DNA of 64,000 nt. It comes from Pseudomonas nunensis. Lineage in GTDB: Bacteria > Pseudomonadota > Gammaproteobacteria > Pseudomonadales > Pseudomonadaceae. A program made the translations under genes and the position numbers. The stretch lies in NCBI RefSeq assembly GCF_024296925.1, contig NZ_CP101125.1, positions 2,420,501 to 2,484,500 of the forward strand. The letters are read 5' to 3'. The notes under the pieces are model-generated. The model was not told the origin of the DNA and did no database searches. It was given only the letters and a program-made list of their open reading frames with translations. This document shows positions 1 through 64,000 of this stretch, piece after piece (positions within the stretch are counted from its first letter, which is position 1; each line of letters starts with the position of its first letter).

Positions 1-1014
1 GGTGCGCGGATTCGCCAGGCGAATGTGCGCATCGAGCTTGGTCAGCTTGCCTTCCGGGTCCTTGGCGTAGTCCGGGACCTGGTTTTCGTGCTCGCCGCCC
101 ATCGGTGCGCCGGTGCTCTTGACCCGACCGAGGATGCTTTCCTGTTCCTGCAACGGCGTGCGGTCCCAGCGCTCAACGAAATTGCGGATAATCCGCACCG
201 CCTGGTAGCTGCCGTTCGCGGCCCAGGCTGGCTCGTCGCTGCCCGGTTGCACCCAGACAATGCTGTCCATGGCCTTGGCATCGTTGGAATCGGGATTGGC
301 CGAGCCGTCGCGAAAACCCAGGAAGTTGCGCGCACTTTGCGCCGGCACACCGGGTTTCGCCGGGGCTTGCGGCGGCACGCTGCCTTCTTGTTTCCAGCGC
401 ACCAGCAGCAGGTCCGGCAGGTTTTTCACGATGTCGCGCAGGGCGTGGATGTTGGTGTCGGTGGTGTTGGAGCAGAACTGCAAGCTCAAGTCACCGTGGC
501 AGCAATCCGCTTCCAGGGCATCGTTGGGGAAACCGACCATGCGGATCAGCCGCTTGGGTTTGGCGTTGGCCAGGCCGAAGCGTTCGTCGAACAGCGACTC
601 GCCGACCGACACAGTGATGGTCAGGTTGTCCGGCGTGACCACCGGGCCGAGAATCCCGGAGTCCACTGGTGGCAATTTCGGATCGACCTGCGTCACGGCG
701 CCGCCCTTCATCAGGAACGCGATGCGCTCGTTGAGGGTGCGGAACAAACGCTCCAGATCATCGCGGTCGGCGGCCAATACATCAAACGACACCAACATGC
801 CCGACGCCGGGCGCGGCGTGACGATACCGGTCTGGTGCTTGCCGTAAAAGGTGTGGCGGTCTTCGGTCTTTTCGCTGCTCGGCGCTTCGGTCACCTGGCT
901 GGAAGCGGCCATCGCCGGGCAGCTAAGGGAGCTGCCGGCCAACGCGACACCGGCGGCGCCCATGCCCATCAATACACGGCGGCGCTGGGCGGAAAACTGT
1001 TCCAAGTCTTTCAT
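1..1014 (-). CDS. efeB: EfeB, Dyp-type peroxidase/deferrochelatase (partial, C-terminus outside window)
   Basis: Periplasmic haem peroxidase of the EfeUOB iron system. Translation from the ATG at 1012-1014 begins [19 protein letters not shown], a twin-arginine signal (RRRVLM followed by a hydrophobic, Ala/Gly-rich stretch ending near PAMA-A), as expected for Tat-exported EfeB. The Dyp-family GxxDG haem-pocket motif is visible as GFRDGSANP. About 338 residues are present and the frame stays open to base 1, so the C-terminal part lies outside. It is the last gene of a minus-strand efeUOB operon, 18 bases after the efeO stop. In the family EfeB is proposed to oxidise ferrous iron or extract iron from haem; that role is known from homologues only. 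Confidence 0.93.
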
Positions 1015-1032
1015 CTAAATGTCGTCTTCTGC

Positions 1033-2232
1033 TTACAGGCCGGAAAGGCCAAGGGCTGGGTCGATTTCGTCGAGTACGGTGGCCAGGGTCTTGGCCTTGT
1101 CGGCGATCTGTTTGCGCTGCTCGGCACTGACCGTGTCGTAGCTGGCGTAGCCGTCCTTGACCTTGAATCCATTGAGTTCGGCGTCGAAAGCGCTGATGGC
1201 GCTGTCGATTTTTGGCAGCAACTCGGCGGCAGATTTGCTCAGCAACGGCCGCAACAGGTCGACAACCTTGCGCGCCGCGTCGAGGTTGGCGGCAAAGCCG
1301 TTCAGGTCGGTGTGGCTGTAGCGTTCTTCTTCACCGCTGCTGGCGCGCACGTCGGCGATGCTGTTGAGGTTGCGCACCACAATGCTCACCAGTTGCTCCG
1401 GCGGCAGGGACTGGGCGAGCAATTGCTGTTTGAGCGTGGTGATGTCGATGATCAGTTGCATGGCCACCGGCGCCAAGGCGTCGAGTTTGCGTTGCTGGAA
1501 CAGCGCGTATTCGAGGCGATGGAAACCGGTGAAGGCCGAATCCTGTTCGCGCTTTTCAAAGTAATCGGCGCGGGCGTTGACGGCGTTATCCAGCTCGGCC
1601 AGACGTTGCGCGGCCGGGGCAATTCGTTGATAGGCAGCGCGAGCCGGCACATAAAGCGCTTGGGCCTGGGCCAGGTCGCCAGCTTCAATCGCCTGCTTCA
1701 GGGCGGTCACGGCTTTGATCAGCGCATTGCTTTGGCTGCTCAGGTACACGCGAAATTCCGACAGCGGACCAATGAACGCAACCATCGATGGCCGGGCCTT
1801 GGCCGCCGCATCGGACGCCGCCGTCGGGGTCACGTGCAAGGTGCCACGCGGGTTGCTGAGCAAGCCGCAAGTGATCGCATAGTCACCGGGCGCCAGGTTG
1901 GCGTTGATCACCTGGCTCAGGCCGGGGGCGATATTTTCCCGTTCTTCGACCACCAGCACGCCGTCGAGGATTTCCCATTCCACCGCCCGGTCGGAGCGGT
2001 TGACGATTCGGAAACTCGCGTGCCCGGCCGGGACCGTCAGCGCATTCGGTTCGCAACTTTTCGGGTGGATATTCACCACCACTTCGTCATGGTTGGTCTG
2101 GCGCTTGGCGGCGGCCATTTTCGACGCGTAGTAGAACAGGCCACCGGCCGCGATCATCACGATCACCGAACCGGCCACCGCCCAGCGCAACGCGCGGGGA
2201 GGTGAAGCCACGGGAGGATTAGGCGTTGACAT
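1033..2232 (-). CDS. efeO: EfeO, periplasmic iron-uptake component (cupredoxin + M75 peptidase-like domain)
   Basis: Iron-binding partner of EfeU in the periplasm. The 399-residue protein starts at the ATG at 2230-2232 (MSTPNPPVAS); a longer open frame to 2457 runs into efeU and has no coding look. It has an N-terminal hydrophobic anchor (about residues 14-32). A cupredoxin-like domain follows, with the cysteine-containing KSCEPN and ITCGLLSNPRG segments (about 50-130). The C-terminal domain is M75/imelysin-like, with the conserved FHRLEYALF (HxxE type) iron-site segment. It lies 8 bases downstream of efeU and 18 bases upstream of efeB, so the three are very likely co-transcribed under Fur control. 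Confidence 0.93.
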   Translation of the reverse strand: MSTPNPPVASPPRALRWAVAGSVIVMIAAGGLFYYASKMAAAKRQTNHDEVVVNIHPKSCEPNALTVPAGHASFRIVNRSDRAVEWEILDGVLVVEERENIAPGLSQVINANLAPGDYAITCGLLSNPRGTLHVTPTAASDAAAKARPSMVAFIGPLSEFRVYLSSQSNALIKAVTALKQAIEAGDLAQAQALYVPARAAYQRIAPAAQRLAELDNAVNARADYFEKREQDSAFTGFHRLEYALFQQRKLDALAPVAMQLIIDITTLKQQLLAQSLPPEQLVSIVVRNLNSIADVRASSGEEERYSHTDLNGFAANLDAARKVVDLLRPLLSKSAAELLPKIDSAISAFDAELNGFKVKDGYASYDTVSAEQRKQIADKAKTLATVLDEIDPALGLSGL

Positions 2233-2240
2233 GAATGCCC

Positions 2241-3080
2241 TTATTGGCTGGAAACGGAAGAAGATTGCTTGACGGGCGCGGCGGCCGGGAGGAAGAACAT
2301 CACCAGCGCCACCACCAGATAAATCAGATACGCGCCGAGGGTGCTGACGGTTGGTGCGTCCTGATAACCGAACATGCCGGCCAGTACCGAGCCCAGCGGG
2401 CCATCCATCGGCAGCGTGGCGCTGAAGTCGAAGAGCACGGTTTGCAGGTGATTCCATACGCCTGCTTCATGCAGAGCCTGCACAGAATTGGAGAGGATGC
2501 CGGCGGCGACCACGAGGATGAACAAACCGGTCCAGCGGAAGAACGCACTGAGGTTCAGGCGCATGCTGCCGGTGTAGATCAGGAAGCCGACAATGATCGC
2601 CAGGATCAAGCCGAGCAGGGCGCCAATCGGTGCCGCCGCGCCTTCGCTTTGCTGGAACACCGCCAGCAGGAAAAACACGGTTTCCAGACCTTCCCGGGCC
2701 ACGGCGAAAAACACCATGGCGATCAGCGCCGTGACCTGATGCTTGGAGCCGGCCAGCGCGTGATCGAGGGAAACGTGCAGGGAATGCTTGATCGAACGCG
2801 CCACTTTGCGCATCCAGAACACCATCGAACTGAGAATGCCGACGGCGACCAGGCCGACGATGCCTTCAAACAGTTCCTGTTGCTTCTGCGGGAACTCGGC
2901 GCTCATCAACTCCAGGCCACCACCGACCAACAGCGCCAGAGCAGCGGCGAGGAACACGCCAATCCACACGGCGGGCATCCACTGGCCGCGGCCGGTTTGC
3001 TTGAGGTAACTGGCGATAATGCCGACGATCAACGCCGCTTCAATGCCTTCGCGCAGCATGATCAAAAAGGGAACAAGCAT
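2241..3080 (-). CDS. efeU: EfeU, FTR1-family ferrous iron permease
   Basis: Inner-membrane iron permease of 279 residues. Two REGxE motifs typical of the OFeT/FTR1 family are visible: REGIE at about residues 10-14 in the first helix and REGLE at about 129-133. These are the iron-translocation glutamates of the family. About seven hydrophobic segments are present. It is the first gene of the minus-strand efeUOB operon. Its upstream region holds a strong Fur-box match 40-58 bases before the start. The full gene set (permease, cupredoxin/M75 protein, Tat peroxidase) supports a functional low-pH ferrous uptake system. Confidence 0.95.
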   Translation of the reverse strand: MLVPFLIMLREGIEAALIVGIIASYLKQTGRGQWMPAVWIGVFLAAALALLVGGGLELMSAEFPQKQQELFEGIVGLVAVGILSSMVFWMRKVARSIKHSLHVSLDHALAGSKHQVTALIAMVFFAVAREGLETVFFLLAVFQQSEGAAAPIGALLGLILAIIVGFLIYTGSMRLNLSAFFRWTGLFILVVAAGILSNSVQALHEAGVWNHLQTVLFDFSATLPMDGPLGSVLAGMFGYQDAPTVSTLGAYLIYLVVALVMFFLPAAAPVKQSSSVSSQ

Positions 3081-3119
3081 TCAGCACCGTGTCGAGTTAG
3101 TTAGGTTGCTAAGTTGTAA

Positions 3120-3138
3120 CATAATGACACTCATTCTC
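3120..3138 (-). promoter_or_regulatory. Fur box upstream of efeUOB
   Basis: The plus-strand bases CATAATGACACTCATTCTC match the 19-base Fur consensus at 15 of 19 positions and keep its dyad form. The site sits about 40 bases upstream of the efeU start, where it would cover a promoter, so iron-dependent repression by Fur is the natural reading. Confidence 0.75.
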
Positions 3139-3200
3139 ACATGAGATCGATTGACTTTAGCTGAACCTTAGCTGAACGACCCAAAAGATCACCCCAATCC

Positions 3201-3295
3201 CTGTAGGAGCGAGGCTTGCCCGCGAAGGCGGCGTGTCGGTTAGTAGAGATGTTGAATGTGCCGGCCTCTTCGCGAGCAAGCTTCGCTCCTACAGG
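3201..3295. repeat. REP doublet (inverted pair)
   Basis: Two inverted arms of about 26 bases (CTGTAGGAGCGAGGCTTGCC... and its near complement ending CGCTCCTACAG) flank a spacer of about 40 bases. This is the REP/REPIN form common between genes in fluorescent Pseudomonas. It is of the TAGGAGCGAGG subtype. The 406-base efeU-araC gap holds this pair, a second pair and the Fur box; no gene is seen. Confidence 0.85.
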
Positions 3296-3336
3296 TTTCC
3301 CGGCGTTCCACAAATATGTGATCGACTCAAATCCAT

Positions 3337-3428
3337 TGTAGGAGCGAGGCTTGCCCGCGAAAGCGGTGTGTCATTCAAATAAATGCTGGCTGACACGGCC
3401 CCTTCGCGAGCAAGCCCGCTCCCACAGG
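3337..3428. repeat. REP doublet, mixed subtype
   Basis: The left arm is TGTAGGAGCGAGGCTTGCCC (TAGGAGCGAGG subtype) while the right arm ends GCAAGCCCGCTCCCACAG (TGGGAGCGGG subtype), so the two arms come from different subtypes. It lies between the efe operon promoter and the araC-type gene. Confidence 0.8.
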
Positions 3429-3486
3429 GCTCTGCGCTGGGCTAATATGCCCGCCACTTGAACAAGAACAGGGCTCACCCCGCGCG

Positions 3487-4503
3487 ATGTCGGAAAAAGA
3501 CACCATATCCATTCAACTGGTGCGTGAAGCGCTGTTGCAAAGCTGTGCGCCTGGCGCTGCCACCGAAGAGGTGTTGCACAAAGTCGGGATTGATCCGGCG
3601 TTGCTGGACGCTGTTGACGCCCGAGTCCCTGCCACCTCGTACGCACGACTGTGGCGTTTGCTGGCCCGGCGCGGTGACGACGAGTTTTTCGGCATGGACC
3701 TGCGCCAGCTCAAATCCGGCAGTCTTGAATTCCTGTGCCGCTGCGCCATGGTCCAGCCCAACCTCGCCGCAGGTCTCACCTCGGGCCTGGCCTTTCTTTC
3801 GTTGATGCTTGAACACTTGCCCGCGCAACTGGTGCGCCAGCAAAGCCTGGCGGAAATCGTCTTGCTCGAAGACGACCAGGAACCGCGCCGCGCCTTCACC
3901 TATTTCACCTACTGGATGATCGTCCACGGCGTCGCCTGCTGGCTGGCGGGGCGGCGGATTCCGATCCTGGCCATCGAATTGCGCTGCCCGGAGCCGGACT
4001 TTTGTGATGACTATCAGGTGATGTTTTCCGAGAACCTGCGCTTCGACCGCCCGCGCACGCGGATGATTTTCGCCGCCGATTGCCTGGACTTACCGATCAA
4101 GCGCAGCCCGGAAGAACTCAAGCGCTTCCTGGCCCATGCGCCGGCCAACATCCTGGTCAAATACCGCGACCCGGAAAGCCTGGCCAGCCGGATCAAACAC
4201 GATCTACGACAACTGCCCGCCGAGCAATGGCCTGAAACCGAAGCCCTGGCGCAGCAACTGTGCATGTCGGCCTCGACCCTGCGCCGGCGCTTGGCCGAAG
4301 AAGGGCAGACCTGGCAGGGTTTGAAAGACAGCGTGCGCAAGGAATTGGCGATTGTCTGGCTGGCGGAACCGAGCATCAGCTTTGCCGAGATTGCGGCGCG
4401 GTTGGGATTTGCTGACGCGAGTTCGTTCTACAAGGCGTTTCGCAAGTGGTCGGGGACCAATCCGGGGCATTATCGGAGTTTGATTCTTAACGAGGCGAGC
4501 TGA
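3487..4503 (+). CDS. AraC-family transcriptional regulator (arabinose-binding-domain type)
   Basis: A 338-residue regulator. The N-terminal ~200 residues resemble the ligand-sensing domain shared by OruR/ArgR-like AraC proteins. The C-terminal ~90 residues form the double helix-turn-helix: ALAQQLCMSASTLRRRLAEEG is the first helix pair, and EIAARLGFADASSFYKAFRKW is the highly conserved second motif. It points into the downstream acyl-CoA catabolic genes (start 4753) and probably controls them, but no operator could be identified. The Shine-Dalgarno is weak. Effector unknown. Confidence 0.9.
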   Translation: MSEKDTISIQLVREALLQSCAPGAATEEVLHKVGIDPALLDAVDARVPATSYARLWRLLARRGDDEFFGMDLRQLKSGSLEFLCRCAMVQPNLAAGLTSGLAFLSLMLEHLPAQLVRQQSLAEIVLLEDDQEPRRAFTYFTYWMIVHGVACWLAGRRIPILAIELRCPEPDFCDDYQVMFSENLRFDRPRTRMIFAADCLDLPIKRSPEELKRFLAHAPANILVKYRDPESLASRIKHDLRQLPAEQWPETEALAQQLCMSASTLRRRLAEEGQTWQGLKDSVRKELAIVWLAEPSISFAEIAARLGFADASSFYKAFRKWSGTNPGHYRSLILNEAS

Positions 4504-4532
4504 TCCAGATCTTGCGTTGATTCGCGTGGCGC

Positions 4533-4599
4533 CTTCGCGAGCAAGCCCGCTCCCACATTTGGAATGCGTTCCCCTGTGGGAGCGGGCTTGCTCGCGAAG
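4533..4599. repeat. REP pair in opposite (tail-to-tail) order
   Basis: The arm order is reversed relative to the usual pair: CTTCGCGAGCAAGCCCGCTCCCACA comes first and its complement second, separated by only about 17 bases. As RNA this is a long perfect hairpin just after the araC-type stop, so it could end transcription or protect the 3' end. Confidence 0.8.
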
Positions 4600-4752
4600 A
4601 GGCCAGGCCAAACAACATATCTCCTGAACCTTGGCCAAACCAGTCAAACAACTTGATAGCTTTGACCATTGCCCCACACCCCGCGCGGCGCGAGTATTCC
4701 TGTGTTGATTACGGTTCCCCCAACCTAATAAAAATACAGAGGGATTCTGGCA

Positions 4753-6417
4753 ATGCGCGATTACTTGTCTGCCACTTCACAGTTCGATTACCAGCACACC
4801 GTGGATGCCGCGCTCGCCGGCGATTTGACGGCGCTTAACGCCTGCGTCGAATGTTGCGACCGTCACGCGTTGCCAGGTCGCATTGCGCTGTTCTGGGAAG
4901 GGCGCGATGGCGCCAGCGCGACGTACACCTTCACGGATTTGCAGGACAAAGCCGCGCGTCTGGCCAATTTTCTTCTGGCCCAGGGCGTTCAGAAGGGCGA
5001 CAAAGTCGCTGGCCTGCTGCCGCGCAACATCGAATTGCTGATCACCGTGTTCGCCACTTGGCGCATCGGCGCGGTCTACCAGCCGCTGTTCACCGCGTTC
5101 GGCCCGAAAGCCATCGAACACCGTTTGAGCAGCTCCGGCGCCAAAGTTGTGGTCACCGATGCGGTCAATCGCTCGAAACTTGCGGAAGTCGCCGATTGCC
5201 CGACCATCGTTACCGTTGGCGGTCCCAAAGGGCAGGGCATCGTGCGTGGCGACTACAGTTTCTGGGCCGAACTGCCCAATTATTCCCCTGTATGCGAACC
5301 GCTGCTGCTGACCGGTGAAGACCCGTTCCTGCTGATGTTCACCTCGGGCACTACCGGCCCGTCGAAAGCGCTGTCGGTGCCGCTCAAGGCCATCGTCGCC
5401 TTCCAGAGCTACACCCGCGACGCCGTCGACCTGCGCCCGGAAGACGCGTTCTGGAACGTCGCCGATCCAGGCTGGGCCTACGGCATCTATTTCGGTGTCA
5501 CCGGGCCGATGTCGATGGGGCATCCGATCACCTTCTACGATGGCCCGTTCACCCTCGAAAGCACCTGCCGGGTGATCAACAAATACAACATCACCAACCT
5601 GACCGGCTCGCCGACGGCTTACCGTTTGCTGATTGCCGGGGGCGAAGAGTTCGCCAAGTCGATCAAGGGCAAGCTGCGCATCGTCAGCAGCGCCGGCGAG
5701 CCGCTGAACCCGGAAGTGATCCGCTGGTTCGCCGACAACCTCGGCGTGGTGATCCACGACCATTACGGCCAGACCGAACTCGGTATGGTGCTGTGCAACC
5801 ACCACGGCCTGGCACACCCGATCCACATGGGCGCCGCCGGGTTTGCCTCGCCTGGGCACCGCATCGTGGTGCTGGATGAAGAGTACAAAGAACTCGGTAT
5901 CGGTCAGCCCGGCATCCTCGCCATCGACCGCACCCAGTCGCCGATGTGCTGGTTCAACGGTTACGAAGGCGCGCCGACCAAGGCCTTCGTCGGCAACTAT
6001 TACCTGAGCGGCGACACCGTCGAGTGGAACCCGGACGGCAGCATCAGCTTCGTCGGCCGCAGCGACGACGTGATCACCACTTCCGGCTACCGCGTCGGCC
6101 CGTTCGACGTTGAAAGCGCGTTGATTGAACACCCAGCGGTGATCGAAGCCGCAGTAGTTGGCAAGCCTGACCCAGAACGCACCGAACTGGTCAAAGCCTT
6201 CGTGGTGATCTGCGAGCAATACCGCGCCACACCGGAGCTGGCCGAAGAGCTGCGCCAACACGTGCGCAAGCGCCTGGCCGCGCACTCGTACCCGCGTGAA
6301 ATCGAATTTGTCAGCGAATTGCCGAAAACCCCAAGCGGCAAATTGCAGCGCTTTATCTTGCGCAACCAGGAAATCGCCAAGGCTCAAGAGGCCGCGGCTC
6401 ACAAAGCTTCTGCTTGA
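4753..6417 (+). CDS. AMP-binding acyl-CoA synthetase
   Basis: ATP-dependent acid:CoA ligase of 554 residues. It has the P-loop-like TSGTTGPSK at about 197-205, the YGQTE adenylate motif, [11 protein letters not shown] with the GRSDDVI hinge, and the C-terminal catalytic lysine context [10 protein letters not shown]. Acetyl-CoA-synthetase-like order and length indicate a short or branched acyl substrate. A good ribosome site (AGAGGGA) lies about 10 bases before the ATG. It is the first gene of a plus-strand run with an SDR (16 bases on) and a thiolase. A similar set occurs in other pseudomonads linked to branched-chain acyl-CoA breakdown. Exact substrate is inferred, not shown. Confidence 0.9.
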
Positions 6418-6433
6418 ATCGAAGGAAATAATG

Positions 6434-7195
6434 ATGCAGATCGAAAACAAGGTTTTTCTCGTCACCGGCGGTGCGTCCGGCCTGGGTGCCGCGACCGCTG
6501 AAATGCTGGTGGGCGCGGGCGCCAAGGTGATGCTGGTGGACATGAATGCCGAGGCTGTCGCGGCCCAGGCTGAACGTCTCGGCGCGCAAAGCGTAGTGGC
6601 CGACATCAGCAACGAAGCCGCTGCCGAAGCCGCCGTCGCCGCCACCGTCAAAGCCTTCGGTGGCTTGCACGGTCTGGTGAACTGCGCCGGCATCGTGCGT
6701 GGCGAGAAGATCCTCGGCAAGACTGGCCCGCACGCACTGGCCAGTTTCAGCCAAGTGATCAACGTCAACCTGATCGGTAGTTTCAATATGCTGCGTCTGG
6801 CCGCAGCGGCGATCGCGGAAACCGAAGCGGACGCCGACGGCGAGCGCGGTGTGATCATCAACACCGCATCGGCAGCGGCTTACGACGGCCAGATCGGCCA
6901 GGCTGCTTACGCTGCATCCAAAGGCGCGATTGTCAGCCTGACCTTGCCCGCCGCCCGTGAACTGGCGCGTTTCGGCATCCGTGTGATGACCACCGCTCCC
7001 GGCATTTTCGAAACACCGATGATGGCCGGCATGACCGAAGAAGTTCGCGCATCCCTGGCCGCTGGCGTGCCGTTCCCGCCGCGCCTCGGTAAACCGGGTG
7101 AGTACGCCGCGCTGGTCAGGCATATCATTGAAAACAGCATGCTCAACGGCGAGGTGATCCGTCTTGACGGTGCCTTGCGTATGGCCGCCAAATAA
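6434..7195 (+). CDS. SDR-family 3-hydroxyacyl-CoA dehydrogenase (2-methyl-3-hydroxybutyryl-CoA type)
   Basis: NAD-dependent short-chain dehydrogenase of 253 residues. It has the Rossmann motif TGGASGLG near the N-terminus, the NCAGI motif, catalytic serine in [10 protein letters not shown] and YAASK (Tyr-x3-Lys). The sequence resembles the human HSD17B10/type II 3-hydroxyacyl-CoA dehydrogenase group, which oxidises 2-methyl-3-hydroxybutyryl-CoA in isoleucine catabolism. The start at 6434 is chosen because AGGA ends 7 bases upstream; the adjacent ATG at 6431 is also possible. The gene sits between the synthetase and thiolase, fitting the last two steps of isoleucine degradation. Confidence 0.9.
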
Positions 7196-7207
7196 GGAGG
7201 ATTTGTC

Positions 7208-8401
7208 ATGACCCTTTCCAACGATCCGATTGTTATTGTCAGCGCCGTTCGTACCCCGATGGGCGGTTTCCAGGGCGAACTGAAAAGCCTGACCGCACCT
7301 CAACTCGGTGCTGCAGCGATCAAGGCTGCGGTTGAACGTGCCGGTGTCGCCTCCGACGCGGTTGACGAAGTGCTGTTCGGTTGCGTGTTGCCCGCCGGCC
7401 TCGGCCAGGCGCCTGCACGTCAGGCTGCACTGGGCGCCGGGCTGGATAAATCGACCCGCTGCACCACCGTGAACAAGATGTGCGGTTCCGGCATGGAAAC
7501 CACGATCCTAGCCCACGACATGCTGGTCGCTGGCAGTGCCGAGGTGGTGATCGCCGGTGGCATGGAAAGCATGTCCAACTCGCCGTATCTGCTGGACCGC
7601 GCACGTAGCGGTTACCGCATGGGCCATGGCCGGGTGCTGGATTCGATGTTCCTCGACGGCCTCGAAGACGCCTACGACAAGGGCCGCCTGATGGGCACCT
7701 TCGCCGAAGATTGCGCCGAGACCAACGGCTTCAGCCGCGAAGCTCAGGACGCGTTTGCCATTGCCTCGACCACCCGCGCGCAACAGGCGATCAAGGACGG
7801 CAGCTTCAAGGCCGAGATCGTGCCGCTGACCGTTACCTTGGGTAAAGAACAGGTGCTGATCAGCAACGACGAACAGCCACCGAAAGCCAAACTGGACAAG
7901 ATCGCCTCGCTGAAACCGGCATTTCGTGATGGCGGCACCGTGACGGCGGCCAACTCCAGCTCGATCTCCGACGGCGCAGCGGCACTCGTATTGATGCGAC
8001 GTTCCGAGGCCGAGAAACGCGGCCTCAAGCCATTGGCGGTGATCCATGGTCATGCGGCGTTTGCCGATACCCCGGGCCTGTTCCCGGTGGCCCCGGTCGG
8101 CGCGATCAAGAAGCTGATCAAGAAAACCGGTTGGTCGCTGGACGAAGTCGAGTTGTTTGAAATCAACGAAGCCTTCGCGGTGGTCAGCCTGGTGACCATG
8201 AGCAAACTTGAAATCCCCCACGAGAAGGTCAACGTCCACGGCGGCGCCTGTGCGTTGGGCCATCCGATTGGTGCGTCCGGTGCGCGGATCATCGTGACCT
8301 TGCTCTCGGCCCTGCGCCAGAAAGGCTTGAAACGCGGCGTTGCGGCGATTTGTATTGGCGGCGGCGAAGCAACGGCCATGGCCGTGGAATGCCTGTACTG
8401 A
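7208..8401 (+). CDS. Acetyl-CoA C-acyltransferase (thiolase)
   Basis: Thiolase of 397 residues, the normal length. The acyl-enzyme cysteine is in NKMCGSGME (about residue 90). The conserved EINEAFA, the GGACALGHPIGASGAR histidine loop and the C-terminal AICIGGGEATA cysteine are all present. A strong ribosome site (AAGGAGG) precedes the ATG, 12 bases after the SDR stop. In this context it probably cleaves 2-methylacetoacetyl-CoA to acetyl-CoA and propionyl-CoA, although biosynthetic or general beta-oxidation thiolases look alike. Confidence 0.93.
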   Translation: MTLSNDPIVIVSAVRTPMGGFQGELKSLTAPQLGAAAIKAAVERAGVASDAVDEVLFGCVLPAGLGQAPARQAALGAGLDKSTRCTTVNKMCGSGMETTILAHDMLVAGSAEVVIAGGMESMSNSPYLLDRARSGYRMGHGRVLDSMFLDGLEDAYDKGRLMGTFAEDCAETNGFSREAQDAFAIASTTRAQQAIKDGSFKAEIVPLTVTLGKEQVLISNDEQPPKAKLDKIASLKPAFRDGGTVTAANSSSISDGAAALVLMRRSEAEKRGLKPLAVIHGHAAFADTPGLFPVAPVGAIKKLIKKTGWSLDEVELFEINEAFAVVSLVTMSKLEIPHEKVNVHGGACALGHPIGASGARIIVTLLSALRQKGLKRGVAAICIGGGEATAMAVECLY

Positions 8402-8420
8402 GGCCTGTCGCCAATCCCCC

Positions 8421-8510
8421 TGTGGGAGCGGGCTTGCTCGCGAATGCGGTGTGTCATTCAACATTAATGTCGACTGACACGGCCTCTTCGCGAGCAAGCC
8501 CGCTCCCACA
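8421..8510. repeat. REP doublet
   Basis: Perfect arms TGTGGGAGCGGGCTTGCTCG and complement around a 40-base spacer. It lies in the 167-base gap between the thiolase and acyl-CoA dehydrogenase genes, so it may reduce read-through within this otherwise co-oriented cluster. Confidence 0.87.
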
Positions 8511-8568
8511 GGGGGTCAGCATTTCAGCCAGACATTTGGTGCGTAAGGTTCATTTTTAAGGATTCACC

Positions 8569-9696
8569 ATGATTCCCAATGACGAACAACTGCAGATCAG
8601 CGAAGCCGCCCGGCAATTCGCCCAGGAGCGGCTGAAGCCCTTCGCCGCCGAGTGGGACCGCGAGCATCGCTTTCCGAAAGAAGCCATCGGCGAAATGGCC
8701 GAGCTGGGCTTTTTCGGGATGTTGGTGCCGGAACAGTGGGGCGGTTGCGACACCGGTTACCTGGCCTACGCCATGGCCCTGGAAGAAATCGCTGCCGGCG
8801 ACGGCGCCTGCTCGACGATCATGAGCGTGCACAACTCCGTGGGTTGCGTGCCGATCCTCAAGTACGGCACCGACGAACAGAAAGAACGCTTTCTCAAGCC
8901 GCTGGCCAGCGGTTCGATGCTCGGCGCGTTCGCCCTGACCGAACCCCAGGCCGGTTCCGACGCCAGCGGCCTGAAAACCCGCGCCAAACTGGATGGCGAC
9001 CACTACGTGCTCAACGGCTGCAAGCAGTTCATCACCTCCGGGCAGAACGCCGGGGTGGTGATTGTGTTTGCGGTGACCGATCCGAGTGCCGGCAAACGCG
9101 GGATCACCGCGCTGATCGTGCCCACCGATTCGCCGGGCTACAAAGTCGCGCGGGTCGAGGACAAACTCGGTCAGCACGCGTCCGACACCTGCCAGATTCT
9201 GTTCGAAGACGTGAAAGTGCCGGTGGCCAACCGCTTGGGCGAAGAGGGCGAAGGTTACCGAATCGCCCTGGCCAACCTGGAAGGCGGGCGCGTCGGCATC
9301 GCCTCGCAATCGGTGGGCATGGCCCGCGCCGCGTTTGAAGCGGCCCGGGATTACGCCCGTGAGCGTGAGAGCTTTGGCAAGCCGATCATCGAACACCAGG
9401 CCGTGGCGTTCCGCTTGGCGGATATGGCGACCCAGATCGCCGTGGCCCGGCAGATGGTGCATTACGCCGCTGCGTTAAGAGACAGCGGCAAACCAGCGCT
9501 GGTCGAAGCGTCGATGGCCAAGCTGTTCGCCTCGGAAATGGCCGAGAAGGTCTGCTCGTCAGCGTTGCAAACCCTCGGCGGTTACGGTTACCTGAACGAC
9601 TTCCCGCTGGAGCGGATCTACCGCGACGTGCGGGTGTGCCAGATCTACGAAGGCACCAGCGATATTCAGCGCATGGTTATTTCGCGCAATCTTTGA
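8569..9696 (+). CDS. Acyl-CoA dehydrogenase (short/branched-chain type)
   Basis: FAD-dependent acyl-CoA dehydrogenase of 375 residues. It carries the family signatures [13 protein letters not shown] (about 122-135) and, near the C-terminus, [23 protein letters not shown] followed by [10 protein letters not shown], which carries the catalytic-base glutamate position of the short-chain group. By its place beside the tiglyl-CoA-end enzymes (SDR, thiolase) it probably converts 2-methylbutyryl-CoA to tiglyl-CoA. Isobutyryl- or butyryl-CoA activity cannot be excluded. A second, related dehydrogenase lies at 10725-11876 on the other strand. Confidence 0.92.
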
Positions 9697-9706
9697 AGGA
9701 GTCTCC

Positions 9707-9800
9707 GGTAGGAGCTGCCGAAGGCTGGGATCTTTTGACGTTGATTTTAAAAAGCAGGATTAAAAGATCGCAGCCTCGTTGCACTCGACAGCTCCTACCG
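9707..9800. repeat. Intergenic palindromic repeat, GTAGGAGCTGCCGAAGGCTG family
   Basis: A second repeat family. An arm starting GGTAGGAGCTGCCGAAGGCTG with GATCTTTTGA is mirrored by AAAAGATCGCAGCC...CAGCTCCTACC. The right arm has diverged: GTTGCACTCGACAG replaces the expected CTTCGGCAG. The same family recurs at 24203-24282. Confidence 0.75.
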
Positions 9801-9834
9801 GGGGATCGAGCCTTATGCAAAACAGGAGTTATTT

Positions 9835-10608
9835 ATGAGTTACGAAACGATTTTGCTGGAAATTCACGGTCGCGTCGGCCTGATCACCCTCAACCGTCCG
9901 CAAGCCTTGAACGCGTTGAACGCGCAGCTGGTCAGCGAAGTGAACCACGCTCTCGATGGCCTGGAAGCCGATTCGAACATCGGCTGCATCGTGCTGACTG
10001 GCTCGAAAAAAGCCTTCGCCGCCGGTGCCGACATCAAGGAAATGGCCGAGCTGACCTACCCGCAGATCTACCTCGATGATCTGTTCAGCGACAGCGATCG
10101 CGTGGCCAACCGCCGCAAGCCGATCATCGCTGCCGTTAACGGCTTCGCCCTCGGCGGTGGCTGTGAACTGGCGCTGATGTGCGACTTCATCCTGGCCGGC
10201 GACAACGCCAAATTTGGCCAACCGGAAATCAACCTCGGCGTGCTGCCGGGCATGGGCGGCACCCAACGCCTCACTCGCGCCGTGGGCAAGGCCAAGGCGA
10301 TGGAAATGTGCCTGAGCGGGCGTTTAATCGATGCCGTGGAAGCTGAACGTTGCGGGATTGTCGCGCGGATCGTACCGGCGGATGAGCTGCTGGAAGAAGC
10401 GCTGAAAGTCGCGGCGCTGATTGCCAGGAAGTCGTTACCGATTGCAATGATGGTCAAGGAAAGCGTGAACCGCGCGTTTGAAGTCAGCCTGTCCGAAGGC
10501 GTGCGCTTTGAGCGTCGGGTGTTCCATGCGGCGTTTGCCACGCAGGATCAGAAAGAAGGGATGGCGGCGTTTATTGCCAAGCGTGAGGCCGAATTCCAAG
10601 GCAAGTGA
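9835..10608 (+). CDS. Enoyl-CoA hydratase
   Basis: Crotonase-fold hydratase of 257 residues, the usual length for a monofunctional enzyme. The oxyanion-hole segment [12 protein letters not shown] and the [11 protein letters not shown] helix are conserved. Both catalytic glutamates of the family appear to be present, in the GGGCELAL helix (first Glu) and the [16 protein letters not shown] loop (second Glu). It is the last plus-strand gene of the cluster and would hydrate tiglyl-, methacrylyl- or crotonyl-CoA. AGGAG lies 8-9 bases before the ATG. Confidence 0.92.
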
Positions 10609-10627
10609 TGTAGCGTTTTCGAGGATG

Positions 10628-10713
10628 CCTTCGCGGGCAAGCCTCGCTCCTACAGGTTATCGGTGTCCGTGTGACCGATACAAAACCTGTCGGAGCGAGG
10701 CTTGCCCGCGAAG
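10628..10713. repeat. REP pair between convergent genes
   Basis: Tail-to-tail arms CCTTCGCGGGCAAGCCTCGC and complement around a 30-base spacer, placed exactly between the convergent hydratase (ends 10608) and dehydrogenase (ends 10725) genes. The RNA hairpin forms on either strand, so a bidirectional terminator or decay-blocking role is plausible. Confidence 0.82.
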
Positions 10714-10724
10714 CTTTTAAGGCA

Positions 10725-11876
10725 TCACACCAGATAGTTCTTCAATTCCCGAGCAATCACCATCCGCTGTATCTCACTCGATCCTTCATAAATCTGGGTA
10801 ATCCGCGCATCCCGGTAGTAACGCTCCACCGGATAATCCTCCAGATACCCATACCCGCCATGAATCTGCATAGCCGACGAACAGACCTTCTCAGCCATCT
10901 CGGACGCAAACAACTTCGCCTGTGAAGCCTCCGACAGACACGGCTTGCCCGCACTGCGCAACCGCGCGGCGTGGAGGATCATCAAGCGCGCAGCGTTCAG
11001 TTGCATGTGCATGTCCGCCAGCATGTTGGCGATGCTCTGGTGTTCGATAATCGCCTTGCCGAACTGCACCCGATCCCGCGCGTAAGCCAGCGCCGCTTCG
11101 AACGCTGCCCGAGCAATGCCCAGCGCCTGGGCGGCAATGCCGATGCGCCCGCCTTCAAGGTTGGAGAGGGCGATGGCCAGGCCTTTGCCGCGCTCGCCCA
11201 GCAGGTTGGCTTCAGGAATGGTGCAGTTGCTCAGGGTTACCGCACAGGTATCGGAAGCGCGGATGCCCATTTTGTGTTCGGTGCGATCGACGATGAAACC
11301 CGGGGTGTCGGTCGGCACCAGGAACGCCGAGATACCGCGCTTGCCCAGATCGGGATCAGTCACGGCAAACACAATCGCCAGTTTCGCTCGCTTGCCGTTG
11401 CTGACAAATTGCTTGGCGCCGTTGATCACCCACTGGCCGTCCCGCAGTTCGGCGCGGGTGCGCAGGTTGTGGGCTTCGGAACCGGCTTGCGGCTCGGTCA
11501 GGCAGAAGCAGCCGATGGCCTGACCGCTGGCGAGGTCCGGCAGCCAGGTCTGTTTCTGTTCATCGGTGCCGTAGTTCAGGACTGGCCCGCAACCCACGGA
11601 GTTATGGATGCTCATCAATGCGCCGGTCGCGCCATCGCCGGCGGAAATCTCTTCCACGGCCAAGGCGTAGGCGACGTAATCGACATAGGTGCCGCCCCAT
11701 TCTTCCGGGACCACCATGCCCAGCAGGCCCAACTCACCCATCTTCGCCACCAGACCGTCGTCGATCCAGCCAGCCTTTTCCCAGGCCTGCGCATGGGGCG
11801 CGATTTCACCACGGGCAAAATCCCGGGCCATGTCGCGGATCATCACTTGTTCTTCGCTCAATTCGATATCGTGCAT
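10725..11876 (-). CDS. Acyl-CoA dehydrogenase (isobutyryl-CoA type)
   Basis: FAD-dependent dehydrogenase of 383 residues with [13 protein letters not shown], the [24 protein letters not shown] helix region and [21 protein letters not shown] at the C-terminus. It is 3 bases upstream of a 3-hydroxyisobutyryl-CoA hydrolase-like gene reversed in order: the hydrolase is transcribed downstream-to-upstream on the same strand, ending at 11880 just before this gene starts at 11876. The pairing suggests valine catabolism (isobutyryl-CoA to methacrylyl-CoA). It shares family motifs with the enzyme at 8569 but differs clearly in sequence, so it is a functional paralogue rather than a recent duplicate. 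Confidence 0.91.
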
Positions 11877-11879
11877 GGC

Positions 11880-12986
11880 TCAGCTCCCGCTCTGCTCAAA
11901 ACCGGTGAAGAAACTCTCGACATGCTCGGCGTGCAGCGCCTGCAAGGTCGGCGGGTTCCAGCGCGGTTGCTTGTCTTTGTCTATCAGCAAGGCGCGCACG
12001 CCTTCGATCAGGTCGCCGCGTTCGAACCACTGGCGGTCCAGGTGCAGCTCAAGGGCAAAGCACTGTTCCAGGCTCAGCTTGCGACCGCGTCGCAGCATTT
12101 CCAGGGTCACGCCCATGGCCAGCGGCGAACGGCTTTCCAGCAGGTCGGCGGTGGCTGTCGCCCATGCGTGGCTGTCGGCGACGGTCACTTCGCGCATTTG
12201 CTCCACCATACTCGCCACGTCGGGGAGGGCGAAGAAGTGGTCGATGGCCGGACGCAACGCAATCAGCGGCGCATCGGGAAGTTGTTGCACGGCGAGTTTG
12301 GCCAGCACGCCTTGCAGGTCCTTGAGCGGCGAGTCGTGCCATTCCAGATGATCAAGTTGCTCATCCAGGCTGCCCAGTTTGTCACTTTCCAGATACCAGT
12401 CAGCCAAACCGCAATACAGCGCATCCGCCGCGCGAATCTGTACGCCGCTGACGCCCAGGTAAATCCCCAGTTCGCCAGGAATCCGTGGCAGGAAGTAGCT
12501 GCCGCCAACGTCCGGGAAATAGCCGATGCCCACTTCCGGCATCGCCAGCCGACTGCGCTCGGTGACCACGCGCATATCGGCGCCTTGCACCAGGCCCATG
12601 CCACCGCCCAGGACGAAGCCGTCCATCAGGGCCAGGACCGGTTTGCAGTAATTGTGGATAGCGAGGTCGAGGGCGTATTCCTCGACGAAGAAATCTTCAT
12701 GCAAGGTGTCGCCGTTTTTGTAGCTGTCGTACAGCGAACGAATGTCGCCGCCAGCGCAAAAGGCTTTCTCGCCGGCACCGCGCAATACCACGGCATTGAC
12801 CTGCGAATCTTCGGCCCAGGCATTGAGCTGGTTTTGCAGGCGACGGACCATGTTAAGGGTGAGGGCGTTGAGACCGGCGGGGCGATTGAGGGTCAGGTGA
12901 CCGATGTGATTGCGTACCTCGGCCAGCACTTCATTTTGCATGGCATCCATGGCGGTAGTCTCCTGGGATGAAACCTGAGCAGTCAT
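11880..12986 (-). CDS. 3-hydroxyisobutyryl-CoA hydrolase-like (enoyl-CoA hydratase/isomerase family)
   Basis: Crotonase-superfamily protein of 368 residues, about 110 longer than simple hydratases, as in 3-hydroxyisobutyryl-CoA hydrolases. KAFCAGGDIRSLYD and FVLGGGMGLVQGADMRVVTE, then MPEVGIGYFPDVGGSYFLPR, form the active-site region. The LGVSG and ADWYLES segments typical of the hydrolase group follow. The start is set at the ATG 12984-12986, with GGGAG 8-9 bases upstream. A longer frame to 13079 lacks support. With the adjacent dehydrogenase and the hydratase at 9835 it would complete the valine steps to 3-hydroxyisobutyrate. Confidence 0.88.
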   Translation of the reverse strand: MTAQVSSQETTAMDAMQNEVLAEVRNHIGHLTLNRPAGLNALTLNMVRRLQNQLNAWAEDSQVNAVVLRGAGEKAFCAGGDIRSLYDSYKNGDTLHEDFFVEEYALDLAIHNYCKPVLALMDGFVLGGGMGLVQGADMRVVTERSRLAMPEVGIGYFPDVGGSYFLPRIPGELGIYLGVSGVQIRAADALYCGLADWYLESDKLGSLDEQLDHLEWHDSPLKDLQGVLAKLAVQQLPDAPLIALRPAIDHFFALPDVASMVEQMREVTVADSHAWATATADLLESRSPLAMGVTLEMLRRGRKLSLEQCFALELHLDRQWFERGDLIEGVRALLIDKDKQPRWNPPTLQALHAEHVESFFTGFEQSGS

Positions 12987-13139
12987 CGATAACTCCCTGC
13001 TTTTATTGTTCTTTATAGACAAGCTCGCGCGCGAGCGATGCTCGATCGTAACAGTGCAAATTTGTGATGTACAACCCACATACGTGCAGGTTCTGTCTGC
13101 ATTTTTACCTTAGTGCAAAATCCAGCGGCCACAAAAAAA

Positions 13140-13233
13140 CCTGTGGGAGCGGGCTTGCTCGCGAAGGGGCCGTGTCAGTCAACATTAATGCTGGATGACA
13201 CACCGCATTCGCGAGCAAGCCCGCTCCCACAGG
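13140..13233. repeat. REP doublet
   Basis: Arms CCTGTGGGAGCGGGCTTGCT and complement, spacer about 40 bases (contains GTGTCAGTCAACATTAATG, a spacer sequence also seen in the 8421 copy). Occupies most of the 262-base gap between the hydrolase start and the HPP gene end. Confidence 0.86.
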
Positions 13234-13248
13234 TGGATCTGTGTAGTG

Positions 13249-13944
13249 TCAGGTTCTGCTGCTAAGCACTTCGCCGATGCTGCGCCGCTTGGCGTGTAAT
13301 TCACTGGCATGAATCAACTGCTCAAGGTCTTCCGGCGTGACGTCGAAAAACGCCTCCATGTCTGCCAACGCGAGTTTGAGATCCTCGGCAGTAATCGCCT
13401 GGCTGTCCGCCGAGGGCATGACTGGCACCGGGTCAGCGGGGCGTTTTGGGTAGCGGATCTGCGTCAGGTTGTTATACGCCAACGCACTGAGCAGCATGGC
13501 TGAGGCGCTGAGCATCACCGGGCCGAGGGCTTTCCAGTCCAGGGCGATGGTCGCCGGGTCGGCCAGCACCAACAACAACGCCAAGGCCCCGGCCGGTGGG
13601 TGCAGGCAACGCAGCCAGCACATCAGGATCAGCGCCATTCCGGCTGCAAGGCATGCGCTGCCCAGGGTGCGGCCGAGTACATGAGCGACCAGCAGCGAAA
13701 CCACCCCGGCGCTCAAGTAGCCACCGAGGATCGACCACGGCTGGGCGAGGGCGCCTGAGGACACAGCAAACAACAGCACCGCCGAGGCGCCCAGCGGCCC
13801 GACCAGGTGTTGCGCCACTTCGATGCCGAACACCTGACTGCACAACCAGACGCTGAACAGCGTGCCCAGGGACATGCCGATGGCGGCGCGGCTCCATTCC
13901 GAAGGACGGGTGTTGACGGCGGCGGGTAACCAGCGTGCAAGCAT
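13249..13944 (-). CDS. HPP-family integral membrane protein
   Basis: A 231-residue membrane protein with four to five hydrophobic segments in the first ~160 residues. The family's name motif His-Pro-Pro appears as CLHPPAGA at about residues 113-120. A soluble C-terminal tail of about 65 residues includes DLEQLIHASELHAKRRS. HPP proteins include a plastid nitrite transporter in plants and cyanobacteria; in proteobacteria the function is unsettled. The start is placed at the ATG 13942-13944, preceded by CGGA. The 10-codon longer frame begins with TTG in the T-tract of the neighbouring terminator. Single-gene unit on the minus strand. Confidence 0.82.
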   Translation of the reverse strand: MLARWLPAAVNTRPSEWSRAAIGMSLGTLFSVWLCSQVFGIEVAQHLVGPLGASAVLLFAVSSGALAQPWSILGGYLSAGVVSLLVAHVLGRTLGSACLAAGMALILMCWLRCLHPPAGALALLLVLADPATIALDWKALGPVMLSASAMLLSALAYNNLTQIRYPKRPADPVPVMPSADSQAITAEDLKLALADMEAFFDVTPEDLEQLIHASELHAKRRSIGEVLSSRT

Positions 13945-13971
13945 GATGATTCCGTAGACAAAAAAACTAGG

Positions 13972-14006
13972 CAAAAAAAAGGCTTAGCTGGGATACCCAG
14001 AAAGCC
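13972..14006 (-). terminator. Intrinsic terminator of the MFS transporter gene
   Basis: On the minus strand GGCTTTCTGGGTATCCCAGC continues to TAAGCC and then eight T residues. The stem pairs GGCTT with AAGCC and CTGGG with CCCAG. It lies about 95 bases after the MFS stop and just upstream of the HPP start, separating the two transcripts. Confidence 0.75.
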
Positions 14007-14100
14007 CTTGAAGGTGTTCCAACTATTGGGGGAGGAACGAGGCACAGTGTGCCGTTGATTTCAGGTGCTGACAAATTCATATTAATGCAGCTTAAGTGCA

Positions 14101-15279
14101 TTATTTTTGAAGTAAAGCCACCCGGCGACCGGCCATGAAACACAACGATCCGCCCATCGCAGTCAGCGCACACAAGGCGTAGAACATCGTCGGCGCCGGG
14201 GTGTGCATCAGCAGGAAACCGCAAATCACCGGACTCAAGGCGCCACCAAGGGCCGCGAGGTTCTGTGCGCCGTAGTAACTGCCACGCAGTTCTTCCGGGG
14301 CCAGGGTGTCGACGAACAGGAATTCCGCTGGATAGATGATCATTTCGCCGAGGGTGAAGATGAACATCGCCACGCACCAACTGACCAAGCCGTCCGCCAG
14401 GCTGAACCCGATCAACCCGACGATGAACAGGCTGGTGCCGCCGGCAATCCAGTAGCGCAGTTGTTCGCGCTTGAGGAAGCGGCCGATCTGGTATTGCAGC
14501 AGGATCACGCTAATGGCGTTGCAGGCGAGCAGGGCGGCCATGGTTTCCAGGGCGCGCTTGGAGTCGTGGGTCACCAGCAGGTATTGCGACAGGTACAGGG
14601 TGAAGCGGCCGTGAACCACGGTGCTGAACAGGCAGCCGCAGGTGAACATGATCAGCGTGCGGTCGTTCTTCAGGGTGGTCAGGGTCTTGAGAAAGCTTTG
14701 CGGCTGGCCGATGGCGGGCACTTGGGCCGCGTCTTTTGGAATTCCGCTCATCAAGAAGATACTGAAGAACGCGATGCCGCCAGCGATCAGGAACGGCGCA
14801 ATCGGATACACCCCGGCGATCACTACGCCGAGCATGGGACCGGTGGCGTAGCCGATGTTGGTCAGGGTGTAGCGCAGGGAAAACGCCTTGGCCCGTTGGC
14901 CCATGGGCAGGTTTTCGCTGAGGATCGCCTTTGAACCGATCAGGAACAGCGCCGAAGCGGTTTCGGTGATTACCAGGGTGGCGGTGGTCAGGTAGAGGTT
15001 CTCGGCGAAGGTCAGCAGCACGAAGCCGATGGCGCTGGAGAGCATGGCCAGGATCAACAGCCGCCGTTTCTCCAGTCGGTCGATGATGTAGCCGCCGTAG
15101 AGCGCGAGCAGGGTGGCGATAAACACCGCGATGCCCAGCAGCAGGCCAACGTCCTGTTGGTTGAGACCGAGTTTGTTGCTCAGGAACAGCGTGAGCAACG
15201 GGCTGGTGATGGCGCGGCTGACGACAATGGTCAGCGAGCAAATCATCAACCGGCGGATAACGAGCGAGTAAGTGGCCAC
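14101..15279 (-). CDS. MFS transporter
   Basis: Major facilitator of 392 residues with about 12 hydrophobic segments. The loop 2-3 signature appears as GGYIIDRLEKRRLL (about residues 62-75), and ETASALFLIGSKAILSENLP is the loop after helix 4. General resemblance is to MdtH/DHA1-type drug exporters, but the substrate cannot be told from sequence. It lies downstream of the MmgE/PrpD gene on the same strand but is separated by 150 bases containing a REP pair, so membership of that operon is doubtful. Confidence 0.85.
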   Translation of the reverse strand: MATYSLVIRRLMICSLTIVVSRAITSPLLTLFLSNKLGLNQQDVGLLLGIAVFIATLLALYGGYIIDRLEKRRLLILAMLSSAIGFVLLTFAENLYLTTATLVITETASALFLIGSKAILSENLPMGQRAKAFSLRYTLTNIGYATGPMLGVVIAGVYPIAPFLIAGGIAFFSIFLMSGIPKDAAQVPAIGQPQSFLKTLTTLKNDRTLIMFTCGCLFSTVVHGRFTLYLSQYLLVTHDSKRALETMAALLACNAISVILLQYQIGRFLKREQLRYWIAGGTSLFIVGLIGFSLADGLVSWCVAMFIFTLGEMIIYPAEFLFVDTLAPEELRGSYYGAQNLAALGGALSPVICGFLLMHTPAPTMFYALCALTAMGGSLCFMAGRRVALLQK

Positions 15280-15340
15280 GGTGGTGCGGATGTCCTTATT
15301 CAGATGTTGTGGGGCTCGGCGTCATACCGAGTCGCTGCCA

Positions 15341-15406
15341 TTCGCGGGCAAGCCTCGCTCCTACAGGTGTGCGCTAACCCCGTAGGAGCGAGGCTTGCCC
15401 GCGAAG
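15341..15406. repeat. REP pair (tail-to-tail)
   Basis: TTCGCGGGCAAGCCTCGCTC and its complement separated by about 15 bases, giving a long hairpin between the MmgE/PrpD stop and the MFS start. TAGGAGCGAGG subtype. Confidence 0.82.
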
Positions 15407-15430
15407 AGGCCAGTGCAGGCAGTACAGATT

Positions 15431-16807
15431 TCAAGTCAGCCACCGATCCAGCATCGCAACAGATTCCAACTCTTCAACCCGCCACAACTGAGCAAGCAAT
15501 TCCTCCGCTTGCCCCTGCGGCAAAACCCGCCCGGCCAGACTGAAAAACTTCTCCTCCAGCGCCGCATCACTCAGCGGATTCCCCGGCGCGCCCAACGGTA
15601 CTTCGACGCAAAGACTCACCTGCCGACCGTCCACGGTCCGCACGCTCACCACGGGCTCGCCATCCTCGGACAATCGCGGGTCCACCTCAAGCCGAATCCG
15701 CGACATCCAGTGCGCGATTCGCGGGTCACTGCGTTGTGCATCGTCATACGCCTGCAACCGGCAATGCCCCAGCACCAATCGCGCAGCGAGGGCATAACGC
15801 AAACTCATCTGCGCCGCCGCCAGACTCGCGACTTCCTGGCCGCCGCACATGTCCTGCAGAAACACGCACAGTGAAACCTGGATGTCCTCGACCTGATCGG
15901 CATCAACCTGCAACTGCGCGAGCAGCAAACCGAGGGCATCAATCGCCGAATGGGTCCCACGGCACGCGGCGTAAGGCTTGATCGAGCAGCGGGCGAGTTT
16001 CCACACCCGACCCAACTCCGCGTCCAGCGCCTCGGGCACGGCGGTATCGCCGGCGAGGGTCTTGAGAAAACCGCCCCAGACATCATCGAACAGTTTGGTC
16101 GGCCCGGTGATGCCGCGCTGGGCAAACCGCGCCGCGAGCAAACCACCTTCGGCAGCACGACCGCTGTGGAGTTTTTTGCTTTGGGAGCCGTCATGAATAA
16201 ACGCCCAAAGCCCGCCGCTGAAACTGCCGGCGATGCCGAGCGCGGACAAGGTTTGCGCAGCATCGAGGCCGAGAATCCGCGCACTGGCCGCCGCCGCACC
16301 GAACACACCACAAGTGGCCGTGGAGTGCCAACCGGCGCCGTTATGCGCTGAGTAGCTGCCGCAGGCTTCGAGCACCCGACGGCCGATTTCGTAGCCGATG
16401 ACCACGGCGGTGATGAACTCCCGGCCACTCACGGTTCTGCCCGACATCGACACGGCGGCCATGACTGCCGGCAGCACCACTGCGCCGGAATGATCGCAAC
16501 CGCCAGTGTCGTCCAGTTCCAGCGCATGGGCGGCGATGCCATTGAGCATCGCCGCCTGAGCCGCGCCGACTCGCCAATCGGTGCCCCAGACCAGCGTGCT
16601 GCCGGTTTCGCCTTCGAACACCAGACGCGCCTGTTTCGCCACATCACTGCCAGCCCCGGCCAGGGTTGCGCCGAAGGTGTCGAGAATGTGTCGTTTGGCT
16701 TGGGCCACCAGCGCCGTCGGCAAATCCTCAAAGTGGGTATCGACGCAAAACTGCGCCAGGTGCTCCATGCGCATCACGCCCTGGTAGGCGCTGCCGAACT
16801 CGTTCAT
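15431..16807 (-). CDS. MmgE/PrpD family protein
   Basis: A 458-residue protein of the family that contains 2-methylcitrate dehydratase, cis-aconitate decarboxylase and iminodisuccinate epimerase. Visible family hallmarks are ELDDTGGCDHSGAVVLPA (about 97-114), GYEIGRRV, AHNGAGWHSTATCGVFGAAAA (about 149-169) and KPYAACRGTHSAIDA (about 277-291). Its ATG overlaps the stop of the upstream NodB-like gene (ATGA), so it is translationally coupled to it. It is the last gene of the ABC transporter/lyase operon. This is not the prpD of the methylcitrate cycle, since prpB/prpC are absent. The reaction is unknown; racemase, epimerase or dehydratase chemistry on a dicarboxylate-like substrate is the family norm. 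Confidence 0.85.
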   Translation of the reverse strand: MNEFGSAYQGVMRMEHLAQFCVDTHFEDLPTALVAQAKRHILDTFGATLAGAGSDVAKQARLVFEGETGSTLVWGTDWRVGAAQAAMLNGIAAHALELDDTGGCDHSGAVVLPAVMAAVSMSGRTVSGREFITAVVIGYEIGRRVLEACGSYSAHNGAGWHSTATCGVFGAAAASARILGLDAAQTLSALGIAGSFSGGLWAFIHDGSQSKKLHSGRAAEGGLLAARFAQRGITGPTKLFDDVWGGFLKTLAGDTAVPEALDAELGRVWKLARCSIKPYAACRGTHSAIDALGLLLAQLQVDADQVEDIQVSLCVFLQDMCGGQEVASLAAAQMSLRYALAARLVLGHCRLQAYDDAQRSDPRIAHWMSRIRLEVDPRLSEDGEPVVSVRTVDGRQVSLCVEVPLGAPGNPLSDAALEEKFFSLAGRVLPQGQAEELLAQLWRVEELESVAMLDRWLT

Positions 16808-17691
16808 ACGCCGTAATCCCGATAATGCCGCTCATACACCGCCGCTGGATGATCCTCCGTCACCTGAACCGCCGAATCCGACCACCATTGCGCGACTTCG
16901 CCCGCCGTGGCGATCCACACGTCCTTATGTTGCTGAATGCCTTCGAGCAACTCGCGCAACACGCCAATCCGCCCCGGCGTCGCGATGATTTCCGGGTGCA
17001 GCCGCAGCACATAGCAGAGGCCAAAGCGATGAAACCCGGCGAAGTCCATTTGCAGGTTGCCGAGGGTGTGGCTGTAGGACGCGATCCGCGATTGCGCCGG
17101 CGGCACCGCCGGGCTGAGGTTGAAGGCGAAATAGGGTTCGTCTTCCAGTTCGTAATGCAATGGCAGTTCGATCACTTCGGGCGCCGTCGGGTGAGCGAAT
17201 GGCAAATCATCACCGCGCCAGGATGAAGACCAGCGGATGCCTTGATCCCGCAACGCTTCGATGAATCCTGGTGCGCCATTGCCCGCCGGAATGCGAAACC
17301 CGGTTGGACGCACGCCGGTTAACGCGGTCAGGGCTTCGCAGCCCTTGGCGATGTCGGCGCTCTGCGCGGCTAAATCGAGGTTGTCGTAGTTCTGGTGCCG
17401 ATAACCGGCGCAGGCGATTTCATGCCCGCCAGCGAGTATTGCCTTTATGTGTTCAGGGTTTTCCTCGGCGACGATGCCGGGAATGCACCAGCTGCTGGAC
17501 ACGCCCAACTCTGCGAACAAATCCAGCAGACGATTCACGCCGCGCTGGCTGCCGTAGCGCCAGACTGACAAGGTCTTGTCGCGCCCGGCGACTTCCGGGG
17601 CCTGAGTGAGGATGCCGTGGATGTCGTTGTAATCGACGGTTAATACGACGGCGCAGCGGTAGCCGTTCGGCCAGACGTTGGAATCAGCCAT
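16804..17691 (-). CDS. Polysaccharide deacetylase (NodB-fold) family protein, metal site altered
   Basis: A 295-residue member of the PuuE/HpPgdA-like branch of carbohydrate esterase 4. Motif 1 is TVDYND (about residues 18-23). The second motif, which in the neighbour at 17684-18532 reads HGYKH, here reads AGYRH, so one of the two expected metal-binding histidines is an alanine. RIPAGNG and LRLHPE (C-terminal histidine) are kept. It overlaps the neighbour by 8 bases and the MmgE/PrpD gene by 4, so all three are coupled. Enzymes of this branch hydrolyse C-N bonds in small ring compounds (allantoin) as well as acetylated sugars; in this operon a small-molecule amidohydrolase is more likely. Confidence 0.85.
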   Translation of the reverse strand: MADSNVWPNGYRCAVVLTVDYNDIHGILTQAPEVAGRDKTLSVWRYGSQRGVNRLLDLFAELGVSSSWCIPGIVAEENPEHIKAILAGGHEIACAGYRHQNYDNLDLAAQSADIAKGCEALTALTGVRPTGFRIPAGNGAPGFIEALRDQGIRWSSSWRGDDLPFAHPTAPEVIELPLHYELEDEPYFAFNLSPAVPPAQSRIASYSHTLGNLQMDFAGFHRFGLCYVLRLHPEIIATPGRIGVLRELLEGIQQHKDVWIATAGEVAQWWSDSAVQVTEDHPAAVYERHYRDYGV

Positions 17692-18532
17692 GGTGATGCT
17701 CCTTCAGCCACCACTGGGCGACATCGCGGCAGGTGGCGAACCACACGTCATCGCGCTGGCGCATGTGTTCGAAGAGTTTTTCCAGCAACAGGATGCGCCC
17801 CGGTTTGCCGGTGATCTTGGGGTGGAACAGGGTGGTCAGGCACAAGCCTTCGTCCATGGCGCCGTCGTATTCGCGGCACCAGTTGTCGAGGGTCAGCTCG
17901 TAACTGGCGGTGCGGTCGAGCCCGGAAGGGAAGTCCGGGGCGCGGGTGTAGGCGAGGGAGGCGTAGTCGTCCATTTCCCAGCGCCCGGGGATTTCCACCA
18001 GTGGCGTGTCGAAGCCGGGGACGTTGACCAAGTAAGGCCGGTCATCGCCGCGCATGCTGCTGGAATAGGTCACGCCGGCTTCCACCAGCATCGCCGGGGT
18101 TTCGGCGCGCCAGTCACCGGACGGCGTGCGAAAACCTTCGGCGCGGATGTTCAAGTGCTTCCAGAACACCTCGCGGGATTTCTTCATCACATCCTTCTGC
18201 TGGTCCAGCGTCAGGGCGTAAAAGGATTCGTGTTTGTAGCCGTGATACGCCACTTCATGCCCGCGCTCGACAATCGCCTGGCATTGTTTCGGCCAGTTCT
18301 CCACGACCCAGGCCGGGACGAAGAACGTTGTCGGGATCTTGAACGCATCGAGCAAATCGAGAAGACGGGGCAGGGCACGGTAAGGGCCGTAGCCGCCGAA
18401 GCCGAAGTACTCGGGCTTGTGCCAGATCGAGCCATTGAGCATCGCATCGCCGGTCGGGCCATCGAGATCAAAGGCCAGGGCGAGGCAGGCCTTGTGCGGG
18501 GCGGGCCAGGTGGGTTGCAGCGAGGAGGACAT
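17684..18532 (-). CDS. Polysaccharide deacetylase (NodB-fold) family amidohydrolase
   Basis: A 282-residue CE4-fold protein with an intact-looking metal site: AFDLDG at about residues 21-26, YHGYKHESFY (both histidines) around residue 95, RTPSGDWRAETP, and the conserved TLFHPKITGKPGR near the C-terminus. No signal peptide is visible, which argues against peptidoglycan deacetylation in the periplasm and for a cytoplasmic amidohydrolase. It is the first enzyme gene after the transporter genes and overlaps its paralogue at 16804-17691 by 8 bases. The two may act together or form a mixed oligomer. Confidence 0.86.
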   Translation of the reverse strand: MSSSLQPTWPAPHKACLALAFDLDGPTGDAMLNGSIWHKPEYFGFGGYGPYRALPRLLDLLDAFKIPTTFFVPAWVVENWPKQCQAIVERGHEVAYHGYKHESFYALTLDQQKDVMKKSREVFWKHLNIRAEGFRTPSGDWRAETPAMLVEAGVTYSSSMRGDDRPYLVNVPGFDTPLVEIPGRWEMDDYASLAYTRAPDFPSGLDRTASYELTLDNWCREYDGAMDEGLCLTTLFHPKITGKPGRILLLEKLFEHMRQRDDVWFATCRDVAQWWLKEHHHG

Positions 18533-18567
18533 CAGTAGATCTCCAGTGATTTATTGCTGAAACGCCC

Positions 18568-18705
18568 GTAGCAGCTGCGGAGCCCGCGAGGCTGCGTCCG
18601 GCGGCGAAGCCGTCGTAAACCCTACACGCGAGGTGTTCCTGACACACCGTGTCGTCTGGTTTAACGACTGCTTCGCAGTCGAACGCAAGCTTCGCCAGCT
18701 GCTAC
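18568..18705. repeat. Long intergenic palindromic repeat, GTAGCAGCTG family
   Basis: Third repeat family. GTAGCAGCTGCGGAGCCCGCGAGGC at the left is mirrored by GCAAGCTTCGCCAGCTGCTAC at the right. Inner inverted segments (GCGGCGAAGCCGTCG; ACTGCTTCGCAGTCG) give a multi-branched foldback of about 138 bases between the binding-protein gene and the first NodB gene. It may attenuate transcription so the binding protein is made in excess. Confidence 0.72.
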
Positions 18706-18734
18706 ATCGACCGTAATTGCGCGAGCTACGGGGT

Positions 18735-19559
18735 TTATTTGCCGGCGTTAATCGTCACAGTCTTGATCGCGCCCAGCTCCAGGTCCCACTTCTTCAGGAT
18801 GGTCTGGTACGTGCCGTCATCAATCATGCTCTGCAACGCCACCTTCACCGCTTCACTCAACTCAGGCTTTTTCTTGCTCAAACCCATGCCGGAGAACTGC
18901 ACGGAAATCGGCTGGCCGACGGTTTTGTACATGTCCTTTTCCTGAGTCTTCAGGTACGACAAGGTTTCGCTACCCTGCATCGCTGCGTCGATGCGGCTCT
19001 GGCGCAGTTGCGCACGGGCATCTGCCGAGCCTTCGGTACCGACTACCACGATCGCCGGTTTGCCGGCGGCTTCGCAGTTGGCCTTGCTGTACTCGGCAAT
19101 TTCCGCCGGGAACGTAGTGCGGCGGCTGGTGCCGACTTTTTTGCCGCACAGGTCGGTGATCTCGTTGAAGTCCTTGTTCTTCTGCAAGGTGTAGAACTGC
19201 GGACCGCTGGTGAAGTAGTCGACGAAGGTCACGCTGGCCTGACGCTCTACGGTGTCGGTCATGCCCGACAGCACCATGTCCACGCGGTCGGTGGTCAGTG
19301 CGTTGATCATTTGCTCGAAGCCGGTTTCCTGCCATTTGATCTTCACGCCCAGTCGCTCGGCCAGGGCGTTGCCCAGGTCATAGTCGAGGCCCGTCAGCGT
19401 GTTGGTCGCCGGGTCCTTGAAATCCATCGGCGGGTAGTTCGGCATGATCGCAACGACGATCTCGCCCTTGGCCTTGATGCTGGCCGGCAATTCGGCGGCG
19501 AAGCTGAAGCTGGAAGCCATCAGGCCGGCGAGTACTGCTGGAATTACGAAGTTCTTCAT
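18735..19559 (-). CDS. ABC transporter substrate-binding protein (polar amino acid family)
   Basis: Periplasmic solute-binding protein of 274 residues with a clear Sec signal (MKNFVIPAVLAGLMASSFSF, cleavage after FA-A near residue 22). The type-II fold follows with YPPMDFKD, TGLDYDLGNALAERLGV and DMVLSGMTDT, characteristic of the bacterial extracellular family 3 (polar amino acid) binders. Genes for its ATPase and permease lie just upstream in the same operon (40-base gap). The ligand is unknown; the downstream lyase/amidohydrolase genes suggest an amino-acid-like compound, not a free standard amino acid. Confidence 0.9.
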   Translation of the reverse strand: MKNFVIPAVLAGLMASSFSFAAELPASIKAKGEIVVAIMPNYPPMDFKDPATNTLTGLDYDLGNALAERLGVKIKWQETGFEQMINALTTDRVDMVLSGMTDTVERQASVTFVDYFTSGPQFYTLQKNKDFNEITDLCGKKVGTSRRTTFPAEIAEYSKANCEAAGKPAIVVVGTEGSADARAQLRQSRIDAAMQGSETLSYLKTQEKDMYKTVGQPISVQFSGMGLSKKKPELSEAVKVALQSMIDDGTYQTILKKWDLELGAIKTVTINAGK

Positions 19560-19598
19560 GGTCGTTCTCTTATGAGTGTTGTGAGCGCCAAGCGGCGC

Positions 19599-20363
19599 TT
19601 AGGTTCGAACGGCAGAAATGAAGCTTTGGGTGCGTGGGTTTTGCGGACTTATTAGTATTTCTTCGGGGCTTCCAGCCTCCACGATCTGCCCGCCGTCCAT
19701 AAACACCATGCGGTTGGATACTTCGCGAGCGAAGCCCAGTTCATGGGTGACGACGATCATGGTCATGCCGGTTTGCGCCAGATCGCGCATCACCGACAGC
19801 ACCTCACCGACCAGTTCCGGGTCGAGTGCCGAAGTGGGTTCATCGAACAACATCAGCTTGGGCCGCATCGCCAACGCGCGGGCAATCGCCACCCGTTGCT
19901 GCTGGCCGCCCGACAGTTCAATCGGGTAGCTGTTGCATTTGTCGGCCAGGCCGACGCGAGCGAGCAGTTCCAGGGCTTCCTCATGCGCTTCTTTGGGCGA
20001 GCGCTTGAGCACCTGGCACGGGCCTTCGATGATGTTTTGCAGCACAGTCATGTGCGGGAACAGGTTGAATCGCTGGAACACCATGCCGGTGGCCAGGCGT
20101 TGACGGGCAATCTGCGACTCGTTGAGTTCGTGCAGTTTGTTGCCGACGACCCGGTAACCCACCAGTTCGCCGTCGACCCAGAGGCCGCCCTTGTCGATTT
20201 TTTCCAGCTGATTGACGCAGCGCAGCAAGGTGCTCTTGCCCGAGCCGGACGGGCCGATGATGCACAGCACTTCGCCTTGCTCGACCTCGATGTTGATGTC
20301 CTTGAGCGCGTGGTACTGGTCGTAATATTTGTTCAGGCTCACGGCCTTGACGATGTTTCTCAT
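19599..20363 (-). CDS. Amino acid ABC transporter ATP-binding protein
   Basis: Cytoplasmic ATPase of 254 residues with Walker [10 protein letters not shown] (about 39-47), the ABC signature [15 protein letters not shown], Walker [15 protein letters not shown] and the switch histidine in VVTHELGFA. The GlnQ/HisP type is clear. The start is at the ATG 20361-20363 ([10 protein letters not shown]) with GAGGAG 7 bases upstream; the frame extends further upstream into the permease without support. It lies 10 bases after the permease stop and 39 bases before the binding-protein start. Confidence 0.93.
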
Positions 20364-20373
20364 GTCGGACTCC

Positions 20374-21252
20374 TCAAGAACGCTTGCCGGCGCCGCGAGC
20401 GAAACGACGCTCCAGACGGCTTTGACCAAAGGACAGGACGGTGACGGCGACCAGGTACCAGATACCGGCGACGATCAGCAATTCCATGACCCGGGCGTTG
20501 GCGTAGTAGATGTTCTGGGCGTTGTAGAGCAGTTCCGAGTACTGGATGACGCTCGCCAGCGAGGTCATTTTCACCATGCCGATGAATTCGTTGCCGACCG
20601 GCGGAATGATGATCCGCATGGCCTGCGGCAGGATGATCCGGCGCAGCGCTTGCAGGCGCGGCATGCCGATCGACTTGGCGGCTTCGTACTGTCCGGTGTC
20701 TACCGACAACAGGCCGGCGCGCACCACTTCGGCGGTGTAGGCGCCCTGGTTAATGCTCAAGCCGAGCAGGGCCGCCACGAACGGCGTCATCAGGCTCACG
20801 GTGTCCATTTCGAACAGGCCGGGGATGCCGATGGTGGGGAAGATCAGCGCCAGGTTGAACCACAACAGCAGTTGCAGGATCAACGGCGTACCGCGGAACA
20901 GCCAGGTGTAGGTAACCGCTACGTAGCGCAGGATCGGGTTGGCCGACATGCGCATGATCGCGGTGATCACCCCGAACACAATGCCCTGGGCCATCGCCAA
21001 CACCGCCATGACGATGGTGTTGAACAATCCCCACATGATCGCCTGGGAGGTGACGAACTGGCCGATGTACGACCATTCGATCTTGCCTTCAGCGAAGGCG
21101 CGCACCAGGCCGAGAATCGCGATGACAATCACGGTGGCGAAGAAAATCCGCCCGTAATAACGCCGTGGCACATGGTGGTACTGGGTGATATCAAACTGGT
21201 TGTCCGCCAGGTTGCGCTCCGCCTGGAGACGTTCTGCCTGAGTCTGGCTCAT
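20374..21252 (-). CDS. Amino acid ABC transporter permease
   Basis: A 292-residue HisM-type inner-membrane permease. It has about five membrane helices after a ~45-residue cytoplasmic N-terminus. The family EAA-like loop is visible as [24 protein letters not shown] (about 194-217). Only one permease gene is present, so a homodimer is expected. It sits 171 bases after the lyase stop (a REP element lies between) and is tightly followed by its ATPase. Confidence 0.92.
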
Positions 21253-21293
21253 GATGTTTCTCCGTACACTGGTGTTTCAGGTCTAGCCCAACC

Positions 21294-21400
21294 CCTGTGG
21301 GAGCGGCGGTGCGACGATTCGACTTGCTCGCGAAGGGGCCGGGCCAGTCGCCATTCATGTTGAATGACACACCGCGTTCGCGAGCAAGCCCGCTCCCACA
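21294..21400. repeat. REP doublet with an altered left arm
   Basis: The right arm is standard (TTCGCGAGCAAGCCCGCTCC). The left arm reads GTGGGAGCGGCGGTGCGACGATTC followed by GACTTGCTCGCGAAG: the central GGCTTGCT is widened by about 14 extra bases. Located between the lyase stop and the permease start. Confidence 0.78.
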
Positions 21401-21423
21401 TTGGTATTGCGGTGCCCCATGTA

Positions 21424-22851
21424 TCAGAGGCGGAAGCCCTGATAGTTCTCGGTCCACTGTTGCTGCGCGGCGAGGGCGGTTTTCAAGCGGCCAATCTGTT
21501 CGCGCACCTGTTGCGGCGCGGTGCCGCCCCAGCCACTACGGGCAGCGATGGCGGCTTCCAGGGTCAGGCTGTCGCGCACTTCCGGGGTCAGGCGTGGATC
21601 GATCTCGGCCAGTAGCGCCGTCGACGCTTCCCACAGCTCAATGTCATGTTTCTCACAGGCTTGCACCAGTGCACCGGTAATCTCGTGGGCTTCCTTGAAC
21701 GGTACGCCACGCATGGCCAGCCAGTCGGCGACTTCGGTGGCGAGGGTGAAGCCCAGTGGCGCCTGACGCCGCAGTTCTTCAACGTTGACCTTCATGGTCG
21801 CGACCATCCCGGCCATCGCTGGCAGCACCAGCAACAGGGTGTCGACACTGTCGAGCACGCCGTTCTTGTCTTCGCTCAAGTCGCGGTTGTAGGACAGCGG
21901 TAAGGATTTCAGGGTGGACAGCAGACCGGTGAGGTTACCGATCAGGCGACCAGCCTTGCCGCGAGCGAGTTCGGCGATGTCCGGGTTTTTCTTCTGCGGC
22001 ATGATCGAGCTGCCAGTGGCGTAGGCATCGTCCAGCGCGACCCAGCGAAATTGCCGCGACGACCACAGGCAAAACTCTTCAGCGAGGCGGGAAATGTTGA
22101 TCCCGAGCATGCTGGCGATAAACAGGAATTCGGCGACATGGTCACGGCTGGCGACGGCGTCGATGGAGTTTTCGCACACGCCGCTGTAGCCCATTTCCTT
22201 GGCCGACTGCTGTGGCAAACGAGCGATGGCGGAGCCGGCCATGGCCGCTGCACCGAGTGGCGACAACGAGGTGCGCACGTCCCAGTCCACCAGGCGTTGC
22301 ACGTCACGCAGCATCGATTGGGCGTGGGCCAGCAAGTGGTGAGCGAACACGATCGGTTGCGCCTGCTGCAAGTGAGTGAAGCCAGGGCAGATGCTTTCGA
22401 TGTGCTGTTCGGCCTGATCCACCAGCGCTTGTTGCAGGGCCAGCACTTCAACGGCCAGGGTGCGCACGTGATCACGCAGGAACAGACGCAGGTCGTTGGC
22501 GGTCTGGTCGTTACGCGAACGACCGGCGCGCAGCTTGCCACCGAGGGCGCCGAGGCGTTCGGTCAGCAGGCGTTCGATAAAGGTGTGAACGTCTTCGTCG
22601 TCCAGGGTCGGGGCGATGCTCCCGGCCTTGAAGTCGGTGCCGATGCGCTCAAGGGCATCGAGCATGGTCAGGGTTTCTTCTTCGCTCAGCAAACCGGCGC
22701 GTTGCAGTTCCCGGGCATGCGCCTTGGAGCCGGCGAGGTCGTAAGGCGTGAGGCGAAAGTAGCGCTCAGGGCAACGGGACAGGGCCGCCAGGGCTTCGGA
22801 TGGGCCGCTTTTGAAGCGTGCACCCCAGAGACGGTCGGTGGTTTGAGACAT
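21424..22851 (-). CDS. Argininosuccinate lyase-family protein (probably catabolic paralogue)
   Basis: Aspartase/fumarase-superfamily lyase of 475 residues. The superfamily signature loop is intact: TGSSIMPQKKNPDIAE at about 279-294, with the catalytic serine. RAGRSRNDQTAND (about 108-120) and the THLQQAQP histidine segment (about 159-166) match ArgH. It is the first gene of the operon with an ABC importer, NodB-fold proteins and MmgE/PrpD and has no arg genes nearby. Its N-terminal region (ALSRCPERYFRLTPYDLAG) differs from what I recall of the housekeeping pseudomonad ArgH. EDDS lyase and similar aminopolycarboxylate C-N lyases belong to this family, so a fumarate-releasing cleavage of an imported N-succinyl-type compound is a fair inference, not proof. 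Confidence 0.85.
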   Translation of the reverse strand: MSQTTDRLWGARFKSGPSEALAALSRCPERYFRLTPYDLAGSKAHARELQRAGLLSEEETLTMLDALERIGTDFKAGSIAPTLDDEDVHTFIERLLTERLGALGGKLRAGRSRNDQTANDLRLFLRDHVRTLAVEVLALQQALVDQAEQHIESICPGFTHLQQAQPIVFAHHLLAHAQSMLRDVQRLVDWDVRTSLSPLGAAAMAGSAIARLPQQSAKEMGYSGVCENSIDAVASRDHVAEFLFIASMLGINISRLAEEFCLWSSRQFRWVALDDAYATGSSIMPQKKNPDIAELARGKAGRLIGNLTGLLSTLKSLPLSYNRDLSEDKNGVLDSVDTLLLVLPAMAGMVATMKVNVEELRRQAPLGFTLATEVADWLAMRGVPFKEAHEITGALVQACEKHDIELWEASTALLAEIDPRLTPEVRDSLTLEAAIAARSGWGGTAPQQVREQIGRLKTALAAQQQWTENYQGFRL

Positions 22852-22910
22852 TGTTGTTTTTCCTCGTCGTTACGCGAAAGTCAGAAAGTGATCTGGTGTT
22901 TTGCGAAGAG

Positions 22911-22937
22911 CTTCGCGGGCAAGCCTCGCTCCTACAG
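22911..22937. repeat. Single REP arm
   Basis: One CTTCGCGGGCAAGCCTCGCTCCTACAG unit without a partner, in the 352-base divergent gap between the lyase and LysR genes. The rest of this gap is AT-richer near the LysR start and must hold both promoters; no gene is seen there. Confidence 0.75.
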
Positions 22938-23203
22938 ATCGGTTTGCCAGGCCTCGAAACACCCGCCGCAAATCAATGAGGCGTGGTCAGGCCAAAGCAG
23001 TTTTCAAAGGGGCAGTTGCGAAGGGGCGAGAGCTGATCGAAGTGTCAGCTTTTAATAGTGCGAAATCAGTGAGTTGGCACTCAGGTACGGATTTTATTAA
23101 CGGTTGCCAAGCCTTGTTTTCTGTGTTCATTATTATTGGCCAGCTATGTTTTTTGTTGTTGGACACAGATTGTTTGCTAGAGCGCCAGAGGTAAATAAGC
23201 ATT

Positions 23204-24169
23204 ATGGAAACCCCACTTTCCAATTCCGGAAACCCGCCGCCAAAACCGACTCAGCGGGCTCCGTTGGCGCTCAGCGGCCTGGACTTCAAACTGCTCAAAG
23301 TGTTCAAGGCGGTGGTCGAGGCCGGTGGCTTCAGTGCCGCGCAGAACGAGCTGAATGTGGGCTTGGCAGCCATCAGCAAACAGATTTCCGACCTGGAAAT
23401 CCGCATCGGCATGCGCCTGTGCACCCGTGGGCGAGAAGGCTTTCACCTGACTGAAGAAGGACGCCTGGTGTATCAGGCGTCGATTGATTTGTTTGCCTCG
23501 GTCGATAACTTTCGGGATCGGCTTAGTTCGGCGCAGAATGAACTTATCGGTGATTTGGGTGTGGGGATTATTGATAACACGATCTCCGACCCTAATTCCC
23601 CGTTAGTTGCAGCGCTTAGAAGAATCAACACAGAGTCACCCAAAGTAAGGTTCCAACTTCAGGCGTCGCAACTGGATGAAGTAGAACGAGGGGTTGTGGA
23701 AGGGCGATTAGTTGCGGGGATTGTGCCGGTTTATCAGAAGCGCGAAGAGTTCGATTACTACACGCTTTACGAGGAACGCTCCGAGGTTTACTGCGCGGTC
23801 GGCCATCCGTTGTTCACAGTGCCGGAGGCAGAAATCAGTAGTAACGTGCTCAAGGATTACGAGTGCGTGAACCATCGCTACGCGATCCATCGGGACAAAC
23901 TCAACTTTGCCCGCTATGACAGTTTTTCCGCCTCAGCGACCCAGGTTGAAGCCGTGGCGCTGTTGATCAAGACCGGATGTTTCGTGGGTTTTCTACCGCA
24001 GCATTACGCCGCGAACCTGGTGGCCCAAGAGCAATTTCGTGCGGTGCGTCCGGACCTTATTCATATCGTCACGCCGTTCAATCTGATCCTGCGCCACAAC
24101 ACCGTGCGCAGCCCGCTGGTCAAGGCGTTTGCCCAGGCGTTGGGTGTCGATTTGAAGGCACAAGGTTAA
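23204..24169 (+). CDS. LysR-family transcriptional regulator
   Basis: A 321-residue LTTR. The winged HTH lies at about residues 25-85 (LKVFKAVVEAGGFSAAQNELNVGLAAISKQISDLE), and the effector-binding domain follows (GDLGVGIIDNT onward). A proline-rich ~22-residue extension precedes the HTH. It is transcribed away from the lyase-ABC-amidohydrolase operon, the standard layout for an LTTR that activates its divergent neighbour in response to the substrate or an intermediate. Weak ribosome site (AGAGG about 10 bases before the ATG). Confidence 0.9.
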   Translation: METPLSNSGNPPPKPTQRAPLALSGLDFKLLKVFKAVVEAGGFSAAQNELNVGLAAISKQISDLEIRIGMRLCTRGREGFHLTEEGRLVYQASIDLFASVDNFRDRLSSAQNELIGDLGVGIIDNTISDPNSPLVAALRRINTESPKVRFQLQASQLDEVERGVVEGRLVAGIVPVYQKREEFDYYTLYEERSEVYCAVGHPLFTVPEAEISSNVLKDYECVNHRYAIHRDKLNFARYDSFSASATQVEAVALLIKTGCFVGFLPQHYAANLVAQEQFRAVRPDLIHIVTPFNLILRHNTVRSPLVKAFAQALGVDLKAQG

Positions 24170-24202
24170 CAACTAGTTGCAACCTGGAACTGCGCACGAA
24201 CA

Positions 24203-24282
24203 TGTAGGAACTGCCGAAGGCTGCGATCTTTTGATCTTGAAAATCAACGTCAAAAGATCGCAGGCTTCGGCAGCTCCTATAG
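24203..24282. repeat. Palindromic repeat, GTAGGAGCTGCCGAAGGCTG family
   Basis: TGTAGGAACTGCCGAAGGCTG with CGATCTTTTGA is mirrored by TCAAAAGATCGCAGGCTTCG and GGCAGCTCCTATAGG. It sits between convergent genes (LysR, GT39), so the hairpin could stop transcripts from both sides. Confidence 0.78.
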
Positions 24283-24292
24283 GTGACCGGTG

Positions 24293-25909
24293 TTATGGCT
24301 TGAGGTGCAGTAAGACGTAATCGTTTTTATCGAAACGCCCGATCAACGCGGGTTCCAGCGAACCCAGTGAAGTGCCTTTCAGGACTTTGTAGTCACTCTG
24401 ATCCAGCATCACCCAAACCGGCGCCTTGATGGTTTCCAGTTCCTGGACCGATTCCGTGAACACCGGTTGCAGATCCTGCTCGATATTGACCATGAACTTG
24501 ATTGCCTTGGCGTCCTTGCCCATGCCGAACAGCACCAGCGGCGCCGGGTCTTGTTGAAGCTTGGCGAAGGCTACGCGACTGAAACTGCGCGTGTCGTAGA
24601 GCTGTCGTTCCACCGGTTCGAACACCAGGATGTACACCGACCACAACCCCAGCACTGCACCGAACGCCAACATTTGCGCCCGCCAGGCCGGCCGGAAAAG
24701 CGCAGCCAAAGCGATCACTTGCAACACGCCGAGCACGATCAATATCGGTGTCAGTGAGCTCAGCATGTCGGGAAAGCGCCGCTGGCCAACCAGCAAGCCG
24801 ACAATCAATAACCCCGGGATTACCAGCCACAACCCTTGCATCAAACCACGCAACAGGCCAAACAACCGACCGTGGATCACCTGGAACGGATAAGCCGCGA
24901 TGATCGCCGCCATGGGCAACATCGGCAGCAGGTAGCGGGCCTTTTTTGCCTGGGGAATCGACAGCCCGAGCATCACGATCAACCCGGCCGCCGCGCAGTA
25001 CTGCACCAGCCGCAACGACGGCCCGGCTTCACGCGGGTTGGTCAGAAAGATCGCTGCCAGCGCCAACAATCCCAACGGATACGCCAGCGCATAGTTGCCC
25101 ATGGAACTGGTGAAGTAATACAGCGAACCACTGACACCTTCACTGCCGTCCATGCGTCCCATGAACTGCATGCGAATCACGTCTTGCATAAAGGCTGGGC
25201 CACCACTGGCCTTGGCCAGTAGCAACAGCACACCGATGCACAGCACCAGCAACCCGGCGGCGACCAGCCCGAACGCCAACAGCCGGTGCCACTGGCGATT
25301 GAGCAGGAAATAACTGCACAGCATGCCGGTCGGCACCACCAGCCCAATTGGCCCACGGATCCCGAAACCCAGCAGCAAAAGGGCAAAGATCAGCAGCCAG
25401 CGGCGTGGCGCACCAAAGTGGTCGGCGGCGTAACCCAGGTAGAACACCGCAAACGCCACCGCTGCGAGCATCAAATCCAAAGACACGGCGCGGGTTTCGG
25501 TGATGAAGGTGTTGGTCAGCAACAGGAGGGCGATGCTCAACAACGCCCAGCGCGTGGAGTAGGGCGCCAGCAGCCGATACATCAACGTGACGATCACCGC
25601 GCCGGCCAGCGCACTCGGCAACCAGGCACTGAAAGCGTTCACCTGCCCGAATGGCAGCGACAGCAACCAGACAAACAGCGTGCTCAGTGCCGAATAGTCG
25701 GCATAAGGCTGGCCATAGGTGGTCGGGAACACCGTCGGCCCATGGCGCAGCATTTCCTGGGCAAACAACACGAACCGCGAATCGAAACCGATCGCGGCCT
25801 GCTGATAAACCCCGGCCATGAACAACAGCAGCGCCAACAGCCCCACACCGAAGGACTGTCGACGGACAGTGTCATTCACGCTCAGGCTACCGACGAGATG
25901 GCAGACCAT
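24293..25909 (-). CDS. GT39/PMT-like membrane glycosyltransferase
   Basis: A 538-residue integral membrane protein of the dolichyl-phosphate-mannose/ArnT-like superfamily. The first luminal loop carries the conserved acidic residue region FDSRFVLFAQEMLRHG, and about 11-12 membrane helices follow (for example WALLSIALLLLTNTF). It has a C-terminal periplasmic domain. The ATG at 25907-25909 lies inside the end of ugd (28-base overlap), so it is the last gene of the arn operon. It could transfer another sugar to lipid A or core, or a lipid-linked sugar to another acceptor; specificity is unknown. Confidence 0.8.
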   Translation of the reverse strand: MVCHLVGSLSVNDTVRRQSFGVGLLALLLFMAGVYQQAAIGFDSRFVLFAQEMLRHGPTVFPTTYGQPYADYSALSTLFVWLLSLPFGQVNAFSAWLPSALAGAVIVTLMYRLLAPYSTRWALLSIALLLLTNTFITETRAVSLDLMLAAVAFAVFYLGYAADHFGAPRRWLLIFALLLLGFGIRGPIGLVVPTGMLCSYFLLNRQWHRLLAFGLVAAGLLVLCIGVLLLLAKASGGPAFMQDVIRMQFMGRMDGSEGVSGSLYYFTSSMGNYALAYPLGLLALAAIFLTNPREAGPSLRLVQYCAAAGLIVMLGLSIPQAKKARYLLPMLPMAAIIAAYPFQVIHGRLFGLLRGLMQGLWLVIPGLLIVGLLVGQRRFPDMLSSLTPILIVLGVLQVIALAALFRPAWRAQMLAFGAVLGLWSVYILVFEPVERQLYDTRSFSRVAFAKLQQDPAPLVLFGMGKDAKAIKFMVNIEQDLQPVFTESVQELETIKAPVWVMLDQSDYKVLKGTSLGSLEPALIGRFDKNDYVLLHLKP

Positions 25910-27261
25910 TGCTGATACGGAATCGGCAGGTTGCGCGAATCGCCACGCCCCATCGGGAAGTACAGGAACCCGGCGCGTGACAGACGCTCGGCGTCATACA
26001 AGTTGCGCCCGTCGAAGATCACCGGCGCGGCCAGGCGCTGGCGGATCAGGTCGAAATCCGGGGCCTTGAACTGCTGCCATTCGGTGCAGATGATCAGCGC
26101 ATCGGCGCCGGCCAGTACCGATTCCGGGGTGCCCATCAGCATCAGCTTCGACTCGTCCGGGTACAAATGCTGGGTTTCCTGCATTGCTTCCGGGTCGAAC
26201 GCCCGCACGTTGGCACCGGCCGCCCATAACGATTCCAGCAACACCCGGCTCGGTGCATCGCGCATGTCATCGGTATTCGGCTTGAACGCCAGGCCCCACA
26301 CGGCAAAGGTCTTGCCCGCGAGGTCGCCCTTGTAGAACGCTTTCACGCGCTCGAACAGCTTGTGCTTCTGCCGCTGGTTGATGGCTTCCACCGCTTGCAG
26401 CAGATCGCTGGAGCAGTGCGCCTCTTCGGCGCTGTGGATCAACGCGCGCATGTCCTTGGGAAAGCACGAACCGCCATAACCGCAGCCCGGGTAGATAAAG
26501 TGGTAGCCAATGCGCGAGTCCGCGCCGATGCCCAGGCGCACAGACTCGATATCAGCCCCTAAATGCTCGGCCAGCTCGGCAATCTGGTTGATGAAGCTGA
26601 TCTTGGTCGCCAGCATGCAGTTGGCGGCGTACTTGGTCAGCTCGGCGCTGCGCAGGTCCATGAACATGATGCGGTCGTGGTTGCGGTTGAACGGCGCATA
26701 GAGATCGCGCATGACCTCGCGCACTTCGTCCCGCTCGCAGCCGATGATGATGCGGTCCGGGCGCCGACAGTCAGCCACCGCCGAACCTTCCTTGAGAAAT
26801 TCGGGGTTGGAGACGATATCGAACTGCAACAGCCGATTGGCTTCCTGAAGCCTGCGCTCGATGTGAGCACGCAACGTGTCGCCTGTACCAACCGGCACCG
26901 TGGATTTCTCCACCAGAATCACCGGTTGCTCACGATGACGGGCCACCGCATCACCGACCGACAGCACGTATTTCAGGTCGGCCGAGCCGTCCTCGCTCGA
27001 CGGCGTGCCCACGGCGATGAACAACACTTCGCCATGCTGCACGGCCAACTTCTCGTCGGTGGTGAACTGCAGGCGCTTGGCCTCAAGGCTTTCCCTGACC
27101 AGACTGGCCAGCCCCGGTTCGAAGATGCTGACATGGCCCTGCTGGAGCAATTCGACCTTTTTGGCATCGATGTCCATGCAGATCACATCGTGGCCGACTT
27201 CAGCCAGAACGGCAGCCTGTACCAGGCCAACGTAACCACTACCAAATACACTGATTTTCAT
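25882..27261 (-). CDS. ugd: UDP-glucose 6-dehydrogenase
   Basis: Makes UDP-glucuronate, the starting compound for UDP-L-Ara4N. It has 459 residues with N-terminal NAD site FGSGYVGLV (about 6-14), active-site segment [14 protein letters not shown] with the catalytic cysteine (about 253-266), and C-terminal [16 protein letters not shown]. Its ATG overlaps the arnF stop (ATGA). Placement at the end of the arn operon gives a self-contained pathway from UDP-glucose to modified lipid A. Confidence 0.96.
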
Positions 27262-27671
27262 GGGTCATTCCTGAGAACGGAGACGCGAGCAGGTCGAGAG
27301 TTGATGGTGATGACACCCAGGATGACCAGGGCCACCCCGAGGCTTTTTGCGAGACTGAAATGTTCGTTGAACGCCGGCAGGCTGGCGGCCAGCAGGTACA
27401 CCAGCGCGTAGCTGATGCTCAGCAGCGAATAGGCGCGACCCAGCGGCACGTCGCGCAGGGCGAGTAGCCAACTGAGCATCGACAGGGCGTAGGCGAAGAT
27501 TGCCGCCAGCACCACGCCGACGGCGGTCAGATCGACGCTGCCATCGCGCAACGCCGTCAGCCACTGATCGGGTTGCGGCAGCCGGCTCATGCTCCAGCGC
27601 ATGCCCAGTTGCGCGGCGCTGGCCAGGGTTACGCTGCCCAGGGCAAAGGTGATTCCACGGCGCAGGCTCAT
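27258..27671 (-). CDS. arnF: ArnF, undecaprenyl-phosphate-Ara4N flippase subunit
   Basis: A 137-residue, four-helix SMR/EamA-type membrane protein starting [12 protein letters not shown]. The start is the ATG at 27669-27671, overlapping the arnE stop (ATGA); the longer frame upstream is only the arnE shadow. With ArnE it is thought to flip undecaprenyl-phosphate-L-Ara4N across the inner membrane for ArnT. Confidence 0.9.
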
Positions 27672-28012
27672 GCGTGTTGCCCCAGTAAAACTACGCCGCC
27701 GATCACCAGCGCGACACCGAGCCAATGACGCCGGTCGACGGGTTCGTGAAAGATGAAGCGCGCGACCAAAGTGATCATCACGAAATTGAGGCTCAGCATC
27801 GGGTAGGCGATACCGACTTCCAGGCGCTGCAACACCAGCAACCAGACCAAAAGCCCCAGGCCGAGAGAGAACAGCGCAAGCCACAGCCATGGCGAGCGCA
27901 GTTTCTCGCCCCAGCCTGTGTCCTTGCCGCGCCAGCTCTCCACGGCGTATTTCTGGGCAATCTGGCCCAGGCATGTCAGCAGGCACGCGGTCAGCAACAA
28001 AAGCAGGCTCAT
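27668..28012 (-). CDS. arnE: ArnE, undecaprenyl-phosphate-Ara4N flippase subunit
   Basis: A 114-residue small membrane protein with four hydrophobic helices and the SMR-like ends [10 protein letters not shown] and [16 protein letters not shown]. Length and position between arnT and arnF fit ArnE. Start and stop overlap both neighbours by 4 bases, so ArnE and ArnF are made in step. Confidence 0.92.
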
Positions 28013-29658
28013 GCCGCGTCCTTGGGGATGATCAGAATCACCAGGTTGCCTTGCTCATAACGCTTGCCCTCTTTAGGCAGCAGATCCACTTCCTGCAGTT
28101 CGTCGTCACCCTTGACCCGCATGACCACGCCCACGGAACCCTGCTTGCGAGCATCGCGCATCCACTGTTGCACTTTGTCGAGGGTGATCCGCCGATTGCG
28201 CGATTCGGGGAAATTAAGGCCGTATTTCAGCTCGCCGACGGTGTTGAACAACCCCACTTGCGGACGTTTCAGGCGCCAGGCCAAGGCCGATGCGGCGCCG
28301 AGGTCGTTGCTCATCAATTGGCTGGTCTGGCTGAGCTCCTCGACGTGTTCGAGGATGAATTGGTCAGGTGTCTTGTTCGCCACCACCGAGTTGGGCAGCC
28401 CGGACGGAATCAGGCCGATGAACAGCAAGCTGCCGAACGCCGGTGCCGCCCAGCATTGCAGGGGTCGAAAGGCTTGCAGCAGGTTGGCCATGATCCAGCC
28501 GATCAGCGCGATAAACACCAGCACCAGATTGTGCAGTTCGAGTTCGTAGAGCGGCTTTTTTAGTTGCAGGTAAACCAGTGCCAACAGCACCGTGAGGCCC
28601 AGCACCAGATTCAGCAGGCCGTTCAGCCCCAGCGCCCGGCCTTGCTCAAGGCGCAAACGGTCGGCCACTGCATTGCCCAGCAACAGGGCCAGGGGCAGCA
28701 GGCACGGCAGGATGTAGGTCGGTAATTTACCGTTGCTGAAGCTGAAGAAAATCAGTGGCATCAGTAGCCACAACAGCAGGAAAGCCACGCTGGTCTGGCG
28801 GCGAGACTGCCAGGCTTGTTTAAACGCGGTTGGCAGCAACACCGCCCACGGCAAACTGAACGCCACCAGCAGCGGCAGATAAAACCACCACGGCGCGTCA
28901 TGCTGGGCATCGTCGCCGGCAAACCGCCGAATATGTTCGTGCCAGAAGAAGAACCGCCAGTAATCGGGCTCCTGGGCATGCACGGCCAAGGCCCACGGCA
29001 GGCTGACCGCGACGGCCACGACGATCGCTAGCGGGCCATAGACCAGCAGTTCACGCCAGCGCTTCTGCCAGATCATCCATGGCAGCGCGACCAGCACTGG
29101 CAACACCCAGGCCAGAAAGCCCTTGGTCATGAAGCCCATGCCGCAGGCCAATCCCAACGCGGCCCAGCTCAATAGCCGCTGGCCACGAGTGACGCTGTCG
29201 AGCGCAAACCACAGCGCCACCAGACTCAAATTGACCCAGAGCGTGAATTGCGGATCGAGGTTGGCATAACCCGCCTGGCCGGCGACCACGGTGAAACTCA
29301 TGTACAGCAATGCGCAGGCAAAACTTTTGCGCGGGTCGTTCCACAGGCGCCGGGCGATCAGGTAGCAGAGCAACACGCTCAGCCCGGTGCTCAGGGCCGA
29401 GGCGAACCGCACGCCGAACAGGTTCTCGCCAAACACTGCCTGCCCGAGGGCAATCATCCAGTAGCCGGCCACCGGTTTTTCGAAGTAGCGCACGCCCATG
29501 AAATGCGGCGACACCCAGTTGCCGCTCAGGAGCATGTCCTGGCTGATCTGGGCGTAGCGGGTTTCATCCGGAATCCACAGGCCATGGGTGCCCAATGGCA
29601 GCAAGTAGGCCAGCAACATGACGACCAGCAACACAGGCAGGGCCCAGCGTTTACTCAT
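28009..29658 (-). CDS. arnT: ArnT, undecaprenyl-phosphate-Ara4N:lipid A transferase (copy 1)
   Basis: GT83/PMT-type membrane transferase of 549 residues. The first periplasmic loop shows [21 protein letters not shown] with the conserved acidic residues. [16 protein letters not shown] and [22 protein letters not shown] are typical ArnT segments. About 12 membrane helices and a C-terminal periplasmic domain (from about 440) are present. It adds L-Ara4N to lipid A phosphates, giving cationic peptide and polymyxin resistance. It lies inside the coupled arn operon. A second full-length copy is at 41626-43344. Confidence 0.95.
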
Positions 29659-30539
29659 GCGCCTTGCACTCCCAGCCAGCCTTCGCGGCCATCGAGGGCG
29701 CCGCGTACCACACGCCCGGCCGGCAGGCTGGCGAATGACTCGGGCAACAAGTCGCCCAAGGGTTTGAAACAGATGTCACGCTGGCGCGCATCGGCCAGCA
29801 ACTGACGAAATTCGTTAGCCATCAGAATCCCTTCTACTTCGGCGTGGATTGTGTAGACGTTGAGTTTTTCAGGGGTGAAACGGTCGAGAATGAAAGCGTT
29901 GAAATCCTTGGCAGCCACCGTCGGCCCGACCACCTCGTCGAAGGTCGGCAAGTCCACCGGGATTTGCGGAGCGCCCAACAGGCCATTGGCCAAGGTCGGC
30001 TGGAACAGACTCTGGCCCCGACAATCGCTGTTGTAGCGAAAGCCGAACGCCTGCTTGGCTTCGATCACGCGCTCGTCGGCCCGCCAACCGGCGGAGGCCG
30101 AGCAGTCGACTTTTTCCCCGAGAATGTCGCTGAGGCTGTCGACGCCCCGGCGAATCTGCTCGATCAGTTGCGCATCGCTCCAGCGCCCGGTATTGGCTTG
30201 CCAGCCGTGGTGGTCCCAGGCGTGCAGGCCAACTTCATGACCGGCTGCCTTGGCCTGACGCATCAGGTGCCCGAGATCGCGACCGATGGGTTTGCCCGGC
30301 CAGGCAGTCCCGGCCAGCAAAATGTCCCAGCCATACAGGCCGGCGGCGTTGGAACGCAGCATTTTCCAGAGGAATTGCGGGCGGATGAGGCGCCACAAGT
30401 GGCGCCCCATATTGTCCGGCCCGACGCTGAAGAAAAACGTCGCTTTGACCTGGGCCTCATCGAGGATTTCCAGCAACCGGGGCACACCGTCACGGGTGCC
30501 TCGGTAGGTGTCGACATCGATCCTTAGGCCTGCCTGCAT
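29655..30539 (-). CDS. arnD: ArnD, 4-deoxy-4-formamido-L-arabinose-phosphoundecaprenol deformylase
   Basis: NodB-fold deformylase of 294 residues. The first metal motif is [20 protein letters not shown] near the N-terminus, and [13 protein letters not shown] (about 108-120) supplies the histidines. It removes the formyl group from Und-P-Ara4FN at the cytoplasmic face. Start and stop overlap arnA (1 base) and arnT (4 bases). Confidence 0.95.
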
Positions 30540-32530
30540 TAGCGCTTGTCCGCGATTTCGAGCATGGCTTCACGCAGGAAGAAGTCCAGCGTGTTGCCGA
30601 TGGTCTCGCTCATCTCGACGGTCGGCGTCCAGTCCAGCAGGCGCTTGGCGTTGTCGATGCTCGGTTTACGGTGCGACACGTCCTGGTAACCGGTGCCGTA
30701 GAACGCCTTGCTTTCCACGTCGCGGAAACCGGCGAACGGCGGGAAGTTGCTGCGCAGCGGATGCGCTTCGAACTGACGCAGCAGCTCTTCGCCCAACTGG
30801 CGGATGCTGGCTTCGTTATCCGGGTTACCGATGTTGATGATCTGGCCGTTGCACACGTCATTGTCGTTATCGATGATCCGCGCCAGTGCTTCGACGCCGT
30901 CAGCGATGTCAGTAAAGCAGCGTTTTTGCTCACCGCCATCGAACAGACGAATCGGCGTGCCTTCCACCAAGTTGAGGATCAGTTGGGTGATCGCCCGGGA
31001 GCTGCCGATACGTGCCGAGTCCAGGCGATCAAGACGTGGGCCCATCCAGTTGAAAGGACGGAACAGGGTGAAGTTCAGGCCTTTCTGGCCGTAAGCCCAG
31101 ATCACGCGGTCGAGCAGTTGCTTGGAGACCGAGTAGATCCAGCGTTGCTTGTTGATCGGGCCGAGCACCAGGTTCGAGGTGTCCTCGTCAAAACGCGCGT
31201 CCTGGCACATGCCATAGACTTCGGAGGTCGACGGGAAGATCACGCGTTTGTTGTACTTGACGCAGTAGCGCACCAGTTTCAGGTTTTCTTCGAAATCCAG
31301 TTCGAACACGCGCAGCGGGTTGCGGGTGTATTCGATTGGCGTAGCGATGGCCACCAGCGGCAGGACCACGTCGCACTTCTTGATGTGGTACTCGATCCAC
31401 TCGGAGTGAATGCTGATGTCACCTTCGACGAAGTGGAAATTCGGATGGCTGCGTAGGCGCTCGATGGCGTCGGAGCCGATGTCCAGGCCGTAGACTTCAT
31501 AACGGTCGTCACGCAACAGGCGCTCGGACAAGTGATTGCCGATAAAGCCGTTGACCCCGAGGATCAGCACGCGAGTGCGGCGGGGTTTGCGACCGGATTC
31601 AGCACCACGCAACACCGAACCGTCCACCAGACCCAGCTCATTGGCCAGTTGCGGGCCGCTCAGGTACAAACCGTTGTCATTGCGCTGACCGGCAGTGATC
31701 ACCAGCGAGTCTTCGCCACACGCAATGCGCAACGGATCGACGCTGATCACACGGCCCGGGGCCTGGCCTTCATTGCCTTTGGCCACTTGCGCGCCCCAGA
31801 CAATCAGCTTGTGTTCGCCGACATCGCAAAACGCGCCCGGATACGGCTGGGTTACGGCGCGTACCAGGTTGAACAGTTCTTCCGCCGGTTTTTTCCAGAC
31901 CAGTTTGCCGTCGGCCGGGGTACGGCGACCAAACACGGTGGCCTTGGATTCGTCCTGCGGGGTTTCGCTGACTTTGCCTTGCAACAGCGCCGGCAGGGTG
32001 TCGCGCAGCAGCGAACTGGCGGCGTCGCGCAGCTTTGCGTGCAGGCTCAGGGCAGTGTCGGAACGCTCGATCCCGACCTTTTGCTGGGCGATGATAGCGC
32101 CGGCATCGGCGCGCTTGACCATGCGGTGCAGGGTCACGCCGGTTTCGGTTTCGCCGTTGACCAGCACCCAGTTGGCCGGCGCGCGACCGCGATAGAGCGG
32201 CAACAACGAGCCGTGCAGGTTGAACGCACCTTTGCTGGCGGTGGCCAGCAGCGGCTCGCTCAGCAGGTTGCGGTAGTAGAACGAGAAAATGTAGTCCGGG
32301 TTGAGTTTGCTGATGCGCTCGATCCACAGCGGATGGTTGGCATCCTCCGGGGCGTGCACCGGAATGCCTTTATTGGCGCACAGTTGTGCGACGGAGCCGT
32401 AGAACGCGTTTTCCTTCGGGTCATCGGCGTGGGTGAACACGGCCGCAATCTCAAAACCTGCGCCAAGCAGGGCGTCGATGCCGGCACAGCCGATATCGTG
32501 ATAGGCGAAGACAACAGCTTTTTTGCTCAT
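30539..32530 (-). CDS. arnA: ArnA, bifunctional UDP-Ara4N formyltransferase / UDP-glucuronate decarboxylase
   Basis: A 663-residue fusion. The N-terminal formyltransferase domain (1-~300) has [19 protein letters not shown] (catalytic His/Asn region). The C-terminal SDR domain (~315-663) has [14 protein letters not shown] (NAD site) and YSVSKQLLD (Tyr-x3-Lys). Full length for the family. It supplies UDP-Ara4O to ArnB and formylates UDP-Ara4N for ArnC. Its ATG overlaps the arnC stop. Confidence 0.97.
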
Positions 32531-33546
32531 GAGAGAACCTGTTCTGAAGAGTTGGAAGTGAGACCGTCGACAGTGACAACGGGAGCAGGGGAGGCGGGTT
32601 GGCTACGCAAGACTTTTTCGATAAAGAACCGCGGGCGTGCCCGGACGTCGCTGTACATGCGGCCCAGGTATTCACCCAACAGGCCCATGCCGATGAATTG
32701 CCCGCCGGTAAAGACGAACAGCACGGCGAACAACACGAACGTTCCGCCACCGGCCCAGCCGGCACCAAAGGCCAGGCGCAGGACGATCAGCGCAATGGCA
32801 AACAGCACACCAAGACCGGCCATACAGAAGCCGACAATGCTGAGCAGGCGTAGCGGGGTGGTGGTCATGCAGGTGATCAGGTCGAACATCAGGTTGACCA
32901 GGCGCATCGGGCTGTACTTGGATTCGCCGTGCTCGCGTTCGGCGTGGGTCACGAGGATTTCCGTGGTGTGGCGGGCGAAGCTGTTGGCCAGGATCGGAAT
33001 GAAGGTGCTGCGTTCGCGGCAGGCGAGCATCGCGTCGACAATGGTGCGTCGGTAGGCGCGGAGCATGCAGCCGTAGTCGCTCATGGCGACGCCGGTGGAG
33101 CGCTGCACGGCAAGGTTGATCAGTTTCGACGGCCAGCGGCGCAGGGCCGAGTCCTGACGGTTGTTGCGCACGGTGGCGACCACGTCATAGCCAAGTTCGG
33201 ACTGGGCCACCAAACGCGGGATTTCTTCCGGCGGGTTCTGCAGGTCGGCGTCGAGGGTGATCACCACGTCGCCCTTGCACTGTTCGAAACCGGCCATGAT
33301 TGCCGCGTGCTGGCCGTAGTTGCGGTTGAGAATGACAGCGACCACCCGGCTGCCTTCACGATGGGCGGCCTCTTCGAGGATCTGCGCCGACTCATCACGG
33401 CTGCCATCGTCCACCAGCACGATTTCGTACTCGTAGTGCAATTGGGCACAGGCTGCTTCGGTGCGCCGCAGCAACTCGGGCAGGCTTTCTTCTTCGTTGT
33501 AGACCGGAATAACGATCGACACGCAGTTGATTGGGTAAGGTTTCAA
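32527..33546 (-). CDS. arnC: ArnC, undecaprenyl-phosphate 4-deoxy-4-formamido-L-arabinose transferase (TTG start)
   Basis: GT2 membrane transferase of 339 residues. The GT-A fold begins [15 protein letters not shown], then VLVDDGSRD and [14 protein letters not shown] (DXD-type). Two C-terminal membrane helices (about 235-300) follow. The conserved N-terminus [10 protein letters not shown] starts at a TTG (33544-33546) that overlaps the arnB stop as TTGA. No ATG fits: the longer upstream frame is inside arnB. A TTG start with stop overlap suggests translation by re-initiation after ArnB. Confidence 0.93.
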
Positions 33547-34691
33547 AGGCTTCTGTCCGTAATGTTGGCAATGGCACCGACGACTCGTTCGACGTCGTCG
33601 GTGGTCATGTCGGGGAACAACGGGATCGAACACAGCCGCGCCGAGTTCCATTCGGTATTGGGCAGGTAGATGTCCGGGAAACGCTGGCGGTAGTAGGTGT
33701 GCAGGTGTGTAGCGATGAAGTGGATGCCGGTGCCGATGTTCTGCTCCTGCAAGGCTTTCATGAACGCTTCGCGGTCGAGGCCGCAGCGATCGGCATCGAT
33801 GCGCAGGATGAACAGGTGCCAGGCGTGCTGCTGCGCATAGGCCGGGATCGCCAGCGGTTGCACTGGCAGACCTTCGAGCTGTTGCAGGTAGGTCTGGGCC
33901 AGTTGCGTGCGCTTGGCGTTGATCTCGTCCAGGCGCTCCAGTTGCACCAGGGCGATGGCGGCGTTGATGTCGGCCAGGTTGTACTTGAAGCCGGGCTCGA
34001 TGACCTGCGCCTGGGGTTTGCGGCCACCGGTCAGGCGGTCGTAGGCGTCAACGCCCAGACCGTGAAACTTGAGCATGCGCACGCGACTGGCCAGCGCTTC
34101 ATCGTCGCTGACAAACATCGCGCCTTCGGCGCAGGTCATGTTCTTGATCGCGTGGAACGAGAAAATCGCGGTGCCTTGTGAACCGACGTGGCGGCCCTTG
34201 TAAAACGTGCCGGCGGCATGGGCCGCGTCTTCGATCACGGCAATCCCGTGTTTGTCGGCCAGCGCATAGAGCGGATCGAGATCGAACGCTGCACCGGCGT
34301 AATGCACCGGGATGATGGCCTTGGTGCGCGGCGTGATGGCGGCTTCGATGCTGTCCAGATCGGTCATCAGCGTGTCGCGATCGACATCGACAAACACCGG
34401 CGTTGCCCCCAACAGGCAGATCATGTTGGCGGTGGACACCCAGGTCTGCGACGGGGTGATGACTTCATCCCCGGGACCGATGCCCAAGGCCAGCAAAGTG
34501 ATGTGCATACCCCCGGTGGCCGAGGACAATGCCACCGCATGCTTGCAACCGACATAGTTGGCGAAGTGCTCTTCCAATGCCTGGTTTTTTGGCCCGGTGG
34601 TGATCCAGCCGGAGCGCAATACTTGCTCTACGGCTGCAATTTCTTCATCGCCGATACTGGGGCGCGAGAATGGGAGAAAAGCCTGACTCAT
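33543..34691 (-). CDS. arnB: ArnB, UDP-Ara4O aminotransferase
   Basis: PLP-dependent DegT/DnrJ aminotransferase of 382 residues. It has [50 protein letters not shown], and the PLP lysine in [14 protein letters not shown] (about residue 184). The start is the ATG at 34689-34691 ([10 protein letters not shown]); a longer frame to 34772 has no support. First gene of the arn operon; a possible PmrA site lies about 120 bases upstream. Confidence 0.95.
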
Positions 34692-34810
34692 GGGGACCTC
34701 GGGGCTGGCACAACAATGAAATTTTGGCTGCAAGGATTGGATCCACACTGAAGCGTAGACGCTAAAAAACAAAGTGCATCAATGAGTTGCTACATAAATA
34801 TTACAAAATG

Positions 34811-34827
34811 CTTAGGTTGACTTTTAG
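34811..34827 (-). promoter_or_regulatory. Possible PmrA/PhoP-type binding site upstream of arnB
   Basis: The plus strand reads CTTAGG-TTGAC-TTTTAG: two hexamers spaced by five bases, close to the YTTAAK-N5-YTTAAK PmrA pattern. It is 120 bases upstream of arnB, a normal distance for this operon. Neither hexamer is perfect, so it is a candidate only. Confidence 0.4.
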
Positions 34828-34906
34828 CGGCGGCCTCGTCAGGTTGTGCTGACTGATTGCTGGCGGCCTGTTTGAATTAGAGTAGGCTCGAAAATGTGAA
34901 AGGGAC

Positions 34907-35074
34907 ATGAAAAACCGGTCGGCGATTCGTTTATCTGAAGTTCAGACAGCTAGAGTTCAGACTTCGACCGTTTATCGCGTTAATCCCAACGTTTGCTACT
35001 CCTTACAGCAAGTAGCCGAACTCTTTAGTTGTTATGTTGAACCGTTTTCATTCAAGGCTTTTTCGTTTGATTGA
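34907..35074 (+). CDS. Possible short leader ORF before the recombinase
   Basis: ATG AAA AAC CGG opens a 55-codon frame with an AAGGG site 4-5 bases upstream. It ends at 35074, overlapping the first 41 bases of the recombinase gene in another frame. The encoded peptide (MKNRSAIRLSEVQT...) has no recognised domain. The recombinase itself has no clear ribosome site, so coupling through this ORF is possible; equally it may be chance. Confidence 0.3.
   Translation: MKNRSAIRLSEVQTARVQTSTVYRVNPNVCYSLQQVAELFSCYVEPFSFKAFSFD
34934..34962. repeat. Short palindrome and direct repeat upstream of the recombinase
   Basis: TCTGAAGTTCAGA (6-1-6 inverted repeat) at 34934-34946 overlaps AGTTCAGAC, which is repeated directly at 34954-34962. 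The spacing of 15 bases between repeat starts suggests a protein-binding array, perhaps for the recombinase or a regulator. Confidence 0.4.
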
Positions 35075-36005
35075 CTTACCCGTTAATGAATCCAGGGCTG
35101 CAAAAGCCAATCCGTTGACCCTGTATCTGGCGCGACTGGCGCCGTCCAGCCAACTGACCATGCGTTACGTATTACAGGACGCGGCTGATCGCCTGGGCTT
35201 CGAAGACATGAACATCGAGGAGATTCCCTGGTACGAACTCCAGCCCGAAGATGTCGTCGCGTTAGTCGCCGCTTTGCGCACTGACGGGTACGCGCCGAAT
35301 ACCTCTTCGCTGTATGTGAATGCGGTGCGCGGGGTCATGAATGAAGCCTGGCGCATGAGCCTGATCAGCCAGGAACACTTGCTGAAAATGCGCTCGGTCA
35401 AAGGCATTGCCGGCACGCGGCTGTCTCAGGGACGCAATCTCAAGCGCACGTTGATTCAGGAGTTGATGGAGGTCTGTGCGGCGGATCCGCGCCCCCAAGG
35501 CCTGCGGGACGCGGCGATCATCGCGGTGTTGTACGGTTCGGGCATGCGCAAGTCGGAGTCGGTGAACCTGGACCTGAACCAAGTGGACTTCCACGAGCGT
35601 AGCCTGCGGGTCACGGCCAAAGGCAACAAGCAGTTGATCAAGTACGCGCCGGCCTGGGCCTTTGCCAAATTGGACGCGTGGCTGGAACTGCGGCGTTCGC
35701 AGTTGGGAGAAGGGCAGGAGGACGATCCGTTCCTGTTCAACCGTATCCGTCGCGGCAGCCACATTACCCGCGAGCGCATCACCAAGCATGCGATCTACTA
35801 CATCGCCCGGCAGCGCGGCGCGCAGGTCGGGGTGAAGATCATGCCCCACGATTTCCGCCGCTCGTTTATCACTCGCGTGATTGAAGAACATGACCTGTCG
35901 ATCGCGCAGAAACTGGCGCACCACAGCAACATCCAGACCACGGCCAACTATGACGTGCGCGATGACAATGAACGGCGGCGCGCGGTTGATCGTTTCGATT
36001 TGTGA
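35034..36005 (+). CDS. Stand-alone tyrosine recombinase/integrase
   Basis: A 323-residue phage-integrase family enzyme. The N-terminal SAM-like core-binding domain covers about residues 25-125. The catalytic residues are visible as R172 (GSGMRKSES), K196 (TAKGNK), H272 and R275 (MPHDFRRSF), H296 (KLAHHSN) and the nucleophile Y306 (TANYDVRD). Nothing else phage- or island-like flanks it: the arn operon is on one side and a convergent iron ABC operon lies only 6 bases away. It may be a host-domesticated recombinase or the remnant of an element. Start lacks a clear ribosome site. Confidence 0.87.
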   Translation: MLNRFHSRLFRLIDLPVNESRAAKANPLTLYLARLAPSSQLTMRYVLQDAADRLGFEDMNIEEIPWYELQPEDVVALVAALRTDGYAPNTSSLYVNAVRGVMNEAWRMSLISQEHLLKMRSVKGIAGTRLSQGRNLKRTLIQELMEVCAADPRPQGLRDAAIIAVLYGSGMRKSESVNLDLNQVDFHERSLRVTAKGNKQLIKYAPAWAFAKLDAWLELRRSQLGEGQEDDPFLFNRIRRGSHITRERITKHAIYYIARQRGAQVGVKIMPHDFRRSFITRVIEEHDLSIAQKLAHHSNIQTTANYDVRDDNERRRAVDRFDL

Positions 36006-36011
36006 AGGCTG

Positions 36012-37064
36012 TCAGTCGCTGAGCACATGAGCGTTGCCGAGGGTGGTGACGTGAACCGCGCTGCCGGCGGGTGGCGCGTGCATGCCGGAACTGCGCACCA
36101 GCAAGGACCGTCCCGGTTCAAACTCGCCGGGGAGTAGTTCCACGGTCAAGGTGCAAGTGTTGCCACCAAAATCGCGCTCGGTGACGACCCCCGGACAACC
36201 GTGGGCATCTGTCACCGAATCGCCGATCTGTAATTGCTCGGGCCGCAGCATGATCTGCGCCGAGCCGTTTCTGCCCTGATCGTTGACCGGAATTCGGCCC
36301 AGGTCGCAATGGGCCCAACCGGCCTCGATTCGCGCCGGCATGACGACGGCATCGCCAAGAAATAGCGCAGTTTGTTCGTCGTCGGGGTAGCGGTACAAAT
36401 CCATCGGATGCCCCGATTGCACCAACCGGCCCTGGCGCATCACCGCCAATTGATCAGCGAACGACAACGCTTCGCTCTGGTCGTGGGTCACCAGAATTGT
36501 GGTGACGCCAGCCGTTTCCAGCAGTCGCGCAACCATCTTGCGCATGGCCGCGCGCAAGCCGGTGTCGAGGGCCGAGAACGGTTCATCCAGCAGCATCAAT
36601 CGCGGCTGTTGCGCCAACGCCCGGGCGAGGGCCACCCGTTGCTGCTGGCCGCCGGACAGTTCGTGGGGCCAACGCTTGGCCATGTTCGCATCCAGATTGA
36701 CGCTGTCCATCAACTCGGCGATGCGTTCATGCCGGGCCGGGCCTTTGTCGGTTAAACCGAAGCCGATGTTGGCGGCCACGGTCATGTGCGGAAACAAGGC
36801 GCCATCCTGAGGCACGTAACCGATCAAACGCTGGTGCGCCGGCACCGAGTGCGTGCTGTCCACCAGGGTCTGGCCGTTGAGCGAGAGGCTGCCGGTGTCG
36901 GGGAATTCGAAGCCGGCGATCATCCGCAGCAAGGTGGTTTTGCCCGAGCCGGACGGGCCTACGATTACCGTACGGCTGCCGGTTGGCACCGACAGGCTGA
37001 TGTTCTCCAGGGCTTGTTGAGCGCCGAAGGATTTGTAGATCGAGTTCAGTTCGAGGGCGTTCAT
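36012..37064 (-). CDS. ABC transporter ATP-binding protein (ferric iron, FbpC type)
   Basis: A 350-residue ATPase with Walker [10 protein letters not shown] (about 36-44), signature [15 protein letters not shown], Walker [13 protein letters not shown] and switch [13 protein letters not shown]-terminal TOBE-like domain (about 270-350) is typical of the FbpC/PotA group. The start is the ATG 37062-37064, overlapping the permease stop (ATGA). Its family and the FbpA-like binder downstream-to-upstream in the operon support Fe3+ import, though putrescine/sulfate ATPases look similar. Confidence 0.88.
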
Positions 37065-38659
37065 CGGCCAGCCGTGCGTTTGGATTGGTGATAGAGAAGT
37101 CCGGTCAACGGCAGCGACAGCAGGATCATGACCAGCGCGTAAGGCGCAGCTGCGGCGTAGTCGATTTCGCTGGTCAGGGCCCAGAAACCGGTGGCCAGGG
37201 TCCGGGTGCCGTTGGGCGCCAGCAGCAGGGTCGCGGTCAGCTCGTTGGTGATCGCCAGAAACACCAGCGCAGCGCCCGCTGCCGCACCCGGTGCGGCCAG
37301 GCGTAGAGTGATCAGCCACAGCGCGCGACCGGGGGAACGCCCGAGGCTGCGGGCCATGTTTTCCAGCTCGACCGGGGCCTGGGCGATACCGGCGCGCAAA
37401 CTCACCAGCGCTCGCGGCAGGAACATCAGCAAATACGCGAGCAGCACGGTGATGGTGGTCTGATAGATCGGCCGGGCGAAATGAATTGTCACCGTGACCA
37501 AGGCCAGGGCCACGACGATGCCGGGCAACGAACTGGTGATGTAATTGCAGCTTTCCAGCACCCGTTGCAGACGCCCCGGCGAGCGAATCGACAGCCAGGC
37601 AATCGGGATCGCGGCGCAGGTGGTCAGGGCGGCGCCGGCAACCCCGAGCAACAACGTCTGCTCCAGGGCGGGCAGCAATTCGTCCCATTGCCAGACCTCG
37701 CTGCCCCCGGCGATCAGCCATTTACCCAGGGTAATCAGCGGCACGCCGAGCGCCAGCAGGCAGGTGAAGATTTGCAGGGCTAGGGCGAGCCGGGTGGTGT
37801 TGCGGTCCAACAGGACAATCCGCTGCTCCCGAGCACTGCCCGAGCCGACCCGGGCGTAACGGGCACTGCCACGCGCCGCCGATTCGACGGTCAACATGGC
37901 CAGGCAACACAGGGCCAACACCCCGGCCAGCATGTGCGCGGCCGGGCCGTTAAAAGTCGATTTGAACTGATCGAAAATCGCCGTGGTGAAGGTGTCGAAA
38001 CGAATCATCGCGTACAGGCCGTATTCCGCCAGCAGGTGCAGGCCGACCAGCAACGCACCACCGCAAATGGCCAAACGCAGTTGCGGCAGCACCACCCGGA
38101 AAAATACCGCCCAAGGCTTGAGACCCAGGGATTCGGCGACGTCTTCGATGGCCGGATCGAGCCGACGCAATGTCGCGGCCACCGGCAGATAAAGGAACGG
38201 GAAATACGCGATCACCGACACCAGAACACCGGCCGGCAACCCATGAATCGATGGCACCAGGCTGACCCAGGCGTAACTGTGCACGAACGCCGGCACCGCC
38301 AGTGGCGCGGTGGCCAGGAGCGACCATGCGCGTCGTCCCGGCAGGTTGGTGCGTTCGGTCAGCCATGCCAGCGCCACACCCAACGCGATGCACAAGGGCA
38401 GGGTGATCACCACCAGCAACACGGTGTTGACCAGCAATTCGCCAACCCGTGGCCGGAACACGAGTTTCTCGATGCCTGCCCAACCGGTTTGCCAGGACAC
38501 GCCAATCACGAAGGCAATCGGCAACAGCGCCAGCAACGACACCAGCACCGACAAACCCGTCACCCACGCGCCACCGCGGCCGATGAACAGGCCGCGAGAG
38601 CGCCGGAATGAATTCGCGGGTATCGCCGCAGCGACACCCGACGGCAGGGTTTCAGGCAT
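37061..38659 (-). CDS. Ferric iron ABC transporter permease (FbpB type)
   Basis: A 532-residue fused permease with two BPD_transp_1 halves and about 12 membrane helices. EAA loops are visible as [24 protein letters not shown] in the first half and [23 protein letters not shown] in the second. The duplicated layout is the norm for FbpB/HitB. The ATG at 38657-38659 is used; one codon upstream is a TTG. It starts 3 bases after the binding-protein stop. Confidence 0.9.
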
Positions 38660-38662
38660 CAA

Positions 38663-39676
38663 TTAGAGCAGTCCGGCCTGGGTCATCAGTTCCACCGCTT
38701 TTTTGCTGTCGAGCTTGGAGGCGTCGACGGTCGGGGCGTCGAGTTGCGCCAGCGGCACCAGTTTCGGGTTGGATTCGGCATTCACGCCCACGGCGTATTC
38801 GAACGAGTTGCCGTTCTTCAGCACCGCCTGCCCTTCCTTGCCGGTCACCCACTTCAGGAAGGCCTGGGCCTGGTCCTTGTGTTTGCTGGAGGCCAGCACG
38901 CCACCACCGGAGATGCTGACAAATGCGCCCGGATCCTTGTGCTTGAAGTAGTGCAGTTCGGTGTTCTTGCTGTTTTCGCCAGTCTTGGCCTGATCGCCGA
39001 AGCGGTAGTAGTGGTAGATCACACCGCTGTCGATCTGCCCGGCATTCACTGCTTTCAGCACCGCGCTGTTGCCACGGTACGCCGTGGAATTGGCTTTCAT
39101 CGCCTTCAACCACTCGAGGGTGGCGGCCTCGCCTTTGAGTTCGAGCACGGCCGCGACGATCGCCTGGAAATCCGCGCCGCCCGGCGATGCTCCCCAGCGA
39201 CCTTTCCAGCTTGGCGAGGCGAGATCCAGCAGCGACTTGGGCAGATCAGCTTCCTTCAGTTTGCTCGGGTTGTAGACAAACACCGTGGAGCGCGCGGCGA
39301 TGCCGACCCATTTTCCGTGCGCCGGACGATACGGCGCGCCGACTTGTTCGAGCGTTGCGGGCGCCACCGGGGCGAACAGTCCGGCGTTATCCACCAACAC
39401 CATGGCTGGCGAGTTCTCGGTCAGGAACACATCCGCTGGCGAGGCCGCGCCTTCCTGGACGATCTGGTTGCCCATCTCGGTGTCGTCGCCATTGCGCACG
39501 GTGACCTTGATGCCGGTCTCCTTGGTGAAGCCTTCGATCCAGGATTTGGTCAGGCTTTCGTGCTGCGCGTTGTAGACAACGATGCCGTCGGCGTCGGCGG
39601 CGTACACGTGCCCGGCGCTGACCAGTGCGGCGGTCAGCAGCGCGGTTTTAAGAAACGAAGGGATACGGGAAGTCAT
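38663..39676 (-). CDS. Ferric iron ABC transporter substrate-binding protein (FbpA type)
   Basis: Periplasmic binder of 337 residues with a Sec signal (MTSRIPSFLKTALLTAALVS, cleavage after VYA). It has GIVVYNAQHESLTKSWIEGFTKETGIKV at the mature N-terminus, as in FbpA/HitA. Two adjacent tyrosines in VIYHYYRFGD (about residue 222) match the paired iron-ligand tyrosines of bacterial transferrins. It is first in a three-gene operon; a weak Fur-like site lies about 80 bases upstream. Confidence 0.9.
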   Translation of the reverse strand: MTSRIPSFLKTALLTAALVSAGHVYAADADGIVVYNAQHESLTKSWIEGFTKETGIKVTVRNGDDTEMGNQIVQEGAASPADVFLTENSPAMVLVDNAGLFAPVAPATLEQVGAPYRPAHGKWVGIAARSTVFVYNPSKLKEADLPKSLLDLASPSWKGRWGASPGGADFQAIVAAVLELKGEAATLEWLKAMKANSTAYRGNSAVLKAVNAGQIDSGVIYHYYRFGDQAKTGENSKNTELHYFKHKDPGAFVSISGGGVLASSKHKDQAQAFLKWVTGKEGQAVLKNGNSFEYAVGVNAESNPKLVPLAQLDAPTVDASKLDSKKAVELMTQAGLL

Positions 39677-39755
39677 GCGATGCGTGCTCCTGTTTTTTTT
39701 GATTTTTGCCTGCGCCGTCCACAGTGTTGACGAGGAAGGTTCTCAATAACTGTAG

Positions 39756-39774
39756 ATCAATAGGAATCATTTGC
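39756..39774 (-). promoter_or_regulatory. Weak Fur-like site upstream of the ferric ABC operon
   Basis: The minus strand reads GCAAATGATTCCTATTGAT, matching the Fur consensus mainly in its left half (about 10 of 19). Position, 80-98 bases before the start, is suitable. The rest of the 305-base gap to 39981 is AT-rich and then a REP pair; no gene is seen. Confidence 0.4.
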
Positions 39775-39875
39775 ATGTTTGAAGCGCGGGGAATGTAGAG
39801 CGCGGAATGAGAAAAAAACGTTAAAAAAATAGTGAATTCGTGTGATTGGCTACGATGAAATGGTCTGCGCAAAAA

Positions 39876-39967
39876 CTGTGGGAGCGAGCTTGCTCGCGAT
39901 GGCGGTGTAACAGTCAGCAAAAGTGTTGAATGTTATGCCCTCATCGCGAGCAAGCTCGCTCCCACAG
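39876..39967. repeat. REP doublet, GAGCGAGCTTGCTCGCGATGG subtype
   Basis: CTGTGGGAGCGAGCTTGCTC and complement with a spacer of about 45 bases. The GCGATGG ending marks a different subtype from the GCGAAG copies. Confidence 0.83.
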
Positions 39968-39981
39968 GGATTCGGTGATGG

Positions 39982-41484
39982 TCAGGACTGTGGGATGAAC
40001 GCCACGCTCTGGTCTTCCCGGCCATGGAACATCCGCTCGCCATTGGTAGGCGTGGTGGTAATCACCTGATGGTCAACACTCAGGTAATGCAGCGGCAGCG
40101 CATCGCCATTGCGGTAGTGCGCCACGATGATGGTGCGTTGCGGATCCCAATGCTGGCCGCTGGTGGTGTCCAGCCACTTCATCAACGCGGCGCTGTCTCC
40201 TGTGCGTGGGAAGTCCTGGTTTTCCTGCACGTAGTAGAACGGCGCACCGCCGGTTTGCAGGTACATCGGCACTTTGTTATCGACTTCGACCATGACCATT
40301 CGCCAGTCCTTCAGCGGTGCACGCTTGCTCGCTTCAAGCTTGACCGACTCACCGAAGCGGATCACGCCGCCACCGCCATTGGTCCACGGGTAGAGCACGC
40401 CCAGCACCGCGAGCAACAGCAGCGTCGCGGCGCCAAACCCGATCTTCCAGCCACGACTTACCACGTTGTGCCGGGTGATCCACCAGGCACCGAGCAGTTG
40501 TGCAAACGGCACCAGCGGCAATACGTAATAACTGCGCCGGCTGCCGCTGGCGGTGAAGAACAGCATCAGCAAACCCAGGCCCCAGATCAGCCAGCGGGTA
40601 TTCGGTTCGACGCTGCTCCAGCGCCGCACCGCGACCCACAACGCGATGATCCAGACAGGCGTCCAAGGCAGGGTGTAGACCGGCAGGTAAATCAGGTAGG
40701 TGTAAATCGGCCCGATATTGTCGAACGGCTGGAAAAACCGCACGACGTTTTCCCGCAGCACCAGGCCCAGGCCACTTTCGCCATAGGTTGGCGCGCCGTA
40801 GAAATGCGACAGGATAAACGGCGTCATATAGAACCCGCCGGCGATCAGCAGCGCCAGGCACATGCGCAGATTCAGGTGACGCTTCCAGCGACCGTCCTGC
40901 AACACATGCGGCAACAGCAGCAAGCCCGGCAGGATGAAACCGATCAGGCCTTTGAACAGTGAGGTCAGCGACAGCAACAGGAAAAACCCGAGGTAACGGC
41001 CGAAGCGGGTGTCGTCGGGTCCGCGCCAGTACCACCAGACGGCAGCGAGTACACCGCAAACGGTGAGGATGTCGGCCGTGGCCACCCGAGCCCAGAACAC
41101 GAAATAGAAGGTGGTCGCCAGCATCCAGCCGGCAACCAGCCCGGTGCCTTTGCGAAACAATTGCTCGCCGAGCGAATACACCAGCCACACGCTCAACCAC
41201 GCCGAGATCACCGAGGGCAGACGCAATGACCAATTGCCGAGGCCGCCAGTCAGCCAGGCGGTGGCGGTAATCAGCCAATAGGACGGCAGCGGCTTGTCGT
41301 AATACGGCCCGCCCTTGAGGTACGGGTCAAAGTAGTCACCGCTTTGCAGCATTTGCAGGGCGATGTTGGCCCAGCGAGTTTCCGCGCCCCACAGCTCCCG
41401 CGCGCCTAATCCTGACAACAACATCAGGGCGGTTGCACCCAGCAGCAGCCATAGCGCGGTCCTGTCACTTGTTTGGAGCTTCAT
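39982..41484 (-). CDS. GT39-like membrane glycosyltransferase
   Basis: A 500-residue PMT/ArnT superfamily protein. The luminal loop GARELWGAETRWANIALQMLQSGDYFDPYLKGGPYYDKP places the conserved acidic residue and the YYDKP segment near residues 27-66. About 10-11 helices follow, then a C-terminal periplasmic domain with no recognised motif. It is 141 bases downstream of the second arnT (REP between) on the same strand. Likely transfers a lipid-linked sugar onto LPS or a protein; substrate unknown. Confidence 0.83.
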   Translation of the reverse strand: MKLQTSDRTALWLLLGATALMLLSGLGARELWGAETRWANIALQMLQSGDYFDPYLKGGPYYDKPLPSYWLITATAWLTGGLGNWSLRLPSVISAWLSVWLVYSLGEQLFRKGTGLVAGWMLATTFYFVFWARVATADILTVCGVLAAVWWYWRGPDDTRFGRYLGFFLLLSLTSLFKGLIGFILPGLLLLPHVLQDGRWKRHLNLRMCLALLIAGGFYMTPFILSHFYGAPTYGESGLGLVLRENVVRFFQPFDNIGPIYTYLIYLPVYTLPWTPVWIIALWVAVRRWSSVEPNTRWLIWGLGLLMLFFTASGSRRSYYVLPLVPFAQLLGAWWITRHNVVSRGWKIGFGAATLLLLAVLGVLYPWTNGGGGVIRFGESVKLEASKRAPLKDWRMVMVEVDNKVPMYLQTGGAPFYYVQENQDFPRTGDSAALMKWLDTTSGQHWDPQRTIIVAHYRNGDALPLHYLSVDHQVITTTPTNGERMFHGREDQSVAFIPQS

Positions 41485-41522
41485 GGAGGGTTTCCTGGTG
41501 CTTTAAAGGTCACCACAATCCC

Positions 41523-41615
41523 CTGTGGGAGCGAGCTTGCTCGCGATGGCGGCGGGTCAGTCACTATTGATGTTGGATGAACTACCGCATTCGCGAGCAA
41601 GCCCGCTCCCACAAG
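41523..41615. repeat. REP doublet, mixed subtype
   Basis: Left arm CTGTGGGAGCGAGCTTGCTC(GCGATGG) and right arm TTCGCGAGCAAGCCCGCTCC, a mix of two subtypes, between two glycosyltransferase genes. Confidence 0.82.
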
Positions 41616-41625
41616 GGTTCGGTGT

Positions 41626-43344
41626 TTAAGGTTGGGTTTGCGGGAATATCAGGATTTCCAGGTTGCCGCGCTCATAGCGCTTGCCATCCACCGGCAGCAA
41701 CGCGACTTCTTCGACTTCCTGCACGCTGTTGACCCGCATCACCACCCCGACCGAGCCCTTCTTGCGCGCTTCAGTCATCCATTGGCCGACGCTGTCCTTG
41801 GTGACTTTGCGCGAGTCCATGGCCGGATCCTCCAGGCCATATTTCAGCTCGCCGACGGTGTTGAACAGATCAACCTGCGGCCGCTTCAAGCGCCAGGACA
41901 AGGCCGACGCCGCGCCCAAATCATTACTGAGCAACGAGGTGGTCTGACCCAACGCATCCAGGTGTTCGGCAATGAACTGGTCAGGCATCTTGCTGTTGAC
42001 GATCGTCGCCGGCATCGCCGCAGGCAGCAGCGCCACCAGCAGCCAGCTCCCCAACGCCGGCGCGGCCCAGAACTGCAGGGGCCGCGAGACTTGCAACGCG
42101 TTGGCGATGATCCAGCCGGCCAGCACGATGTAGGCCAGGGACAGGCTGAACATCTCGGTGTTTTCGAAGATTTCCTTGGTCGCCTGCACGTAAATCAAGG
42201 CGATCAGTCCGACGCTGGCCAGCAGCACATTGAGCACACCGTTGCAGCGAATCGCGCGGCTTTTCCCCTGGTCCACCAGACCCACCACGGTATGCCCCAT
42301 CAGCAATGCCAGCGGCAAAAGGCACGGCATGATGTAGGTCGGCAACTTGCCGCTACTCAGGCTGAAAAACCCCAGGGGCAACAACAGCCACAGCAGCAGG
42401 AAACCCATGGCCGGTTGACGTTTGTTTTTCCAGGCTTGAATGAAGGTGGACGGCAACAACAATGCCCACGGCATGCTCGAAGCCACCAGCAATGGCAGAT
42501 AGAACCACCACGGACGGGCGTGTTGCGCATCGTCGGCGGCGAATCGGCGAATGTGTTCATTCCAGAAGAAGAACCGCCAGAAGTCCGGTTCCTGATGATG
42601 AATCGCAAGCACCCACGGCAGGCACACCACTGCCGCGATAACCACGGCGAGCGACCCGTAGCGCAGCAGTTCACCAAGCCGTCGCTGCCACAGCATGTAG
42701 GGCAGGGCGATCAGCACCGGCAACAGCCAGGCGAGGAAGCCCTTGGTCATGAACCCCATGCCGCAAGCCGCGCCCAATATTGACCAGGCACCGAGTCGGC
42801 GTTTACCCGAGGGGCTGTCGATGGCAAACCACAACGCCACCAGACTCAAATTTACCCAGAACGTGAACTGCGGATCGAGATTCGCATAGCCGGCCTGACC
42901 GGCAATCAATCCGAAACTCATGTAGAGCAACGCGCAGGCGCCGCTTTTACGCGGGTCGTTCCACAAACGGCGAGCGATCAAGTAGGTCAGCCACACGCTG
43001 AGCCCAGTGCTCAGTGCCGAGGCGATCCGTACGCCGAACAGGTTGTCGCCGAACACGGCTTGGCCGATGGCGATCATCCAGTAGCCGGCGATGGGTTTTT
43101 CGAAATAGCGGATGCCCATGAAGTGCGGGGCGATCCAGTCGCCGCTCAGGCGCATCTCCTGGGCGATCTGGCCGTAGCGGGCTTCATCGGGAATCCACAA
43201 GCCGTGGCTCACCAGCGGCAGTAAATAGAACAGCACGAAGGCCAGGAGCAAACCGGGAACGATCCAGCGTTCGACGGCAGATGGGGCAGGGCGGCGGGAT
43301 ATTTTCACCGCTGGGTGTTGCAACACATTGTTGTGGGACGTCAT
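41626..43344 (-). CDS. arnT: ArnT-family lipid A glycosyltransferase (copy 2)
   Basis: A 572-residue paralogue of the operonic ArnT. The same landmarks are present: [61 protein letters not shown] and the C-terminal [30 protein letters not shown]. An extra ~25-residue N-terminal extension precedes the first helix. Identity to copy 1 looks high through the core but the C-termini differ. No other arn genes are adjacent. It may share the operon's donor or use a different aminosugar. Confidence 0.9.
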
Positions 43345-43502
43345 GACTCGACCTTAACGCAGGGACGCAGTGGATCCAGAGAACTATCAACCTTCCCGAC
43401 TGAACAGTTCCTGAAGGAATTCAAACCAGATAGCTTTAATAGCGCGCGCGACAAATCGGCAAACTAAACGTTTCAACTTTAGTTATCTAACGACAGAGCT
43501 GA

Positions 43503-44180
43503 TTATTTCAGGGTTTTATCGCTCAACAACGAATGCCAATCAGCGTCATTCAGTACGCCCAGCACTTTAAGTTGCCCATCGGCGCCGATGCTGGCAAACA
43601 GCGAACTGCTGTATTGGCTGGCGGCCGCATGCTTGAAACCGGTCTGCACTTCGAAGTCGCTGATACAGCCACTATGGGTGACGAGGACGGTATTGCGATG
43701 AGCAACTTTGTGCGCGACCACATCGTTGCGCAGGGTTGTGCCACAACTGGCCAGCCATTCCTGGGTCAGCGCTTCCTTGCCGAACATGAAATGCGCGGTT
43801 TGCTCCGTACGGGTCACCGGGCTGGTAAAGACATCGGTTTGCGCCATGCCGAGTTGCTTGAAACCTTGGCCCACGGCGCTGGCAGACTCACTGCCGAGCC
43901 GGGTAATGCCGTCGGCCGGACCCAGGCACGGGTTGCTGGAGCGGTCGCAACGCTCGGCATGCCGCACCAGTACCACCACGTCACCAGCGCGCCAGTGCTG
44001 GATCAGTTCGGCACGCGCTTGGGCATTCGCACTGCCCAAGTCGGCTGGGGATCGATGCCACACGACAAAACCCGTCACCAATGCAGCTGCCATCAGCAGC
44101 GCTGACAGGCTGATAATCCGGATGAGTCGCGATGGCAGCCAACGACGAGTCGGCATGGCGGATGAGACTGATTCGAACAC
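43503..44180 (-). CDS. Histidine phosphatase family protein (Ais/PmrG-like)
   Basis: A 225-residue membrane-anchored phosphatase: N-terminal helix (about residues 20-45), then the RHG-type motif VVLVRHAERCDRSSNPC (about 79-95). The second catalytic histidine is in VTHSGCISDF. Similar proteins (Ais/PmrG) dephosphorylate LPS core heptose and are co-regulated with arn genes in enteric bacteria. It lies directly upstream of the second arnT, supporting an LPS role. A 158-base gap separates them. Confidence 0.8.
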   Translation of the reverse strand: MFESVSSAMPTRRWLPSRLIRIISLSALLMAAALVTGFVVWHRSPADLGSANAQARAELIQHWRAGDVVVLVRHAERCDRSSNPCLGPADGITRLGSESASAVGQGFKQLGMAQTDVFTSPVTRTEQTAHFMFGKEALTQEWLASCGTTLRNDVVAHKVAHRNTVLVTHSGCISDFEVQTGFKHAAASQYSSSLFASIGADGQLKVLGVLNDADWHSLLSDKTLK

Positions 44181-44400
44181 GATGCGGCCCCTTTAACGAC
44201 ATTATTGAAAGTTGCTGATTCGAACTTCCTGCAATGCTCGGCACACTAAGGGGCGGTACGTGTGAGCGTGGTGAAACGGATGTGAAAAATTTGCGCGGAT
44301 AAAACGACTTCGTTTATTAGTTTGAATGTCACGCAGTTGTCATTATTAAATGCAGTATTTGATATTCGATATCAAACACACTTGGTGGGGGGTTATATCT

Positions 44401-44467
44401 TGTAGGAGCAAAGCTTGCTCGCGATGGCGCTCTCAAAGACGCCATCGCGGGCAAGCCATGCTCCTAC
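44401..44467. repeat. REP pair, GCGATGG subtype
   Basis: TGTAGGAGCAAAGCTTGCTC and complement ending GCTCCTACA, tight 15-base spacer. The 300-base gap between pqiC and the phosphatase gene otherwise shows AT-rich promoter-like sequence (44280-44400) and no gene. Confidence 0.8.
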
Positions 44468-44480
44468 AAAGGTGTGTCGC

Positions 44481-45029
44481 TCAGAGGGATGCGGGGCAAC
44501 CCCTTTGCGAGGCGGCCGCTTGGCTGATCACGGCGGCCAGGCGTTTGACGTTGTTCTGCTGCGCGGTCACCAAGTCTTCGATGGACGGCCCCGAAGGCGT
44601 CTGCAACGTGCTGCGGCAGGTAACCAGCGTGTTATCGCCCGCGCCAAGCGGCCGCAAACGCCATTTGACGTCGATCAAGCCGTACTGGCCGGGAATCGAG
44701 TCGAAGCGCTGCACGTCAACCCGCAACGACACTTTGCGCTGGGTGTTGCTGTTGGACAGTTGATCCACCAGCGCACTGCGCAATTCATCCGACAGGCTCG
44801 CGCCCCACCAATCGGTTTCGAGGATCGACAAGCCGCTGTTGCCCTGGCGAATGACAATCTGCGGACGATCGACCTGGGGCGGCACGCTGATGCCTTCGAT
44901 CTTGATTTCGTCGCCGCTGGTGCGGGGCGGTTGTGCCGGGGTCAGGGTGTGAAAGTGAATCGGGTCGCTGCGGCACGCCGCGAGCAGCACCAACGCGGCG
45001 ACCAAGGTAATCTTCGGCGAAAAAGCCAT
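44481..45029 (-). CDS. pqiC: PqiC, outer-membrane lipoprotein of the Pqi transport system
   Basis: A 182-residue lipoprotein: signal MAFSPKITLVAALVLLAAC with the lipobox LLAAC, Cys at residue 19. The mature domain matches the PqiC/YmbA (former DUF330) pattern, with FHTLTP at the start and QIVIRQGN further in. It completes a bridge with the MCE protein PqiB. It is the last gene of a four-gene minus-strand operon, 17 bases after the pqiB stop. Confidence 0.88.
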   Translation of the reverse strand: MAFSPKITLVAALVLLAACRSDPIHFHTLTPAQPPRTSGDEIKIEGISVPPQVDRPQIVIRQGNSGLSILETDWWGASLSDELRSALVDQLSNSNTQRKVSLRVDVQRFDSIPGQYGLIDVKWRLRPLGAGDNTLVTCRSTLQTPSGPSIEDLVTAQQNNVKRLAAVISQAAASQRGCPASL

Positions 45030-45046
45030 GGGTGTTGCTCCTGTGG

Positions 45047-46702
45047 TCAGTTGCGCGGTGGTCCTTGCAGATCCGATGGCGCGGCATTTTCGGGACGGCC
45101 GCGAATCAACGATTCCGGGTGACGACCGAGGTAATCCGAGAGCTCACGCAGGGATCGCGACATGCGTTTGAGTTCGTCCAGGGTCTGGGTCAGTTGTTCG
45201 CGCTGCGGCGAGTCTTCGGCCAGGGTCGAACTCGCCGAATTCAGGGTCTTGCTGACATCCGCCAGGGTGGTCTGCACGCCGGGCAGGGTCTTGGCATTGA
45301 ATTGCGCCAGGCCTTTACGCAGTTCGACCAGGTTGCTGTCGAGGTTGCTGGCAATCCGTTCCACCGGCAGTTGGTTGATTTTGTTGACCATGGCCTCGAG
45401 TTTTTCCTGCAATTGCTCGAGGCTGCCAGGTATGGTCGGAATGCTGACCGGCCGGTCGTTCGGATCGAACGCGACTTTCTCTGCTTTCGGGTAGAAATCC
45501 AGCGAGATATACAGCTGGCCGGTCAGCAGGTTGCCGCTGCGGGCCTGGGCGCGCAGGCCGTTTTCGATAAAGGTGCCCATCAGGCGCACGCCGGCGGCTT
45601 CGTCATTCGGATCATGCATCAAGGCCTTGATCATTTTGGTGTGGGCCTGACCGAGCCGTTGCGGGTAGATCACGATGCCGACGTTGACCGGGAAGCTGCG
45701 TTTCTTCTCGTCGAAATCCAGATTGATCGCCACCACCTTACCGATTTCCATGCCGAGGAATTCCACCGGCGCATCGACCTTGAGCCCGCGCAGGGCCTGG
45801 TCGAAACGCAGGCTCAGGTATTGCGCCTTGCCATTGGGTGGGGCGAGGGCGGTGGTCTGGTCATCGAACAGCTCGTAGGTTTTTTCCTCGGTGGCCGGCT
45901 GATCGTTGGGGCTGTATTGCGGGGCGAGAAAGGCAATGCCGCCCACCAGCAACGAGGACAGCGACTCAGTCTTCACCGCAAAGCCGTTGGCGCCGATGTT
46001 CAGGTCGATGCCGCTGGCGTTCCAGAACCGAGTGTTTTCGGTGACATACGTGTCATTCGGTGCGTGGATGAAGACCTCGAGATTGACGCCTTTGCCGTCG
46101 GCATCCAGCGCATACGCCACCACTTGGCCGACCGGAATCTTGCGGTAGTAGACCGGCGATCCGATATCCAGCGAACCAAGGTCCTGGGAATGCAGGGTGA
46201 AGCGTTTGCCCGGCTCGCCGTAGGTGATCGGCGGCGGGTTCTCCAGGCCTTTGAAGTTCTTCGAGCGCCTGTCGGCGTGACCGATATCCGCGCCGATGTA
46301 GTCGCCGGACAGCAAGGTATCGATGCCCGAGACACCGCCGGCTCCGATCCGTGGGCGCACCACCCAGAATTGCGAGTCTTCGCGGGTGAAGGTTTCGGCC
46401 TGTTTCGACAGCTTGATCGTGGCGTCGACACTCTTCTGGTCGTTGCTCAATTCCACGTCCGAGACTTGGCCGATCACCACGTTGCGGTATTTGACTTCGG
46501 TCTTGTTGGCGGTCAGGCCACTGCCGGTCTTGAAGGTCACGACAATGGTCGGGCCTTCCTGCATCAGGCTGTGCACCACTAGGGAAATCCCCACCAGCAC
46601 TGCCACAATGGGCACGATCCACACCAGCGATACGCTGAAACGGCGCGTCTTTATACTGGCCTGGCCTGGGGCCTGAGGCCCGTCAGTGGCTTGCGACTTC
46701 AT
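45047..46702 (-). CDS. pqiB: PqiB, MCE-domain intermembrane lipid transport protein
   Basis: A 551-residue periplasm-spanning protein. One N-terminal membrane helix (about 28-48) is followed by three MCE repeats. The first is TVVTFKTGSGLTANKTEVKYRNVVIGQVSDVEL, the second is seen at GSPVYYRKIPVGQV, the third at PVEFLGMEIGKVVAINL. A long C-terminal coiled-coil region (about 410-540) matches the needle of PqiB. The start overlaps the pqiA end by 20 bases. Confidence 0.93.
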   Translation of the reverse strand: MKSQATDGPQAPGQASIKTRRFSVSLVWIVPIVAVLVGISLVVHSLMQEGPTIVVTFKTGSGLTANKTEVKYRNVVIGQVSDVELSNDQKSVDATIKLSKQAETFTREDSQFWVVRPRIGAGGVSGIDTLLSGDYIGADIGHADRRSKNFKGLENPPPITYGEPGKRFTLHSQDLGSLDIGSPVYYRKIPVGQVVAYALDADGKGVNLEVFIHAPNDTYVTENTRFWNASGIDLNIGANGFAVKTESLSSLLVGGIAFLAPQYSPNDQPATEEKTYELFDDQTTALAPPNGKAQYLSLRFDQALRGLKVDAPVEFLGMEIGKVVAINLDFDEKKRSFPVNVGIVIYPQRLGQAHTKMIKALMHDPNDEAAGVRLMGTFIENGLRAQARSGNLLTGQLYISLDFYPKAEKVAFDPNDRPVSIPTIPGSLEQLQEKLEAMVNKINQLPVERIASNLDSNLVELRKGLAQFNAKTLPGVQTTLADVSKTLNSASSTLAEDSPQREQLTQTLDELKRMSRSLRELSDYLGRHPESLIRGRPENAAPSDLQGPPRN

Positions 46703-47339
46703 CCATGTCCTCCTCGTTTTGTGATTGCTTCGGCGCTTTATCCCAAATCATCCGGGGATCGAAGCTCATCGCCGAGAGCATGGTGAACACCACCACCAGG
46801 CCGAAAAACAGAATGCCCGGGCGCGGTTCGATATCCGCCAGGGCCTGGAATTTCACCAAAGAGGCGACCAGCGCGACCACGATTACGTCGAGCATCGACC
46901 AGTAGCCGATGACCTCGACGAAACGGTACAGCTTCGAGCGCTCTTTACGTGCCCACAGGCTGTCGCGGTGCACGGTCACCAGCAGCAGCGTCAGCGCGAC
47001 GAACTTGATCCCGGGCACCGCGATGCTGGCGATAAAGATGATCAGGGCAATGTCCCAGGCCCCGGCCTCCCAGAATTCCAGCACGCCGCTCATGATGGTG
47101 CTGTCGGCGCCGTTGCCGACCATTTTGGTGTTCATCACCGGCAACAGATTGGCTGGCACGTAGAACGCCAGGGCGGTGAACATGTAGGCCCAGGTCCGGG
47201 CGAGGGCGTTGGTCTTGCGCCGATGCAACGGCGCACCGCAACGCTCACATTCATGCGGTTCGTTGGTCATGTCGCAGGCCATTGCGCAGCTGTGGCACAG
47301 GCACAGGCCGAGTTCGCTGGCGACCGGAGGCGTTGTCAT
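46683..47339 (-). CDS. pqiA: PqiA-family membrane protein (second half)
   Basis: A 218-residue inner-membrane protein with an N-terminal rubredoxin-like zinc site (CHSCAMACD and CERCGAPLHRRK) and four membrane helices. E. coli PqiA carries two such units in one chain; here they are two genes, and this is the downstream unit. Start at the ATG 47337-47339, overlapping the upstream unit's stop (ATGA). Confidence 0.87.
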   Translation of the reverse strand: MTTPPVASELGLCLCHSCAMACDMTNEPHECERCGAPLHRRKTNALARTWAYMFTALAFYVPANLLPVMNTKMVGNGADSTIMSGVLEFWEAGAWDIALIIFIASIAVPGIKFVALTLLLVTVHRDSLWARKERSKLYRFVEVIGYWSMLDVIVVALVASLVKFQALADIEPRPGILFFGLVVVFTMLSAMSFDPRMIWDKAPKQSQNEEDMDEVASH

Positions 47340-47941
47340 AGGATGTCCCACAGATCACGGATATCGCGCCCGGCGATGCGGATCATCATCAGACTGAGCA
47401 CGGCGAGGGCGAACAGGCCGATGCCGGGCAACACATCCAGCAACCCCGCGAGTTTGATCACGGCAACCATCGCTCCCAGCAGGCAGACTTCGAGCATGCT
47501 CCAGGGCCGCAGCGTTTCCAGCCAGCGCATGCAGAACCGGAAACCCGGCGAGCGCTGGCCCTTGAGGGCGAAGCTCAAGACCCAGATCAGCAGCAATAAT
47601 TGGAAGATCGGCGCGATGATCATCGAAATCGCCGCCACCAGGGCGATGAACGTGATCGGCCCCAGGCTCAGGGCCAGCACCGAATCCCAAAGCGTGGCGC
47701 TGTTTTTCAGGCCTTTGAGGCTGATGCTCATGATCGGGTAGAAGTTGGCAAAAACCCACAACATCAACGCGGTGAGGGTCAAGGCCAGGCGCTGCTCGAT
47801 CGTCAGGCCGTTATAACGCTGGAGCACGCCGCCGCAGCGTGTGCACAGGGATTTCTGATGTTTGGCGAGCGTGACTTTTTCATACACGCAGTCGCAGTGC
47901 TCGCAGATGATCAACTGGTCAGTGGTGGCCATGGGTCGCAT
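47336..47941 (-). CDS. PqiA-family membrane protein (first half)
   Basis: A 201-residue paralogue of the next gene: zinc site CEHCDCVYEKV / CTRCGGVLQRY, then four helices. With its partner it equals a split PqiA. The start could also be the ATG at 47932; neither has a clear ribosome site, and GAGGAGG lies well upstream. First gene of the pqi operon. Confidence 0.85.
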   Translation of the reverse strand: MRPMATTDQLIICEHCDCVYEKVTLAKHQKSLCTRCGGVLQRYNGLTIEQRLALTLTALMLWVFANFYPIMSISLKGLKNSATLWDSVLALSLGPITFIALVAAISMIIAPIFQLLLLIWVLSFALKGQRSPGFRFCMRWLETLRPWSMLEVCLLGAMVAVIKLAGLLDVLPGIGLFALAVLSLMMIRIAGRDIRDLWDIL

Positions 47942-48035
47942 TCGCAAGGAGGCAGAAAGTCAGAGCACCTCCTCAATATAGAAGTGCCTCGCGATAGAGC
48001 AAATTAAAAGGCTGTTCAATGAGATGCACGCCCGA

Positions 48036-48128
48036 CCTGTGGGAGCGGGCTTGCTCGCGAAGGCGTCATGTCAGTCAATGCCGATGTCGACTGACACACC
48101 GCCTTCGCGAGCAAGCCCGCTCCCACAG
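48036..48128. repeat. REP doublet
   Basis: CCTGTGGGAGCGGGCTTGCT and complement with a 40-base spacer, between the pqi promoter region and the puuB stop. Confidence 0.86.
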
Positions 48129-48158
48129 GGGTAAGGTTTTTGCCGGGAGAGGGGAGGG

Positions 48159-50686
<2,528 letters not shown>

Positions 50687-50696
50687 GGGATGCGGT

Positions 50697-52055
50697 TTAG
50701 ACGCTCAGCAACAGGAACTCCCGCTCCCAGGAGCTGATCACGCGCTTGAAGTTTTCATGCTCGGCGCGTTTCACCGCGACATACCCGCGCACGAATTTGC
50801 TGCCCAGGTAACGGCCAACGGTTTCGCATTCTTCCATCTGGGTCAGGGCGTCTTCGATGGTGATCGGCAGGCGCAGGTTGCGACGTTCGTAGGCGCGACC
50901 CTGCACTGCGGCGCTCGGTTCGATCTTCTCGACCATGCCCAGGTAACCGCACAACAGACTCGCGGCAATCGCCAGGTACGGGTTGGCGTCGGCGCCCGGC
51001 AAGCGGTTTTCCACGCGCATGGCGTCCGGAGTCGAGGTCGGCACACGCAGGCCGACGGTGCGGTTTTCTTCGCCCCATTCGACGTTCACTGGCGCCGAGG
51101 TGTCCGGCAGGAAACGGCGGAACGAGTTCACGTTCGGCGCGAACATCGGCAGCACTTTCGGGATGTACTTCTGCAGGCCGCCGATGTGGTGCAGGAACAG
51201 CTCGCTCATCTTGCCGTCGGCATCCGCGAAAATCGGCTGACCGGTGGCGATATCGACCACGCTCTGGTGCAAGTGCATGGCGCTGCCCGGTTCATCGCCG
51301 ATCGGCTTGGCCATGAAAGTCGCGGTCACGTTGTGCTTGAGCGCCGCTTCGCGCAGGGTGCGCTTGAACACGGTGATCTGGTCCGCGAGGTCGAGGGCAT
51401 CGCCGTGACGGAAGTTGATTTCCATCTGCGCCGGGCCGTCTTCGTGGATCAGCGTGTCGAGGTCCAGGCCCTGGAGTTCACACCAGTCGTAGACGTCTTC
51501 GAACAGCGGATCGAATTCGTTGGCGGCGTCGATCGAGAACGACTGCCGTCCGCTTTCCGCGCGACCGGAACGCCCCAGCGGTGCCTTGAGCGGCAGGTCC
51601 GGGTCTTCGCAGCGCTGGGTCAGGTAGAACTCCATTTCCGGCGCGACAATCGGTTTCCAGTCCTTATCGGTGTAGAGCTGCAGGACTTTCTTCAGCACGT
51701 TGCGCGGCGACAGCTCGATCGGGTTGCCGAACTTGTCGAAGGTGTCGTGAATCACGATGGCGGTCGGCTCGATGGCCCATGGAATCACGTAGACCGCGTC
51801 CGCGACCGGGCGGCAGATCATGTCGATATCCGCCGGATCGAGCAGGTCGTAGTAGATGTCGTCGTCGACAAAATCCCCGGTTACTGTTTGCAGAAGCACA
51901 CTTTCCGGCAGGCGCATGCCTCGCTCATGCAGGAACTTGTTAGTGGGTGCAATCTTGCCGCGAGCGATGCCGGTCAAGTCGCTGACCACACACTCGACCT
52001 CAGTAATCTTGTGATCTTTCAGCCACGTGAACAGCTGATCGAAAGGGACATTCAT
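50697..52055 (-). CDS. puuA: Glutamine synthetase family gamma-glutamylpolyamine synthetase (PuuA/SpuI type)
   Basis: A 452-residue GS-family ligase starting MNVPFDQLFTWLKD, with GAGGT upstream of the ATG at 52053-52055. The catalytic elements are PEMEFYL, EDGPAQMEINFRHGDAL, GSAMHLHQSV and NRTVGLRVPTS. The start is preceded by 36 codons of open frame without support. ATP-dependent glutamylation of putrescine or similar amines starts the pathway that PuuB continues. It is divergent from an AraC-type regulator. Confidence 0.9.
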   Translation of the reverse strand: MNVPFDQLFTWLKDHKITEVECVVSDLTGIARGKIAPTNKFLHERGMRLPESVLLQTVTGDFVDDDIYYDLLDPADIDMICRPVADAVYVIPWAIEPTAIVIHDTFDKFGNPIELSPRNVLKKVLQLYTDKDWKPIVAPEMEFYLTQRCEDPDLPLKAPLGRSGRAESGRQSFSIDAANEFDPLFEDVYDWCELQGLDLDTLIHEDGPAQMEINFRHGDALDLADQITVFKRTLREAALKHNVTATFMAKPIGDEPGSAMHLHQSVVDIATGQPIFADADGKMSELFLHHIGGLQKYIPKVLPMFAPNVNSFRRFLPDTSAPVNVEWGEENRTVGLRVPTSTPDAMRVENRLPGADANPYLAIAASLLCGYLGMVEKIEPSAAVQGRAYERRNLRLPITIEDALTQMEECETVGRYLGSKFVRGYVAVKRAEHENFKRVISSWEREFLLLSV

Positions 52056-52217
52056 AAAGACCTCGTTATTGGTTTTAGTAACGCCAGGGTGGGTGGTCGC
52101 ATCCGACAGACACTTCCCCTGAAGCGCGTTGACGACTATCTTGGGCGAGCCTTGCAGTTCCATCTATCCACTTTAAGCAGCACCAAAACGCACCAAACGA
52201 GTGCGTAAGGTCACCCC

Positions 52218-53126
52218 ATGACAGTGTGCAATCCGTTACAAGTCCAAGCGTTCAACACCGCCGATGTCGCCGAGCAAATCCGCGCCACACCGGGTTGGGT
52301 GCAGCATTACCAGCAGATGTCGCCGGGGCATTTCGCCGGGCTGGTGCGCTACTTGGACTTGCAAGGCGTGGAGATTTACGAAGAGCACATGAACACTCGG
52401 GTCGAGCAGAATTTCAGTGCGCCACAAGGCTCGCTGGCGTTCTGTTTTGATCGCAGCGATAACTCGCTGTATGTGTTGAATGGCGAAAGTCGCAACATCT
52501 GGATCACCCCGGAGAACTACCAGGAAATCGCCGTGGTGTTCGGTCCGGAGTTCGTCCAGCGCCATGGCTTGAACGTGGCGCGGCTGGAAGGCCTGTTCAT
52601 GTCGCCGCTCAATTGCCAGCAAAACGCGCTGTTCAGCCGTTGGCTTAGCACCACACTGACGCGACTCGCGCAGACGTTCGATCCGCCCAGCCGCGAAGCG
52701 TTGACCCTGCAACTGCTGGAGGATTGCCTGTACATCCTCGACAACGCTTGCGTGCGCCTGGATCGCGGCGGCCTGCAGCGGCGTTCCGAAGAGCGAATGA
52801 TCATGAAGCGAGTAGGGGAGTGGGCGGCTGATGCGCCGGAAGAAACCCTCAATCTGCTGGAGCTTTCCCAGGTCGCTGGAGTTTCACTGCGTCAGTTGCA
52901 GCATGCGTTCAAGGCCTTTACCGGCATGACACCGACCCATTGGTTGCGCCTGCGTCGGCTCAATAGCGCACACCGAGAATTGCTCAGCCGGACAACAATG
53001 GACACGACAGTCGCCGAAGTGGCGATGCACTGGTCGTTCTGGCACTTGGGGCGGTTTTCCAGTAGTTACCACGCGTTGTTCAAAGAGTTGCCGAGTGAAA
53101 CGCTCAAGCGTGGAAGCCGAGTGTAA
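52218..53126 (+). CDS. AraC-family transcriptional regulator
   Basis: A 302-residue regulator. The N-terminal ~190 residues form a cupin-like sensing domain without close match. The C-terminal HTH is LLELSQVAGVSLRQLQHAFKAFTGMTPTHW (about 212-241) followed by TVAEVAMHWSFWHLGRFSSSYHALF. It resembles EutR-like activators. Divergent from puuA with a 162-base gap, so polyamine or amine control is the likely role. Confidence 0.88.
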   Translation: MTVCNPLQVQAFNTADVAEQIRATPGWVQHYQQMSPGHFAGLVRYLDLQGVEIYEEHMNTRVEQNFSAPQGSLAFCFDRSDNSLYVLNGESRNIWITPENYQEIAVVFGPEFVQRHGLNVARLEGLFMSPLNCQQNALFSRWLSTTLTRLAQTFDPPSREALTLQLLEDCLYILDNACVRLDRGGLQRRSEERMIMKRVGEWAADAPEETLNLLELSQVAGVSLRQLQHAFKAFTGMTPTHWLRLRRLNSAHRELLSRTTMDTTVAEVAMHWSFWHLGRFSSSYHALFKELPSETLKRGSRV

Positions 53127-53275
53127 CTAATGGAATGATTAATACTTGACTGTAGGATTTGTCCTGCATATGTAGCGTCATGTTTCCAGTTGTAACAGTT
53201 TTCCTTATTAATCAATTGCTTGTGATTCTTTAAAGTCTTCAGGTTGTTTGACGCAAAACCAGCCTCGTCTAGCTT

Positions 53276-53316
53276 CTGTTCATCGACACAAAGGGTGTGT
53301 CGATCTTATTGAACAG
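53276..53316 (+). promoter_or_regulatory. Nested inverted repeat covering the xaxA leader and ribosome site
   Basis: Outer arms CTGTTCA (53276-53282) and TGAACAG (53310-53316) enclose inner arms TCGACACA (53283-53290) and TGTGTCGA (53296-53303) around AAGGG. The right outer arm overlaps the AGAGG ribosome site (53315-53319) of xaxA, 8 bases before its ATG. As RNA the stem would sequester the site; as DNA it could be a repressor operator. Confidence 0.6.
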
Positions 53317-53327
53317 AGGCAAACGTG

Positions 53328-54527
53328 ATGGCTTTTCAGTTGAAAGATGCAGACAGCAGTAATGATCTTCCCAAAGCTGTTCTCCATCTGATTTCAGGCG
53401 AGTATCCCGGTGTAGCGCGCAGCGCCGGGGTATTTACCAAAGAAGATGTGATCAAGATCAAACAGTATGTGAAGAAGGGTCTGGCACTGCCGGGTGAATT
53501 ACCGGAAGTCGAGTCGTACCTGAAATACACCAAGTTGGATATTCCCGGGTTGGAGCCCAGTGACGTTCAGGTCTTATTCAAGAAAATCCGGATTCATGCG
53601 TCCAGTTGGGATGCGGTAGAAAGCAAGATCGTCCAGCAAAGTATCGACTTGAGTTCCGCGGCCAAAAACATTGTCAGCAGCGGTGGCGAAATCATTTCCG
53701 TGATCAAGGAAATGCCGATCATGGACCGGGTCAGAACCACGCTGGGTCAGTTAAGCAACAGTGATCTGGAAGGCATCCGATACACGTCCGACGATGGTGA
53801 AGTGGCATCTGCAGTAACTGAAATCATCGAGCTGATGAAGGTCGATATCAAACGCCAGCAAAGCGCGACGCAAGAGCTCAAGGACCGTATTTCCAACTTC
53901 AAGATCGAGCTGGCTGGCGGCGAATTGTCGAGCGGTAAACGGGTCTTTGGTTTGCAGTCCGAGGTCAAGAGCAAGTATGACTTGATGGAGCGCAACAGCT
54001 TGCTCGAATCCATCGCCAGTACCAGGGAAACCATCCGCACCAAGAAAGACCGGATCATGCAGTTGGACAAGGACTACGACTATTACGTCGGCATGTCGTT
54101 TTCCGGTGGCTTGCCGATTTTCTGGCCTATTTCAGGATCGATCTTTGGCCCGAAAGCAGAGACAGCCCGCAAAGAACGCAATGCGCTGAAGACTGAAGTT
54201 GATGAGCTGGAACTGTCCGTCAGTGGCAAGGAAGGCTTGCAGAGCGCCATGGAAAGTTCCCTGTCGAACTTTGGCGATATAGGTATCCGTATGGCTGGCG
54301 CAGAAGCCGCTCTTAATATCTTGAACACCATGTGGCAGACGATCCTGAGCAAGATTGAAGCTTCGGCCGAACAGTTCGGGCGTATCAACAATGCCTTGCG
54401 CCTGACCTCATTTGTCGCCGAGTTTGCGATGGTGATTGATCCGTGGCGCGATGTGAAAAACACCGCCGGCGAATTGGTGGCCGTGTTTAACGAGGCGCTG
54501 GAAGAATACAAGAAGAGCTTTAACTGA
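53328..54527 (+). CDS. xaxA: XaxA-like component of a binary alpha-pore-forming toxin
   Basis: A 399-residue, mostly helical protein resembling alpha-xenorhabdolysin subunit A and YaxA. It has a long N-terminal helix bundle with coiled-coil regions. A single hydrophobic, glycine-rich segment, YYVGMSFSGGLPIFWPISGS (about 249-268), lies between two long helices, as in the membrane-active head of ClyA-type toxins. The length is close to XaxA. No signal peptide, as usual for these toxins. Start at ATG 53328 (GTG one codon earlier). It is followed at once by the B subunit. Confidence 0.87.
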   Translation: MAFQLKDADSSNDLPKAVLHLISGEYPGVARSAGVFTKEDVIKIKQYVKKGLALPGELPEVESYLKYTKLDIPGLEPSDVQVLFKKIRIHASSWDAVESKIVQQSIDLSSAAKNIVSSGGEIISVIKEMPIMDRVRTTLGQLSNSDLEGIRYTSDDGEVASAVTEIIELMKVDIKRQQSATQELKDRISNFKIELAGGELSSGKRVFGLQSEVKSKYDLMERNSLLESIASTRETIRTKKDRIMQLDKDYDYYVGMSFSGGLPIFWPISGSIFGPKAETARKERNALKTEVDELELSVSGKEGLQSAMESSLSNFGDIGIRMAGAEAALNILNTMWQTILSKIEASAEQFGRINNALRLTSFVAEFAMVIDPWRDVKNTAGELVAVFNEALEEYKKSFN

Positions 54528-54554
54528 TTGCCCGGCGACCAAAGGATGACTGCC

Positions 54555-55598
54555 ATGAACAAAGTGACACCGATCGACACCCAACTTATTCCCCCAATTG
54601 ACGTTAAAAAGATCATTCAAACCATTCGCGACATTTCGAGGCTGGCCAATTTTAGACAGGAGCGATCCGATGTATTGCAGGAGAGGGCGCAGAGAGCTTC
54701 CGCGTACCTGAATAACCTGGATAAAACCCTGCGCGAATCCTTACCGGTGCTGCTGACTGCACTGAACAGCGCTTCCGGGCAAAGCTATTTCGATGCGCTA
54801 GCAGAACTCAACGACGCGCTAGCCAGGAATGACCTGACGGCACAGGATCGAGACATGGTCAGCGCAGAGGTCTCGAACATCAAACGTAATATCGAGTCGA
54901 TGCTCGAAGGCGTCGAGGCGAAGTTTACCGATCGCTCGCGGTTTCTTGAGAACGAAGTTCGCAGCTTATATAGAGTTGAAATCGGCGAACGAGCCGACGA
55001 GCCGCTGAAAGTGGCGCGGTCGCGCAAAGCCAGGATTCTGCTGGACTTGAACGATCACACCCTGACCAAAGCGAAACGCTCGGAGCAGCGAGACGCACTG
55101 ATCAAGGCTCAGGACGTGATTCGTGAATTCAACCTGGCTGACCTGTATAAAAACTACATTCCCGAAGGCAAGGAACTCGACAGCCTCGACATGCAGAACC
55201 CGAAAAAAGAGGCGGTGAAGCAGGGGATTGAACTGGTCAGGAAGGTGCTGGGCGTAGTGTCCGATGGCATTAAATACAGCGAACTCGCGACCTCTCGGAA
55301 CAATCTGGACAAGGAAATCCAGAGCATGACTTTATTGATGGAAGGGCTGAACCATGAGCTTCAGATCGCCGAAGATGCGTTGTCCGATATTACCGCCGTC
55401 GTCGACATAAGCCGCCAACGTCGCGTGGTCGGTGAGGAAATCATTACGGTGGCGGGCGTGTGGCTGGGGTTTTCATTGAATCTGGATAACCTGAAACGTA
55501 CGGATTACACCCAGGCGGAGTTATCGAGATTGCTGAATCGGTACAAAATCCATCTGGAGACGTTGAGTGCTGACTACAACAGCATCATGATTCATTGA
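54555..55598 (+). CDS. xaxB: XaxB-like component of a binary alpha-pore-forming toxin
   Basis: A 347-residue helical protein resembling XaxB/YaxB. Long charged helices (for example MLEGVEAKFTDRSRFLENEV) are followed by ITVAGVWLGFSLNLDNLKRTDYTQAELSRLLNRYKIHL near the C-terminus. In Xenorhabdus both subunits are needed for cytolysis. The ATG at 54555 is preferred because AAGG sits 9 bases upstream; ATG 54546 overlaps that site. The gap to xaxA is 27 bases, so the two are co-expressed. Probably insecticidal or cytolytic; activity untested here. Confidence 0.87.
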   Translation: MNKVTPIDTQLIPPIDVKKIIQTIRDISRLANFRQERSDVLQERAQRASAYLNNLDKTLRESLPVLLTALNSASGQSYFDALAELNDALARNDLTAQDRDMVSAEVSNIKRNIESMLEGVEAKFTDRSRFLENEVRSLYRVEIGERADEPLKVARSRKARILLDLNDHTLTKAKRSEQRDALIKAQDVIREFNLADLYKNYIPEGKELDSLDMQNPKKEAVKQGIELVRKVLGVVSDGIKYSELATSRNNLDKEIQSMTLLMEGLNHELQIAEDALSDITAVVDISRQRRVVGEEIITVAGVWLGFSLNLDNLKRTDYTQAELSRLLNRYKIHLETLSADYNSIMIH

Positions 55599-55601
55599 TG
55601 T

Positions 55602-55637
55602 AAAGGTGCGGTTGATCATAGCGATTGACCGCACTTT
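55602..55637 (+). terminator. Probable hairpin terminator after xaxB
   Basis: AAAGGTGCGGTTGATC pairs with GATTGACCGCACTTT (10-11 bases of strong stem plus an inner GAT/ATC) 3 bases after the xaxB stop. Only a short T run follows, so termination strength is uncertain, but no gene follows on this strand for 2.6 kb. Confidence 0.6.
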
Positions 55638-55741
55638 AAGCGTCACGGCGGAGTGTGGAGTTGAGGCTGAATATGCGAAATAATAATAACTACACTAAAT
55701 GACCGTTTAGTTTAGTTATATTGATAGTGACTGCAAAATGA

Positions 55742-56313
55742 TCAGGGAGGAGTCAATGTCAATGCAATTGTCGCTGACGTAGAACTTTGTTTGATCGTTT
55801 CGAAGTAATGGGGCTTCATTATGCTGTTGTTTTGGATGCCATTACACCACCCGATACTTCCTGCGCCCCAAAGAAACAGGGATGGAGTACTGATCGTAAT
55901 GCCATGACCAATTTGCACCCGGTTATCAGGGAGGAAGGTGATTTTTGTGATCGCAGGGTTTAGCTCTGGGGTTACGTCCAAGTAGTGACCGTCTTTCCTC
56001 CAGATTGCGTGATGCTGGGCAACACAGTATGTATTCCCTTCGATCACGCCCGTCAGCAGATTCCAGCCGTAAATCACTTCACCTTGATTATTGAGTTGAT
56101 GAATCCGGCAGTTGTGGTGACATTGCAGTACGGGGTAAATAGGGGCCAGGATTTTTTTACCTCGAAACACGATCCGTCTATTGGCTCAGGATTCCCGAGC
56201 GGCAAGGCATTCCCTGTGATTTTCTCAGACATTATCTTCTGGATGAATTTCGGCAAATTTCCATTGCTCATGCCATGGGTAACATTAAAGACTCCTTTTT
56301 TGATTGAAGACAT
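55742..56313 (-). pseudogene. Frameshifted small protein gene (or programmed -1 frameshift), function not recognised
   Basis: Two overlapping minus-strand frames join naturally at a run of seven A residues (plus-strand T run 56152-56158). The upstream frame (ATG 56311-56313, MSSIKKGVFN...) reaches ...CFEVKK. The next frame continues ILAPIYPVLQCHHNCRIHQ and ends at 55742. Adding one A, or slipping back one base, gives a continuous ~190-residue protein. Conserved-looking pieces are CHHNCRIH, GEVIYGWNLL, AQHHAIWRKDGHYLDVTPE and ITFLPDNRVQIGHG. A substrate- or metal-binding Cys/His pattern is possible. No family name can be given. Confidence 0.6.
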
Positions 56314-56331
56314 AGCCTGCGGCAGCGGCAA

Positions 56332-56851
56332 AGAGCTGACAAGGCCAGAGCGTGTTCAGTTGAGAAGAATCCATTGGTAAGCCTAGTTCCAAGATTGCCA
56401 GGCTAAGGCTATTCCCCAGAAATCTGAACCCCGAGCCTCAGCCGTGCTGTCGTAATTTCTTAAAAAAGATAAATTATAAGTATTTGTTTTTTATGGTTTT
56501 TACTGGGTTTCGGAGGTTTTTGCCGATTGCTTTCAGAGGGGTTATTTTTTTAAACGGCAAATATGAAGGTTTATTTTTTTTTTATGATTTCTGATGGTGA
56601 CCACACAGCTTGTTTCTTTCAAGTGTCTGTAACGATGCCAACCTATTGGATTGATTGCAGGTCGCAGCGATGAGTTACAGGGGCGAAATAATAGGTGTTA
56701 CCCCTAGGCGATGAGCCATCTGCTTGCTAGGTAACTGACCTCTCGGTACAAGGGCGCCAAGCACACTTCCATAAAGATTATTATTTGATCTGGAAGGTTA
56801 GCCCAAAATACCTCGTGATCGTCGTTGGTTCGTGCACTTAAGGTTGGCGAG
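56332..56851. other. 520-base AT-rich gap, no gene seen
   Basis: Between the frameshifted gene and the kfrA-like stop. It includes long T runs (56470-56580) and a poorly structured remainder; GTTACCCCTAGGCG (56698-56711) is the only GC-rich point. Probably the promoter region of the frameshifted gene plus remnant sequence. No tRNA, RNA or convincing short gene. Confidence 0.6.
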
Positions 56852-57829
56852 TCATATGGGGCCAAAGTCTTTTTTTTCGGTTGAGATAAGTTGCACTTTG
56901 AAATGTTCTAAAAGGGACGCTTGTAGCTTTTCATTCTTCTCGTGGAGTTGGGCATAGTGCTGTTCCAATTTTTCCAGGTTCCGGTTCGTTGCTTCAAGTC
57001 GCCCCCTGAGCTCTGCAGCTTCATCGCTGGCTTTCGATCGGAGCAGTCGAAACTGCTCTTTTTCAATACTTTCTTTTTCGAGCTCTTTGCTCAATTTTTC
57101 GGTTTTTGACTTGTGCTCATCACGGACCCGAACAGTCTCCCGCATCAGGAAGTCTTGCGTCTTAACCAGTTCGTTCTGATGGCTTTCCGCAAGCGCCGTA
57201 AACTCTTGCTGTGAGCTGGACCTAAGGTCAGTGAGCTGCTGCAGTAATCTATCGATGAGCCCTTGTAACCTTTGTTGTTCCTGGGTATGCACAGCTTGCT
57301 GTGCAGTTGCCTGGTCACTTATCTCCTTAATCCTGGTTGTTAGATTTTTTCGCTCGACGTCATTCGCTTGTAATTGCTCTATAAGAGAAGCCTTGTCCAT
57401 CCTGAGCCCTTCAATCTCTCTAGTTTGTCCAAAAAACTTATCGATGGCAGCCTGTTCATTGGCCCGGGCTGTCACAGCCGATGCTAACGCGGAGTCCGCC
57501 TGCTGCTGGAGTTGAAGCCGTTCGGTGTCGTGCCCGGCAACGGCGGCATTTAGGGCGACACCCCAAATATTATCGAAGCTTTCACATACATCGTCGGGAA
57601 TCCCAGGGCGGCGTAGTCTCGCACTTAATGTTGGGCCGGCTTTGGCCCAGAATTTTTTGATCTCATCGGTAACTAAATTGGGTGATGCAGTGATGCCATG
57701 TTCGGCGGCTATTAACTCACGAATGGCTGACTGACGAACCTCCTCTCCATGCTCGAGCAGACGGGTTGCGTAATCATGAACCCATTGGCGAGTGCTTTTG
57801 AGTTGCGCGCTAGGAGAATGTTTAGGCAT
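56852..57829 (-). CDS. KfrA-like DNA-binding coiled-coil protein
   Basis: A 325-residue protein. The N-terminal ~110 residues match the KfrA_N DNA-binding domain pattern (TRQWVHDYATRLLEHGEEVRQSAIREL... SPNLVTDEIKKFWAKAG). An unbroken alpha-helical coiled coil runs from about 125 to 310, with heptad-rich EKLSKELEKESIEKEQFRLL. KfrA proteins are accessory partition or regulatory proteins of plasmids and are also seen in integrated elements. The start is the ATG at 57827-57829; the frame upstream begins with TTG. It diverges from the transposition genes and may regulate them. Confidence 0.82.
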   Translation of the reverse strand: MPKHSPSAQLKSTRQWVHDYATRLLEHGEEVRQSAIRELIAAEHGITASPNLVTDEIKKFWAKAGPTLSARLRRPGIPDDVCESFDNIWGVALNAAVAGHDTERLQLQQQADSALASAVTARANEQAAIDKFFGQTREIEGLRMDKASLIEQLQANDVERKNLTTRIKEISDQATAQQAVHTQEQQRLQGLIDRLLQQLTDLRSSSQQEFTALAESHQNELVKTQDFLMRETVRVRDEHKSKTEKLSKELEKESIEKEQFRLLRSKASDEAAELRGRLEATNRNLEKLEQHYAQLHEKNEKLQASLLEHFKVQLISTEKKDFGPI

Positions 57830-58273
57830 GGTTTCCAACCCTTCATGGTGATGCGGAGTAAAATGCGCAGGATGTGCAGGACGAAGTACGCTCAACGGAA
57901 TAATCCAGTAGGAATGTGCATTATCAGTATAACACTAAGCCATTGAGCTTCTGGTTATCTATCGACCAGAAAACTGACAGCTCACGATCTAAACAGATGG
58001 GCACTCTATTTTTTGAAGTAATGTTTACATGCATTTTCGAAGCTAGAGGTTGGCGAAGCCCAATGCCCACACGCCAACAGAAAGCAGACTTTTAAATTTG
58101 TTGTATGAAAAACCACGAAGTAAGCTAATGATAAATTGAAGGTTGTGCGTTTTTATAGGTGCGTTAAACGCACTAGTTGGTGTTTGTGTCGAGATCGGTG
58201 TATGTTATGAGAGCTATCAGTAAGACTATTTATAGTTATTAACATCGTATTTGGCCCTCACTGAGGTGTGACG
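57830..58273. other. 444-base divergent control region between kfrA-like and tniA-like genes
   Basis: AT-rich, without a gene. It must carry the promoters of both neighbours. It contains the palindrome at 58159-58173. No clear transposon terminal inverted repeat or TGTNNN-type end could be recognised by eye, so the element's left end is not placed. Confidence 0.55.
58159..58173. promoter_or_regulatory. Palindrome upstream of tniA-like gene
   Basis: GTGCGTT-A-AACGCAC, a perfect 7-base inverted repeat around one base, about 100 bases before the tniA-like start. A related half site GTGCGTTTTTA lies just upstream (58145). It is suited to a dimeric regulator such as the KfrA-like protein encoded in the opposite direction. 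Confidence 0.5.
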
Positions 58274-60100
58274 ATGGAAAAAATAATCAGTCGAGAAAAA
58301 GTTTTATACCAAGGCAGAATATGCGAGTACGCTCGTTCGGTTTCAGTTGATAAAGTCCAGATTTACGACATAACCAATAGGAAATACGAGGTCGTAGAGG
58401 TTGCCGAACTGCAATCGATTTCACAGGATTCGATCATCCCTGATATCAACAAAAAAGAAATCAATCGGGATGAAGAAGAACTCTCTGCAGAAATGGATGA
58501 AGCAAAGCGTAGGTTTGACGTGATTAGGCAGTGCATGGCAGAGGGAGGCACCTTAAAAGAGATAGTAGTAAAGGTAAAAACACGCTTGGAGTTGAGTCAG
58601 CCTTATTGCTACCGATTAGTGGGAAACTACGATGTCAATGCTGGTCCTGGATCCTTGATGCGTTTCAAGCGAGGCCAGAAAAGGGGGGCGCGCAGATTGA
58701 GCCAAGTGATCGAATCAATCATCCTTGACTGCATAAAAACTGAGTGGAAAGGCCCAGGCGCTGATAGAAAAAAAGTTCATAAAGCAGTTAAAGAGATGTG
58801 CCATGCCGCCCATCTCCCCACTCCTTGTGTCAACACAGTGGCCAAGAGAATTAACAGAGAAAAAAGCGCGAGGGAGTTGACGCGCTTAAAGTCAGGGAGA
58901 AAGGCAGCAGACGATAAGTACGCCGCCAGGTCGAAACAGATCAAACTTAAAGTACCGCTTGAGTTTTGGCAGATGGACCATACAGTCGTCGATTGTATTA
59001 TTGTGGATGAAAAAAACAGGAAGCCATTGTGCCGTCCCTGGGTGACATTGATTATAGACGTCTTTACAAGAGTGGTCATGGGCTATTATTTGTCCATTCA
59101 TGCGCCTAACTCACTGAATGTTGCGATGGCCATTATGCATGCTGTGATGCCCAAGCGTGACTGGCTCAAAAGCCTTGGCGTAGACGATATTGCTTACCCT
59201 TATTATGGAAAGCCCCACGCTATTGGCATGGATAACGCAAAAGAGTTTAAGTCTAAGAGTTACCGTTATGCAGCAAACAAACACCGTATTGACCTGCACT
59301 GGAGGCCGCCAAGAACACCTCATTGGGGAGGACATATAGAGCGACTAAATGGGGTGCTGCAGATGGGTTATGTAAAATATTTACCCGGTGCAACCTTGTC
59401 TAACGTGGTTTTGCGTGGAGACTACGACAGTGAAAAAGAAGCAGCCATGACGTTTTCGGAGTTTAATGTTTGGTTTGCACGCTCATTAAATATATATCAC
59501 TTGGAAGAGCACCGGATGCTGGGCATGAGCCCGCATGAAAAATGGCTTGAGTATTATACCGAGGCTACCGGGGTGTTGAGTCATCCACCGTTACTCAGTG
59601 ACGCCTTCGAGTTTTTTATAGATTTTCTTCCGGAAGTACCGCGCACTATTTCCCACTCCGGGTTAGTGTTGAACAAAATCTGGTACTGGTCCGACGACTT
59701 CAAGCCGTTAGTGGGGAATAAAGAAAGCTATGTCGTCAAGTACAATCCCCTGTCGCTGCGGCAAGTGTGGGTCCGTGATGGCGAGGGTCGATACATGCAG
59801 GCTCCTTATTCAGATGTGGGTTTGCCGGATATTACTTTGCAAGAACTTAGGCTTATACGGGAGAAAGGCAAGCCGCCACCTAAGAGTGAAGCGGAAATAT
59901 TTGAAAAAATTCGAGCTAACCGTGAGCTCGTTAATAGTGCAGTGAATGCGACCAAAAGGCTCAGAAAAGTCGTGGAGACATCGAGACTGCCAACTGGCAT
60001 GCCCATTGAACAAATGCTGGAAAAGCAAAAGCATACCAAGCACCCCAATGAATGTCTCAACTATAGCGCACCGGTTATTCCTTATCAGCCGGAAGAGTAA
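58274..60100 (+). CDS. tniA: TniA/TnsB-type DDE transposase
   Basis: A 608-residue transposase of the Tn7/Tn5053 (rve + Mu-C) group. Catalytic residues are visible as D~235 (WQMDHTVVD), D~320 (GMDNAKEF) and E~356 (GGHIERLNG). An N-terminal region with HTH-type segments (about 80-200) and a C-terminal beta-barrel/tail (PLSLRQVWVRDGEGRYM) complete the fold. ATG at 58274 with GAGGTG 5 bases upstream; a GTG lies two codons earlier. It heads a plus-strand three-gene module with TniB and TniQ. GC content is well below the core genome. Confidence 0.93.
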   Translation: MEKIISREKVLYQGRICEYARSVSVDKVQIYDITNRKYEVVEVAELQSISQDSIIPDINKKEINRDEEELSAEMDEAKRRFDVIRQCMAEGGTLKEIVVKVKTRLELSQPYCYRLVGNYDVNAGPGSLMRFKRGQKRGARRLSQVIESIILDCIKTEWKGPGADRKKVHKAVKEMCHAAHLPTPCVNTVAKRINREKSARELTRLKSGRKAADDKYAARSKQIKLKVPLEFWQMDHTVVDCIIVDEKNRKPLCRPWVTLIIDVFTRVVMGYYLSIHAPNSLNVAMAIMHAVMPKRDWLKSLGVDDIAYPYYGKPHAIGMDNAKEFKSKSYRYAANKHRIDLHWRPPRTPHWGGHIERLNGVLQMGYVKYLPGATLSNVVLRGDYDSEKEAAMTFSEFNVWFARSLNIYHLEEHRMLGMSPHEKWLEYYTEATGVLSHPPLLSDAFEFFIDFLPEVPRTISHSGLVLNKIWYWSDDFKPLVGNKESYVVKYNPLSLRQVWVRDGEGRYMQAPYSDVGLPDITLQELRLIREKGKPPPKSEAEIFEKIRANRELVNSAVNATKRLRKVVETSRLPTGMPIEQMLEKQKHTKHPNECLNYSAPVIPYQPEE

Positions 60101-60123
60101 CTTATTCCTTTTGGAGATAAGCA

Positions 60124-60981
60124 ATGGATGATCACATTGCCGAGTATCGTAGAGGGTTGATGGCACTGCCAGACGTAGCTCGTACGATTGCACTGTACGA
60201 AGACGTGTGGGTGCCCTATGCAAAGTGGAACAGTATTCGCAACGCGGTAGAAACTGTTTTAAGAATGCCGCCCAAAAATCAGGCTTTGTGTTTGTTGATT
60301 TCGGGAGTTTCCGGGATGGGCAAGAGCGCCATGGTCGACCGATTGAATCGTCATTATGGACTGAAAGTTGGCGTTAATGCCCCCTGTATGGTCTCGATGG
60401 AGCTTAAGGCGGATGTCAATTTTAAAAATTTCAAAAAGCAATTGTTCTCGACGCTGACCGCGGGCATGAGCTTGTCCGATAACAATATGACCGATGAGTT
60501 AATGCTGGGGGCAGTAAGAGCCCTTAATATTCGTGCCATTGGAATTGATGAAATAAATAACCTAACCCTGACCACGCGCTCAGATGTTAGTAGAAGCTTG
60601 GCGCATCTAAAAACGATGGGAGGAAGTCCTTTTCATCTTTCGGTGATAGCCTTAGGGAGTGACCGAGCGCAAAATGCCTTAGCCTCGGAAAAGTCACTAC
60701 TACGCCGGTTTGACATTTTTACATTGGATCGCTGGGTTGAAAATGCAGAGTTTCGATCTTGGCTAGCAGGATATGAGGCAACACTCCCACTCCGAAATCT
60801 ATCGAACTTGACCGCAGAAAAGGAAATTCAGTTTATTTTGGAGTGCACCAAGGGAAATACCGATGGAATCGTTAAGCTCATTCAGCGAGCAGCGGCGTGG
60901 TCGATCGTTGAAGGAACAGAGGCTGTTAACCTTGAAATGCTAAAACTCGGATGGGCTACGATGCCCCCCGTATCGAAGTGA
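60124..60981 (+). CDS. tniB: TniB/TnsC-type AAA+ ATPase transposition regulator
   Basis: A 285-residue AAA+ protein with Walker A GVSGMGKS (about 61-68) and Walker B IRAIGIDEIN (about 136-145, D142 E143). The sensor-like SVIALGSDRAQNAL and LLRRFDIFTLDRW (arginine-finger type) follow. In the family it activates TniA at chosen target sites. GGAG lies 8 bases before the ATG, 23 bases after the transposase stop. Its TGA overlaps the TniQ ATG. Confidence 0.92.
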   Translation: MDDHIAEYRRGLMALPDVARTIALYEDVWVPYAKWNSIRNAVETVLRMPPKNQALCLLISGVSGMGKSAMVDRLNRHYGLKVGVNAPCMVSMELKADVNFKNFKKQLFSTLTAGMSLSDNNMTDELMLGAVRALNIRAIGIDEINNLTLTTRSDVSRSLAHLKTMGGSPFHLSVIALGSDRAQNALASEKSLLRRFDIFTLDRWVENAEFRSWLAGYEATLPLRNLSNLTAEKEIQFILECTKGNTDGIVKLIQRAAAWSIVEGTEAVNLEMLKLGWATMPPVSK

Positions 60982-62051
60982 TGAATAATCTTTACTGCAA
61001 CGAATCTATGCTGTCATGGGTATTTCGGCAAATAAACAAAAATTGCCTGTCCGAGGATAAGGTTCGAGTCATAAAAAAAATTGTCGAAGCCGAAATGGAA
61101 AGGTGTGCCAACGGGGCTTCGAAACTCTATGAAATTGATCCAGCCAAATTACGGGGACTGTTACTGATGCCCAGCGAGTCGTATCGCACGCAGTATGAGT
61201 CGTTCTGGCCAATCGTCCCATTCTACAACCGAACCAGTTACTGCCCACACTGCTTGATGGAGGATATGCAGACCATCCATGAATGTTACTGGCGGTGTGA
61301 CTGGGAGCATTATTGGTATGTTATTTGTATGCGTCACGGTAGGCGCATGGTGGATATTCCGAATGCTAATTATACTTTTGAGACCCTGGGTAATAAATTC
61401 GGCGACGCGTTTGCTGATACTTTAAAAGGTTCTTCAATTGATCAGCAGAGGCTCACGCATCCTTCGCATGGCGACCTACGGCCTTGGTCCTGGTATCGCG
61501 GGTCGCAGGAGTCTGACGAGACGAAACCAATAGCGCTGTTTAAGTTGGCCATTAGCAGCCTGGCGCTCATACTGCAGCGACTTGTGGTGAACCATTTAAA
61601 TGGTTCAGAAGTTAAGTTTGGCTGTTTGCCTGTTATCCAGGATCTTATGAGATTAGCGATGCGTCCTACTACCGAATTTTGCGACTCGTTTCCCATCGCG
61701 CACCTAATTTCTCAGCGTCTCGGGCTGAAAAAATACGGAAAAACCAAATGGATCGATATTGGCGCAGATGAGTTTTTAAAGCGAGCGGACCGGTATTCGT
61801 CCGTATGGATACGACTCATTGCGATGGCTGTTACTTGCTATGTTTTGAAACTGGAGCGTTCGAACTACTGGTGGGTGCAGCTGGTACAGAGTTGCTGCGA
61901 GCTTGGTCATACTCTTCCTGACAGTCCGGAACAGGTGTATCGGAGTTTGGTGGGTGGCAGTTATTGGGGGCTTCGAGAATGGTTTGAATTACGACACGGC
62001 ACGGGACCTGGATTTCGTGCCTTGTTTGGGGATCGGATGTACGGCATCTAG
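60981..62051 (+). CDS. tniQ: TniQ/TnsD-family targeting protein
   Basis: A 356-residue TniQ-domain protein. The N-terminal NESMLSWVFRQINKNCL matches the family opening. A zinc-ribbon follows: C88-x2-C91 (YCPHCLMED) and C116-x2-H119 (VICMRHGRR) in this numbering. The ~200-residue remainder is unlike anything I recognise. The ATG at 60981-60983 overlaps the tniB stop (TGATG); an earlier in-frame ATG at 60951 exists but lies inside tniB. TniQ/TnsD proteins choose the target, so the C-terminal part probably reads the insertion site. Confidence 0.87.
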   Translation: MNNLYCNESMLSWVFRQINKNCLSEDKVRVIKKIVEAEMERCANGASKLYEIDPAKLRGLLLMPSESYRTQYESFWPIVPFYNRTSYCPHCLMEDMQTIHECYWRCDWEHYWYVICMRHGRRMVDIPNANYTFETLGNKFGDAFADTLKGSSIDQQRLTHPSHGDLRPWSWYRGSQESDETKPIALFKLAISSLALILQRLVVNHLNGSEVKFGCLPVIQDLMRLAMRPTTEFCDSFPIAHLISQRLGLKKYGKTKWIDIGADEFLKRADRYSSVWIRLIAMAVTCYVLKLERSNYWWVQLVQSCCELGHTLPDSPEQVYRSLVGGSYWGLREWFELRHGTGPGFRALFGDRMYGI

Positions 62052-62124
62052 CAAGAGTTTAAAGCGACTGAGGCAACTCGCTGGGATGCGTAAAAGCGCC
62101 CCCTGAGTGCCATGAGATCACGTG

Positions 62125-62565
62125 CTACTCCAGTTGCGGAGCTGAATAAATGCATTGCGGCAAAGCACCCGTCTGATCGATGGTTTTACGACAAAACAGG
62201 TCGTAGGTTTTACCATGTTCTACGGTCAGGCGAACGTGGGGCTGTCCTGAGGGTTCGTCTGGCACGGTGTTGATGGCCAATACGTGCTCCATGCGCCAAT
62301 GTGCCGATGCATTCATACGCGGCGGGGTCATAACCATCACCGAACACACCGAGCCGAACGGCGAGACTTCATTGAGCACTCGCTCCAGGTACTCCACGTC
62401 GGAGACCAGCAGGGTGCGACCGAACTCCATTTCTTCTTCTGTCATCTTGATGCACACATGAAACCAGGGATTTTCTAGGTCCTGTTCGACCACTGCCCAT
62501 CGTTTGATTTTGAGGTCAAAGGGTAGAGGTGGATGGAGTTCTGCACTTGGCTGAGTAAAAAACAT
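62125..62565 (-). CDS. Hypothetical protein, function not recognised
   Basis: A 146-residue soluble protein with no signal peptide or membrane helix. Its middle (TEEEMEFGRTLLVSDVEYLERVLNEV) is helical, and the rest looks like beta strands (HVLAINTVPDEPSGQPHVRLTVEHGKTYDLFCRKTI). It is transcribed toward the tniQ gene and away from the XRE gene at 62652, with an 86-base divergent gap. Probably part of the mobile region. No name can be given. Confidence 0.65.
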   Translation of the reverse strand: MFFTQPSAELHPPLPFDLKIKRWAVVEQDLENPWFHVCIKMTEEEMEFGRTLLVSDVEYLERVLNEVSPFGSVCSVMVMTPPRMNASAHWRMEHVLAINTVPDEPSGQPHVRLTVEHGKTYDLFCRKTIDQTGALPQCIYSAPQLE

Positions 62566-62651
62566 CGTGGCGCCCTCATAAAACGAATCCTATAGATTGT
62601 AGCCCTAAAGTATTCAAAAAGGCTTCATCGTTCCTTTTGTGAGCGATACAA

Positions 62652-62927
62652 ATGGAACTGAAACAGGCCTTTGGGACGGCGTTAAAAGCGCGGCGGCTGG
62701 AGCGTAAGCTGACGCAAGAAGATTTTTCCGACGTGAGCAGCCGAACTTACCTCAGCACCCTGGAGCGGGGAAAGAAATGCCCCACACTTGAGAAGGTAGT
62801 GGAGTTGGCTTCTGTCCTGCAGGTTCATCCGCTAACGTTGATCGCTGAAAGCTTCCTGGCCCTTGAGCCAGACCAGACGCTGGAGGCATTGCTGGAGGTC
62901 GTCCAGCGTGAAGCGCAACAGGCCTGA
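62652..62927 (+). CDS. XRE-family transcriptional regulator (small)
   Basis: A 91-residue HTH_3 protein: FGTALKARRLERKLTQEDFSDVSSRTYLSTLERGKKCPTLEKVVELASVLQVHPLTLI covers helices 1-5 of the lambda-repressor fold (about 7-64), followed by a short helical tail. No C-terminal sensing domain. Divergent from the unknown gene at 62125; a control-protein or excision-regulator role is likely. The gap has CTATAG-type short symmetry at 62590 but no clear operator. Confidence 0.85.
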   Translation: MELKQAFGTALKARRLERKLTQEDFSDVSSRTYLSTLERGKKCPTLEKVVELASVLQVHPLTLIAESFLALEPDQTLEALLEVVQREAQQA

Positions 62928-63262
62928 GCTTATCGGTGCGCCGATCGTGAACCGATGTCCCTCGAGGGTTTGACCGCTCCCAGTCGCCGTGACCAAGGGT
63001 GGCGTATGGGCGCTGGGTCAAGCCGCTCAAACGGGAAAAGGGCTGAGGGGTGCGCGGTTTTCGTTGCACGCACGCGATTAAGGGCTCGCACGGCCCAGCG
63101 CGGCCTTGCCGTAGGCAGCGTTAGTGCCCGCTGATGGCAAGGCCTCCCCGGCAGCGCACTCACAACAAAGCATCCGCCCGGTAATGCCGCCGAATCCCGA
63201 GAGTGTCATTCATCGCCTGAATCGGCTTCGGTAGCTACAGCTTTTGGCGAGTTGCCTTCGGT
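62928..63262. other. 335-base GC-rich gap before the recombinase stop
   Basis: No gene is recognised. Composition is much higher in GC than the tni region, which suggests a joint or recombination site. It contains the nested hairpin at 63102-63144. Confidence 0.55.
63102..63144. repeat. Nested hairpin near the recombinase gene
   Basis: GGCCTTGCC (63102-63110) and GGCAAGGCC (63136-63144) are perfect 9-base arms. Inside, CAGCG (63116-63120) pairs with CGCTG (63129-63133) around TTAGTGCC. It lies 119 bases after the recombinase stop and 175 bases after the XRE stop. No T run follows on either strand, so it is unlikely to be a simple terminator; a recombinase core or fold-recognition site is possible. 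Confidence 0.55.
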
Positions 63263-64000
63263 TTATGGCTCTCCATCCTCCAACAGTGAGGTGGCGCGAC
63301 TGCTGAGCAACGCCCCCGCCTGGAAGTAGCCCATCACCGTGGTCACGCTGCGGTGTTCGGTCATGGCCATCACTTCACCGAGCGGCACGCCCTGACGACC
63401 AGCTTCGGTGACAAACCCCGAACGCAGGCTGTGCGCTGCCCAATCGCCTTCAAGTCCGGCCAATTGCGCCCGGCGCTGGACAATGCGCGCCACCTGGTCG
63501 CTCGACAGGCCATCAGCGCTGACCTTGCCACCTTTATACAGGCGGCGAAACAGCGGTCCAGCAACCGCCGGCGCCGCCGCCAGCCAGGCCGCCAGCGCTG
63601 CTGCGGCCGGGCCGCGCAGCGGCTTCTCCCGACGCACGCCGCCGGTGTCGGTCTTGGTCGTGCCCAGAGCGTACAGCCAGGTGTCGGCATCCAGTTGGCG
63701 CACATCATTGACTTGCAGGCCGACCACTTCCGAACGGCGCCGGCCGCCGCCGCTCCAGGCCAGCAGGAGCAGGGCGCGATCACGCACGCCACGCATACCG
63801 TCGGTGCAGGTGGCGAGCAGCGCCTGCAACGGCTCGCGCACGATCGCGGTCTTTTTGCGCACGTTCACGCCCTGGCGTGACTGGGTCTTGCGCGCGTCAC
63901 GGAGCAGGGTCTTCAGCGCTGACGCTTCGCATGGACTGTCCCAGCCATTGATCCGATGCCATTTACCCAGCACGGCCAGGCGGTGACTGACCGTGTTGAA
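63263..64000 (-). CDS. Tyrosine recombinase/integrase (partial, N-terminus outside window)
   Basis: Phage-integrase family enzyme. The frame is open through base 64000 (the last visible codons read FNTVSHRLAVLGKWHR), so the N-terminus lies outside; about 245 residues are visible. Catalytic elements are GGGRRRSEV (Arg), TTKTD (Lys), HSLRSGF (His, Arg), TEHRS (His) and VMGYFQAG (Tyr). It differs from the recombinase at 35034. It likely mobilises an element that includes, or lies to the right of, the XRE-tni region. Confidence 0.88.
   Translation of the reverse strand, partial: FNTVSHRLAVLGKWHRINGWDSPCEASALKTLLRDARKTQSRQGVNVRKKTAIVREPLQALLATCTDGMRGVRDRALLLLAWSGGGRRRSEVVGLQVNDVRQLDADTWLYALGTTKTDTGGVRREKPLRGPAAAALAAWLAAAPAVAGPLFRRLYKGGKVSADGLSSDQVARIVQRRAQLAGLEGDWAAHSLRSGFVTEAGRQGVPLGEVMAMTEHRSVTTVMGYFQAGALLSSRATSLLEDGEP

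Follow-up and report, generated by a model that had tools for sequence, protein, structure and literature searches.

A conserved bacterial operon joining an ArgH-like lyase to an amino-acid-type ABC importer, NodB-fold proteins and an MmgE/PrpD protein, and its possible role in succinyl-guanidine catabolism

Results

Seven genes lie opposite a LysR-type regulator gene

The window analyzed here is a 64,000-nucleotide stretch of Pseudomonas nunensis DNA. Between positions 15431 and 24169 it holds seven genes on the minus strand and a LysR gene that diverges from them, as originally predicted, and the gene families named in that prediction are matched by Pfam and NCBIfam profiles. The features of the locus are as follows.

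23204..24169, plus strand: LysR-type regulator, divergent (PF00126/PF03466)
22852..23203, no strand: LysR-lyase intergenic region (29 such regions aligned within the genus)
21424..22851, minus strand: ArgH-like C-N lyase encoded by the first gene, with predicted fumarate release (PF00206/PF14698, TIGR00838, residue audit, tree)
20374..21252, minus strand: single permease of an amino-acid-type ABC importer (PF00528; TIGR01726, 66.4 bits, cut-off 42.2)
19599..20363, minus strand: ABC importer ATPase (PF00005; best NCBIfam match GlnQ, 320 bits, below the cut-off of 379)
18735..19559, minus strand: periplasmic binding protein (SBP_bac_3)
17684..18532, minus strand: NodB2, NodB-fold protein related to PuuE and HpPgdA (PF01522, Polysacc_deac_1; PDB relatives)
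16804..17691, minus strand: NodB1, NodB-fold protein (PF01522, Polysacc_deac_1; PDB relatives)
15431..16807, minus strand: MmgE/PrpD protein, proposed epimerase (PF03972/PF19305, MmgE_PrpD_N/C)
14101..15279, minus strand: MFS transporter, YdeE-like, linked in Pseudomonas loci (220.8 bits, below the model cut-off of 582)

The genes for NodB2 and NodB1 overlap by 8 bp and those for NodB1 and PrpD by 4 bp. Not all of the gaps are short as had been predicted, since 171 bp separate the lyase and permease genes and 202 bp separate the binding protein and NodB2 genes. The listed ATPase ORF has a TTG start at 20429; the ATG at 20363, which encodes Met23 of that ORF and lies 10 bp beyond the permease gene, is the more likely start. 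The MFS gene lies 151 bp beyond PrpD, on the same strand. When the 29 intergenic regions from the genus of the window are aligned, a conserved block is evident at 23102-23137, near the LysR start, which is possibly a site for the regulator. A scan for promoters and terminators returned fewer sites than were found in shuffles.

The gene set is conserved across genera, families and classes

We read 78 loci spanning Pseudomonas, Burkholderia relatives and alphaproteobacteria, in which genes for the lyase, the importer, NodB-fold proteins and the MmgE/PrpD protein are repeatedly found as a set. The lyase is present at 73 loci, the permease and the ATPase each at 74, the binding protein at 75 and PrpD at 65 (it is missing at 13), and there are two NodB genes at 64 loci and one at 12. 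The loci were found with NodB2 (62 loci) or the lyase (16 loci) as bait, so the presence of the bait gene itself is not evidence. Near relatives were counted separately, and two misses (L155 and L158) are contig ends. Two loci, L247 and L248, carry the lyase and importer without NodB or PrpD.

The order of a divergent LysR gene followed by lyase, permease, ATPase, binding protein, two NodB genes and PrpD is repeated across genera, families and classes, and this order, together with the presence of all seven genes at 48 of the 78 loci, indicates that the clustering is more than chance. The operon is real and conserved, and the co-occurrence in other genomes on which the original prediction had been made to depend was found. 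A LysR ortholog lies divergently at 36 loci. The MFS gene has a narrower distribution, being found at 30 of 78 loci, namely the 29 of the window's genus and that of P. batumici.

A search for the cassette in 25 actinobacterial and four other genomes returned only the Burkholderia loci already known and one 40% identical NodB2 homologue in Nocardia, whose locus (L205) was dropped from the counts. NodB2 homologues from Streptomyces, 63-67% identical, lie outside the loci read. No paper on this gene set was evident by title among the matches listed in a literature search.

The lyase is an ArgH paralogue with an altered arginine side

The operon lyase scores 530.8 bits against TIGR00838, above the family cut-off of 279.5, and branches with the ArgH proteins of actinobacteria. 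A separate housekeeping argH located elsewhere in the genome, at chromosome positions 6495964-6497313, scores better (642.5 versus 530.6 bits), and a separate housekeeping argH is likewise carried by G448. The operon lyase is an ArgH paralogue. Among solved lyases, 6iem scores 501.6 bits, whereas 6g3d, which like related PDB entries is deposited as "Argininosuccinate lyase" and which we take to be EDDS lyase, scores 207.7 bits. The closeness to EDDS lyase that had been proposed is therefore not borne out, as 6g3d and its related entries remain near 208 bits compared to about 502 for 6iem.

The fumarate-site and catalytic residues (R113, N114, T159, H160, S281, K287 and N289) are kept in 60 of 60 operon lyases, including that of the window, in line with the C-N lyase of the original prediction. 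We take S27, D31, Y321, Q326 and K329 to be arginine-side contacts of ArgH, with Asp31 and Gln326 presumably holding the amino-acid end of arginine. S27, D31, Y321 and Q326 are invariant in 108 of 108 ArgH references, whereas D31 and Q326 are found in none of the 56 operon lyases that we call type A, and S27 and E330 are often replaced as well. In the lyase of the window, Ser27 is replaced by Cys, Asp31 by Tyr, Gln326 by Ser and Glu330 by Asn, and Tyr321 is kept. Among the best 120 of 7983 database homologues, Y31 is present in 120 of 120, Q326 in none and I at position 281 in one. On the roles of ArgH residues, the delta-crystallin papers among the literature matches listed give the fumarate side only.

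The loss of D31 and Q326 in all type-A lyases led us to reject a plain second argH as the classification of this gene. The replacement of arginine-side residues and the existence of a better-scoring argH are consistent with the earlier suggestion that the lyase is probably not just a second copy of that enzyme. The operon lyase is like ArgH in fold, in fumarate-site and catalytic residues and in its score, but it differs by the absence of D31 and Q326 and by its location in a catabolic-looking operon of a genome that has a housekeeping ArgH.

Four cassettes carry a different ArgH paralogue (type B), which is changed elsewhere on the arginine side (C27, F321 and P330) and keeps both D31 and Q326, suggesting that the type-B product may be arginine. 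The type-A and type-B groups each have SH-aLRT support of 100, and a single clade is rejected (p-AU 9e-5). As judged from the tree, an ArgH paralogue has been recruited into the cassette twice, separately. A plasmid search with a type-B lyase yielded 136 records, with identity of at least 60% only in three that had already been read.

The importer, NodB-fold and MmgE/PrpD proteins

A binding protein, a TIGR01726 permease and an ATPase encoded in one operon identify the transporter as a polar amino-acid ABC importer. Among NCBIfam models, that of the Lys/Arg/Orn subfamily matches the binding protein best, its 136.3 bits being below the cut-off of 256.35. In alignments to five solved chains (three of one protein), Arg106 is kept, and where 62 of 62 binding proteins have Gln195-Gly196 the solved chains carry an Asp in that position or an adjacent one. 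We take this lost Asp to be a contact for the alpha-amino group of the ligand. Arg146 is also invariant, as is Glu198 (62/62), and the latter could stand in for the lost Asp.

NodB2 has a complete set of motif residues (Asp and HxxxH), kept in 65 of 65 proteins, whereas NodB1 has lost the HxxxH motif and keeps many other invariant residues. The nearest solved relative of both is the uncharacterised 3rxz, followed by a group of NodB-fold proteins that includes PuuE, the cyclic imide hydrolases HxnM and P. putida imidase, and HpPgdA. The scores against the PuuE model TIGR03212 (88.1 and 82.1 bits) are far below its cut-off of 424.6. PuuE and HxnM are described as acting on small cyclic compounds in the available text of PMC9304392 and PMC3084791. 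This kinship suggests that the NodB proteins are near ring-opening enzymes, as had been proposed.

The nearest solved relative of the MmgE/PrpD protein is the iminodisuccinate epimerase 2hp0 (1.7e-35), by a small margin over B. subtilis IRG1 (3.1e-33), and scores against the PrpD equivalog models for 2-methylcitrate dehydratase (21-23 bits) fall far short of cut-offs of 458-950. Two bases, His99 and Tyr145, are proposed for iminodisuccinate epimerase in the part of PMC7347537 available. The equivalent of His99, His106, is kept in 54 of 54 proteins, whereas the position of Tyr145 is occupied by Asn156 in 54 of 54. The proposed epimerase function is favored by the nearest solved relative and the retained His, but not by the invariant Asn.

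Ureohydrolase and arginase genes neighbor some cassettes

A ureohydrolase or arginase gene is found near the cassette at 11 of 78 loci compared to one of 67 controls, the latter being a rough figure because cassette loci supplied the ureohydrolase queries and most of the controls are actinobacterial. The fetched stretch lacks a ureohydrolase at 67 of 78 loci, including all fetched loci of the window's genus except L135, and none of the ureohydrolases examined is in the operon of the window. In two Agrobacterium records and one Neorhizobium record, genes annotated as argH, ABC, PrpD, NodB and speB are contiguous, with speB last. Microvirga has arginase, ornithine cyclodeaminase, NodB, lyase, ABC, PrpD and ureohydrolase genes together, and in Paracoccus a cassette without the lyase lies beside arginase and ornithine cyclodeaminase genes.

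These neighbors resemble several known ureohydrolases. The nearest solved chain to the L190 protein is 3nip (3-guanidinopropionase), and its arginase-model score is 94.3 versus a cut-off of 227.6. Seven full proteins of the L190 type are 64-93% identical and may represent one acquisition; they are 40-42% identical to the L135 neighbor, a guanidinobutyrase (654 bits). The L125, L190 and L241 proteins pass the NCBIfam agmatinase model (202.7, 185.3 and 185.2 versus 174.3), and on these matches the compound would be agmatine, not a guanidino acid. We therefore describe the predicted lyase product as a guanidino acid or agmatine. Ureohydrolase and arginase neighbors suggest that the amine released contains a guanidine, a group that neither EDDS nor iminodisuccinate would supply.

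A related locus in Sinorhizobium meliloti

A pSymB lyase of S. meliloti that adjoins the same type of importer is 62.5% identical to the operon lyase. Its record is without locus tags, and we take it to be ArgH2 from its ABC-gene neighborhood. The S. meliloti argH2 gene probably belongs with the type of lyase described here. In the available text of PMC2912261, SMb21094 is annotated as a second argininosuccinate lyase and SMb21095-97 as a transporter of unknown function, and argH2 and its ABC genes fall along with nitrogen genes in a tolC mutant. The argH2 and ABC genes are not named in the available main text of the nitrogen-stress paper PMC3596328. The S. meliloti locus differs in having one NodB gene rather than two and, in strain 1021, PrpD in two frames.

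Discussion

With a confidence a little short of even, we propose that the operon serves to scavenge nitrogen from a guanidino (amidino) compound in which one guanidine nitrogen bears a 1,2-dicarboxyethyl ("succinyl") group. This substrate would be argininosuccinate-like, with an end other than the free L-arginine head, and would include ring-closed forms. The ABC importer, whose polar-amino-acid family is observed, would take up the compound as a polycarboxylate. Alpha-guanidino acids close to creatinine-like lactams, and such ring-closed forms may be hydrolyzed by one or both NodB-fold proteins, as their kinship to PuuE and the cyclic imide hydrolases suggests. The MmgE/PrpD protein would then epimerize the succinyl carbon scrambled by such rings, an accessory step with which the absence of PrpD at 13 of 78 loci fits. 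Removal of fumarate by the ArgH-like lyase would leave the guanidino compound, from which a ureohydrolase, whose gene several rhizobia carry inside the operon and the genome studied here carries elsewhere, may split off urea.

A reading that stays closer to ArgH is the salvage of argininosuccinate and its ring-closed "anhydrides," wherein NodB reopens the ring, PrpD restores the configuration of the succinyl carbon and L-arginine and fumarate are formed by a dedicated lyase. It is consistent with a lyase score above the family cut-off, with the D31 and Q326 of type-B lyases, with the arginase and ornithine cyclodeaminase genes of Paracoccus and Microvirga, and with a binding protein whose best match, though below its cut-off, is the Lys/Arg/Orn subfamily. 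We nevertheless consider it unlikely, since two paralogues recruited despite a housekeeping ArgH are altered at positions that we take to hold the arginine end, the Asp found in solved relatives is missing from the binding protein, and the L190 ureohydrolase is closest to 3-guanidinopropionase and scores well under the arginase cut-off. The original prediction, that an epimerase and a C-N lyase degrade iminodisuccinate-, EDDS- or aspergillomarasmine-like polyaminocarboxylates, seems quite unlikely, although its co-occurring gene set, its C-N lyase and its PrpD kinship all stand. The pairing of an MmgE/PrpD-fold epimerase with a lyase is found in Agrobacterium tumefaciens BY6, and for iminodisuccinate the logic of epimerase and stereoselective lyase is known, as the title of Cokesa 2004 indicates. 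Iminodisuccinate epimerase is also the nearest solved PrpD relative, with His99 kept, and the features of the binding protein would suit a polycarboxylate that lacks a free amino group. However, the lyase here is ArgH-derived and branches with actinobacterial ArgH, the chains that we take to be EDDS lyase have much lower scores, Tyr145 is not kept, and this chemistry gives no reason for the NodB proteins or the guanidine-type neighbors. We know of no counterpart of NodB or of a ureohydrolase in the iminodisuccinate system. The EDDS-lyase scores and the loss of Tyr145 led us to reject this classification of the operon and to retain it as a rival, and among the listed matches from the EDDS and iminodisuccinate literature no title concerned an operon of this kind.

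Two further readings are improbable, the second very much so. Catabolism of hydantoins or ureides, where the succinate would be N-carbamoyl rather than N-amidino, would have NodB open a hydantoin and the lyase release fumarate and a urea derivative. The kinship of NodB to PuuE allantoinase is in its favor, as is a hydantoinase/caprolactamase-like gene near L168, but among the loci scanned the latter occurs only once, guanidines are the substrates of ureohydrolases and arginase, and the lyase is ArgH-derived. In a biosynthetic or detoxification operon, the lyase would run in reverse to join an amine to fumarate. Argininosuccinate lyase is described as reversible in the available part of PMC13411527, and the cassette in Pseudomonas loci is followed by an MFS gene whose nearest match is an efflux family. 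This arrangement is difficult to reconcile with an importer and binding protein at 74-75 of 78 loci, or with ureohydrolase, arginase and ornithine cyclodeaminase neighbors that are degradative.

Returning to the succinyl-guanidino proposal, its broader form is more doubtful. It would hold that an undescribed and widespread pathway acts on N-(1,2-dicarboxyethyl)guanidino compounds together with the ring-closed and racemised forms of these, that two different ArgH enzymes were recruited on separate occasions and each became modified on its arginine side, that many argH genes (probably including S. meliloti argH2) are misnamed, and that an environmentally common succinyl-guanidine exists. Named relatives among the best 120 database matches listed are called argininosuccinate lyase or argH1, and such generic names, like that of amino-acid transporter, may hide a metabolic capability of plant- and soil-associated bacteria. 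If the proposal is true, the absence of both D31 and Q326 would be a fingerprint that separates operon lyases from true ArgH, a new pathway would be defined, and a natural substrate not yet described would be predicted.

A seven-gene operon with a divergent LysR gene

The seven-gene operon and divergent LysR gene described in the original prediction were confirmed, and the family names given there match the Pfam and NCBIfam assignments. The source of the window is a 7.33 Mb single-contig chromosome, and the GC content of the operon is 0.616 versus 0.587 for the window. Among named relatives of its MmgE/PrpD (PrpD) protein, the best come from P. frederiksbergensis, at 97% identity, which suggests the genus Pseudomonas for the chromosome.

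Genes of the operon and its flanks
23204-24169, divergent from the seven minus-strand genes: LysR gene
22851-21424, minus: ArgH-like lyase
21252-20374, minus: permease
about 20363 to 19599, minus: ATPase
19559-18735, minus: binding protein
18532-17684, minus: NodB2
17691-16804, minus: NodB1
16807-15431, minus: MmgE/PrpD
151 bp beyond PrpD: MFS gene

Between the LysR and lyase genes, a block at 23102-23137 is strongly conserved across 29 intergenic regions of the genus and is a possible LysR site.

The cassette is conserved across family and class borders

Of 398 genomes of the genus, 68, the window's own among them, hold a NodB2 ortholog with at least 71% identity, and there is one additional partial match. 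At E <= 1e-60, orthologs were found in 7 of 398 genomes sampled over the phylum. Surveys at this threshold, centred on genomes picked for already having a match, gave 16 of 200 in the family of genome G642 (also that of the Burkholderia at locus L004), 3 of 385 in the class of G448, and 1 of 197 in the order of G766. Named relatives among the best 120 of 609 include Erwinia, Rouxiella, Burkholderia, Streptomyces and Variovorax.

Co-occurrence of the seven genes had been proposed as a check, and all seven are found together in 48 of the 78 loci read (batches of 40, 15 of 16, 7 plasmid, 14, and 2; close relatives each counted), with gene order unchanged across family and class borders. The lyase occurs at 73 loci, the permease and ATPase at 74 each, the binding protein at 75, and PrpD at 65 (missing from 13); two NodB copies are present at 64, one at 12, and none at 2. 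Because NodB2 served as bait for 62 of the loci and the lyase for 16, the presence of the bait gene itself is uninformative. The losses at L155 and L158 are contig ends.

Some loci carry additional genes. On a Paraburkholderia sp. PGU19 plasmid (L171, 10170-21088) the importer genes are duplicated: a first permease/ATPase set precedes NodB2, a second follows the lyase, and there are two binding proteins. A second binding-protein gene (40-51% identical) follows the cassette, downstream of PrpD or NodB, at L126, L171, L174, L190, L191, L200 and L246. A class II aldolase-like gene lies near the operon at L130, L132, L133, L134, L135 and L204 and at the edge of L131 (full copies 67-72% identical to that of L135), and nearby hydroxyacid dehydrogenase-like genes were named by eye only.

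The lyase differs from ArgH at presumed arginine contacts

At 530.8 bits the window's lyase clears the ArgH model's cut-off of 279.5, and a separate ArgH gene in the same genome scores 642.5 bits. In what we take to be the numbering of human argininosuccinate lyase, R113, N114, T159, H160, S281, K287 and N289 are kept in all 60 operon lyases. The contacts for the arginine half of the substrate are presumably S27, D31, Y321, Q326 and K329. The first four of these are present in 79/79 ArgH references (from a scanned set of mostly actinobacterial loci, plus the genome's own argH) and in 29/29 of a further set that includes G448. In 56 lyases of the window's kind (type A), position 31 is never D (Y in 37, F in 19), position 326 is never Q (S in 37, A in 18, G in 1), and C27 occurs in 29. 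Later plasmid loci have Y, F or H at position 31 (14/14) and S, A or I at position 326 (13/13 readable; the L242 lyase splits). Of 7983 homologues in the database, the best 120 all have Y31 and none of them has Q326. Passages of published work describe a fumarate-side role for His160/162 (PMC2779060) and the SS-loop of argininosuccinate lyase (PMC13411527).

Plasmids of Pseudorhizobium flavum (L247) and Rhizobium rosettiformans (L248) carry lyase-importer-LysR units without NodB or PrpD. Their lyases, with His at 31 and Ile at 326, possibly represent a third specificity.

Binding protein, PrpD and NodB proteins

The binding protein keeps Arg106, has Gln195-Gly196 in 62/62 sequences, and has an invariant Arg146 and, nearby, an invariant Glu198. 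In five solved relatives compared (three of which are one protein), an Asp stands at or next to the Gln195-Gly196 place. Given the role that we presume for this Asp, these features suggest a ligand that bears carboxylates, perhaps without a free alpha-amino group.

The nearest solved relative of PrpD is iminodisuccinate epimerase, with IRG1 and cis-aconitate decarboxylases close behind. In all 54 sequences His106 is kept and Asn replaces Tyr145; the matching His is proposed, in a study of the epimerase, as a base alongside Tyr145 (PMC7347537). On two Sinorhizobium plasmids (L240 and L242, each 16117-17444), from S. meliloti 1021 and Sinorhizobium sp. K101, the PrpD gene beside the lyase is split over two frames and so is possibly broken.

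NodB2 has the full Asp/HxxxH motif (65/65) and NodB1 is without it. Both are nearest 3rxz, followed by PuuE-type proteins and HpPgdA, a group tied to cyclic imide hydrolases in two reports (PMC9304392, PMC3084791).

Neighboring genes point to a guanidine

A ureohydrolase or arginase gene is present at 11 of 78 cassette loci (L125, L135, L169, L190, L191, L241, L243, L244, L245, L249 and L251) versus 1 of 67 control loci from an ArgH scan. The comparison is rough: cassette loci supplied the queries, most of the controls are from actinobacteria, and closely related loci are among the eleven. Two Agrobacterium records and one Neorhizobium record annotate the operon as LysR divergent from argH, permease, ATPase, binding protein, MmgE/PrpD, polysaccharide deacetylase and speB; one of them labels the deacetylase ribulose-phosphate 3-epimerase and PrpD 2-methylcitrate dehydratase. 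The Microvirga lotononidis locus brings together an Lrp-like gene (named by eye), arginase, ornithine cyclodeaminase, NodB, a LysR-like gene, lyase, importer, PrpD and ureohydrolase, and a lyase-less Paracoccus cassette adjoins arginase and ornithine cyclodeaminase genes. These neighbors speak for a guanidine in the amine released alongside fumarate.

Compared with solved structures, the L190 ureohydrolase scores highest against 3-guanidinopropionase (288 bits), followed by guanidinobutyrase (254) and the best agmatinase (194), yet the L190, L241 and L125 enzymes all pass the NCBIfam agmatinase model. The product besides fumarate could therefore be a guanidino acid or agmatine. The human relative of guanidinobutyrase is described as requiring an acidic head group and not hydrolysing guanidinosuccinate (PMC9772407). 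The window's genome has two ureohydrolases outside the operon, one 85% identical to the L135 guanidinobutyrase. On a Neorhizobium galegae plasmid (L251, 15454-15731), only two short ureohydrolase pieces matched after NodB, which suggests that the operon's last gene has decayed.

A proposed pathway and its rivals

We favor, with slightly less than even confidence, an operon for the breakdown of a succinyl-guanidine compound. Alpha-guanidino acids cyclise and readily racemise. The compound would be imported as a polycarboxylate, ring-closed forms would be opened by NodB enzymes, the succinyl carbon would be corrected by PrpD, fumarate would be released by the lyase, and urea by a ureohydrolase. 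What the analysis shows is which families the proteins belong to, which residues are conserved and which genes are linked; from this, every catalytic step is inferred.

Salvage of argininosuccinate, to be set beside both the ArgH model score and the altered positions of the presumed arginine side, is unlikely but deserves some weight. The original prediction suggested that the importer, lyase, NodB-fold and PrpD genes may serve an amino-acid-like compound with N-succinyl or polycarboxylate groups, and pointed to EDDS lyase and iminodisuccinate epimerase. It holds in part: its gene families stand, and an EDDS- or iminodisuccinate-like substrate is now a rival that we consider rather improbable. 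The iminodisuccinate route has a similar epimerase-plus-lyase logic, whereas the operon here is built on an ArgH-type lyase. For PrpD the kept His106 and the replaced Tyr145 both bear on this rival. A ureide-type reading, to be set beside the PuuE-type relatives of the NodB proteins and the guanidine-related neighbors, is very doubtful, and a lyase running in reverse is the faintest prospect of all; the small remainder belongs to none of these readings. Filing as ArgH, EDDS lyase, iminodisuccinate epimerase, PrpD or PuuE was tried, and we assign the operon to none of them because in every case a tested feature failed.

Two apparent lyase recruitments and a possible role in nitrogen scavenging

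In the cassettes of Ensifer (L168), Rhizobium (L172), Ochrobactrum (L173) and G448 (L129), the operon ends with a different ArgH paralogue (type B), 39-40% identical to the window's lyase. It keeps D31 and Q326 and has C27, F321 and P330 in 4/4. In a lyase tree of 72 rows (18 type A, 4 type B), each type forms one group (SH-aLRT 100 each), type A next to the ArgH sequences of actinobacteria and type B among those of proteobacteria. A single clade of both was rejected (p-AU 9e-5, log-likelihood 145 lower) by a quick method with long branches present. The NodB2 tree (31 rows) places 26/26 type-A cassettes on one side and the type-B and lyase-less Paracoccus cassettes on the other, and a separate housekeeping argH is present in G448. 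From these trees and that gene, it seems that the importer/NodB/PrpD cassette gained an ArgH-type lyase on two occasions, with residues of the presumed arginine side altered each time.

Searches of an open-access collection showed, by title, no work on this gene set apart from a paper touching argH2 of S. meliloti; an inducer for the transporter of that species may have been described in subscription journals. The pSymB lyase of that species is 62.5% identical to the window's lyase, and we equate it with argH2 because both adjoin ABC importer genes of this type. The main-text passages of an S. meliloti nitrogen-stress study do not name argH2 or SMb21095-97 (PMC3596328). In a tolC mutant of S. 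meliloti, expression of argH2 (SMb21094) and the ABC genes SMb21095-97 falls strongly, as does that of nitrate and other nitrogen genes; the authors of that study connect this with reduced NtrC expression (PMC2912261). These tolC data are one outside pointer that hints at a nitrogen-scavenging role.
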